A stretch of DNA of 40,615 bases. Origin: Pseudomonadota bacterium (GTDB lineage: Bacteria; Pseudomonadota; Alphaproteobacteria; Micropepsales; Micropepsaceae). The first letter of the stretch is position 1; every line of letters starts with the position of its first letter. The translations under genes and the position numbers were made by a program. Shown here piece by piece: positions 1 through 40,615 of this stretch. Below the pieces are notes generated by a model. It was not told the DNA's origin, made no database searches, and saw nothing but the letters and a program-made list of their open reading frames with translations. Where the stretch lies: assembly GCA_021804785.1 (NCBI GenBank), contig JAJZGY010000019.1:1-40615 (forward strand), read 5' to 3'.

Positions 1-127
1 TGATGGTATAATTCCATTCACCATGGAATGGGTCACGCACGATGTTGAGGTCGGCCATTTCGGCATCGGATATTTTGATGCCGGTAGTATAGCGATTTTC
101 ATCGAGCGCGCATCGTACGGTGAGCCC
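1..127 (-). pseudogene. ISAzo13-type transposase, C-terminal fragment
   Basis: Read on the minus strand in the frame that starts LTVRCALDENRY at about 124, this stretch continues TTGIKISDAEM and ends at the window edge with FHGEWNYTI. That run is typical of the C-terminal part of ISAzo13-family (Rhodopirellula-type DDE) transposases. No start is present and the upstream half is absent, because the reading switches into the integrase gene near 122-127. The element continues beyond position 1, so its 3' end cannot be judged. The assignment rests on motif recall. The fragment is clear but short. Confidence 0.6.
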
Positions 128-866
128 AGCGCAGTTCGCCTGGGCGCGGAAACAGCATCGCCATCAGTTTCAGACCCGCCACAGTCGGCGGCAGGCCGTC
201 GAAGCTGAAGATCGCCCGAAGCAGCCCACCCAACGCCTTGGGGTCGGTGATCGCGGCCCTGGAAACAACGCGAGGCGACGCAATTGCCCCCTTGAGCGCA
301 ATCGTCGGATCGTTCTCGGCCCTGGCGGTGATGACGGCATAGCGACAAACCGCGCCGATGGTCGCCCGCACCCGCCGGGCAGTTTCGAAATTGCCCTTTT
401 CCTCTATGTCCTGCAGTACCCGGAGGACGTGGACCGGCTTGATTTCGGCGACCTTCATCCGGCCCAGGGTCGGATACGCGAACTCCAGCAGCCATTTCTT
501 CTTGATCATAGTCGGCACAGCCAGGTTCTCGCGCCGCCGGCGCTCGATGTATTCCAGCGCGACGTCCTTGAAGGTGTCGCCGGGCAGCCGTTCCTCAGGT
601 ACTGGCTGTCGCCATTCCTGTGCAGGGTCCTTGCCGTCCCGCAGCAGCGCCTTAGCCAGGTCACGCCGCGAGCGGGCCTCCGACAGCGTCACCTCGGGAT
701 ATGGTCCGAGCGACAGCTGCCGCTGCTTTCCAGCGAAGTAATAGATCAATTGCCAGAGCTTCGATCCATTAGGCTGCACCCAGAACTGGAGGCCCTGTCC
801 GTCAGACAGTTTTCTGCGGCTGGCGCCGGGCTTCTCGGCTCGGCATTTGGCGTCTGTAAGCGTCAT
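99..866 (-). pseudogene. Truncated tyrosine integrase of the DUF4102 (P4-like) type
   Basis: 255 codons, against about 400 for the family. The N-terminal arm-binding DUF4102 domain (about residues 1-85: LTDAKCRAEKPG, LSDGQGLQFWV, LSLGPYPEVTLSEAR) and the core-binding SAM-like domain (about 100-200) are intact. The catalytic domain starts and keeps the first catalytic Arg (LFPRPGELRW), then breaks near position 122 and ends HRTMRAR. The box II His/Arg residues and the nucleophilic Tyr are missing, so it should be inactive. After the break the DNA reads as an ISAzo13 transposase end. Such integrases insert islands into tRNA 3' ends, and a tRNA-Leu-like end lies about 215 bp upstream of the start. 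Confidence 0.8.
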
Positions 867-919
867 GTCCTTCTCCTCGTTTGAAGAGACGTCGCATCAC
901 GCACAGGTCCGGCGACCTG

Positions 920-967
920 TACCCATAAGGGTCTTTTTTGGCCCTAAATACCCATAAAATACCCATA
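920..967. repeat. TACCCATA repeats, possible integrase arm sites
   Basis: TACCCATA occurs at 920-927, 949-956 and 960-967, the last two exactly 11 bp (one helical turn) apart. A fourth copy lies at 1169-1176 on the other side of the tRNA-like core. Short direct repeats between an integrase gene and its core site are the usual form of arm-type sites bound by the DUF4102 domain. The repeats are seen directly; their function is inferred. Confidence 0.45.
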
Positions 968-1014
968 GAAGCGGTGGGCATCCCAGAGCATCGGCGGCTG
1001 CCGGCGGACGTTAA

Positions 1015-1037
1015 AAAGCCCTATTTTATTGGGTTTT
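1015..1037. terminator. Weak hairpin between integrase and att-like core
   Basis: AAAGCCC (1015-1021) can pair with GGGTTTT (1031-1037) around a 9-nt AT-rich loop, with one G-U pair and T or A runs outside. It resembles a small bidirectional intrinsic terminator, but the stem is short. The rest of 867-1291 shows no convincing gene; it holds the repeats and the att-like core listed separately. Confidence 0.25.
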
Positions 1038-1079
1038 CGTCTCTCAGCGAACATTCGCGAATGTCCGCGAGAGAACAAA

Positions 1080-1095
1080 TGGTGCCCAGAAGAGG
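1080..1095 (-). other. Attachment-site core: last 16 nt of a tRNA-Leu-like gene
   Basis: On the minus strand this reads CCTCTTCTGGGCACCA, which matches the T-arm edge, acceptor stem and CCA of alphaproteobacterial tRNA-Leu genes beginning GCCCAGA. The similarity stops abruptly: no TTCGA loop or anticodon arm lies upstream (1096 onward), so this is not a tRNA gene. It points toward the integrase gene in the same orientation a target tRNA would, about 215 bp upstream of the integrase start. This fits a recombined att core. The anticodon class is unknown. Confidence 0.55.
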
Positions 1096-1291
1096 TCTCT
1101 TAGGTTGTCACCTAAGCCATTGAAAGGTCATGTGCGAGGGGGCTCTAATTCGCCCCGTATCCAGAAAATACCCATACTTTTCGCCCGATGATTCCCGGAC
1201 GTACCCAGATGTCAGCGGACATTGTCATCGGACGGTATCGAATGCGATCCAACCCATCGCCTCTCCTGTCCAGGAGAATCGGGTGGAAAAC

Positions 1292-1507
1292 TCATGCTGC
1301 GATGAGGCTTGGGAGGTATTCGTCGTCCCAGGAGTCGGTTTTCCGCTTGAAGGGCATGGAGTCCTGGATGGGCGACATCCGGTAGAGGTTGTTCGTCATG
1401 TGGCGCGGGGTGGTGACGTTGGCGGGCGCGTGCCCGGCTCGGATCCGCCATTCGTCGTCGCGGAACATCATGTCCATGATCCCGTGCAGGCTATTTTCCA
1501 CCGCCCA
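1292..1507 (-). pseudogene. ISAs1-family transposase, C-terminal fragment
   Basis: The minus-strand frame starts at about 1507 with WAVENSLHG and runs through [14 protein letters not shown] to a C-terminus with WDDEYLPSLI. This is the characteristic tail of ISAs1 transposases (HWxVENxLHWxLDVxFxED, then GWDDDYL). Everything upstream of that motif is missing. The fragment abuts the broken 5' end of higB at about 1507 with no visible spacer. It differs from the second ISAs1 remnant at about 1915-2281, so the two come from different element copies. Confidence 0.75.
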
Positions 1508-1737
1508 ACAGCCGAAAGTTTCCCGGAGATATTCGGGATCGAGCCTTGCGCAAGCTGCGCCAACTGGATGCTTCCCTTACGCCGGACGACTTGCGCAATC
1601 CGCCAGGCAACCGTCTGGAGGCCCTCAAAGGCGATCGCAATGGCCAGTGGAGCATCCGGATAAACGATCAATGGCATATCTGTTTTCGATGGAATGATGG
1701 CGAAGCCCGCGATGTCGAAATTTCGGACTATCACTGA
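1507..1737 (+). pseudogene. higB: HigB/RelE-type toxin, 5'-truncated
   Basis: In frame from about 1507 the DNA encodes [17 protein letters not shown] and then the family core [27 protein letters not shown] and VEISDYH. HigB toxins have about 17-20 further residues before the NSRK segment; here they are replaced by an ISAs1 end. A TTG at 1546 is the first conceivable internal start, but it would remove still more of the fold. Stop at 1735-1737, 14 bp before higA, in the usual higBA order. HigB is an mRNA endonuclease acting on translating ribosomes; this copy is probably inactive. Confidence 0.7.
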
Positions 1738-1751
1738 AGGGGTAATGAGGC

Positions 1752-2219
1752 ATGGCACTGCTGCACAACCCGCATCCCGGAGAAATTCCAAAGGCGGAAT
1801 TTCTGGGTGAGACAGGCATGAGCCAAAACCAGCTGGCAAGCGCCATTGGCGTTCCCGCCAACCGCATTCACGCAATCATTGACGGAACGCCGAGGATTGC
1901 GCTCCTGTCCGGGCGCACTCCGCTTCCCCGGCTGACGACGATTGCCATGGTTGCAAGCCACATCGAGCGTGGCGGCAGGATCGAGACCGAACAGCGCTTC
2001 TACATCTGCTCGCGTGCGCTCAGCGCCACTGAGTTTGCAGAGGCCGCCCGCGGCCATTGGGCCATCGAAAACAATCTTCATTGGATCCTCGACGTGACGT
2101 TCCACGAAGATCAGTCCCGTCTGTGTATCGGGGACGGGGTCAATAGTATGGCCGTCGTCCGCCACTTTGCCCGCAACCTGCTCCGCCAGGCCGTCGATCA
2201 GCGATCCATCAAGCGGTGA
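1752..2219 (+). CDS. Chimeric ORF: HigA antitoxin N-terminus fused to ISAs1 transposase C-terminus
   Basis: 155 codons. Residues 1 to about 50 (MALLHNPHPGEI, LSxNQLASAIGVPANRIHAIIDG-like helix-turn-helix) are a HigA/XRE antitoxin, which normally runs to 90-100 residues. After about residue 50 the sequence changes to an ISAs1 transposase (LTTIAMV, RIETEQRFYICSR, HWAIENNLHWILDVTFHED). The ORF is open across the join and has a GAGG sequence just before the ATG, so a fused protein could be made. The DNA-binding helix-turn-helix is largely kept, but the rest of the antitoxin is gone. Treating it as a broken higA is the safer view; any function as a fused repressor is speculation. Confidence 0.65.
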   Translation: MALLHNPHPGEIPKAEFLGETGMSQNQLASAIGVPANRIHAIIDGTPRIALLSGRTPLPRLTTIAMVASHIERGGRIETEQRFYICSRALSATEFAEAARGHWAIENNLHWILDVTFHEDQSRLCIGDGVNSMAVVRHFARNLLRQAVDQRSIKR

Positions 2220-2281
2220 CGAAAGCATGCCGCTCGGAACCCAAACTATCTGCTCCAAATATTGGGGATAGTGCCTTGTTA
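1915..2281 (+). mobile_element. ISAs1-family transposase remnant with in-frame stop
   Basis: The transposase similarity starts near 1915 inside the higA ORF and passes through HWAIENNLHW. It meets TGA at 2217-2219 and then continues in the same frame as RKHAARNPNYLLQILG to a TAA near 2279. The TGA therefore looks like a point mutation inside the old C-terminus. No terminal inverted repeat could be defined by eye. 2282-2333 before flgL shows nothing recognisable. Confidence 0.6.
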
Positions 2282-2333
2282 ACCTCGACTCGTTGCCCTG
2301 GGTGACGCAGCGGCGGAGCGGGGTTCCCAGAGC

Positions 2334-3266
2334 TCAGCGGAAGTAGTTGAGCAAGGAGAGCTTGCCAAGCTGCGAGGTCACCTGCAGGGCGGCCTGCAGG
2401 GCAGTCTGGTTCTGGTTCAGGGTGGAGATCGCCTGGGCCATGTCGACGTTCTGGATGTTGGAGGCGAAGCCCTGATAGAGCGTGTTCATGGTGGTTTGCT
2501 GGGTGACTGCGTTCTGCAGTTGCTGATAGGTATCGCCATTGCTCGCCGCTGCGGTGTTGATGGTGGCGGCGGCGGTGGCGGCGCTGGTGATTTCGCCGGA
2601 CAAAAAATTGTTCTGTGCCGAGGTCAGCTGACTGCCGAGGGCGCCATTGGTGGTGGTGTAGTCGACGATGTCCTTGATGGTCTGCATCAGCTGGCTGCCG
2701 ACATCGGAGGCCAGAACGCCCACGGTCACGGTCTGCCCCTGTGCTACGGTGACTGTGGACTTCACGGTGCCGTTGGCAAAGACAGAGGCGCCGCTGGGCG
2801 CGGAGGCAAGCTGTGAAAGACTGCTGATGCTGACCGGTGGCGTATTGGTCTTGTCGCCGCCAAACAGGTAATTGCCATTGGCATCGGTCGAGTTGAGAAT
2901 CTGCGCGGCCTGATCGAACACCCCCTGCACCTGGGTCATGAGGTTGGAACCGTCATTGTTGGCGCTGGCGGTGGTGATGTCCTGGCGGAGCTGGTTGGCA
3001 AGATTGGAGAGCTGGGTGAGCTGGGTATCCTGCAGATTCGCCTGGTTCAGTCCGGCCTGGGCGGCTGCCTTGTAGGTGTTGGCGCGTGACGCGGCGGAGT
3101 TCGCCGCTTCCAGGGCCTGAACCTTGTCGCCATAGCCGGCATAGGTGTTTGATACGTTGCCGCTGCTGACCTGCTGCTCGCTTTGCGCCAGATTGGCATT
3201 GGCGGTGTTGAGCTGGGCGATCATCAGCTGCGTCTGGCCACTGTTGGTGATGCGGTCGATGCTCAT
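2334..3266 (-). CDS. flgL: Flagellar hook-filament junction protein FlgL
   Basis: 310 residues, normal for FlgL. The flagellin-like N-terminus (MSIDRITNSGQTQLMIAQLNTANANLAQSEQQ) and the C-terminal coiled segment (TMNTLYQGFASNIQNVDMAQAISTLNQNQTALQAALQ) form the helical D0/D1 domains that pack between FlgK and the first flagellin ring. The middle includes the family segment NYLFGGDKTNTPP. The start lies 11 bp after the flgK stop, with AAAGG upstream, so the two are co-transcribed. It is exported through the flagellar type III system and has no Sec signal. Confidence 0.93.
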   Translation of the reverse strand: MSIDRITNSGQTQLMIAQLNTANANLAQSEQQVSSGNVSNTYAGYGDKVQALEAANSAASRANTYKAAAQAGLNQANLQDTQLTQLSNLANQLRQDITTASANNDGSNLMTQVQGVFDQAAQILNSTDANGNYLFGGDKTNTPPVSISSLSQLASAPSGASVFANGTVKSTVTVAQGQTVTVGVLASDVGSQLMQTIKDIVDYTTTNGALGSQLTSAQNNFLSGEITSAATAAATINTAAASNGDTYQQLQNAVTQQTTMNTLYQGFASNIQNVDMAQAISTLNQNQTALQAALQVTSQLGKLSLLNYFR

Positions 3267-3277
3267 GATTTAGCCTT

Positions 3278-5413
3278 TCACTGGATCTGCAGCAGCGTGG
3301 TGTAAAGCGCATCTGCGGTCTGCAAGGCGCGCGCTGCGGCACTGTAAGCCTGCTGATAGCTCATCATGTTGGTCAGTTCCTGATCGAGATTGACGCCTGA
3401 AACCGACGATTGCTGGGTTTGGGCGGCGGTCAGAAGATCGCTTGTTTGGGTATTTGCGCTTTGCGCCGAGGAACTGCGCGTGGCGATGTCCTGATAGAGC
3501 GCGGAGGCATAACTTCCGAGGCTCGTGGTCTGGGCGGTCAGTGCACCGGCTTTGGCGAAACTCTGCTGATTGGTGGCGACGTTCTGCAGGGCGGTGAGAC
3601 CACGTGCGTCGCCTGCGGTGATGACGGTGCTGCCAACGGTTGCTCCTGAGAGGTTGGCCTGCGCGAAGGGAATGTCTTGTGGCGTATTCGTCAGCGCCGG
3701 GTTGACGCTGAAGCCGGATGCGAGAGCTGCCTGTTGGTCGGGGCCCACATTGAAGAGCTCCGTGAAGGACATGCCTGTATCGCCCCGGCTGGTGGTATCC
3801 TGGCTGACCGACAGGCTGTCATTGGCATAGTTGCTGCCAAGGCTCTGTGTGAGTGTGCCGCTCGCACCGAGCGAAAAGGTGGCGGCGCCCCCGAAGGCGC
3901 TGTTGAGTGCGCTGATGATGGAGCCGATGGTTTCGGTGCCGTTCAAGGTCACACTTGCGGTCTTGACGATCTGTCCGGTGGTGTCCTTGAGGGCCAGGGA
4001 GATAACGCCACCGGCAGCGAAATTGCCGGCGTCGCTAGTCGACATTCCGGTGGCGGTGATGGGTTGGCCCGAAGTACGGAAGATGTCATTGAGCCCGAAG
4101 AACTGGGCAAAACTGCTACCGCCCCGACTGGAGGGCGGGCTCGTCGTATCCTGAACTGCGATGCCATTGCCACCGGTGGCGGCCAGTGTGAGCGCGCCAT
4201 TGGCAAAGCTGCCGCTGCCGCTGGAGCCAAATGCACCGTTCAGGGTCGACAGGAAATCGCTGATCGTGCCGCCGAAGCCCATATTGGCCCCGCCATCCAC
4301 CGACATCTGGCCTGTGGTAAAATTGATGTCGATGCGATGGACGAGATTGCCATTGGCATCGGTGATGGCAAGCGTCGTGTTGCCGGTGAAGTTCATTGCG
4401 TCGCTGGAAACAAGACCAGTGTCCCGCCCGGTCAGTGACGCTGGTGCGGGATAGGAGGTGTTGGCATTGCTCTGGGCGTTGAACGCATTGGCGGTGGTCT
4501 GGGCAAAATTGCCGAGTTCCTGTCCCAGCTGGGCCAGGGCGCCATCACGCATATCGATGAAGCCCTGGAGCTTTCCAGAGGACAGATGCGGATCGAGCGC
4601 GGTAGTGCTGCCAACGCTTTGGCCGGTGGCCGGATCGATCATCGCGAGCTGAATGGGCGGATAGCTCCCCACCCCGTTCGAGGAGGTGTAGCTGAGCTGT
4701 CCGTAGCTGCTGCCGACCAGCGTTACCCCATCCTGCGTCGAGACAATCAGCTGCCCATTGGGTCCTGGCTGACTCCTTACTCCGATATATTGGGAGAGCT
4801 GCTGGAGTGCGGCGTCGCGCTGATCCATGAGCCCGTTTGGCGGGGTGGTGGTAGAATTGGCGGCACTGATCTGGGTGTTGAGGGTATAGATCTGGTTGAT
4901 GAGGGTGTTGACTGTCGCGATCGAGCCCGAGATCTGCTGGTCGACATTGGTACGCAGGCCCTGAATCGAGTTTGACAGGTTCGAAATCGTGCTGGCCAGA
5001 TTGCCGAAGGAATTGACTGCGGCCTGCTGGTTAGGCAGCGAGGTGGGGGCGAGCGAAGCGCTGCTGAGCGCCGAGAACACGTTATCGAGCTGGCTCGAGA
5101 TCGAGCTGCCACTTCCAGGGGACCCCAGAAACGCGTTGAGCTGAGTATAGGTATCGTTCTGCACTCCGGCCTGAGAGGCGGCGCCCTGGGCGGAGAGCAC
5201 CTGCGCATTGAGAAACTGGTCGGTGATGCGCTGGATATCGGCCACATCGACGCCGCTGAGCTGACTGCCGGAAACCTGGGCCTGCTGGTTGACCACTTCA
5301 CGGGCGTAGCCCGTGGTATTCATATTGGCGATGTTGTTGGAAATGGTGCTGAGCGCGGTCTGGCTTACCGACAGCCCTGACAAGGCGCTTCCGAAGATGC
5401 CATTGATGGACAC
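3278..5413 (-). CDS. flgK: Flagellar hook-associated protein 1 FlgK
   Basis: 711 residues from a GTG start at 5413. The N-terminus (SINGIFGSALSGLSVSQTAL, then SNNIANMNTTGYAREVV at 25-40) and the C-terminus (LTNMMSYQQAYSAAARALQTADALYTTLLQI) are the conserved rod/hook/HAP motifs. The central part is Ser/Thr/Gly-rich. The frame is open further upstream to 5515, but that would include a sigma-54 promoter at 5476-5490. GGAG lies 8 nt before the GTG, so 5413 is preferred. FlgK is the first junction ring on the hook and is followed by flgL. Confidence 0.93.
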   Translation of the reverse strand: MSINGIFGSALSGLSVSQTALSTISNNIANMNTTGYAREVVNQQAQVSGSQLSGVDVADIQRITDQFLNAQVLSAQGAASQAGVQNDTYTQLNAFLGSPGSGSSISSQLDNVFSALSSASLAPTSLPNQQAAVNSFGNLASTISNLSNSIQGLRTNVDQQISGSIATVNTLINQIYTLNTQISAANSTTTPPNGLMDQRDAALQQLSQYIGVRSQPGPNGQLIVSTQDGVTLVGSSYGQLSYTSSNGVGSYPPIQLAMIDPATGQSVGSTTALDPHLSSGKLQGFIDMRDGALAQLGQELGNFAQTTANAFNAQSNANTSYPAPASLTGRDTGLVSSDAMNFTGNTTLAITDANGNLVHRIDINFTTGQMSVDGGANMGFGGTISDFLSTLNGAFGSSGSGSFANGALTLAATGGNGIAVQDTTSPPSSRGGSSFAQFFGLNDIFRTSGQPITATGMSTSDAGNFAAGGVISLALKDTTGQIVKTASVTLNGTETIGSIISALNSAFGGAATFSLGASGTLTQSLGSNYANDSLSVSQDTTSRGDTGMSFTELFNVGPDQQAALASGFSVNPALTNTPQDIPFAQANLSGATVGSTVITAGDARGLTALQNVATNQQSFAKAGALTAQTTSLGSYASALYQDIATRSSSAQSANTQTSDLLTAAQTQQSSVSGVNLDQELTNMMSYQQAYSAAARALQTADALYTTLLQIQ

Positions 5414-5475
5414 GGGGCTTGCTCCACTCCTGTCCTGCGGGCGTGCGCAGGATACGATCTGCCGCTGACGCACAC

Positions 5476-5490
5476 GCAAATGCCGTGCCA
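5476..5490 (-). promoter_or_regulatory. Sigma-54 promoter of flgKL (-24/-12)
   Basis: The minus strand reads TGGCACGGCATTTGC, a full match to the TGGCACG-N4-TTGC consensus. Transcription should start near 5464, leaving about a 50-nt leader to the GTG at 5413. It fits the late flagellar genes that FlbD activates with RpoN, and FlbD is encoded in this window. Confidence 0.85.
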
Positions 5491-5540
5491 GTTCTTGAAT
5501 GGTGAAATCGGCCACTTTCTCTGCCTGGCACGGACTCGAG

Positions 5541-5578
5541 CGGCAGGCTTTGCCGGTCTGACCGGCAGCTTCTGCCGG
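5541..5578. promoter_or_regulatory. Paired palindromes, candidate FlbD (ftr-like) enhancer
   Basis: Two copies of CGGCA-N5-TGCCG occur at 5541-5555 and 5563-5577. Their centres are 22 bp apart, two turns of helix; the second extends to CCGGCAGCTTCTGCCGG (5562-5578). A further palindrome, GCCGGT-CTG-ACCGGC, spans 5552-5566. The block lies about 95-110 bp upstream of both predicted sigma-54 start sites, the distance usual for bacterial enhancers and for Caulobacter ftr elements. The symmetry is directly visible; binding by FlbD is inferred. Confidence 0.6.
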
Positions 5579-5639
5579 CAGCGCCCGAAATCCTGGCGGC
5601 CGCCTATGAATATCCGCGGAATGTCTGGCGGCTGCGACT

Positions 5640-5654
5640 TGGTCCGGCTCTTGC
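5640..5654 (+). promoter_or_regulatory. Sigma-54 promoter of fliK-flgD-flgE
   Basis: TGGTCCGGCTCTTGC matches TGGCACG-N4-TTGC at the invariant GG and GC and at all but two other consensus positions (C4 to T, A5 to C). Predicted transcription start near 5666, about 70 nt before the fliK ATG. It faces away from the flgK promoter and shares the palindromic block between them. Confidence 0.65.
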
Positions 5655-5735
5655 TTGGGTGTTTGCGCGAAACCTTTGGGATGTGCCCGCTTGGCTGCAG
5701 CTGCTGTCCTTGCACCTTTATCTAAGGCAAGTGCG

Positions 5736-7331
5736 ATGCCGGCGCTGATGGAGACGTCTGCGTCCAGCTCCAGTGCAGGCGATCACTTTGATACCCACCT
5801 GCGTCTTGCCACAGCCGCGGCGCAGCCCCCCAGGAGCAGCTCGGCCGGCAACGTGTCATCAGCCACAACGGGCGAGGCTCAGGCCCTGGATCCTACGCAC
5901 TCAGGCACCTCGCCCAGCGCAATTCTTCCGGTGGTCGCCAGCCAGGCGCAGACCCAGGCTGGAGGCAAGCCCGTGCCCGCCCCGCCCTCCGTACAAAAGA
6001 GCACCCCTTCGGCGTCGACGTTGCCGAATACGGGCACGGGCAGCCAGATCGCTGCAGCGAAGGTGTCAGTGACAGCTGATCCTGCTGGGGCAGCTGCGCC
6101 ACAGATTTCCGCGCCAGCATCGAAAGGCGCCAATCCCCAGTCCGCATCATCCACAAAAGCGGCGACGGCAAAGCCCGACGCGCCGGGCAAGGCCCGTAGC
6201 AATGGGACTGCGAGCATTGCGGCCAATTCCGCTCTTCTGCTCTCCACTCCCTCCACTGCGGATGGGACGCCGAGCGCCGCCTCATCTGCTGCGTCGGCCC
6301 CTCAAACGGCGTCATCTGCTGGCGCCGCGGCGAATGCTGCCGCCAAAGCGGGTGGGCAGAATAAGTCCACCACCGCCACAGCTCCTTCGACCTTGGTGCT
6401 GGCCATGTCGGGAGCTGCAGCGGTGCAGTTCGCCCCGGGCGTTTTAGCAAAGCCGGCATCTGCTAAAGCCTCGGACGCGATCACGCTTGATGGCGGCAAT
6501 AGTCTTGCCCGCAGTGTGGCAGGCACGCAGGGCTCCTTGGCATCCACGACCGCTCAGCCGGACGGCGGCAGCGCGGGTGCCGGGGGCAACAGTTCCATGC
6601 CCGCGCCAGGGGCGGCGGCCGCCCAGACCATGGTGGCAGCCAATGCTGCGAACGGCAGTCCAGGATCAAAGTCGGAGTCACCGCCCGCCTCGTCTCCGTC
6701 CGCGCATGGCAGCAGTGGTCTTGCGGCTGCGTCGCGCCCTGGCGGAGCCGGGAGCGTAGCGGCCGGCGCGATGCAATCCGCGCCAACACCCTCAGCAGGA
6801 GGGGCTTCGCCTCTAACTGTGACCACCCTTCCAGGAGCCGCGGTGACACCGCTGCCGACCCAGCAGGTGAGCGTTTCCCTGATGCCCTCCACTGGCGCGA
6901 ACCCGTCGGCGGTGCCGATCAGCAATCTTGGTCTTCTGGCCTTCAACATCGCCGCGCAGACCCGAGGCGGCGTCAGGAAATTCGACATCGCACTGCACCC
7001 GGCCGATCTTGGAAGCATCGCGGTACAGATGAGTGTAAGCGCCAATGGCACCGCGCAGCTGCATCTGCAGGCGGCAAATCCGCAGACGCTGCAATTGCTG
7101 CGTCAGGACGCGCCGCAACTTCAGACCGCACTCAAGGATGCTGGCATCAATCTTGCTGGTAACGGACTTAACTTCTCACTTCAGGGCCAGCAGCAGAACG
7201 CTGGTGGGTTTACGCCCAGGCCCAATTCCAATCTGGCGTTGTCGGCGGTGCCAAGCGTCGACAGCCAAGCCATCACCACCGTCAATGCCATCCACTATTC
7301 CGGCAGCGGCCGGCTCGACATCAACGTCTAA
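5736..7331 (+). CDS. fliK: Flagellar hook-length control protein FliK
   Basis: 531 residues from ATG 5736, which has AAGG 8 nt upstream. The frame is open back to 5655, but that overlaps the sigma-54 promoter. Residues 1 to about 390 are low-complexity Ala/Ser/Pro/Gly, as expected for the unfolded ruler part. The C-terminal Flg_hook domain (about 405-490) has VRKFDIALHPADLGSIAVQM, LHLQAANPQTLQLLRQ and LQTALKDAGINLAG. FliK is exported during hook growth and, through this domain, switches the export gate from hook to filament substrates. flgD follows after 11 bp. The N-terminal part cannot be assigned by motif; the call rests on the C-terminus and the position. Confidence 0.85.
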   Translation: MPALMETSASSSSAGDHFDTHLRLATAAAQPPRSSSAGNVSSATTGEAQALDPTHSGTSPSAILPVVASQAQTQAGGKPVPAPPSVQKSTPSASTLPNTGTGSQIAAAKVSVTADPAGAAAPQISAPASKGANPQSASSTKAATAKPDAPGKARSNGTASIAANSALLLSTPSTADGTPSAASSAASAPQTASSAGAAANAAAKAGGQNKSTTATAPSTLVLAMSGAAAVQFAPGVLAKPASAKASDAITLDGGNSLARSVAGTQGSLASTTAQPDGGSAGAGGNSSMPAPGAAAAQTMVAANAANGSPGSKSESPPASSPSAHGSSGLAAASRPGGAGSVAAGAMQSAPTPSAGGASPLTVTTLPGAAVTPLPTQQVSVSLMPSTGANPSAVPISNLGLLAFNIAAQTRGGVRKFDIALHPADLGSIAVQMSVSANGTAQLHLQAANPQTLQLLRQDAPQLQTALKDAGINLAGNGLNFSLQGQQQNAGGFTPRPNSNLALSAVPSVDSQAITTVNAIHYSGSGRLDINV

Positions 7332-7342
7332 GAGGACGTCCC

Positions 7343-8008
7343 ATGACGACGATTACCCCCAACCTTCCCGCGACCTCGAGCACAGCGCCGGCAACGACGG
7401 CCAATGCGCTCAACCAGCTCTCCGGTAATTTCGACAGCTTTCTGAAATTGCTGACGACGCAATTGCAGAACCAGGACCCCACCAGTCCGATGAGCAGCAC
7501 GCAGTTTACGCAGCAGCTGGTTGCATTCAGCCAGGTCGAGCAGCAGATCAACACCAACTCCAATCTGCAGACCCTGATCAATCTGGCGCAGAGCAACGGC
7601 ACCTCCAGTGCGGTATCCTATCTAGGAAAGACGGTGACGCTGACCAATGGCGAGGCACCGCTGACAGGTGGTGTGGCAAACTGGAACTATGCGCTTGGCA
7701 CCAATGCCGCAGCGACGACGCTAACCGTCACCGACGCCAACAACAAAGTGGTTTATGTCGGTTCGGGGCAGACCACGGCAGGGATGCATCAGTTTACCTG
7801 GAACGGCCAGGACAACAACGGCACACAGTTGCCCGATGGCACCTATAAGCTCACGGTCACTGCGGCCGACAGCGGTGGCGCGAATGTGACGTCAGCGGTG
7901 TCCACCAGCGGTCCGGTGACCCAGGTTGATCTTTCGGGCTCAACGCCGCAGCTCATGATGGGCGCCATGTCGTTCCCGCTGTCATCTGTTTCGGCCGTTT
8001 CCGGCTGA
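7343..8008 (+). CDS. flgD: Hook-capping scaffold protein FlgD
   Basis: 221 residues, usual for FlgD. The N-terminal capping motif is at about 30-68 (FDSFLKLLTTQLQNQDPTSP, then FTQQLVAFSQVEQ). The C-terminal FlgD Ig-like/TUDOR part carries WNGQDNNGTQLPDGTYKLTV at about 153-172. FlgD sits at the tip of the growing hook and places FlgE subunits; it is lost from the finished hook. GAGG lies 7 nt before the ATG. It belongs to the fliK operon. Confidence 0.93.
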   Translation: MTTITPNLPATSSTAPATTANALNQLSGNFDSFLKLLTTQLQNQDPTSPMSSTQFTQQLVAFSQVEQQINTNSNLQTLINLAQSNGTSSAVSYLGKTVTLTNGEAPLTGGVANWNYALGTNAAATTLTVTDANNKVVYVGSGQTTAGMHQFTWNGQDNNGTQLPDGTYKLTVTAADSGGANVTSAVSTSGPVTQVDLSGSTPQLMMGAMSFPLSSVSAVSG

Positions 8009-8106
8009 GCCGCTTTTGCAATCGTGCGGGAGTGAGAAGCACGCCCGGCAACGTATGAGACCGTGAGGCGCGAAGCCGCGACAACGGTTAGGTAAGGAAG
8101 AAAGTC

Positions 8107-9426
8107 ATGAGCATCTATGGTGCAATGTCTACCGCAGTGACGGCCCTCGACGCCTATTCGACGGCGCTTGGAACCACCTCGGCCAATATCGCCAACCTCA
8201 ACACGGTCGGTTACAAGACCGGCGCGACGAGCTTTTCGACGCTGCTGGCCTCGACCATGGGTAATTCGGACGTGTCCTCCGCGGGGGTATCGTCTTCGAC
8301 CGGACAGCTGATATCGCAGCAGGGGCAGTTGCAGACCACCAATTCGAACACCGATCTTGCCCTTACGGGTAACGGATTCTTTGTGGTCAATACCTCGCCG
8401 ACCTCGCCAGGCACCGCCAATTCACTTTACTACACCCGTGCGGGCAGTTTCACGCCGGACGCCCAGGGCAATCTGAAGAACGCCTCAGGATATTATCTGA
8501 TGGGGTGGGCCCTTGATTCCAACGGCAATATTCCTTCCAACCAGAACGATCTGACACCGGTCAATGTCAACGCCCTGGCGGGCAAGGCTGATCCCACCAC
8601 CTCGATCAGCTATGCGGCCAATCTGCAGGCTTCCACGCCGGTCACCACCGGATACGTCGCGGGAGACATGGCCAATGGCACGGTGACACCGACCTTCCAG
8701 CGCACGGTCAACATCTTTGACGGGCAGGGCGGTTCTCAGCCCGTGCAGTTCTCCTTCGTCAAGACTGCGGCCAATCAGTGGAGCTACGAGGTCAGCTATG
8801 AGGGAAGCTCTTCGAACATCTCTCCGGCAACCAATCCGATCTATTCCGGAACGATGAGCTTCAACACCGATGGCACCCTTGCCAATGCCAATACATCGCT
8901 CAATCCACCCAGTGGCACGATCACCCTCAACCTGCCGTGGAATTCGGCATCGGGACTGTCTGCCCAGAGTGTCACAGTCAATCTGGGTACGGTGGGCAGC
9001 TCCAATGGCATGACCCAGTTCGACAGTACCTCGACCCAGGTGTCGTCCAACGTCAACGGTGCGCTGTTCGGCTCGCTGACCGGCGTCAGTGTCGACAACA
9101 ACGGCGTTGTGACGGCCCAGTTCTCGAACGGTTTGACACAGGATATCTACAAGCTGCCAGTGGCGACGTTTGCCAATCCCAATGGTCTGGATGCCGCCAA
9201 CGGTCAGGCCTACACGACCTCGAATAATTCAGGTACGCCCAGCATCAGCTTGGCCAATACCGGTGGTGCCGGCGCGATCAACTCCAAGTCACTTGAGTCA
9301 TCGACCGTCAATCTCGATACGGAATTCACCAATCTGATCAGCATGCAGAGTGCCTATTCGGCAGCGTCGAAGGTTATCACGACCTCGTCAAGCATGCTCA
9401 ATACGCTTCTGGCAGTGATCCCATAA
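8107..9426 (+). CDS. flgE: Flagellar hook protein FlgE
   Basis: 439 residues. The N-terminal rod/hook motif is MSIYGAMSTAVTALDAYSTAL, then ANIANLNTVGYKTGATSFS. The FlgE/F/G central signature includes GNGFFVV and YYTRAGSFTPDAQGNL. The C-terminal helix is EFTNLISMQSAYSAASKVI. The length fits hook protein better than the shorter rod proteins FlgF and FlgG, and the position after flgD agrees. AAGGAAG precedes the ATG. The 98 bp before the gene show no clear promoter, so read-through from the fliK promoter is likely. Confidence 0.92.
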   Translation: MSIYGAMSTAVTALDAYSTALGTTSANIANLNTVGYKTGATSFSTLLASTMGNSDVSSAGVSSSTGQLISQQGQLQTTNSNTDLALTGNGFFVVNTSPTSPGTANSLYYTRAGSFTPDAQGNLKNASGYYLMGWALDSNGNIPSNQNDLTPVNVNALAGKADPTTSISYAANLQASTPVTTGYVAGDMANGTVTPTFQRTVNIFDGQGGSQPVQFSFVKTAANQWSYEVSYEGSSSNISPATNPIYSGTMSFNTDGTLANANTSLNPPSGTITLNLPWNSASGLSAQSVTVNLGTVGSSNGMTQFDSTSTQVSSNVNGALFGSLTGVSVDNNGVVTAQFSNGLTQDIYKLPVATFANPNGLDAANGQAYTTSNNSGTPSISLANTGGAGAINSKSLESSTVNLDTEFTNLISMQSAYSAASKVITTSSSMLNTLLAVIP

Positions 9427-9432
9427 GCTTCG

Positions 9433-9465
9433 CCTGATGCGCCGCAGGAGTGGCGGCGCATCAGG
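9433..9465 (+). terminator. Strong hairpin after flgE
   Basis: CCTGATGCGCCGC (9433-9445) and GCGGCGCATCAGG (9453-9465) form a perfect 13-bp stem with a 7-nt loop, 6 bp after the flgE stop. The following bases (CATTTGTT) are only moderately T-rich. It probably ends the fliK-flgD-flgE transcript and isolates it from sciP. Confidence 0.75.
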
Positions 9466-9582
9466 CATTTGTTCGAATTGCGCGCATGTCGTTTCAACTT
9501 CCTTTACCATGCCGCTTGGCCCTTTTTTAAAGCGCGAGGACCTATGTTCGCAGTGGGTAGTGAGTCGGGAGAACAGACGAAT

Positions 9583-9858
9583 ATGGGCGAAGACCGCAGA
9601 GCGCGTGCGACATATGTAATTGGGCCGGATGGCAGTCCCCTGACCTTGGCGGATTTGCCGGCCCCTGGCACCACACGCTGGGTGATCCGACGCAAGGCCG
9701 AAGTGGTTGCAGCGGTGCGTGGCGGATTACTCAGTCTTGAGGATGCCTGCCGGCGCTATACGCTGACGATCGAAGAATTTCTCGGCTGGCAACGGGCGAT
9801 CGAGCGCTTTGGTCTGGCCGGGCTGCGTGCCACACGGGTGCAGCAATATCGTCATTAG
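9583..9858 (+). CDS. sciP: SciP-type CtrA inhibitor (DUF1153)
   Basis: 91 residues from ATG 9583. The DUF1153 core is nearly continuous: YVIGPDGSPLTLADLP, RWVIRRKAEVVAAVRGGLLS, EDACRRYTLTIEEFLGWQ, then a Gly-Leu-Ala-Gly-Leu-Arg segment ending in QQYR. In Caulobacter, SciP binds DNA and the master regulator CtrA, blocks CtrA-driven transcription in G1 cells, and is also encoded beside flagellar genes. An upstream in-frame ATG at 9544 with GAGG close by would give 104 residues; 9583 matches the family length. The helix-turn-helix lies in the second half. Confidence 0.88.
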   Translation: MGEDRRARATYVIGPDGSPLTLADLPAPGTTRWVIRRKAEVVAAVRGGLLSLEDACRRYTLTIEEFLGWQRAIERFGLAGLRATRVQQYRH

Positions 9859-9964
9859 TTAGCAAATCCTAAACGCGGGGACAGCGGTACAGTCACGTAA
9901 CTGTGTCGCTGTCTTTGTGTTTGTCGTTAATGCTGCCTTTACCCAGAGGCGGCAATGTTTGCCT
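9859..9964 (+). promoter_or_regulatory. fliF leader with CtrA-like boxes and one ftr-like palindrome
   Basis: TTAA-N7-TTTA at 9927-9941 has one mismatch to the CtrA box TTAA-N7-TTAA. TTAG-N7-TAAA at 9859-9873 has two. At 9950-9964 lies CGGCA-ATGTT-TGCCT, one base off the CGGCA-N5-TGCCG unit found twice between flgK and fliK; its core GGCAA-TGT-TTGCC is a perfect palindrome. In Caulobacter the fliF promoter is activated by CtrA and repressed by FlbD at a downstream ftr site, the same order as here. No -10/-35 is called. Confidence 0.5.
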
Positions 9965-10013
9965 AGCAGAAGGTGCCGGGGGATGTGCTCGCGGCTCACG
10001 AGGGGGCAGGACA

Positions 10014-11675
10014 TTGCCGGAATTCCTGAGAGGTGTCGGCGCCGCACGGTTCGGCGTGATGGCAGGAGTAGCTGCGGCGCTGACAGCGTTCTTTCTTTAT
10101 GTTGCGGATGTCATCGCGACACCGCCGCAATCCATCCTCTTCGCCGGGCTCTCGACCCGGGATGCCAGCCAGATCACTGCCAAGCTCGATACCATGAACG
10201 TGCACTACACGCTCGAAGGCGGTGGCGGCACCATCCTTGTGCCGGCGGACCGTGTCGAGAAGCTGCGCATGGACATGGCGACGCAGAACCTGCCTTCGGC
10301 CGGCGTCGGTTATGAGATCTTCGACAAGAGCAATGCCTTCGGTACCTCCGCCTTCGTGGAACGTATAGATGAACTGCGGGCATTGCAGGGTGAACTGACC
10401 CGCTCGATTGAGACCATCGATGGGATTGAGGCGGCGCGTGTACATCTCGTCCTGCCGCATCGACAGATTTTTGCGCGCAACAGCACGCCGCCCACCGCGT
10501 CGGTGGTGCTGAAGGCGGAAAGCCAGCTCAGTCGCGAGCAGGTTCTTGCCATCCAGCATCTGGTGGCCGCCGCAGTGGCCGGGCTCCAGCCGGATCGGGT
10601 CGCGGTGATCGATGATCATGGTGATCTACTGGCCGGCGGAGATGGCAATGCCGGCCAGGACGTGATGGCGGCCCGTCAGGATCAGCAGACCGCGGATTTT
10701 GAAAGCCGGCTCGAGAAGCATATCCAGAGCATCGTGGCGAGTGTGGTCGGACCCGGGCATGTGCGGGTCCAGGTGGCGGCCGACATCAAGTACAACCACA
10801 CCCAGCAGACTTCCGAAACCTTCGATCCCAACAGCAAAGTTCCGCTTTCCACGCAGTCGGTTGACCAGTCCTCGACCAGCACCCAAGGCCAGGCGAGCAA
10901 TGCGGTGTCGGTGTCCAATGCCCTGCCGGGCAAGCAGGGCACGACTGCCGGTGGCGGCAATCAGTCGCTCTCCAAGACCCGGCGCAGCGAAGAGACCACC
11001 AATTACGAGATCTCCAAGACGACGACGCTGTCGGTCAATGATGGCGGCGATCTCAAGCGTCTTTCGGTCGCGGTGGTGGTCGATGATCAGCGCACCCCCT
11101 TGGCCTCCGGCAAGACCAAGGAAGCGCCGCTGAGCAAGCAGGAACTGGCTGAGATTACGAGCCTGGTAAAAACTGCCATCGGCTTTGACAAGGCCCGTGG
11201 CGACCGGGTCGAGGTGGTCAACATGCCCTTTGCCCGCATGGATGAGGGTCCCTTGCCCCCCGCCGCGGCGCCGTTGCTGGGGCTTAGCAGTGCCTATTGG
11301 TTCAAGATCATCGAAGCGGCCATTCTCTCGATCACTGCTCTTCTCATTGGCCTGTTCGTCGGCCGTCCGCTGATCCGCAGCATGTTTGCAGGCACGAGCG
11401 TGGCGCCGGTGGGGCCGGTGGGCGTCGCCCAGCTGGGAGCGCCCCAGCCCATGGGACAGCTGGCGGCTCCTGGTGCTGCGCCAGCGCAGCTTGCCGATGG
11501 CTCAGCGCCGTCAGCAGCCGCCCTGCCGCCACCGCCCAGCGGCGCCATGATCGACATTTCTCGCATCGAAGGGCAGGTGCGCGAATCCTCCATCCGCAAG
11601 GTCGGCGAGGTCGTCGACGCCCATCCCGAAGAAGCCCTCGCGATCCTGCGCACCTGGCTCCATCAACCGGCGTAA
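10014..11675 (+). CDS. fliF: Flagellar MS-ring protein FliF
   Basis: 553 residues from the proposed TTG at 10014 (MPEFLRGVGAARFGVM), the form FliF N-termini usually take. The frame is open to 9903, but that would cover the palindrome at 9950-9964, and no in-frame ATG fits better. TM1 is about 11-32. The YscJ/FliF ring-building region includes LFAGLSTRDASQI and GGTILVPADRVEKLRM. TM2 is about 427-450. The C-terminal FliG-binding tail (RIEGQVRESSIRKVGEVVDAHPEEALAILRTWL) is complete. It heads an eight-gene operon. The start choice is moderate; the identity is secure. Confidence 0.9.
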   Translation: MPEFLRGVGAARFGVMAGVAAALTAFFLYVADVIATPPQSILFAGLSTRDASQITAKLDTMNVHYTLEGGGGTILVPADRVEKLRMDMATQNLPSAGVGYEIFDKSNAFGTSAFVERIDELRALQGELTRSIETIDGIEAARVHLVLPHRQIFARNSTPPTASVVLKAESQLSREQVLAIQHLVAAAVAGLQPDRVAVIDDHGDLLAGGDGNAGQDVMAARQDQQTADFESRLEKHIQSIVASVVGPGHVRVQVAADIKYNHTQQTSETFDPNSKVPLSTQSVDQSSTSTQGQASNAVSVSNALPGKQGTTAGGGNQSLSKTRRSEETTNYEISKTTTLSVNDGGDLKRLSVAVVVDDQRTPLASGKTKEAPLSKQELAEITSLVKTAIGFDKARGDRVEVVNMPFARMDEGPLPPAAAPLLGLSSAYWFKIIEAAILSITALLIGLFVGRPLIRSMFAGTSVAPVGPVGVAQLGAPQPMGQLAAPGAAPAQLADGSAPSAAALPPPPSGAMIDISRIEGQVRESSIRKVGEVVDAHPEEALAILRTWLHQPA

Positions 11676-11681
11676 CCCATC

Positions 11682-12719
11682 ATGGCACGCAATTCGCTCA
11701 AAACTTTAGGCAAGGACGATATCAATAAGCTGACGGGCGCGGAGCGTTCGGCGGTGCTTATGCTGGCGCTGGGCGAGGATCACGGCGGACGGCTGTGGGA
11801 GTTGATGGATGAGGACGAGGTCAAAGAAGTCTCCCAGCTGATGAGTAATCTGGGTACGGTCACGGCCAGCGTGGTGGAGAAGGTCCTGGTCGATTTTGTC
11901 GGTCAGATGTCGGCGACTGGCTCGCTGATGGGCTCCTATGAAGCCACCGAACGGCTCATCAGCCGTATCATGCCGACCGACAAGGTTGCCTCCATCATGG
12001 AGGAAATCCGCGGTCCGGCCGGACGCACGATGTGGGACAAGCTCGCCAACGTCAATGAAACCGTCCTCGCCAACTATCTGAAGAACGAATATCCCCAGAC
12101 TGTCGCGGTGGTGCTCTCCAAGATCAAACCGGAACACGCCGCCCGCGTTCTCGGTGCCCTGCCGGAGGAATTTGCTCTGGAGGTGGTACAGCGCATGCTG
12201 CGCATGGAAAGCGTGCAGAAGGACATTCTCGACAAGGTCGAGAAGACCCTGCGGGTGGAGTTCATGTCCAACCTGGCGCGCACCGCCAAACGCGATGCCC
12301 ACGAAATGATGGCTGAGATTTTCAACAATTTCGATCGCCAGACCGAGTCCCGTTTCCTGACCTCGCTGGAGGAGCGCAGCCGCGATTCGGCCGAACGCAT
12401 CAAGGCGCTGATGTTCACCTTTGAGGATCTGGGCAAGCTCGATCCGGGTTCGATTCAGACCCTCTTGCGCAATGTCGAAAAGGACAAGCTGGCGCTGGGC
12501 CTCAAGGGTGCCACCGACATGCTGCGTGACGTCTTCTTCTCCAACATGAGCGAGCGCGCCGGCAAGATCCTGCGTGAGGACATGGAAGCAATGGGACCGG
12601 TCCGTCTTAAGGACGTCGATGAAGCCCAGATGCGCATGGTCAATGTCGCCAAGGATCTCGCCAATAAGGGCGAAATCATGATCGCCAACAAACAGGGCGA
12701 GGACGAGCTGGTGTATTGA
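11682..12719 (+). CDS. fliG: Flagellar motor switch protein FliG
   Basis: 345 residues, full length. The N-terminal FliF-binding domain ([23 protein letters not shown]) is followed by the middle domain with the NEYPQ form of the EHPQ motif ([25 protein letters not shown]). The C-terminal torque domain follows an MFTFEDL hinge (MFVF equivalent) and carries the charged helix [22 protein letters not shown]. FliG couples stator ions to rotation. It starts 6 bp after the fliF stop, and its TGA overlaps the fliH ATG. Confidence 0.95.
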
Positions 12720-13357
12720 TGGAACCGGTCAAATTTACCTTCGATACGGTCTTTAGCGGCGGCAAGGATGTTGTCTCCGACGCAGCCGTTGCGCGTAAGC
12801 GCCAGTCGCTTTCCCAGGGCGATATTGAGGCCCTGCGCCGCCAGGCGATGAACGAGGGCATGAAGATCGGTGAAGTGCGCGCGCTCGAGGCGGTTGCGGC
12901 CAGTGCAGAAGATGCAGTCAAGGCGGTACGCGAGGCACTTGCCCGTGCCTCGGCTCAGGTTGAGCAGTTGCGGGCCGAGGCGGCGACCATTGCCTTGGCC
13001 GCGGCGCGGGCGCTCGCGGGTTCGGCGCTCGATGCCTTTGCACCGGCGGCGGTGGAGGATGCCCTGCGGCTGGCCCTGCATCAGGCTATCGGTGAGCCAC
13101 GACTGACACTGCGCGCGAGCGCGGATGTGGCCAAGGCGCTGGGACCGCGCCTTGAGGAGATCGCCGAGCATGAAGGCTTTGATGGCAAGATTGCACTCAT
13201 CGTCGATCCGGCCCTGGCCAATGCCGATTGTCGCATTGAATGGCGCGGTGGTGGCGCAGAGCGTGCCACCGCAGTGATCGAACGGGCGCTGATGTCAACA
13301 GCGGCCCAGCATTTCGCCCAATTTCAATCCAGTCCAATTTCACTGATCAAGGAGTAG
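12719..13357 (+). CDS. fliH: Flagellar export ATPase regulator FliH (FlbE-type)
   Basis: 212 residues from ATG 12719, in a TGATG overlap with fliG. It has the FliH layout: a charged N-terminus (FDTVFSGGKDVVSDAAVARKRQSLSQGDIEALRRQAMNEG), a long Ala/Glu-rich helix with coiled-coil character (about 50-105), and a C-terminal domain with LRASADVAKALGPRLEEI and RIEWRGGGAERATAVIERAL. FliH brings and restrains the FliI ATPase at the switch through FliN, the next gene. The Caulobacter gene in this slot is called flbE. Sequence conservation in the family is low, so position adds much of the weight. Confidence 0.85.
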   Translation: MEPVKFTFDTVFSGGKDVVSDAAVARKRQSLSQGDIEALRRQAMNEGMKIGEVRALEAVAASAEDAVKAVREALARASAQVEQLRAEAATIALAAARALAGSALDAFAPAAVEDALRLALHQAIGEPRLTLRASADVAKALGPRLEEIAEHEGFDGKIALIVDPALANADCRIEWRGGGAERATAVIERALMSTAAQHFAQFQSSPISLIKE

Positions 13358-13360
13358 ACC

Positions 13361-13717
13361 ATGGCAGAAAAGGATGACGTTGATCTGCCGGATCTGGCCC
13401 AGAACGAGCTGCAAGACGGTGAAGCCTTGCTGCGCGCAGCCGGTGGAGCCGAGAACGAGATCAAGCTGGGCTCCCATGATCTCGAAGCTGTTTTTGATGT
13501 GCCGGTCACGGTTTCAGCGGTACTCGGAAAATCCGCGATGGAGGTCAGCGAGCTGCTCAAGCTCACCAAAGGCAACATCGTCGAGCTCGACCGCAAGGTG
13601 GGTGAAGCGATTGATATCTTCGTCAACAACCGCCTGGTGGCGCGCGGGGAGGTGGTGCTCGTCGAAGAGCGCCTGGGTGTCACCATGACCGAAATCATCA
13701 AGACCGGCCAGCAATAG
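13361..13717 (+). CDS. fliN: Flagellar motor switch protein FliN
   Basis: 118 residues. The acidic N-terminus is followed by a SpoA (surface presentation) domain: LEAVFDVPVTVSAVLGKSAMEVSELLKLTKGNIVELDR, then EAIDIFVNNRLVARGEVVLVEERLGVTMTEII. FliN builds the C-ring with FliM and FliG. AAGGAG spans the fliH stop just before the ATG, so the two are likely coupled in translation. fliM is not in the window. Confidence 0.94.
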   Translation: MAEKDDVDLPDLAQNELQDGEALLRAAGGAENEIKLGSHDLEAVFDVPVTVSAVLGKSAMEVSELLKLTKGNIVELDRKVGEAIDIFVNNRLVARGEVVLVEERLGVTMTEIIKTGQQ

Positions 13718-13740
13718 ATCGGCAAAAGGGATACTCAATC

Positions 13741-15108
13741 ATGCGGTTACTCATCATCGGCGGGTTGCAGGGCCAGATCGGGGCAGCGACCAAGATCGCG
13801 ATGGCGCGCGGTGCCAAAGTTACCCATGCCGGAGACATCGACCAGGCGCTGGCGGAGCTGCGGGCCGGTCGCGGTGCCGATCTCGTGCTTGCGGATGTCA
13901 GCGAAGACATCGGCCGGCTGGTGCGGGCACTGGCAGGTGAACGCATCTGCACGCCGGTGGTGGCCTGTGGTGTGGGCACCGATGCCCGCCGTGCCGTCGA
14001 TGCGATCCGTGCCGGGGCCAAGGAATATCTGCCCTTGCCGCCCGATCCGGAACTGATTGCAGCGGTGCTGGCCGCGGTTGCCGATGACAGCCACCAGATG
14101 ATTTACGAGGACGATGCGATGGCCAAGGTCATCGTCCTGGCCGATCAGGTTGCTGGCAGTGAGGCCTCGATCCTCATCACCGGTGAGAGTGGTACCGGCA
14201 AGGAAGTGATGGCGCGCTATATCCACAAGAAATCCGCGCGCGCCGACAAGCCGTTCATCTCGGTCAACTGTGCCGCCATTCCTGACAATCTGCTCGAATC
14301 CGAACTGTTCGGTCATGAAAAAGGGGCCTTTACCGGTGCCATTGCAAGGCGTGTCGGCAAGTTTGAGGAGGCCAATGGCGGCACGCTGCTGCTCGATGAA
14401 ATCAGCGAGATGGATGTGCGGCTGCAGGCCAAGCTTTTGCGCGCCATTCAGGAGCGCGAGATCGATCGGGTGGGCGGCGGCAAGCCGGTCAAGGTCGACA
14501 TCCGCATCATCGCCACCTCCAATCGCGACCTCGCGGAGGCGGTGCGCCTGGGCAGTTTCCGCGAGGACCTTCTCTACCGGCTCAATGTCGTGAATTTGCG
14601 CCTGCCTTCGCTCCGAGACCGGCCCCGAGACATCCTGGCGCTGGCCCGGCACTTTGGCCACAAATATGCCGATGCCAATGGCACGCCACACCGGCCGCTC
14701 GCCTCGGCGACGGAGCGGCTCCTGATCGGCTATGGCTGGCGCGGCAATGTCCGCGAGCTCGAAAACACCATGCATCGGGCGGTTCTTCTCGCCCATGGCA
14801 GCGAAATCGACCCCGACGCCATCCGCCTTCCGGACGGCACCCAGGTCGGGGAGATGGTTACACGGCTGCCGACGGGAGCAGAGAGCAGCCCCAGTGACAG
14901 TGCCTGGTCAAAACCTCTGGTTGGACGCACGGTGGCCGATGTCGAGCGTGACCTCATCCTGGACACGCTCAACCACTGTCTCGGCAACCGCACCCATGCC
15001 GCCACCATATTGGGCATTTCGATCCGTACTCTGCGCAACAAGCTGCGTGAATATGGCCAGGCCGGCCTTGCGGTTCCGGCTCCGGGCGAAGCGAGACTGG
15101 CGGGCTGA
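13741..15108 (+). CDS. flbD: Sigma-54 transcriptional activator FlbD
   Basis: 455 residues. It has an N-terminal receiver-like domain (1 to about 115), a central AAA+ domain with Walker A GESGTGKE (about 148-155), the sigma-54 contact loop GAFTGA (195-200) and Walker B GGTLLLDE, and a C-terminal Fis-type helix-turn-helix (ATILGISIRTLRNKLREYG). In the receiver the acidic pair after strand 1 is Gly-Gly, and the usual Lys-Pro is Leu-Pro (99-100); Asp52 remains. Ordinary phosphorylation is therefore unlikely, as proposed for Caulobacter FlbD. It should activate the flgK and fliK promoters and may restrain fliF. Confidence 0.9.
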   Translation: MRLLIIGGLQGQIGAATKIAMARGAKVTHAGDIDQALAELRAGRGADLVLADVSEDIGRLVRALAGERICTPVVACGVGTDARRAVDAIRAGAKEYLPLPPDPELIAAVLAAVADDSHQMIYEDDAMAKVIVLADQVAGSEASILITGESGTGKEVMARYIHKKSARADKPFISVNCAAIPDNLLESELFGHEKGAFTGAIARRVGKFEEANGGTLLLDEISEMDVRLQAKLLRAIQEREIDRVGGGKPVKVDIRIIATSNRDLAEAVRLGSFREDLLYRLNVVNLRLPSLRDRPRDILALARHFGHKYADANGTPHRPLASATERLLIGYGWRGNVRELENTMHRAVLLAHGSEIDPDAIRLPDGTQVGEMVTRLPTGAESSPSDSAWSKPLVGRTVADVERDLILDTLNHCLGNRTHAATILGISIRTLRNKLREYGQAGLAVPAPGEARLAG

Positions 15109-15124
15109 GCGGGGTTGAACAAGC

Positions 15125-17233
15125 ATGACTGATATCGCTACCACACCGCCTGTCGCTCTGCGCTTCAATTTGCAGAGCCTTGGCGAACTCATCCGGCGCT
15201 CCGAGCTTGCGCTGGCGATCGGCATCATGGCGATCCTGGTCGTGCTCATTGTTCCTCTGCCGCCGTGGCTGCTCGATATCTCGCTGGCATTTTCGCTGTC
15301 CTTCGCGATCCTGATCCTGATGACCGGGGTTTTCATCAAAAAGCCGCTCGAGTTTTCCTCGTTTCCGACCGTGCTTCTGATATCCACCATGATGCGTCTG
15401 GCCCTCAATCTGGCCTCGACGCGTCTGATCCTTGGTCATGGCCATGGTGGCACAGCCGCGGCCGGCTACGTGATCCAGGCTTTCGGCAAGCTGATCATGC
15501 AGGGCAATTTCGTCATTGGCCTGATCGTCTTTGCCATCCTTGTCATCGTCAATTTTGTCGTCATCACCAAAGGTTCGGGCCGGATCGCTGAAGTCGCGGC
15601 GCGCTTCAACCTTGACGCCATGCCTGGCAAGCAGATGGCGATCGATGCCGATCTGTCTTCGGGACTGATTGATGAGAAGGCGGCACGCCAGCGGCGCAAG
15701 GATCTGGAAGCCGAATCGAATTTCTTCGGTGCGATGGATGGCGCGAGCAAGTTCGTGCGCGGTGACGCGGTCGCCGGACTTCTGATCGTCGGTATCAACA
15801 TCATCGGCGGCATCATCATCGGCATGGCCCAGAACGGCATGAGCTTTACCGCCGCGACCCAGACCTACACCGTGCTGTCAGTGGGCGATGGACTGGTCAG
15901 CCAGTTGCCGGCGCTCATCATCTCGACCGCCGCCGGTCTCATGGTTTCCAAGGCCGGTGTCGAAGGGGCGACGGACAAGGCCTTGATTGGCCAGCTCTCC
16001 TATTATCCCCAGGCTCTCGGCGTAGCCAGCGCGGTGATGGCGATCGTTGCGGTCATTCCGGGCATGCCCACGGTCGTCTTCATGTTCTTGTCGGCGCTGA
16101 TTGGCGGTGGCGCCTATCTTGCCCACAAGAAGAAGAGCGAGGCTGCCAAGGCCGAGAGCGTTGCCGAGCAAAGCGCCAAAGCGGCGAACGAACCCAGTGA
16201 AGAGCCGATTTCCAAGAGCCTCGCCATCGACCAGCTGCGCATCGAACTGGGCTACGCGCTGCTGCCCCTGATCAATGACGTCAAGGGACAGCGTATCACG
16301 GATCAGATCAAGGCCCTGCGCCGTCAGCTTGCTCAGGAAGTGGGCTTTGTAATGCCGAGTGTGCGCATTCTCGACAACATGCAGCTTGGTGCCAATGAAT
16401 ATCGCCTGTGCCTCAAAGAGGTCGAAGCCGGGCGCGGCGAACTGTTCCCCGGCTCGTTGATGGTGATGGATCCGCAAGGTCGGCCCATTGATCTGCCGGG
16501 CACCCATACGAGCGAGCCAGCCTTTGGGCTGCCTGCCATGTGGGTTGCCCAGTCGCTGCAGGAAGAGGCCTCGTTCCGCGGTCTGACCGTGGTTGATCCG
16601 GGCACGGTTCTGACCACCCATCTTACCGAAGTGCTCAAGGCCAACATGGCCGAACTGCTGTCCTACGCCGAAACCAAGAAGCTGCTCGACGAATTGCCAG
16701 CCGAACAGAAGAAGCTAGTGGAGGAACTGATCCCCTCGCAGGTCTCGGTTACCGGGGTGCAGCGGGTGCTGCAGACCTTGCTCGCGGAACGCATTTCGAT
16801 CCGCGATCTGCCCAGCGTGCTGGAAGGTATTGCCGAGGCTCTGGCGCACACCAAGAACGCGCTTTATCTCAGCGAACATGTGCGCACGCGCCTGGCCCGG
16901 CAGATCTGCCATCAAAATCTGTCGCAAGGTGGTTATCTGCCATTGATCGCGCTGTCACCGGCCTGGGAGCAGGCCTTCGCCGAGAGCATTGTCGGCCAGG
17001 GCGAAGAGCGACAGCTGGCGATGGCGCCAAGCCAACTGCAGCAGTTCATCCAAAGTGTCCGCGATCGCTTCGACGCGGCGGCGCAGCAGGGTGAGGTCCC
17101 CGTGCTGTTGACCTCGCCACAGGTGCGTCCCTTCGTGCGCTCGATCATCGAGCGCTTCCGTGCCCAGACTACCGTGATCAGTCAGAACGAGATCCACGCC
17201 AGTATCAAGCTGCGCACTTTGGGACAGGTGTAA
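15125..17233 (+). CDS. flhA: Flagellar export gate protein FlhA
   Basis: 702 residues. The N-terminal half has about eight membrane segments (for example LALAIGIMAILVVLIV, ISLAFSLSFAILILMTGVFI). It is interrupted by the cytoplasmic FHIPEP loop (ARFNLDAMPGKQMAIDADLS, then EAESNFFGAMDGASKFVRGDAVAG), which takes part in proton-driven export. After about residue 350 follows the soluble domain that docks chaperones and substrates. Start at ATG 15125, 16 bp after flbD. The length and all landmarks are complete. Confidence 0.96.
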   Translation: MTDIATTPPVALRFNLQSLGELIRRSELALAIGIMAILVVLIVPLPPWLLDISLAFSLSFAILILMTGVFIKKPLEFSSFPTVLLISTMMRLALNLASTRLILGHGHGGTAAAGYVIQAFGKLIMQGNFVIGLIVFAILVIVNFVVITKGSGRIAEVAARFNLDAMPGKQMAIDADLSSGLIDEKAARQRRKDLEAESNFFGAMDGASKFVRGDAVAGLLIVGINIIGGIIIGMAQNGMSFTAATQTYTVLSVGDGLVSQLPALIISTAAGLMVSKAGVEGATDKALIGQLSYYPQALGVASAVMAIVAVIPGMPTVVFMFLSALIGGGAYLAHKKKSEAAKAESVAEQSAKAANEPSEEPISKSLAIDQLRIELGYALLPLINDVKGQRITDQIKALRRQLAQEVGFVMPSVRILDNMQLGANEYRLCLKEVEAGRGELFPGSLMVMDPQGRPIDLPGTHTSEPAFGLPAMWVAQSLQEEASFRGLTVVDPGTVLTTHLTEVLKANMAELLSYAETKKLLDELPAEQKKLVEELIPSQVSVTGVQRVLQTLLAERISIRDLPSVLEGIAEALAHTKNALYLSEHVRTRLARQICHQNLSQGGYLPLIALSPAWEQAFAESIVGQGEERQLAMAPSQLQQFIQSVRDRFDAAAQQGEVPVLLTSPQVRPFVRSIIERFRAQTTVISQNEIHASIKLRTLGQV

Positions 17234-17239
17234 GATACC

Positions 17240-18337
17240 GTGCGCATCAAGACTTTCATTGCGTCCGACATGCGCGCGGCAATGGCCGCGATCCGTGCCG
17301 AGCTGGGCGAGGAAGCGCTCATACTTTCGCACCAGAAGACCAAGGGCGAGGGTGTTCTGGTACGCGTGGCGATCGATGGCAGTCTGAGCGAGGAGCGCAT
17401 CGAAGAAGGTGTGGCCCGGTCGCTGGCGCTGGCTGAGGATGAAAGACGCGAGGCGGTGGCAGAGCCCTATGCGGTGGCGTTTCGGGAGAGCCTCATCGCC
17501 CGGCTGCGCGGTGCAGCACCACCCTCACCGCGGCCACAGCGTCATTTCAATCGCGCCGAACTGCTTGGACTTTTGCGCGGTCATCGTCTGGCGGATGGGC
17601 TTGCGCACGCGCTGGCTGAAGCGGCCGAACAGAGCCGGCTCTCCGACATGACCCTGGCGCTGGCTGCGGCACTCGATCAGCGTCTGCGCAGTGCCCCGCT
17701 CGAGCTGGCGCAGGCCAAAGGCTTTGTCATTCTGGGGCCGCGGGGCACGGGCAAGACGGTGATGGCGGGCCGGATTGCAGCGCAGGCCGTGCGCGCCGGA
17801 CGCCAGGTGCACCTCATTGCCGCCGACACTGAAGGTGCGGGAGCGGTGGAGCGGCTGCGGCGCTTTGCCGATCATGTGGGCGCCGATTTTGACGTCGCCG
17901 AGAGCGAGACGACGCTCCTTGAGCTCGTCCGTCAGAGCAGTGACGCAGGCGCGCTCGCACTTGTTGACACTGCAGGATTTGATCCGCGCGATACGGCGTC
18001 GGGCGCTCTCTGTGTCAACTATGGCGCGCTGTGTGGACTTGAGTGTCTGGCGGTGGTTTCGGCACAGGGTGATGCTGAAGAGACAGGGGAGATCTGCGCC
18101 GCGCTGGCCGGTCTTGGCGTTGCGCGACTTCTCATCTCTGCGCTCGATGGCACACGGCGCCTTGGCAGTCTTGCTGCCGCGGCAACAAGTTCGCTGGCGC
18201 TTGCTCATGTCAGCCGCTCACCTTTTCTGGGCGGACACCTTGAAACCCTGAGTGCACTGTCACTGGCCCGTGCCCTGGTTGAGACGGCCACTCCCCTTGC
18301 CCATGCTGGAGAGACTGCATGCGTACACCGCATCTGA
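17240..18337 (+). CDS. flhF: FlhF-like SRP-type GTPase with degenerate motifs
   Basis: 365 residues from GTG 17240, 6 bp after flhA. The N-terminal B domain has the FlhF hallmark MRIKTFIASDMRAAMAAIRAELGEEALILS. The NG domain keeps the P-loop GPRGTGKT (166-173) and DTAGF (243-247). The SRP DTYR motif is DTEG (196-199), and the guanine-specifying TKxD is SALD (300-303). In polar flagellates FlhF-GTP recruits FliF to the pole. Here nucleotide specificity or turnover may be reduced. It overlaps flhG by 19 bp. Confidence 0.83.
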   Translation: MRIKTFIASDMRAAMAAIRAELGEEALILSHQKTKGEGVLVRVAIDGSLSEERIEEGVARSLALAEDERREAVAEPYAVAFRESLIARLRGAAPPSPRPQRHFNRAELLGLLRGHRLADGLAHALAEAAEQSRLSDMTLALAAALDQRLRSAPLELAQAKGFVILGPRGTGKTVMAGRIAAQAVRAGRQVHLIAADTEGAGAVERLRRFADHVGADFDVAESETTLLELVRQSSDAGALALVDTAGFDPRDTASGALCVNYGALCGLECLAVVSAQGDAEETGEICAALAGLGVARLLISALDGTRRLGSLAAAATSSLALAHVSRSPFLGGHLETLSALSLARALVETATPLAHAGETACVHRI

Positions 18338-19095
18338 CCGCCATCGGTTCGGGCAAGGGGGGCACCGGCAAGACCGTGATTGCGATCGGCCTTGCCCAGG
18401 CGCTGGTCAAGGCCGGGTCGCGCGTACTGCTTTGCGACGCGGATCTTGGCCTCGCCAATGCGGCCGTCCAGATGGGGCTTTGCGAGAGTGGCGACCTGCC
18501 CTCATTCATGGCTGGTCTGAAGCCACTGGAGTGTTCGGTGGTTGCCACCGCTGCCGGATTTGATCTTCTGGCCGCGCCCTCAGGTTCGGGAGCCCTGGCC
18601 AATGTGGGGCCGCTGGCGGCGGAGAATCTCTGTACCAGACTGCGCAAGGCTGCAGGATATGACCATGTGCTGCTTGATCTGGGTGCCGGTGTCGACGGCG
18701 TGGTGATGCGCTTTGCAGCGCGCGCCGATACCACGCTGCTGGTTGTGACCCCTGATCCGGCGTCTCTGACCGATGCCTATGCCTTTGCCAAGCTGCTGCA
18801 GAAGGCCACCGGTTCGCGCCTGCCGCAATTGGTGATCAATCGCTCCCATAGCGCTGCCGAGGCGGACCATACGCGTGAGGCTATGGCGCAAACCTGCCGC
18901 TCCTTTCTGCGTCAGGTGCCGGAGCTATTGGGGACGGTGCCACACGACAGGGCGGTGCAAGATGCCATCCGCCGACAGTTGCCGTTGCTTGCCCGTCTGC
19001 CTCTGGGGCCAGCGGCGCGGGCGCTGCTGAAGATGGGTGCACGCCTGCATGACAGCGTCCTGGCGCAGCCTCTTGCGGTTGCCGCGATACGCTAA
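18319..19095 (+). CDS. flhG: FlhG/MinD-like ATPase (flagellar number regulator)
   Basis: 258 residues. The ParA/MinD deviant Walker A KGGTGKT is at 13-19, with CDADLGLANAAVQMG after it and DHVLLDLGAG as switch II. FlhG limits flagellar number by stimulating FlhF and binding FliM/FliN. The protein begins almost at the P-loop; it lacks the 20-30 residue N-terminal helix with DQA that stimulates FlhF in other species, and no clear C-terminal amphipathic membrane helix is seen. Last gene of the fliF operon. Confidence 0.82.
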   Translation: MRTPHLTAIGSGKGGTGKTVIAIGLAQALVKAGSRVLLCDADLGLANAAVQMGLCESGDLPSFMAGLKPLECSVVATAAGFDLLAAPSGSGALANVGPLAAENLCTRLRKAAGYDHVLLDLGAGVDGVVMRFAARADTTLLVVTPDPASLTDAYAFAKLLQKATGSRLPQLVINRSHSAAEADHTREAMAQTCRSFLRQVPELLGTVPHDRAVQDAIRRQLPLLARLPLGPAARALLKMGARLHDSVLAQPLAVAAIR

Positions 19096-19140
19096 CGCCA
19101 CTGTGCGCCAGCGCGTGAACATGCGGATCGATCGCGAGAG

Positions 19141-20451
19141 TCAGGCGCGCTGATCCAGGGCGCCGAAATATTTTCCGTAGAGAAAGAGGTAGAGCCCCTG
19201 TAGCGCTGCTGCGATCAGGAATGGCAGCACGAAGGCTCCTTGATGGATCAGCATGCCGCCGAGAATGGGGCCCGCTGCGCGTGGGATCTGCAGCGACAGA
19301 CTCTGCACGCTGGCGGCCAGACCGCGTCGTTCGGCGCGGGTCAAATCTGCGGCCACCGCCTGACGGGCTCCGGCAGTGCCCTGATTGCAGGCGGCGCGGC
19401 ACGCATAAAGCGCAACGGCAACCGGAAAGCTCGCGGCCAGTGCGGTCGCGATCATGAGTAAGAGTCCGGTGCCGCGCATCCACAGCACCGAGCGTACGAC
19501 ACCGATGCGATTGGCAAGACGGCGGTTCAGGCCGGAGCCGATGGCACCGAAGAAGAAGGTGATGGCCATCGCCGGACCGATCAGGATCGGGCCCTGTGCG
19601 AAGCGGCGCGCGAACCAGTAGGCGATCAGGGGGCCGATGATGCCGATGGCAAAACCATTGATGGCATTGGCGGTTGCCAGGCGCCGTAGTTGCCGGTTTT
19701 CCTCGCGGGTGATGCTGACCTCGCGGGCGCGGGTGTCAGCCGAAGGCGGAGTGACGGGGACAGGCGATCTTTCTGTTGTAAGGATGAGAAGGCCGATCGC
19801 GATCAGGGAACCCAGGAGCGGCACGAGAAACAGCAGGCGGTAGCTGGCGAGATCGGCAAAGCCCTGTGCGCGCAGTCCTGGAATGGCCACCGAGGCGGCG
19901 CCAACGCCCATGCCCAAAAAGCCGAGGGTGGCATTGAACGAGAGCGCGCGACGGCGGGCCGCTCCTTCGAGTTCGCGCGCGATCCAGGCCTGCTCGACGG
20001 GAGCAAAAGGGCCGGCGGCGCCGTTTGCACCGCGGCCAAAGCCGGCGATGGTGGCGGCAAAGATGAGAATGGCTTCGTTGCGGGAGAGCATGGCAGCGAG
20101 GGCGGCAAGGCTGGCAGCTACCTCGTAGCCCAGAAGCAGCCGCTTCTGGCTCCGCCGATCACTCAGTGGCCCCACGATGGCGGTTAGCATGGCGCCGAAC
20201 ATCAGGCCTGCCATCAGCACCGTACCGATCGCAGCACCGCTGTAGCCGAGGGCGTGCAGATAAAGGCTGAAGCTTGCCACCGTTACCCCCTGTCCGAGGC
20301 TGCGCGCGCTGCGTGCGGCGAGGAGCAGGCGCACATTGCGGGTGAAGGCAGTGCTGGCGGAATAAGCGCGGGGACCCTCGGGGCTGGGTTCGCTTGGGGA
20401 GAGAGGCGAAGGGGTCATGAACCGTTGGCGGCCTGATGGTGAAGGAGCCAT
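19141..20451 (-). CDS. MFS transporter
   Basis: 436 residues with about 12 hydrophobic segments and a soluble N-terminal extension of about 40 residues. Cytoplasmic loop 2-3 reads GPLSDRRSQKRLLLG, the MFS signature GxLaDRxGrkxxl. Another segment, AVAADLTRAERRGLAASVQSLSLQIPRAAGP, resembles drug and multifacilitator subfamilies. The substrate cannot be told. A start at 20418 (MTPSPLSPS) is an alternative. It converges on the fliF operon and no terminator stands out in the 45 bp between. Confidence 0.8.
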   Translation of the reverse strand: MAPSPSGRQRFMTPSPLSPSEPSPEGPRAYSASTAFTRNVRLLLAARSARSLGQGVTVASFSLYLHALGYSGAAIGTVLMAGLMFGAMLTAIVGPLSDRRSQKRLLLGYEVAASLAALAAMLSRNEAILIFAATIAGFGRGANGAAGPFAPVEQAWIARELEGAARRRALSFNATLGFLGMGVGAASVAIPGLRAQGFADLASYRLLFLVPLLGSLIAIGLLILTTERSPVPVTPPSADTRAREVSITREENRQLRRLATANAINGFAIGIIGPLIAYWFARRFAQGPILIGPAMAITFFFGAIGSGLNRRLANRIGVVRSVLWMRGTGLLLMIATALAASFPVAVALYACRAACNQGTAGARQAVAADLTRAERRGLAASVQSLSLQIPRAAGPILGGMLIHQGAFVLPFLIAAALQGLYLFLYGKYFGALDQRA

Positions 20452-20524
20452 TTGCGGCCCAATCCGCGCAGAGGGTCAAGTGCCGGTCGGACGTCGCGGG
20501 CATTGAGCGGGAGCCAAAGCTGCG

Positions 20525-20539
20525 TTAACCTTGTTTTAA
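20525..20539. promoter_or_regulatory. Perfect CtrA box TTAA-N7-TTAA
   Basis: TTAACCTTGTTTTAA is an exact match to the full CtrA recognition sequence. It sits 74 bp upstream of the MFS start on one side and 65 bp upstream of the small membrane-protein ATG on the other, so either could be the target. CtrA itself is not encoded here, but its antagonist SciP is. Confidence 0.6.
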
Positions 20540-20603
20540 CACCAGTGTTTGTGGCCGAGACATTCCGTCCTAGCCTCGGCGTCGTGTCAGGGAGTTTGCA
20601 GCC

Positions 20604-20798
20604 ATGCCGCGCACGCTCGCTCAGTGGGTTGGAATTGTGGTCACCACGATCACCGTTCTTGGTGCCAGGCATGATTTTGCACTGGCGGTGGCTTTGGGCG
20701 TGATGGCTGGCGGAGTTGCGACCTTCTTTGTCGCGCTCGATGCCCAACATCGGCAGCAGCGAGCGATGCAGCAGGAGACCTCCTTGCCGCGTCAGTGA
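20604..20798 (+). CDS. Small two-helix membrane protein of unknown function
   Basis: 64 residues: a short N-terminus, a first hydrophobic segment (about 7-20, VGIVVTTITVLGA), a second (about 25-45, FALAVALGVMAGGVATFFVAL) and a polar Gln-rich tail. AGGGAG lies 9 nt before the ATG and a perfect CtrA box lies 65 bp upstream, which supports a real gene. Its stop overlaps the convergent motA stop by 7 bp. I do not recognise a family. Confidence 0.5.
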   Translation: MPRTLAQWVGIVVTTITVLGARHDFALAVALGVMAGGVATFFVALDAQHRQQRAMQQETSLPRQ

Positions 20799-21661
20799 TC
20801 CGGCCGAATCGACTCGAGCGCCTTTTCCAGTTCCTGAAAGCTCGGTTGGGCCTCGCTCGGTACGCTACCGCGGCCGATCTCGACCGAGACCTGGGCGGCA
20901 TTGCCGTGCAAGTGGGCTACCAGAATGTCCTGGATCACATGATAGAACTGGGCATCCTCTTCGACGATCGACTTCAGCCGTGTGGCGACCGGCGCGACGA
21001 TGCCGTAGGCGAGGAACACGCCCATGAAGGTGCCGACGAGGGCCGAACCGATCATGCTGCCGAGGATTTCGGGGGGCTCTGAGATCGATCCCATGGTCTT
21101 GATCACGCCCAGCACGGCGGCGACGATGCCGAGGGCGGGCAGGGCATCGGCCATGCTCTGCAGCGCCGTGGCTGGCGACAGGGCCTCGTGGTGGAATTTC
21201 TCGAGCTGCTTTTCCATGGCGGTCTCGACCTGGTGCGGATCCTCGAGACTCATGGTCATCATTCGCAGCGTGTCGCAGATGAAGGCGAGCGCGAAGGCAT
21301 CCTTGGTGATGCGCGGGTAGCGTTTGAAGATCGAACTTTCTGTAGGCTTTTCGATATGGGCCTCCAGTGCGATCAGGCCCTTGGACTTCATGGTTTTGGT
21401 GAGAAGGTAAAGCAGGCACAAAAGATCAGTATAATCGCCATGCTTCCACTTGGGGCCCGAGACAATCTTGCCGAGCTCGCGACCGATCTGTTTGAGCGAA
21501 TGTATGGAACCACCGATGAGCGTCGCCGCCAGCGCTGCTCCGCCAATGGTGATCATCTCGTGCGGGAGGGCTTCGAGCACCACTCCGAGCGAGCCACCGC
21601 TCAGGATAAAGCCGCCAAACACCGCCACGAACAAAAAGATAATGCCGCCGATCTGAAGCAT
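20792..21661 (-). CDS. motA: Flagellar stator protein MotA
   Basis: 289 residues from ATG 21661 (LQIGGIIFLFVAVFGGFILSGG). The frame is open to 21733, but the extra residues are polar and atypical. Four membrane helices are visible: about 1-24, 32-50, 168-190 and 200-225. The conserved LPALGIVAAVLGVIKTMG lies in the third, with the channel-lining Pro, and PPEILGSMIGSALVGTFMGVFLAYGI forms the fourth. The cytoplasmic loop has the torque-region charges. MotA needs MotB for ion flow; motB is not adjacent, as in Caulobacter. Confidence 0.92.
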   Translation of the reverse strand: MLQIGGIIFLFVAVFGGFILSGGSLGVVLEALPHEMITIGGAALAATLIGGSIHSLKQIGRELGKIVSGPKWKHGDYTDLLCLLYLLTKTMKSKGLIALEAHIEKPTESSIFKRYPRITKDAFALAFICDTLRMMTMSLEDPHQVETAMEKQLEKFHHEALSPATALQSMADALPALGIVAAVLGVIKTMGSISEPPEILGSMIGSALVGTFMGVFLAYGIVAPVATRLKSIVEEDAQFYHVIQDILVAHLHGNAAQVSVEIGRGSVPSEAQPSFQELEKALESIRPDH

Positions 21662-21810
21662 TGTGCGCAAATCCGCTGTTCCGGCGCGCTCGCTGCGTGC
21701 CGGCCTGACCTCTGTCAGTATTAAGAGAAGCACTTAAGGAGCGGTGAATATGGAACCGATTAGACGCCCTAAATGCAGATACTTGCGGGAAAATTGGGGC
21801 CGTGCGCGCG

Positions 21811-22329
21811 TCAACGCAGGGTTATCTCTTCGCTCGTATCGCTTTGCCGGCGGAAAGGCCCGACATAAGAGGGATCCTTGCGCCGTCTGCGGTCCGGACC
21901 GAAATAGTTCTTGCTGCGCACGAAGGGCCGTGGCCGCTCGACGATCTGGGTGATCTTCGCCCGCAGGTTGGCGACGGTGATGGGTTTGGCCACGAATTCG
22001 TTGACGCCGGCGTCACGCGCCTCGATTACCCGGGCATATTCGGTGTGACCGGTGACCATAATGATCGGCAGATAGGGATTGGGGCTATCGCTGGCGCTGC
22101 GCACCTGGCGGGTAAAAGTGATGCCATCCATGGGCTGCATGTTAAGATCGGTGATCACGAAATCAGGGTTGGATTCGCGCAGCGTGACCAACCCGCTGGT
22201 GCCGTCGGGAGCCTCGCTGACCTGTTTGACGCCGATGCTGCGCACGAGCGTGTGGAGCAAGGTGAGCATGTGGCCATTGTCCTCAATGATGAGGGCGTGC
22301 AGTTGATGGAAATTGGGATCACGCATCAT
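21811..22329 (-). CDS. CheY-like response regulator with Arg-rich C-terminal tail
   Basis: 172 residues. The receiver domain (about 10-130) is complete: Glu16-Asp17, phospho-acceptor Asp61 in ITDLNMQPMDG, Thr in MVTGHTE and Lys in VAKPIT. No output domain follows; instead there is a 40-residue tail containing YFGPDRRRRKDPSYVGPFRR. Single-domain receivers beside motor genes usually contact FliM or stator components. Some alphaproteobacterial CheY-like proteins (Cle) bind c-di-GMP with Arg-rich segments, which makes the tail notable. Two adjacent ATGs (22329 and 22326) are possible starts. Confidence 0.85.
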   Translation of the reverse strand: MMRDPNFHQLHALIIEDNGHMLTLLHTLVRSIGVKQVSEAPDGTSGLVTLRESNPDFVITDLNMQPMDGITFTRQVRSASDSPNPYLPIIMVTGHTEYARVIEARDAGVNEFVAKPITVANLRAKITQIVERPRPFVRSKNYFGPDRRRRKDPSYVGPFRRQSDTSEEITLR

Positions 22330-22454
22330 TCTGTCTCATACTGCGCCGTTGGGGCGGCAGTTTGCGCGTAACTATCGGCAGGTCGCATGTCATTACAGGG
22401 GGGATCATAGAGAGCGGTGGTTCATAAAGTCTTACCCAGGGAAGGCCTGTGTCC

Positions 22455-22922
22455 ATGAAACTGCGGCGTCTTGGCTCGCTCCCGCTGCGCATTGCCATCA
22501 CCTGGCTGCGTGCCCTTGGAAGCCCGGTCAGCCTTGGGGCAAGCGTCCTTTGTCGGAACGCGTCGGGGCAAATTCTCCTGGTGCGTCCGCGCTTTGCTTC
22601 AGGTTGGGTGTTCCCGGGTGGCGGGGTGGGGCGGGGTGAAAGCTTTGCCGCGGCCGCACGGCGCGAGCTGATCGAGGAGAGCGGTCACTTTGGCGGCGGA
22701 GAGCTCACGCTGTTCGGGCTCTATCTGAGGACCTTTGCCGGGGTGAGCAATCACATCGCGCTGTTTTGTCTTGAGGGTGGCGACATTGTCTTTACGCCGG
22801 GATTTGAGATCGCCGATGCCGGCTGGTTCGATCCAGAGGCGCTGCCCTCCAACACCCAGCCGGGTGTCCGCCGGCGCCTTGCCGAACTGGCTGGCAAGGC
22901 GCCGCGCAGCCACCGCTGGTAG
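22455..22922 (+). CDS. NUDIX hydrolase
   Basis: 155 residues from ATG 22455 (AAGG 9 nt upstream; a GTG at 22449 is too close to it). The NUDIX box is complete: GGGVGRGESFAAAARRELIEESG (Gx5Ex7REUxEExG). Upstream is ASGQILLVRPRFASGWVFP and downstream IADAGWFDPEALP, the frame of MutT-type nucleoside-diphosphate hydrolases. A basic, partly hydrophobic N-terminus of about 28 residues precedes the domain. The substrate is unknown. Confidence 0.88.
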   Translation: MKLRRLGSLPLRIAITWLRALGSPVSLGASVLCRNASGQILLVRPRFASGWVFPGGGVGRGESFAAAARRELIEESGHFGGGELTLFGLYLRTFAGVSNHIALFCLEGGDIVFTPGFEIADAGWFDPEALPSNTQPGVRRRLAELAGKAPRSHRW

Positions 22923-22925
22923 GTC

Positions 22926-23843
22926 CTAGATGGGATCCCAGCCAAAAACGCTTGCCGTGGCGCCGAGATCGGTGAAGCTGGGCGCCATCGCCGCCATGCA
23001 GTGCTCGGCGATGGTTTGGGGCGTCCAGCCCTCCACCCGGCCGAGGCCGCGCACCGGACGGGGCTGGCTCATCAGGAAGATCTCGTTGCCACGGGCGGCA
23101 AAGATCTGGCCTGAAACATTCTTGGTCGCCGGACTTGCAAGGGCGACGGCGAGCTGGGCCACCTGATCGGCACGCATGGCGTTTTTCATGCGGGCGACGC
23201 GCTGGGCGCTGGCTTCGTCTTTCACCGGAATGGTGGCGATCATGCGCGTCCAGGCAAACGGCGCGATGGTATTGGCACGCACATTCTTGCTCGCGCCTTC
23301 CATCGCGATGATGCGTGAGAGCCCGACTATGCCCATCTTGGCGGCGGCGTAATTGGCCTGGCCGATATTACCGATGAGCCCGGAGGTCGAGGTGAAGAGG
23401 ACGAAACTGCCGTCTTCCTGCTCGCGGAAGTGATTGATGGCGGCGTGGCAGACATTGAACGAGCCCTTGAGATGGACCTCGATGACCGCATCCCAGTCCT
23501 CGGGCGTCATCTTGTGAAACATCTTGTCACGCAAGATGCCGGCCGGATTGATGATCGCGTGCAGGCCCTTGAAGCTGTCCTTGGCCTGCTCGATCATGCG
23601 CTCGACGCCCTTCCTGTCGCTGACGCTGTCGGAGTTGGACACGGCCTCACCGCCGGCGGCTCGAATTTCCTGGGCGACTTTTTCGGCGGGACCGGCATCG
23701 CCGTGGTCGCCACCGGCGACCCCGCCACCCAGATCGTTGACCACTACCCTGGCACCTTCACGCGCAGCCAGAACGGCGCATTCGCGCCCGATGCCATTGG
23801 CTGCGCCCGTGACGAGAATGACCTTGCCATTCAGCACTCCCAT
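22926..23843 (-). CDS. Short-chain dehydrogenase of the 3-hydroxyacyl-CoA type
   Basis: 305 residues. NAD(P)-binding TGAANGIG is at 12-19, catalytic Ser152 in TSTSG, Tyr165 and Lys169 in YAAAK. The structural NNAG is NPAG (99-102). The N-terminal VVVNDLGGGVAGGD with a long insertion is typical of SDRs related to the dehydrogenase part of peroxisomal multifunctional enzyme 2, which act on 3-hydroxyacyl-CoA. The C-terminal extension (GWTPQTIAEHCMAAMAPSFTDLG) also occurs in that group. It converges on the NUDIX gene with a 3-bp gap. The substrate is inferred from family only. Confidence 0.85.
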   Translation of the reverse strand: MGVLNGKVILVTGAANGIGRECAVLAAREGARVVVNDLGGGVAGGDHGDAGPAEKVAQEIRAAGGEAVSNSDSVSDRKGVERMIEQAKDSFKGLHAIINPAGILRDKMFHKMTPEDWDAVIEVHLKGSFNVCHAAINHFREQEDGSFVLFTSTSGLIGNIGQANYAAAKMGIVGLSRIIAMEGASKNVRANTIAPFAWTRMIATIPVKDEASAQRVARMKNAMRADQVAQLAVALASPATKNVSGQIFAARGNEIFLMSQPRPVRGLGRVEGWTPQTIAEHCMAAMAPSFTDLGATASVFGWDPI

Positions 23844-23914
23844 AGGCTTACCCTCCTTCTTGAGATGATTGCGCGGCCGAGCCTAAAGCGCACAGGCACT
23901 GAGGAAAAGCGGCA

Positions 23915-24442
23915 TTGAGCTGGCAGATACGAGCGGAACGGGCCGAGGACGGGCCACTGGTGGAGCGGCTTCTGGCGGAAAGCTTCGGTCCTGGCCGCTT
24001 TGCCAAGTCGGCGTTTCGCCTGCGCGAAGGGGTCGAGGCCGTGGCAAACCTCGGTTTTGTTGCCATTGAGGAGGGCGAGCTGAGGGGCTCGGTGCGCTTC
24101 TGGCCCGTCCTCGTGGGCGCCACCGCTGCCCTGCTCCTTGGGCCACTTGCCGTCCAGCAGCCTCAGCGCGGCCGCGGTATGGGCATCGACTTGATGCGCC
24201 GCGGGATCGCCGAGGCCCAGGGCTCCGGCTGGGAGGTGATCATTCTGGTCGGGGATGAGCCCTACTACAGCCGGGTCGGCTTTAGCCGCCTCACCCAGCG
24301 TCTGCGTTTTCCCGGGCCGGTGGATCCGGCCCGTGTCCTCGGACTGGACCTCAAGCAAGGAACACTGGCAGGTCTCAGTGGCGAGGTGCGGCGAGTCAAG
24401 ATTGATGAGCCGGTCTGTGCCGATGGAGCGGGAACGGCGTGA
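23915..24442 (+). CDS. GNAT-family N-acetyltransferase (YhbS-like)
   Basis: 175 residues from TTG 23915, with GAGG 10 nt upstream. It has the GNAT fold order: a first strand with IRAERAEDGPLVERLL, then GSVRFWPVLVG, the acetyl-CoA loop QPQRGRGMGIDLMRRGIAEAQ (about 82-100) and VGDEPYYSRVGFSRL, which is typical of the COG3153 group. The acceptor is unknown. The stop overlaps the next start (GTGA), so the two genes are translationally coupled. Confidence 0.82.
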   Translation: MSWQIRAERAEDGPLVERLLAESFGPGRFAKSAFRLREGVEAVANLGFVAIEEGELRGSVRFWPVLVGATAALLLGPLAVQQPQRGRGMGIDLMRRGIAEAQGSGWEVIILVGDEPYYSRVGFSRLTQRLRFPGPVDPARVLGLDLKQGTLAGLSGEVRRVKIDEPVCADGAGTA

Positions 24443-25644
24443 TCTTTACCCTTGCGGTCTTTGTCGCAACCTATGGCGTGATTGCAGTTGGACGGGTACC
24501 GGGCTTGCGGCTTGACCGCGCAAGCGCAGCGCTTTTGGGCGCGGCGTTGATGGTCGCCGGCGGCTCGCTCAGCCTTGAGGCCGCCTATCAAGCCATCGAT
24601 CTGAATACCATCGTGCTCCTCCTTGGCATGATGATCCTCGTTGCCAATCTGCGTCTGGCGGGATTTTTCGAGGCCTGCACTGACTATGCCGGCCGGCATG
24701 CCCGCCGTCCGCTGTTGCTGCTGGTGACGGTGGTGCTGGTTACTGGTGTGCTCTCGGCCTTTCTCGTCAATGATACGGTATGTCTGATGATGGCGCCCCT
24801 GGTTGCCGAAATCGCTCTTGCCATGAAGCGGCGCGTTGAGCCTTACCTGATTGCCCTTGCCATGGCGTCCAATGCCGGCAGTGTTGCCACCATCACTGGC
24901 AACCCCCAGAACATGGTCATCGACAGCGTCTCGCACCTGTCTTATGTGAGCTTCGCCAAGGCATTGTCGCCCATTGCGCTCGTCAGCCTGGGCATCGTGG
25001 CCGTGGTGGTGGTGCTGCTTTATCGCAGCGAGTTTGCCACTGCTGCGCGTCTCGATGTCCAACTGCCGAAGGCACAGGTCAAACCTTACGCGCTCGCCAA
25101 GTCACTTGCGGCGACGCTTGGGGCCATCATCTTCTTCTTTCTGGGCGTGCCTCCGGCTGAAGTTGCGATTGTGGCCGGCAGCGTTCTGCTCGTCAGCGGG
25201 CGGGTCAAGCCTGCACAATTATGGTCCGAAATCGACTGGCCGCTGCTGGTGATGTTTGCCGGTCTTTTCATCGTGGTGCGTGGATTTGAAGTGGCGATTT
25301 TCACCCCAGCACACCTTGCCGCCATGGCGCAGCTGGACCTGGCCCAGCCCAAGGTGCTTGCGGCAGTCAGCGCCCTGCTCGCCAATCTGGTGAGTAATGT
25401 TCCGGCCGTGCTTCTGCTGAAGTCTTTTGTCCAGGGCGTGGCGGATCCGAGGCGTGCCTTTCTTGTCCTCGCCATGGCCTCGACGTTGGCCGGCAACCTC
25501 ACCATTACCGGTTCGGTTGCCAATCTCATCGTGGTCGAGCGCGCCCGTCAGGCAGGTATCCAGATTTCGTTCTGGCGCTATCTCCTCGTCGGGATACCGG
25601 TCACGGCCCTCAGCGTGGCCTTTGGGGTGTGGTGGCTCGGTTAG
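24439..25644 (+). CDS. ArsB/NhaD-superfamily anion or ion transporter
   Basis: 401 residues from GTG 24439, mostly hydrophobic with about 10-11 membrane segments. Two internal repeats carry the superfamily motifs: SAFLVNDTVCLMMAPL with ITGNPQNMVI in the first half, and LVSNVPAVLLL with TITGSVANLIVVE in the second. These Asn/Thr-Pro hairpins form the ion and substrate sites in the ion transporter superfamily. Arsenite, citrate or other anions cannot be told apart by eye; no ars genes lie nearby. 25645-25941 downstream shows no gene, only a weak 6-bp hairpin at 25657-25677. Confidence 0.78.
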   Translation: MIFTLAVFVATYGVIAVGRVPGLRLDRASAALLGAALMVAGGSLSLEAAYQAIDLNTIVLLLGMMILVANLRLAGFFEACTDYAGRHARRPLLLLVTVVLVTGVLSAFLVNDTVCLMMAPLVAEIALAMKRRVEPYLIALAMASNAGSVATITGNPQNMVIDSVSHLSYVSFAKALSPIALVSLGIVAVVVVLLYRSEFATAARLDVQLPKAQVKPYALAKSLAATLGAIIFFFLGVPPAEVAIVAGSVLLVSGRVKPAQLWSEIDWPLLVMFAGLFIVVRGFEVAIFTPAHLAAMAQLDLAQPKVLAAVSALLANLVSNVPAVLLLKSFVQGVADPRRAFLVLAMASTLAGNLTITGSVANLIVVERARQAGIQISFWRYLLVGIPVTALSVAFGVWWLG

Positions 25645-25941
25645 AGGCAAGCCTGTCCATGCCTCCAGGCTGCATGGGCCGTTGCGCGCTCCGGTTCTAC
25701 CACCCGCTCTGTGGGACATGGAAAATGTCTCACACCACGGACGCAAAAGTGATCTTGGCCAGAGGCCAATCCTCACGCCCGTGTCCGGCAAGGTGATAAG
25801 TGCTGCGGGCTCCATCAAAAGCGGCACCAAGAGACGTCACAGCCTCATTGCCCTGCGTGGGGTCGTGCATGGTTCTCAAGGGTGCATCTGTACCTTGAGA
25901 GGTCCCGATGTAATTGGCGCGCCCGGTCTGGGGATCGAGCG

Positions 25942-26382
25942 TTAGTGCGTCGGGGTGAAGAGCCTCTGGCAGCTCTGTGCATGCCAGTGCGGGACTTCTT
26001 GTTCCCTGCGGCAGACTGCCATTCTTACGATGTCGTTCAACACGAACCAGAGCATGGAGCAGCCCCAGACCAAGGCGGCATATTTCCAGCCGATGGCAGG
26101 CATGAGCCAGCCACAGACCGCGGCGCGCGTGCCTACGACTTTGGTAGATTCGCCGGCGACGACCAGTTTCGAGCTCGGCCATGGCCGTTTCCGGAACCAG
26201 CTCTGGTTGCGCGTCCGGTCGATGGCGAACTGATCGGCGAACAGCAGCCTGAGGAAGATGAGCGTTCGGACCGTTGGCCGCGGCAGGTGGAACAGGCGCT
26301 CTGCGATGAAGAAAAGTGCGAACCAGGTGATCACGCCCAAAATGCCAAGGACGGTGCTGATGACAAGTACAGATGTCTTGCG
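25942..26382 (-). pseudogene. C-terminal remnant of a P-type (H+-efflux) ATPase
   Basis: The minus-strand frame is open from 26382, just after an in-frame TAG at 26383-26385. It encodes KTSVLVISTVLGILGVITWFALFFIA, then VRTLIFLRLLFADQFAI, RNQSWFRKRPWPSSKLVV and GWLMPAIGWKYAALVWG. This run matches the last membrane helices of bacterial plasma-membrane-type H+ P-type ATPases (over 800 residues). Phosphorylation, nucleotide and actuator domains are absent from the window, so it is a dead tail of about 146 codons. An internal ATG at 26340 could start a 132-residue ORF, but function is unlikely. Confidence 0.6.
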
Positions 26383-26426
26383 CTAGGTCAATGTCGCCGG
26401 AGGAAAGCTCATTGCAAAAGAGCCAT

Positions 26427-28079
26427 ATGGAAACCAAGATCAGTCCCCTTGCCGGCAAACCTGCGCCGGAAGCTCTTCTCGTCGATGTCCCAGGCTTGCT
26501 TGCAGCCTATCAGACACTGACGCCTGATCCGCACGAACCCACGCAGCGGGTTGCTTTCGGGACCTCCGGTCATCGCGGATCTTCGCTGCGCCGCAGTTTC
26601 AATGCCTGGCATATCTGGGCTATCACCCAGGCGATCTGCGACTATCGCAAGCGTCACGGCATCACCGGACCGTTGTTTCTGGGCGAAGACACCCATGCTC
26701 TTTCGGCACCCGCAAGGGAGAGTGCGGTGGAGGTTCTGGCCGCCAATGAGGTCATGGTGCGCCTGTCCGAAACCGATGCCTTCACCCCGACACCTGCCCT
26801 TTCGCATGCCATCCTTGTGCACAATCGGACGCGGCCTGATGCCCTGGCGGACGGCATCGTCATCACGCCCTCGCACAATCCCCCTGATGATGGCGGCTTC
26901 AAATATAATCCGCCAAATGGTGGACCTGCCGACACCGAGGTGACGCGCTGGATTGAGGCGCGCGCCAATGTTCATCTTGCGTCCGGCTTGCGCGAGGTGC
27001 GGCGCATGTCCTATGCGCAGGCGCTGCGCACAGCCTGGGTTGGTCGCCATGATTTTCAGGGTGCCTATGTTGCGGATCTTGCCAATGTCCTTGACATGGA
27101 CGCAATCAAGGGATGCGGCCTCAAGCTCGCGGTCGATCCACTGGGCGGGGCGGGGGTCCATTATTGGGGCCGGATTGCCGAGGATTACGGCCTGACGCTT
27201 GAAATTCTGAACCAGGGGGTTGATCCCACCTTTGCCTTTATGAGCGTGGACTGGGACGGGCAGATCCGCATGGATCCATCCTCACCCTATGCCATGCAGG
27301 GACTGATCGCGCTCAGGGAAAAATTTGACATCGTTTTTGCCTGCGACACCGATCACGACCGTCATGGCATCGTCACCCGGAGCCGCGGACTGATGGCGGC
27401 CAATCACTATCTTTGTGCGATGATCGCCTATCTCTTTGACCATCGTCCGCACTGGTCGCAAGCCGCCGGCATCGGCAAAACCGTTGTCAGCAGCGGGATG
27501 ATTGATCGTCTGGCCATCCGGCTGGGGCGTGCGCTATATGAGGTTCCGGTCGGCTTCAAGTGGTTTGTCGACGGGCTTCTGGCTGGCCGGCTGGGCTTTG
27601 TTGGTGAGGAAAGCGCCGGGGCGAGCTTCTGCCGGAAGGATGGCACGGTGTGGACCACCGACAAGGACGGCATTGTTCCGGCGCTTCTTTCGGCGGAGAT
27701 CGCGGCCAGGACAGGGCGTGATCCCGGAGAACTTTATGGCGCTCTGGAAAACGAATTCGGCGCCCCCGTCTATGCCCGCATCGATGCGCCGGCCAGTGCA
27801 GAACAGAAGCCAAGACTGGCAAAACTTGGTGCCTGCGATATTGTTTCCAGGCAGCTTGCGGGCGAGCCCATTCGGAAGATCTTGACGGAGGCACCGGGCA
27901 ATCACGCTGCCATTGGCGGGCTCAAGGTAAGCACGCAGAATGGCTGGTTCGCGGCCAGACCCTCGGGCACAGAGAATATCTACAAGATCTACGCCGAAAG
28001 CTTTCTGGGCAAAGAGCATCTCAAGCGGATTCAGGATGAGGCACAGGCGATGATCAGCCGGACGCTTTCGGGTGGCTAA
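26427..28079 (+). CDS. pgm: Alpha-D-glucose phosphate-specific phosphoglucomutase
   Basis: 550 residues from ATG 26427, matching the family N-terminus (ISPLAGKPAPEALLVDVPGL). A TTG at 26412 with a perfect GGAGG 8 nt upstream would add five residues and may be the real start. Domain landmarks in order: FGTSGHRGS, the catalytic phosphoserine loop GIVITPSHNPP, the Mg-binding CDTDHDRHG, sugar loop GEESAGAS and phosphate loop ARPSGTEN. It interconverts glucose 1- and 6-phosphate, linking glycogen or exopolysaccharide to glycolysis. The HAD gene overlaps its stop. Confidence 0.95.
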   Translation: METKISPLAGKPAPEALLVDVPGLLAAYQTLTPDPHEPTQRVAFGTSGHRGSSLRRSFNAWHIWAITQAICDYRKRHGITGPLFLGEDTHALSAPARESAVEVLAANEVMVRLSETDAFTPTPALSHAILVHNRTRPDALADGIVITPSHNPPDDGGFKYNPPNGGPADTEVTRWIEARANVHLASGLREVRRMSYAQALRTAWVGRHDFQGAYVADLANVLDMDAIKGCGLKLAVDPLGGAGVHYWGRIAEDYGLTLEILNQGVDPTFAFMSVDWDGQIRMDPSSPYAMQGLIALREKFDIVFACDTDHDRHGIVTRSRGLMAANHYLCAMIAYLFDHRPHWSQAAGIGKTVVSSGMIDRLAIRLGRALYEVPVGFKWFVDGLLAGRLGFVGEESAGASFCRKDGTVWTTDKDGIVPALLSAEIAARTGRDPGELYGALENEFGAPVYARIDAPASAEQKPRLAKLGACDIVSRQLAGEPIRKILTEAPGNHAAIGGLKVSTQNGWFAARPSGTENIYKIYAESFLGKEHLKRIQDEAQAMISRTLSGG

Positions 28080-28788
28080 GCCCGGCAAGGAGCAAAAAGC
28101 CGGGGGCGCGCGCAGCGCCAAGGTCCCGGCCGCAGTGCGGCCCTCGACCCTCTTTGTCGACATCGGCGGTGTCCTGCTCAGCGATGGCTGGGGCCGGAGC
28201 CAGCGTGAGCGGGCAATCGCCGAGTTTGGCCTTGATGCCGAGGATTTCAGCAGGCGGCATCTTCAGATCTGGAACAGCTACCAGCTCGGCAAGTGTTCGC
28301 TCGATGAGTATTTTGAGCGGGTGCTGTTTTATCGTCCGCAATCTTTTTCACGCGCGGCACTCAAGGCGTTTATGTTTGCCCAGTCGATACCGTGCCAGGA
28401 CATGCTAGATCTGGTCGCGCGTCTGAAGCGCAAGTGGCGGCTTCAAGTGGTCGTAGTGAGCAATGAGGGACGCGAACTCAACGCCCATCGCATCCATACC
28501 TTCCAGCTTGATCGGCTCGCTGACATCTTTGTCTCGTCCTGTTATGTACAAAGGCTGAAGCCGGATGCGGGGATTTTCCGCCTGGCTCTTGATCTGACGC
28601 AGGTTTCGCCTTCCGAGGTCGTCTATATCGAAAACACGGCGATGTTCGTGGAGGTCGCCCGCGGGCTCGGCATTCAGGCTCTGTTGCACAAGAGTTTTAC
28701 CGAGACGCGCACGGCATTGGCGCAGCTGGGTCTTGGGGATGACGATGATGACGGGGCACGGGTCCCCGGTGTCCGCATCCAGGTGTGA
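28072..28788 (+). CDS. HAD-like hydrolase with altered motifs
   Basis: 238 residues from GTG 28072, overlapping the pgm stop. Motif I is FVDIGGVLLSDGWG (the second Asp replaced by Gly), motif II VVVSNEGRE, motif III RLKPDAGIF with the Lys, and motif IV YIENTAMFVEVA where Asp pairs are usual. The nucleophile Asp is present but the general acid and part of the Mg site are changed, so activity may be weak or specialised. A basic 25-residue leader precedes the domain. Its place between pgm and phosphoketolase suggests a sugar-phosphate substrate, but this is only context. Confidence 0.78.
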   Translation: MAKPGKEQKAGGARSAKVPAAVRPSTLFVDIGGVLLSDGWGRSQRERAIAEFGLDAEDFSRRHLQIWNSYQLGKCSLDEYFERVLFYRPQSFSRAALKAFMFAQSIPCQDMLDLVARLKRKWRLQVVVVSNEGRELNAHRIHTFQLDRLADIFVSSCYVQRLKPDAGIFRLALDLTQVSPSEVVYIENTAMFVEVARGLGIQALLHKSFTETRTALAQLGLGDDDDDGARVPGVRIQV

Positions 28789-28851
28789 GGGGCCCTGAGC
28801 ACGCGCGCCGTTCGCAGCGTTCCTGATCGGATCAGAAGGCGGGGCAGCAAG

Positions 28852-31221
28852 ATGGCAATCGACAGCGACACACTTTTCCTGCAGATGGACGCTTACTGGC
28901 GTGCTGCCAACTATCTTGCAGTGGGGCAGATTTATTTGCGTGATAATCCGCTCTTGCGTCGTCCGCTCGTGCGCAGTGACATCAAGCACATGCTGCTCGG
29001 TCATTGGGGGACGACGCCGGGGCAGAACTTCATCTATGTGCACCTGAACCGCATCATCAATACCTACGACCTCAACATGATCTACATCTCGGGCCCCGGC
29101 CATGGCGGGCCGGCGGTGGTGGGGAACAGCTATCTTGAGGGTACCTACAGCGAGATCTATCCCCAGATCAGTGAGGACGAGGATGGCCTCAGGCGCCTGT
29201 TCACCCAGTTTTCCTTTCCCGGCGGCATTCCCAGCCATGCCTCACCCGAATGTCCAGGCTCGATCCATGAAGGTGGCGAGCTTGGCTACTCTTTGAGCCA
29301 CGCCTTCGGTGCGGCGTTTGACAATCCAGATCTTGTTGTCGCCTGCGTCGTGGGTGACGGTGAGGCGGAGACCGGGCCGTTGGCGACCTCCTGGCACTCT
29401 AACAAGTTCCTCAACCCGCGCCGGGATGGCGCCGTGCTGCCCATCTTGCACCTCAATGGCTATAAGATCGCCAATCCCACGGTCTTGGCGCGCATCAGCC
29501 CGCAGGAGCTTGATCAGCTCCTGCGCGGCTATGGCTGGACGCCGCTTTATGTGGAGGGCGACGAGCCCGTGGCGATGCACCGCAAGATGGCCGCCGCCCT
29601 TGATGAGGCGATCGCAAGCATCCAGCACATCCAGGAGCGGGCACGCAAAGAGGGCCAGAGCACGCGCCCCAGCTGGCCGATGATTGTGTTGCGTTCGCCC
29701 AAAGGCTGGACCGGACCAAAAGTGGTCGATGGGGTCGCCATTGAGGGCACGTTTCATGCGCACCAGGTGCCCTTGCTTGGCTTTGACGAGCATCCCCAAC
29801 ATGTGAAGATGTTGGGAGACTGGCTCAGAAGCTATCGCCCGGAGGAACTCTTTGACGCCAGGGGCAGGCTGAAAGAGGAATTGCGCGCGCTTGCCCCCAA
29901 GGGCGTGCGGCGCATGGGGGCTAATCCTCATGCCAATGGCGGCAGCCTGCTCAAGGATCTGAGGCTGCCCGATTTTCGTGACTATCGCGTCGAGGTCCCG
30001 GAGCCTGGGACCCCTGGTATCGGGGATACCCATGTTCTGGGACGCTATGTGCGCGATGTGCTGCGGCAGAACCGCGAGACGCACAATTTCCGTCTGTTCG
30101 GTCCGGACGAAACAATTTCCAACGGCCTTGAAGCCGTGTTCGACGTCACTGCGCGGCAATGGGAAGGTGAGACGAAGGCCAGTGACGAGCATCTGGCAAA
30201 GGAGGGCGAGGTGCTCGAGATGCTCAGCGAGCATCAGTGCGAAGGCTGGCTGGAGGGCTATCTGCTCACCGGACGACACGGCCTGTTCAACTGCTATGAG
30301 GCCTTTATCCACATCGTCGATTCGATGTTCAATCAACATGCCAAATGGCTCAAGGTCACCGCGGGATTACCCTGGCGGTACAAAATCGCGTCGCTCAATT
30401 ATCTGCTGTCCTCGCATGTCTGGCGGCAAGATCACAACGGCTTCACCCATCAGGATCCGGGCTTTCTCGATCATGTGGTGAACAAGAAGTCAGGGGTGGT
30501 GCGGGTGTATCTGCCTCCGGATGCCAACTGCCTGCTGTCGGTGATGGACCACTGCTTGAGGAGCCGGCACTATGTCAACGTGGTCATTGCCGGCAAGCAC
30601 CCCTCACCGCAATGGCTGACCATGGAGCAGGCGGTGATACACTGCACGGAGGGGATCGGTGTCTGGCCGTGGGCGAGCAATGACCAAGCCGATGAGCCGG
30701 ATATTGTCATGGCCTGCTGCGGTGATGTACCGACGCTTGAGACACTCGCAGCGGTGAGCATTTTGCGGACACATCTGCCAGAGCTTCGACTCCGGGTCGT
30801 CAATGTCGTCGATTTGATGAAGTTGCAGCCGCAAAGCGAGCATCCCCATGGCCTCAGCGACCGTGAATTCGATGAGATCTTTACCCGGGACCGGCCGGTC
30901 ATTTTTGCCTTTCACGGTTATCCCTGGCTGATTCATCGCCTGACCTATCGGCGCACAAATCACCACAACATCCATGTTCGCGGCTACAAGGAGGAGGGCA
31001 CGATCACGACCCCGTTCGACATGACGGTCTTGAATGATCTGGATCGCTTTCACCTCGTGATGGATGTCATCGACCGGATGCCGGCGACGAAGGCCCGTGG
31101 CGTCTACCTCAAGCAGAGGCTCACGGACAAGCTCATCGAGCACCGTCAGTACATTGGCGAACAGGGCCTTGATCTGCCGGAGATCCGGAACTGGCAGTGG
31201 CCAAACACAAGTCTCGCCTGA
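28852..31221 (+). CDS. xfp: Xylulose-5-phosphate/fructose-6-phosphate phosphoketolase
   Basis: 789 residues, full length. Thiamine-diphosphate enzyme splitting xylulose 5-P or fructose 6-P with phosphate into acetyl phosphate plus glyceraldehyde 3-P or erythrose 4-P. Signatures: [29 protein letters not shown], the XFP pattern [21 protein letters not shown] and the ThDP/Mg motif [19 protein letters not shown]; also [18 protein letters not shown]. The Shine-Dalgarno is weak. Acetate kinase follows after 42 bp and would use the acetyl phosphate. Whether it prefers C5 or C6 sugar cannot be read from the sequence. Confidence 0.96.
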
Positions 31222-31263
31222 CGAGCGGGTGATGCCGTAACTCTCATGCACCGAGATCAGCAG

Positions 31264-32448
31264 ATGACGGACATGCTCCTCATTCTGAATGCGGGTTCAT
31301 CGAGCCTCAAATTCACGCTGTTTGAGCTGCGTACGCCGCTTGATGCACAGGATGCCGTGTGCGATGGAATGATCCTGGGGTTTGGCGAAGGCTCGCGCTT
31401 TCAGCTCAAGGACGGGCGAGGGCGGGTGCTCCTCACCCGCCATCTGGATGACGTGTTTAGCCACCATCGCGCGCTGAGCGCGGCACTCAATGTTCTGAAG
31501 GAACGTTTTGACGCGGCAGAGCTCAAAGCCGTCGGCCATCGCATCGTTCATGGCGGGCGTAAGTTTTTAGGGCCGGTGCGTCTGGACGCCAAGATTATTG
31601 GCGAACTGAAAAGGCTGAGCCCGCTCGCGCCACTACACCAGCCCCACAATCTGGCGGCGGTGGAGGCGATGGCCCAGCTTCATCCTGCCTTACCGCAGAT
31701 TGCCTGTTTTGACACGGCCTTTCATGCCACGCAGCCTGACCTCGCCACCCGTTTCGCGCTCCCACAAGCGCTTCATGATGAGGGTGTTCAGGGCTACGGC
31801 TTTCACGGTCTTTCCTATGAATACATCGCCGGCTGTCTGCCGGAGGTTCTGGGACCGGTGCGTGCCGAAGGCCGCGTCATCATTGCCCATCTGGGCAGCG
31901 GGGCCAGCATGTGTGCGCTCAAAGGGCGCCGCAGCATCGCCACCACCATGAGCTTCACGCCGCTTGACGGGTTGATGATGGCAACGCGGCCCGGCGCGCT
32001 CGATCCGGGCGTGCTGCTCTATCTTCTGAACGAAAAGAAACTGACCGCGAAGGCGCTGGGCGATCTGCTCTACCACCACTGCGGTCTTCTGGGGGTGTCG
32101 GGCATCAGCGCGGACATGCGCGATTTGCTTGCAAGTGACGCGCCTTCTGCACAGCGGGCGATCGATCTCTTTGTCTATCGTATCGGGCGTGAATTGGGTG
32201 GGCTTGCCGCTGTTCTGGGCGGCCTTGATGCCTTGGTATTTACCGCGGGGATCGGTGAGAACGCCCCCCAGATACGCGCGCGGGTCTGCGCTGCGGCGTG
32301 CTGGCTTGGCATTGAGCTCGATGCGCAGGCCAATCAGAAGGGCGGGCCCTTGATTTCGAGGAGCGAGGTATCAGCTTGGGTGATACCGACCGCGGAGGAT
32401 CTCATGATTGCGCGGCACACACTGGCAAGTCTTGGTATGAAAGGCTGA
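31264..32448 (+). CDS. ackA: Acetate kinase
   Basis: 394 residues from ATG 31264 (GAGAT upstream); an ATG 18 bp earlier at 31246 would add six residues before the conserved start. ASKHA-fold motifs: LILNAGSSSLKF (6-17), GHRIVHGG, the substrate-site FDTAFH, HLGSGASMCALKGRRS, TRPGALDPG and FTAGIGENAP. It makes ATP and acetate from acetyl phosphate, completing the phosphoketolase route. No pta is seen, consistent with acetyl phosphate coming directly from Xfp. Confidence 0.95.
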   Translation: MTDMLLILNAGSSSLKFTLFELRTPLDAQDAVCDGMILGFGEGSRFQLKDGRGRVLLTRHLDDVFSHHRALSAALNVLKERFDAAELKAVGHRIVHGGRKFLGPVRLDAKIIGELKRLSPLAPLHQPHNLAAVEAMAQLHPALPQIACFDTAFHATQPDLATRFALPQALHDEGVQGYGFHGLSYEYIAGCLPEVLGPVRAEGRVIIAHLGSGASMCALKGRRSIATTMSFTPLDGLMMATRPGALDPGVLLYLLNEKKLTAKALGDLLYHHCGLLGVSGISADMRDLLASDAPSAQRAIDLFVYRIGRELGGLAAVLGGLDALVFTAGIGENAPQIRARVCAAACWLGIELDAQANQKGGPLISRSEVSAWVIPTAEDLMIARHTLASLGMKG

Positions 32449-32462
32449 AAGGCTTTGGCCGA

Positions 32463-32499
32463 GGACACAGGACGCGATGGGGCGGCATTGCCTGTGTCC
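32463..32499. terminator. Inverted repeat between convergent ackA and the MsrP-like gene
   Basis: GGACACAGG (32463-32471) and CCTGTGTCC (32491-32499) form a perfect 9-bp stem with a 19-nt GC-rich loop, placed between two gene ends. CACGTTTTG follows on the plus strand. A bidirectional terminator is plausible, though the loop is long. Confidence 0.4.
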
Positions 32500-32527
32500 G
32501 CTCACGTTTTGTAGCAGAGTTTGCCGA

Positions 32528-33247
32528 TCAGGAGCCGCCAAACCAGTTATATCCCTGCTTCACCCAGTAGCCGCTCGGGAATACATTGGTCACGCCCATG
32601 GCGACAATGGATTTTGGATTCTTGTAACCGAGTTTGGTTGGGATGCGCAGCCGCACCGGTGCGCCGAACGGTGCAGTCAGTGGTTCGCCGAGGAAGTCCA
32701 GCGCCAAAATGGTCTGCGGATGGAGGGCTGAGGGCATGTCGATGCTCTCGTAATAGCCGTCTGCGCACTGGAACGAAACGTATCGCGCCTTGGTATCGGC
32801 ATTGATACGACGAAGAAACTGACCGAGTGGCACACCGCTCCACTGACCAACGACGCGCCAGCCTTCGACACAGATGAAACGGGTAATCTGGCTTTCCTGG
32901 GGAAGAGCGCGTAATTGCCCGAGTGTCCAGGGGCGCTTGTCTGCGATGCGGCCGGTCAGCTCAAGACGCCAGGTAGCGGGATCGACCTGCGGCGCCTGAT
33001 CGATGTCGTAATAGGCGTTGAAGCGCGGCGGACGGGTGATCGCCGAGGCTGGATAGGTGGGAGCAAGACGGTGCTCGCTGAACAAGGCTGCCTGCACCCG
33101 ATCATTCCAGCGTGACATGCCGGTCAGGAAGCGGTCGGCCATGTCGGGATGTTGAAGATCGTCGTAGTTGCAGCCGGAGAGCATGGTGGCAGCACCAAGG
33201 ATGAGGCCGCGGCTGAGCAGTGCGCGTCGGTCGAGGGGCGAGGTCAT
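32528..33247 (-). CDS. MsrP/YedY-like molybdopterin oxidoreductase, lipoprotein type
   Basis: 239 residues. The N-terminus has a twin Arg (7-8, DRRALLSRG) and a lipobox ending at Cys26 (MLSGC), suggesting Tat export and lipid anchoring. The sulfite-oxidase fold follows, with the molybdenum-ligand Cys126 in FICVEGWRVVGQWSGVPL and RLRIPTKLGYKNPKSI near the end. Relatives include MsrP, which reduces methionine sulfoxide in periplasmic proteins, and other small YedY-like enzymes. It is shorter than classical MsrP (about 300). The cytochrome gene lies 3 bp upstream in the same operon. Confidence 0.82.
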   Translation of the reverse strand: MTSPLDRRALLSRGLILGAATMLSGCNYDDLQHPDMADRFLTGMSRWNDRVQAALFSEHRLAPTYPASAITRPPRFNAYYDIDQAPQVDPATWRLELTGRIADKRPWTLGQLRALPQESQITRFICVEGWRVVGQWSGVPLGQFLRRINADTKARYVSFQCADGYYESIDMPSALHPQTILALDFLGEPLTAPFGAPVRLRIPTKLGYKNPKSIVAMGVTNVFPSGYWVKQGYNWFGGS

Positions 33248-33250
33248 ATT

Positions 33251-33868
33251 TTACTCCGCGTGGGTGGTTTCGGGGACGCGGCCGCCGAAGATCATCGCCG
33301 GCAGAACGCGCGGCACCAGGGCAACGAGCAGGACGTGGATGAGGAGGAAGGCGCAGATCCCGCTCATTGCCGCGAAATGCACGATGCGGGAGAACCCGAA
33401 GCCGCCGAAGAGATCGGAGAGATACCAGAGCTGGACCGGCTTCCACACGGCAAGGCCCGACAGCACCGCAAGGATGCCAAGACTGATGACGCCCCAATAA
33501 AGAAGACGCTGGACCGCGTTATAGACCCCTTCCTCATGCTGCAGACGTAGGGAAAGCGCCGCCAACAGATCGTCGAATACCGCACGCGGGGTGATGGGAA
33601 GGAGCTTGCGGCGAAAATGTCCGCTCGCTGTGCCCCAGATCAGATAGGCCAGCCCGTTCAGCATCAAGAGCCAGATCGCGGCAAAGTGCCAGGCAATGGC
33701 GCCGCCAAGCCACTCGCCGATGACGGCCCATTGCGGGAAGGAGAAGGGCAGAATGGGGGAGGCGTTGTAGATTTCCCAGCCGCTACCGATCAGTGTGACG
33801 ATGGCGATCACATTGAGCCAGTGCATGATTCTGAGCGGCAATGGATGGATGGGGCGATGGCGGCGCAT
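33251..33868 (-). CDS. Cytochrome b561-type membrane subunit, partner of the molybdoenzyme
   Basis: 205 residues with four membrane helices and four candidate heme-ligand His: His16 (LRIMHWLNV), His61 (IAWHFAAIW), His164 (SRIVHFAAM) and His178 (LLIHVLLVA). This is the pattern of the thiosulfate-reductase/Ni-Fe-hydrogenase cytochrome b group, which carries electrons from quinol to a periplasmic partner. GGAGGA precedes the ATG. It is encoded first in a two-gene operon with the YedY-like enzyme, so it probably feeds that enzyme. It is not a clear YedZ/MsrQ by sequence. Confidence 0.82.
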   Translation of the reverse strand: MRRHRPIHPLPLRIMHWLNVIAIVTLIGSGWEIYNASPILPFSFPQWAVIGEWLGGAIAWHFAAIWLLMLNGLAYLIWGTASGHFRRKLLPITPRAVFDDLLAALSLRLQHEEGVYNAVQRLLYWGVISLGILAVLSGLAVWKPVQLWYLSDLFGGFGFSRIVHFAAMSGICAFLLIHVLLVALVPRVLPAMIFGGRVPETTHAE

Positions 33869-34065
33869 GGTCTTGCTCCTCCGAGGGTCTTACGCAGCCC
33901 ACGTCATGCCCTAATTCCCTGGATAGGATCGAGGTATCGAAACCATAACCAAACGGTATTGGAGTGCTGTACGGCCCATACGCATCCTGTGCCTGACCGG
34001 ACGGCACTGTGCCGCCCAGGCACTCTCGAACCTGGGGCGCCTGCCCCGAACTCAAGGAGACCAAC

Positions 34066-34344
34066 ATGATCCGTTTTCTCGGCGCCGCAGCCCTGATGCT
34101 TAGCCTCGCCTCCGGTGTGGCCTGGGCCCAGAGCAGCTCGGCGATGGGCCATGACGCGATGGGCCACAATGCGATGTCACATGCCAAGGCCATGGCCCAT
34201 TCGGGCTCGGCCATGGGCCATGGGGTCATGGCACATTCCAAATCAGCCATGGCGCACAGCAAGATGGGACATTCGCCCATGGGCCATAGCAAGATGGGCC
34301 ACAGCAAAATGGCCCACAGCGCCATGGGACATGGCGGCGCCTGA
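34066..34344 (+). CDS. Secreted Met-x-His repeat peptide
   Basis: 92 residues from ATG 34066 with AAGGAG upstream. Residues 1-21 are a Sec signal peptide ending AWA. The mature 71 residues hold twelve Met-x-His units (x is Gly, Ala or Ser) separated by short Ser/Lys/Ala linkers, and no Cys or aromatic residue. This gives 12 Met and 12 His. Such spacing could bind copper or silver ions, or act as a methionine redox sink. It is divergent from the MsrP-like operon (197 bp between) and upstream of a peroxiredoxin-like gene. No named family is recognised; Met-rich periplasmic peptides (MXKDX type) are the nearest idea. Confidence 0.75.
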   Translation: MIRFLGAAALMLSLASGVAWAQSSSAMGHDAMGHNAMSHAKAMAHSGSAMGHGVMAHSKSAMAHSKMGHSPMGHSKMGHSKMAHSAMGHGGA

Positions 34345-34432
34345 ACGGATCTTGTCATTCTGTAATGCCGAGGCGCCGGGCCTTGATCGAGCCGGCGTCT
34401 TGGTTAGTTTTGGGGTGTGAAAGGAAACCACA

Positions 34433-35095
34433 ATGGCCATGAGCCTCGATGATCTGCTGACGGCGGAACGCGAGCGGCGTAATGCCAGCGAGGCGATGCG
34501 CGTTGCCTATGAGGAAGTCGTGGGGACGCTTGGCTCCAATGACTTTCTTGCCAATGTGCTGGCAGAGGAGTCGCAGTTTCCGGACTTTATACTGCCAGAC
34601 ACGGAGGGACGCCTGGTCGCGCTTGCCGACCATCTCGCCCGTGGTCCGGTGATCGTACAGTTCTTTCGTGGCATGTGGTGTCCTTATTGCAAGCTGATGC
34701 TCAACGCGCTGGTTGAAGCTCTGCCCGAGATCAGGGACGCTGGCGCCAGCCTTCTTGCTCTGACCCCGGAGGTTGGGCCTTGGGCGCGCTCGGCCAAGCT
34801 GGATCGCGAGGCTCCGTTCAGCGTGCTGTCGGATGTGGATTGCGGGGTGGGGCTTGCGGCTGGCGTCGTTTTCCGCATTCCTCCCATCTACCATGCGCTC
34901 CTAAGCCGGGCTGGCGTTGATATCGGCGATCGCCATGGCAATGGAGCGGATTTTTTGCCGGTACCAGCCGCCTTCATACTTGAGCGCGACGGTCGTGTAG
35001 CCTGGCGCTTTATTGATGTCGATTTCACGCGCCGTGCGGCGCCTGAGCGGATCCTGGCCGCGCTGCGTGGGCTTGGCGACATGCAGCGGGGCTGA
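34433..35095 (+). CDS. Peroxiredoxin-like AhpC/TSA-family protein
   Basis: 220 residues. An N-terminal helical part is followed by a thioredoxin fold from about 48: FPDFILPDTEGR, VIVQFFRGMWCPYCKLMLNAL with Cys83 and Cys86 in a WCPYC arrangement, then LLALTPEV and FLPVPAAFILERDGRVAWRFIDVDF. This is the PRX-like group that reduces peroxides or protein disulfides. There is no signal peptide, so it is cytoplasmic. AAGGAAA lies just before the ATG. The LysR gene starts 4 bp after its stop. Confidence 0.87.
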   Translation: MAMSLDDLLTAERERRNASEAMRVAYEEVVGTLGSNDFLANVLAEESQFPDFILPDTEGRLVALADHLARGPVIVQFFRGMWCPYCKLMLNALVEALPEIRDAGASLLALTPEVGPWARSAKLDREAPFSVLSDVDCGVGLAAGVVFRIPPIYHALLSRAGVDIGDRHGNGADFLPVPAAFILERDGRVAWRFIDVDFTRRAAPERILAALRGLGDMQRG

Positions 35096-35099
35096 CGTT

Positions 35100-35969
35100 A
35101 TGGAGCTTACGCAGGTCCGCTATTTCGTGACGCTAAGCAGGCTGCTGAACTTCACACGTGCGGCGCAGGCCTGCAATGTCAGCCAGCCGGCGCTGACCCG
35201 GGCGATCCAACGCCTGGAAGATGAGTTGGGTGGTCCGTTGGTCTTTCGGGAACGCAACCTCACCCAGCTGACGGAGCTGGGACGGGCAATGCTGCCCCAT
35301 CTGGATGCGATGCTCACCGCAGCTGAAGCGGCGCGGGCGCTTGCCGAGGCCCGCCGTCAGCAGCCTGCGGCCAGCCTGAAGATCGGTCTTGGGCCCGGTG
35401 TGGGGGCGGCAGCGATCGCGGGTGCCGTACGCGAGATTGCGCTTCTCATGCCCGAACTGATGGTGCGTTTTGAGGAAGCAGCGGTTGCGATGCTGGTAGA
35501 GGCCATGCTGTCGGACATGCTCGACTGCGCCATACTCCCGGCAGACTGTCCTTTGCCGGATCGCTTCAGGTCCTGGAAGCTTTACGAGGAAGGCGCGGTG
35601 GCGGTCCTGCCACCCGATCATCACCTGTGTGCGGCGTCCACCGTCACGGCCAAGGACCTGCATGGCGAGGTGTTGCTTCATGGCGAGCGTTGTGGCGGCT
35701 TTGTTCAGATGCTGGCACCAGACGGGGCGGACGGCATCCGCACCCGCCGCTGTGATGGCGGGACCGCGCATATTCTTGATCTCGTCGCCGCCGGGCTTGG
35801 CATTGCGGTGCTGTCCGAACGGATGGCAGTGCCGGCGCCACTTGTGGCCCGACCGGTGGTCGAGCCGCCGATCCGTCGAGAGGTTCGGCTCACGGCCGTT
35901 TCCGGACGACCTTATGGCGCGGCACTTGCCGGCTTTATCAAACTTTGCCGGGCCGGCCGGACGCATTGA
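35100..35969 (+). CDS. LysR-family transcriptional regulator
   Basis: 289 residues from ATG 35100. The winged helix-turn-helix (1-60) is textbook: MELTQVRYFVTLSRLLNFTRAAQ, NVSQPALTRAIQRLEDELG and FRERN. The effector domain follows from about 90 (LKIGLGPGVGAAAIAGA). A Cys-containing segment, HGERCGGFVQM, lies near the position of the effector cleft, but OxyR-like paired redox Cys are not evident. Tandem with the peroxiredoxin-like gene, it may control that gene and the redox locus upstream. Confidence 0.9.
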   Translation: MELTQVRYFVTLSRLLNFTRAAQACNVSQPALTRAIQRLEDELGGPLVFRERNLTQLTELGRAMLPHLDAMLTAAEAARALAEARRQQPAASLKIGLGPGVGAAAIAGAVREIALLMPELMVRFEEAAVAMLVEAMLSDMLDCAILPADCPLPDRFRSWKLYEEGAVAVLPPDHHLCAASTVTAKDLHGEVLLHGERCGGFVQMLAPDGADGIRTRRCDGGTAHILDLVAAGLGIAVLSERMAVPAPLVARPVVEPPIRREVRLTAVSGRPYGAALAGFIKLCRAGRTH

Positions 35970-36387
35970 GCGCGTGGCAATTCGCGCACGGGTCGGAGTG
36001 TCCGCTCCCGTGGGTGATGGCTGAATTGAGGTGACTTTCGGATTTGTCGCCTCAGCGAGGTAGACTTTGGCGATCTGTTTTTGGCTCCGATCACCCGGCC
36101 TTGCACCAAGCTTGAGGCGGGACACTCAAGCATGGGCCATGCGGATCACCCGCGAAGCGTTGCGGACGCTGGGCGGTGCTGAGCTGAGCGGGAAGGCGGG
36201 CGTCGTCGGTTCTTGGTGCCGCCTTGTCCACAACCATCGCCGCTTTGGCCGGCGCAGTACTTGAAAATCAGCTGCGAATGCCTCAAATGCAACACTTTCG
36301 GCGCTACGTGCAGAATGTATCATACTGATAATATTGTTATATTCATAATATCTTGCAAATACGAGAATTATGCGCGATTTTGCATAA
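35970..36387. other. Intergenic region turning AT-rich before the AAA gene
   Basis: No supported gene. 35970-36260 is ordinary GC-rich sequence with a weak CACGGG/CCCGTG hairpin at 35987-36012. From about 36290 the composition changes to strongly AT-rich, unlike the rest of the window. Two direct copies of ATAATAT flank TGTTATATTC at about 36328-36351, just upstream of the AAA ATPase. This probably holds that gene's promoter and marks the edge of acquired DNA. Confidence 0.4.
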
Positions 36388-37581
36388 ATGATACCACGGC
36401 ACCTTAAGCCAACCCTCGAAGACCGGCTCAAACAGTTTCCGGCGGTGGCGCTTCTCGGCCCGCGCCAATCGGGCAAGACGACTCTCGCCTTGGAATTGGC
36501 CGAGGAGCGCGGAGACAAGGCGATTTATCTCGACCTGGAAAATCCGGCCGACCGGCGCCGTCTTGACGATCCCGTTGCTTATCTCCGCGCTCAGCGCGGT
36601 CACCTGGTCATTCTCGACGAAATTCACCGCGCCCCGGAGATATTTACCGTTCTGCGGAGCGAAATCGATGCGCGCCGCCGGGCGGGAGAAAAGACAGGCC
36701 AGTTCCTTATCCTTGGCTCCGCCGCGCTCGACCTACTGCGACAATCATCCGAAAGCCTCGCCGGTCGAATCAGCTTCCTTGAACTGATGCCATTCCAGCC
36801 GCAAGAGGTGCTCCCGGTAGAAGGCGTCGAAGCGGCTGACAAACTTTGGCTACGCGGCGGATTTCCGGATAGCTTTCTCGCCGAGAGTGACGGCGAGAGC
36901 AGCCGTTGGCGCGCCGCGTTCATTCGCTCCTATCTCGAACGCGATATCCCGCAGTTCGGCGTGCGCGTTCCTGCGGGAACGATTGAGCGCTTCTGGACCA
37001 TGCTGGCACATACACAAGGGGGCCTGTTCAATGGCCAACGCATCGCGCAAAGCCTCGGTGTCGGCTGGCACGCGGTCTCGCACTATCTCGGACTTCTCGG
37101 CGATTTACTGCTGGTACGGCGATTGCCGCCATGGACGGCCAACATCGGCAAGCGGCTCGTCAAATCGCCGAAAATCTATCTGCGCGATTCCGGCTTGTTG
37201 CATTCGCTGCTGAATTTGCCGACGCTCAATGACGTGCTCGGTCATCCGATTGCTGGCGCGAGTTGGGAGGGATTTGCGATGGAAGCGATCATCGCCGCCG
37301 CGCCAGATGGAACGAAGGCCTATTTTTATCGCTCGGCGACGGGTCAAGAGATCGACCTCGTGCTCGAATTGTCCGCCTCTCGCCTTTGGGCATTCGAGCT
37401 CAAGAAGTCGCTTTCGCCATCAGTAGAAAAGGGATTTCACGTGGCCTGCGCGGACATCGAGGCAGAGCGTAGGATGCTCGTCTATCCGGGGCAGGAAGCC
37501 TATCCCGGTGCTGGTGGCATGGAGGTCATGCCGTTGCTTGACGCCATAGCCGCCACCGGAAAGGCCGGTTCAAAGTTATGA
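36388..37581 (+). CDS. AAA ATPase with C-terminal DUF4143 domain
   Basis: 397 residues. Walker A GPRQSGKT (24-31), Walker B HLVILDEIH (72-80) and sensor LILGSAALDLL form an AAA_14 domain. The DUF4143 part (about 180-350) has LRGGFPDSFLA, FIRSYLERDIPQFG, a winged-helix stretch and LYLRDSGLLHSLL-like sequence. The last part, QEIDLVLE then WAFELKKS, has the spacing of a PD-(D/E)XK nuclease-like core. These proteins are frequent on mobile DNA; their role is unknown. The GC content of the leader differs from its neighbours. Confidence 0.85.
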   Translation: MIPRHLKPTLEDRLKQFPAVALLGPRQSGKTTLALELAEERGDKAIYLDLENPADRRRLDDPVAYLRAQRGHLVILDEIHRAPEIFTVLRSEIDARRRAGEKTGQFLILGSAALDLLRQSSESLAGRISFLELMPFQPQEVLPVEGVEAADKLWLRGGFPDSFLAESDGESSRWRAAFIRSYLERDIPQFGVRVPAGTIERFWTMLAHTQGGLFNGQRIAQSLGVGWHAVSHYLGLLGDLLLVRRLPPWTANIGKRLVKSPKIYLRDSGLLHSLLNLPTLNDVLGHPIAGASWEGFAMEAIIAAAPDGTKAYFYRSATGQEIDLVLELSASRLWAFELKKSLSPSVEKGFHVACADIEAERRMLVYPGQEAYPGAGGMEVMPLLDAIAATGKAGSKL

Positions 37582-37676
37582 CGACTATGGCCAGGCCCTC
37601 GCGGTAGCGGGTTCGCTGTCTGGCGCAACTAGGACGCAGGTGGCCCATGCGTCACCGCCTTTTGAGCCCTTATTAC

Positions 37677-37719
37677 TTGACATCCTCCCCGGCCTGAAGG
37701 CCGGAGATACCTACGGCGC
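37677..37719 (-). ncRNA. IS605-type right end and likely 3' part of the omegaRNA
   Basis: Directly after the tnpB stop the minus strand forms a hairpin (GGCCGG arms around TTCA, 37687-37706). It ends GGATGTCAA at about 37678, the usual right end of IS605/IS1341 elements. In studied TnpB systems the guide RNA spans the tnpB 3' end and this hairpin, with the guide taken from flanking DNA; here the guide would begin GTAATAAGGG. Its 5' end cannot be set. The rest of 37582-37676 shows no gene. Confidence 0.5.
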
Positions 37720-39000
37720 TCAGGCGCGGCATTGATCCGCTCCTGAGTCGCTTCGGCGGGTTCCTGCTGCTGGCGGCATTGCTGCACCGCTCACTTCACA
37801 GGCGATCCGGGCTGCGGTGCTCCGCCTGAGCGAAGCGTCGCTCGTGTCCTGCCCTTCGTCTCGCAACGTCTGATTCCCGCGAGAGAGGATGTTGATCGCG
37901 CCGACGACATCGGCGTTTTCCTCGAAACCGCATTCGACGCACAGGAATTGCGCCTGCATCTGCCGGTTGTCCGCCGACACATGACCGCAGCGCGGACAGG
38001 TGCGGCTCGTGTACTGCGGCGGCACGGCGATGAGATGCCCGCCGGTCCACGCCAGCTTGTAGTCCAGTTGGCGGCGGAACTCGAACCAGCGTTGATCGAG
38101 GATGGACTTGTTCAAGCCCGACTTGGCCCGAACGTTTCTTCCCGGTGCATCTGCCGTGCCTGCCGCCGACCTGGACATGCTCCGCACCTGCAAGTCCTCG
38201 ATACACACCATCGCGTGGTTTTGGCTGATCGTGGTGGAGCACTTGTGCAGGTAGTCGCGGCGGGCGTTGCCGATGCGGGAATGGATGCGCTGGACGCGGG
38301 CTTTCGCCTTCTTCCAGTTGCTGCTGAATTTGGTTTTGTGGCTCATGGCCTGCTGCGCCTTGCGCAGAGCCGTTTCATGCCGCTTGAAGCTATTGAGGGG
38401 CGCGTAGAACGTGCCGTCCGAAAGCGTGGCGAAGCGGGCAATGCCCATGTCGAGTCCGACCGCATCACCCTGCAAGATGGGCTGCTCAATCTCGCGCTCG
38501 GTCTGGATGCTCACGAACCACTTGCCGCAAGACTGGCTCACGGTGATGTTCTTTACCGTGCCCAGCACCTCGCGGCTGTTGCGGTAGCGCAGCCAGCCAA
38601 GCTTGGGCAGGAACAGGCGGTTGTTGGCCTGATCGAGCTTGATCTGTTTCGGGTCGGGATAGCGGAAGCTGTCGGACTGGCCCTTCTTCTTGAAACGCGG
38701 AACGTCGGCCCGCCTGGCGAAGACGTTGGCATAGGCCCGCTCCAGATCCTTGAGCGTCTGTTGCAGGGGGTGGACTGGCGCATCGGCCAGCCAGGCCGTT
38801 TGCGTGCTGTTGCGCCACTCGGTGAGCAGCTTGCACAACCCGGCGTAGCCGAGCGTCTTCTCGCCTTGCTCGTGGCGTTCCTTCTGCAGCGCCAGCGCCT
38901 TGTTGAAGACGAACCGACACGCGCCAGCGAAGCGGCGCATCTGCCGCTCCTGCTGGCCGTCTGGCATCAGTTCGTACTTAAAGGCTTGAGGGCGTAGCAT
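37720..39000 (-). CDS. tnpB: TnpB RNA-guided nuclease (IS200/IS605 family)
   Basis: 426 residues, apparently intact. The N-terminal helix-turn-helix part (KYELMPDGQQERQMRRFAGACRFVFNKAL) and the RuvC-like core are complete. Acidic residues are Asp184 in VGLDMGIARF, Glu268 in CIEDLQVRSM and Asp364 in NADVVGAINI; the zinc finger uses Cys335, 338, 354 and 357. TnpB cuts DNA next to a TAM using an omegaRNA and is the ancestor of Cas12. About 45 C-terminal residues after the last motif are Ser/Ala-rich. A broken tnpA lies divergent, 22 bp away. Confidence 0.92.
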   Translation of the reverse strand: MLRPQAFKYELMPDGQQERQMRRFAGACRFVFNKALALQKERHEQGEKTLGYAGLCKLLTEWRNSTQTAWLADAPVHPLQQTLKDLERAYANVFARRADVPRFKKKGQSDSFRYPDPKQIKLDQANNRLFLPKLGWLRYRNSREVLGTVKNITVSQSCGKWFVSIQTEREIEQPILQGDAVGLDMGIARFATLSDGTFYAPLNSFKRHETALRKAQQAMSHKTKFSSNWKKAKARVQRIHSRIGNARRDYLHKCSTTISQNHAMVCIEDLQVRSMSRSAAGTADAPGRNVRAKSGLNKSILDQRWFEFRRQLDYKLAWTGGHLIAVPPQYTSRTCPRCGHVSADNRQMQAQFLCVECGFEENADVVGAINILSRGNQTLRDEGQDTSDASLRRSTAARIACEVSGAAMPPAAGTRRSDSGADQCRA

Positions 39001-39022
39001 ACGTTAATTGTGCTTTCGGTCT

Positions 39023-39163
39023 ATGAGCGATTTCAACGATATTAGACACGGGCGGCATTGCGTTTTCAGGATGCACGTCCATTTGGTTTTTGTGGCGAAA
39101 TATCGCCGCAGGGTGTTCGATGGCGATGCCATCAACCGGCTGCGCTATCCTTCCCCGCCCTGA
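39023..39163 (+). pseudogene. TnpA (IS200-type Y1 transposase), N-terminal fragment
   Basis: The frame starts at ATG 39023 and reads MSDFNDIRHGRHCVF, then MHVHLVFVAKYRRRVFDGDAI. This is the first strand and helix of IS200 TnpA. Near 39142 it runs into an IS-end repeat and stops at TGA after NRLRYPSPP. The HUH motif and the catalytic Tyr are missing, so it cannot transpose anything. It is divergent from tnpB, the IS605 arrangement. Confidence 0.75.
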
Positions 39164-39191
39164 ACGGCGAGGCTTGTCGCGCACCGGGTCA
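39142..39191. repeat. IS-end direct repeat, copy 1
   Basis: 50 bp matching 39515-39564 with one mismatch (the first 43 are identical). It contains an imperfect hairpin, CCCCGCC-CTGAAC-GGCGAGG, typical of IS200/IS605 ends. Copy 1 interrupts tnpA. Confidence 0.8.
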
Positions 39192-39422
39192 TCTCCGTTT
39201 GCCCTCATCGCGCCCATCCCATCCTGTGCTCGCAACCTTGGCGCATCTTGATCACGCCAGGACCGCAGAGGGCTCTTCCGGGAAGCCCTGCCAGCCTTGA
39301 CGCCAAATCAGACGCGCGGCCAAGCGTCCGCCACGGACGGCGCGCTTACAACTCCGCAAATTGGGGGTAAAAAGGGCGTCGGACACCAGAATGGGCGCGG
39401 CAGAGGTGTTGTACGGCTCCGC

Positions 39423-39484
39423 ATGGCGGTGCGCCCATTTCCATCGTGCGCCAGTACATCGAACAGCAACAGACACCACATTAA
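39423..39484 (+). pseudogene. TnpA C-terminal fragment
   Basis: In one plus-strand frame 39423-39484 encodes GAPISIVRQYIEQQQTPH and a TAA, the conserved C-terminus of IS200 TnpA. About 280 bp separates it from the N-terminal fragment, and that intervening DNA (39192-39422) does not read as TnpA. It shows no gene I can support. Confidence 0.65.
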
Positions 39485-39514
39485 AAACCAAAGGCAAGGA
39501 CGGCTACCCCGTCC

Positions 39515-39564
39515 GCGCTATCCTTCCCCGCCCTGAACGGCGAGGCTTGTCGCGCACAGGGTCA
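39515..39564. repeat. IS-end direct repeat, copy 2
   Basis: Second copy of the 50-bp end sequence, in its expected place about 30 bp after the TnpA C-terminus. It is likely the tnpA-side boundary of the original element. Confidence 0.75.
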
Positions 39565-39822
39565 GGAAAGTGGAGCGCGGCGGCGGCGCAAATTCAGATA
39601 TGATTTTATGGTGCTCAGCAAAGGTTTGCTGGAACACGCGCCGTGAACGCGCTCAGCCGGAAGATGCGCCTGCCAAGTTACGCATTCGGACCGTCGCAAA
39701 ATAGGCCTGGAGCAATTGCAGCGGCCCCACGGTACGTTTTCCCCGCTCTGTGCCACCCTCACCTGCGTGGGGGGCATCACCCGTTCAAACTGCCGCTCGG
39801 CGATCACCTGAGCGGTGGGCTC
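39565..39822. other. Intergenic, nothing recognised
   Basis: Short overlapping frames only, none with family motifs or a good ribosome site. It lies between the IS end and the stop of the membrane-protein gene. Confidence 0.4.
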
Positions 39823-40615
39823 CTAGCGCCCTTCGCGTTGCCAGGCGATGAGGACTGTGGACAGGACCACAAGCAGCACCACCCAGGCCGGCAGGAGGGG
39901 TTTTTGTTCTGCACTGGTCACGCGATAGGCGTGGTTGGCCCTGAGGCCGATCCAGTGCCGGCCATAGTAGGGGTGGCCGGGCGCCACCATGCGCACGTCC
40001 GGCACGCCGCCATCGCTCAGCCAGTGCACCCTCCCCCCGCTCCTTTGTGCGAGGGGCTGAAGAATGCGCGCCGTGGCGCGGACATCCGCCATCTCTTTGG
40101 GATTGAGAGGGCCGGCAGCGGCAACCGCTGTCAGCGTACCGTTCTTCAGGCGATATAGACCAAGCTGATGAATGGTGAGGCTCGTGCCCCAGTTGCCAGG
40201 GCTCTCCTCGTGCAGCGTGCGCGTCAGCGTTTTGCCATCAGGCTCTCTAAGGATCACCGGTGGGGCGGACTTGGCGAGGGTGCGGCGATGCACATAAAGG
40301 GTGCCGCCACGGATGTTGGCGGTCAGTCGCTCGGCGCTCAGTTCAGGTTCTTTCATCAGCCAGTGCGCCACACGGCGCAAAAGCTCCGCCACGGGCCCGC
40401 CACCTTCGAAGCCGCGTGCCCACAGCCAGGACTGATCAGAAAGCAGTTCGGCAACCCGGCCCTTGCCGACATGATCGAGAACGAGCAGGGGACGGTCCTG
40501 TGGTCCCGTCATCAGGGTTTCGCCCGAGACAGCATCCGCGCCGATCAGGCGGAACCAGCTGCCCCATGTGGCCGGTTTGCCTGGAGCGTTGGCTCCGGCA
40601 AGTCCTGCGGTCACC
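39823..40615 (-). CDS. C-terminal part of a large glutamine-amidotransferase-like membrane protein
   Basis: 263 codons are visible; the 5' part lies beyond the window. The segment has PLLVLDHVGKGRVAELLSDQSWLWARGFEGGGPVAELLRRVAHWLMKEPEL, then a beta-rich region and a final membrane helix LLPAWVVLLVVLSTVLIAW before a short basic end. This combination is found at the end of about 700-residue proteins encoded with MoxR, DUF58 and DUF4159 genes in alphaproteobacteria. The role is unknown, perhaps in the envelope. The stop at 39823 is clear. Confidence 0.65.
   Translation of the reverse strand, partial: VTAGLAGANAPGKPATWGSWFRLIGADAVSGETLMTGPQDRPLLVLDHVGKGRVAELLSDQSWLWARGFEGGGPVAELLRRVAHWLMKEPELSAERLTANIRGGTLYVHRRTLAKSAPPVILREPDGKTLTRTLHEESPGNWGTSLTIHQLGLYRLKNGTLTAVAAAGPLNPKEMADVRATARILQPLAQRSGGRVHWLSDGGVPDVRMVAPGHPYYGRHWIGLRANHAYRVTSAEQKPLLPAWVVLLVVLSTVLIAWQREGR

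Follow-up and report, generated by a model that had tools for sequence, protein, structure and literature searches.

The divergent arrangement of flgK and the fliK-flgD-flgE genes in a genome of the family Micropepsaceae (Alphaproteobacteria) raises the question of whether one enhancer serves two sigma-54 promoters that point away from each other, and of how its position relative to both is maintained. The window analysed here is the whole stretch of 40,615 nt of contig JAJZGY010000019.1 (assembly GCA_021804785.1). A first-pass annotation had proposed that one enhancer drives both genes through FlbD, and the conserved sequence blocks, the two-sided helical register and the presence in the genome of a single FlbD above the family cut-off argue for that proposal. 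We consider it highly probable that the interval 5464-5666 comprises divergent sigma-54 promoters with one shared central enhancer of two FlbD (ftr-type) sites. The basis is the sites themselves, which are conserved and recur at other flagellar sigma-54 promoters, the likely gene starts and the register kept on both sides.

Genomes and loci compared

Genomes scoring above the cut-off of the flgE_Caulobact family (G157 and G370, as well as the named control Caulobacter vibrioides) carry the same class label, which places the host in the Alphaproteobacteria. In the database the order is a single family with 7 genera and 96 genomes, and order- and family-level searches gave the same genomes. A match was found in 69 family genomes and 64 loci were read; L155 was dropped as it had no upstream sequence, and L089, where the contig ends 280 bp upstream, entered neither the distance counts nor the alignment (29 of 30 aligned). 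The locus L128, from another genus, served as outgroup only. The Caulobacteraceae sample comprised 20 hand-picked genomes of the 102 with a match.

Divergent promoters and gene starts

The flgK promoter (TGGCACG-GCAT-TTGC, TGGCACGGCATTTGC) lies on the minus strand at 5476-5490, with a predicted transcription start at 5464. It had been described as a consensus -24/-12 element, and both its coordinates and its match to the consensus proved exact; a genome pattern scan placed it among six exact copies of TGGCACG-N4-TTGC in 3.29 Mb. The promoter assigned to fliK (TGGTCCG-GCTC-TTGC, TGGTCCGGCTCTTGC; 5640-5654, plus strand; predicted start 5666) had been called a good one. Its coordinates stand, but it carries two mismatches to the consensus and on that count alone is within chance, with 29 sites of at most two mismatches in the window against 22.6 expected; it is credible because it is conserved in the genus. 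TGGTCCG is the most frequent form of the fliK promoter across the genus, and a site with at most two mismatches to TGGNCCG-N4-TTGC precedes fliK in all 47 genus loci of sufficient length. A sigma-54 site with at most two mismatches likewise precedes flgK in 48 of 48 genus genomes, the source genome included. The predicted transcription starts, 5464 and 5666, agree with the earlier annotation.

The promoters had also been said to correct the starts of the two genes, and this reading is upheld. For flgK (3278-5413, minus strand) the likely start is GTG 5413, and not the mechanically called GTG 5515, giving a 51-nt leader and the sequence MSINGIFG, which is kept in relatives. For fliK (5691-7331, plus strand; Flg_hook domain) the start is likely TTG 5691, with a 25-nt leader, rather than the mechanically called TTG 5655. 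An in-frame ATG, GTG or TTG lies 20-25 nt past the predicted fliK start in 39 of 48 loci (47 from the genus and the outgroup L128) and is absent from the other 9; on comparing the in-frame starts over these 48 loci, ATG 5736 and TTG 5655 were both rejected.

A flgL-like gene adjoins flgK (2334-3266, minus strand) and matches FlgL and flagellin models, both below the NCBIfam cut-offs. On the plus strand fliK is followed by flgD (7343-8008), by flgE, which encodes the hook protein (8107-9426), and by a DUF1153 gene (PF06627; 9469-9858) situated between flgE and fliF. We take DUF1153 to be the family of SciP, an inhibitor of CtrA that presumably occupies the same place in Caulobacter. The order in the window is flgL-like and flgK on the minus strand and, on the plus strand, fliK, flgD, flgE, the DUF1153 gene, fliF, fliG, one gene without assignment, fliN, flbD, flhA and an FlhF-like gene.

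The central palindrome pair

Between the promoters lie two exact CGGCA-N5-TGCCG palindromes, both putative FlbD (ftr-like) sites, one flgK-proximal at 5541-5555 (CGGCAGGCTTTGCCG) and the other fliK-proximal at 5563-5577 (CGGCAGCTTCTGCCG). Their centres, 5548 and 5570, are 22 bp apart, as the first-pass annotation had it. Its statement that the sites are about 95-110 bp from each start is true of the middle of the pair, but the single centres span 84-118 bp: 5548 precedes the flgK start by 84 bp and the fliK start by 118 bp, and for 5570 the corresponding figures are 106 and 96 bp. Two exact palindromes in the window compare with 0.22 expected by chance, and 2 of 100 shuffled windows held two exact copies anywhere. 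Genome-wide, the pattern occurs 37 times, against 7 for a reversed control.

A central palindrome with at most one mismatch is present in 47 of the 48 gaps of the genus (81 sites against 1.6 expected), and the 30 best family matches all belong to the same genus and share the same layout. When 29 of these gaps were aligned, four strong blocks, judged from the consensus line, were conserved between the predicted starts: GCAAGGGCCGGACCA, which is the fliK promoter, GGCA-N-GA-N-CTGCC, CGGCAAACTCTGCCG, and TGGCACGG-N-GCTTGC. The third of these is the most frequent genus form of the flgK-proximal palindrome, read on the flgK strand. In the aligned gaps the half-sites are conserved and the middle five bases and the spacing vary.

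Spacing within the pair was 18 bp in 10, 19 bp in 32, 20 bp in 3 and 22 bp in 2 of 47 genus genomes. The earlier description of a two-turn pair therefore holds for the source genome (G000) but not as a rule: the 22-bp spacing is confined to the source species and one close relative (G061), since the other 45 of the 47 have 18-20 bp, and two-turn spacing as a general feature was rejected.

FlbD and other flagellar promoters of the genome

In Caulobacter, FlbD binds ftr motifs, activating middle and late genes and repressing early ones, according to an excerpt of PMC3930126. The proposed enhancer-binding protein of the source genome is encoded at 13741-15108 on the plus strand, which bears out the earlier remark that FlbD is encoded 8 kb away; it scores 797.6 bits against NCBIfam NF050807 (cut-off 750) and, of ten matches to the model in the genome, is the only one above the equivalog cut-off. 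In the genus sample none of the 8 genomes without FlgK has an FlbD above the cut-off. Among the 29 genomes with FlgK, 22 have an FlbD above the cut-off, 4 have it in pieces (G038, G059, G061 and G070) and 3 have none, namely G027 and G028 (about 75% complete) and G075, which is estimated to be complete and has a flgK contig that ends 280 bp upstream.

It had been suggested that the palindrome be sought at other flagellar sigma-54 promoters, where a lack of enrichment would count against the proposal. That check found it also at two flagellin genes and at flgF, in each case upstream together with a sigma-54 site, as at flgK and fliK. The flagellin genes (contig C16; locus L035, 5594-6738) are preceded by four FlbD-type palindromes, three of them exact and one nearly so. 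The first has an exact copy 111 bp upstream of its predicted sigma-54 start, and the second has exact copies at 122 and 165 bp and a further copy with one mismatch at 92 bp; the 15-mer at 165 bp is identical to window positions 5541-5555. In the flgF-flgG-flgA operon, which is divergent from fliL-fliM, the palindrome is 87 bp upstream of the predicted start and the sigma-54-like site is weaker, with two mismatches. The palindrome is therefore present at five sigma-54 flagellar promoters (flgK, fliK, the two flagellins and flgF), a tally that is not unbiased because it was the palindrome that led to flgF. Rod-family genes, searched for independently, fell into four operons: flgK, fliK-flgD-flgE, flgF-flgG and a pair resembling flgB/flgC, so named from size and family. 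The first three of the four have both a sigma-54 site and the palindrome. The flgB-like operon lacks the palindrome, and no sigma-54 site was found upstream of it under the rule used.

The sequence upstream of the flgB-like gene (contig C128, L283) contains TTAA-type repeats and CGGCA half-sites. The TTAA repeats resemble CtrA boxes, and this promoter is possibly activated by CtrA and repressed by FlbD.

Thirty sigma-54 matches were checked: the full set of 6 without mismatch and, of those with one mismatch, the first 24 of a list in contig order. Within -250 to +220 of these, an exact palindrome was present solely at flgK and the two flagellins. At the other four sigma-54 matches without mismatch, no palindrome of at most one mismatch lay within the same limits, and one of the one-mismatch sites checked, which is not tied to a flagellar gene, had a one-mismatch copy. 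The genome total of 37 exact palindromes is about fivefold above the reversed control, though 31 of the 37 are outside the five flagellar promoters.

Helical register of site-promoter distances

Across 47 genus genomes the flgK start was separated from the proximal site by 75-76 bp in 3, 84-89 bp in 22, 95-101 bp in 21 and 112 bp in 1, and in the same set the fliK start was separated from the distal site by 78 bp in 1, 88-89 bp in 2, 96-102 bp in 41 and 110-111 bp in 3. Parsimony on the FlgK tree, with the palindrome pair of L082 reassigned by hand beforehand, gave changes of at least 3 bp that amounted to 9, 9, 9, 10, 11, 12 and 20 bp on the flgK side and 4, 10, 10, 10, 10 and 10 bp on the fliK side; the remaining changes in distance between species were of only 1-2 bp. 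Counting as in phase those that deviate by at most 2 bp from 10.5 or 21, 12 of the 13 changes were in phase (7/7 on the flgK side and 5/6 on the fliK side), for which the binomial p against a uniform 3-22 is 1.4e-4, a figure that refers to 13 inferred events in related genomes. The flgK leader in these genomes served as a control, with 1 of 5 changes in phase, or 1 of 7 with the outgroup kept. Over 60 bootstrap trees the mean number in phase was 6.4 of 7.8 on the flgK side, 5.2 of 6.4 on the fliK side and 1.0 of 5.5 for the leader, and the lowest single trees gave in-phase shares of 0.50 and 0.56. The promoter-to-promoter distance was without phasing (7 of 16 in phase on the main FlgK tree). 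These patterns suggest that, over evolution, the sites have been kept on the side of the helix that suits both promoters. The exact period may differ from 10.5 bp, because a Rayleigh scan preferred periods of 12.25 and 11.65 bp (resultants of 0.73 and 0.77 against 0.60 and 0.73 for 10.5). In the outgroup L128 the fliK-side distance is 134 bp.

Distances were also counted in a set of 78 Caulobacteraceae-type loci (74 distinct), of which 68 have a flgK sigma-54 site and 51 a downstream palindrome with at most one mismatch; L207 was left out, and the counts are uncorrected for relatedness. From the flgK start to the downstream site these 51 loci show only 77-80 bp (3), 88-90 bp (36), 100-101 bp (9) and 110-112 bp (3). 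From the central site to the fliK start, the 33 loci counted show 97, 99, 108-111 (29 loci), 113 and 143 bp, and from the central site to the flgK start the distances are more scattered, from 65 to 148 bp. A test of open-frame length was of no help in separating coding from intergenic palindromes. Since the downstream distances of this set cluster too, the register looks like a general property of such pairings of FlbD with sigma-54, with or without an IHF consensus. In enhancers of the NtrC and NifA type the sites likewise lie some 100 bp away from a -24/-12 promoter and are sensitive to helical phase; the present case differs in that phase is read from natural variation and at two promoters at once. 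Among the literature matches listed, no title or opening of an abstract dealt with FlbD phasing or with promoters of the source genus.

Downstream sites, IHF and comparison with Caulobacter

The arrangement is not new in kind, having a precedent in Caulobacter flaN/flbG that the first-pass annotation did not mention. To judge from titles cited in PMC3096577, Mullin and Newton (1993) treated the divergent flaN/flbG units with downstream ftr2 and ftr3, and Gober and Shapiro (1990, 1992) treated IHF and a 3-prime enhancer in Caulobacter. In the locus L242, labelled C. vibrioides, fliK-flgD is divergent from flgK, a central ftr-like palindrome with two mismatches can be read by eye from the sequence, and a downstream palindrome (CGGCAAGTTTCGCCG) is situated 61 nt before the flgK start codon. 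This gene layout agrees with our assumption that flaN is flgK and that flbG is part of the hook operon.

The two systems have in common the divergent flgK and fliK-flgD, sigma-54 sites on both sides, FlbD as activator and, in many Caulobacter loci, a central ftr-like palindrome. They differ in that in Caulobacter the flgK leader runs to about 150 nt, a palindrome follows the start and both spacers have an IHF consensus, whereas in the focal genus the leader is short, the palindromes form a central pair with none downstream, and matches to the IHF consensus are near the level of chance. The locus has the divergent genes of flaN/flbG in the strict sense and lacks the downstream ftr; the IHF consensus, counted over the spacers of the genus as a whole, is scarce, and a divergent IHF site may be present. 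As an FlbD/ftr-type element it has a -24/-12 flagellar promoter, a palindrome about 100 bp off and an FlbD encoded in the genome, the match to ftr being made through the Caulobacter palindromes and not through a published consensus.

The distribution of the layouts was as follows. Among 20 Caulobacteraceae loci (19 with a sigma-54 site and 1 without under the rule) the flgK leader is 122-166 nt, and the palindrome is downstream in 15/19 and central in 10/19. In the overlapping set of named Caulobacter-/Phenylobacterium-type loci, 26 of 30 entered the palindrome count, with the palindrome downstream in 23/26 and central in 19/26; 19 entered the IHF count, and ten Azospirillum loci were left out. 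Five other genera of the focal family have the downstream palindrome in 14/14 and a central one in 4/14. In the focal genus it is downstream in 0/48 and central in 47/48, with a median flgK leader of 30 nt (51 in the source genome), and the genus g2 has the same distribution (downstream 0/1, central 1/1). In L101 and L127 a one-mismatch copy of the palindrome overlaps the predicted flgK start. Elsewhere in the class, a sigma-54 site precedes flgK by 130-260 nt in 19 of the 27 best loci, and 12 of these 19 have a downstream palindrome with at most one mismatch; 6 of the 27 have no site under the rule, and in L169 and L173, which belong to one family, the leader is short and there is no palindrome. 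On inspection of where each layout occurs, the simplest reading is that the focal genus has lost the downstream sites.

Matches with at most one mismatch to an IHF consensus, which we took to be WATCAANNNNTTR, occur in the Caulobacter loci in 17/19 on the fliK side (2.1 expected) and in 16/19 downstream of flgK (0.7 expected). The genus-level counts for the focal genus are 1/47 on the fliK side (1.1 expected) and 3/47 on the flgK side (0.6 expected). Scarcity of the consensus is common to the family, since its other genera, counted without L207, also have 1/14 on each side (0.2 expected each). Use of IHF elsewhere in the source genome is possible, because one of its flagellin promoters has a site with one mismatch.

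A probable shared enhancer and its alternatives

By analogy with the Caulobacter work, FlbD would become active once the early flagellar structure had been built, would bind the two palindromes as adjacent dimers and would then oligomerise. Short loops of the DNA, over the 84-118 bp between site centres and starts, could bring it into contact with sigma-54 polymerase at either promoter, and the fliK-flgD-flgE and flgK-flgL genes would be switched on at the same stage of assembly. Because downstream ftr-like sites and most IHF matches are missing, the two operons would both rely on the central sites. What is new with respect to Caulobacter is a genus without downstream palindromes and with few IHF consensus sites, in which natural spacing variants differ by about whole turns on both sides. 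A more specific proposition, which we hold tentatively and with slightly more doubt than belief, is that this is a divergent enhancer independent of IHF, in which an ancestral downstream ftr and a long flgK leader have been lost, so that a single FlbD pair is phased to both promoters and only changes of 1-2 bp or of whole turns are tolerated.

The register might instead stem from a few inherited insertions or from a bias in indels, and not from selection. Such an origin, which we think rather unlikely, would suit the small number of events of at least 3 bp (13, in related genomes), a bootstrap share of about 82% and a best-fit period closer to 12 than to 10.5 bp, but it sits poorly with the leader control, in which 1 of 5 changes was in phase, and with the discrete clusters of the 51 Caulobacteraceae-type downstream distances, uncorrected for relatedness as these are. 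It is also unlikely that the palindromes serve one promoter only, the other being weak or driven from elsewhere. Sequence alone assigns no site to a promoter, and Caulobacter flaN, by a title cited in PMC3096577, needs downstream elements, with palindromes in the leader there; against this, no flgK leader among the 48 genus genomes contains a palindrome with at most one mismatch, and the register is kept on both sides.

Binding of the palindromes by a regulator other than FlbD appears improbable. The nine further matches to the FlbD model, all below the cut-off, and the many exact palindromes away from the five flagellar promoters would allow for it, but the motif marks flagellar sigma-54 promoters, and it is at such promoters that Caulobacter FlbD binds ftr motifs, as the excerpt of PMC3930126 has it. 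Finally, inverted repeats may form RNA hairpins, as a terminator or leader element, and as a single DNA strand the stretch does fold better than shuffles (z = -2.93); this explanation was rejected as having almost no likelihood, since the pair is upstream of both predicted starts, there is no T run and the half-sites are kept while the bases and spacing between them vary.

If a shared, phased FlbD enhancer is indeed what the genus possesses, its natural variants are a ready-made phasing series for enhancer looping. Caulobacter flaN/flbG is a classic among bacterial enhancers, combining IHF with elements on both the upstream and the downstream side, and dozens of species with spacings about whole turns apart would make sharing, phase and the need for IHF testable by natural promoter swaps. 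Corrected starts are proposed for two genes, and there is a clear motif with which FlbD regulons could be mapped.

Other genes in the window

Beyond the flagellar genes described above, the window contains a MotA-type motor gene at 20792-21733 (minus strand) and, on the same contig as the flagellar cluster, a phosphoketolase with N, middle and C domains at 28852-31221 (plus strand). An IS605 OrfB-type protein with a Cas12f1-like TNB domain is encoded at 37720-39000 (minus strand), and near the contig edge, at 99-866 (minus strand), there is a match to an integrase domain model at 83.1 bits, below the cut-off of 434.
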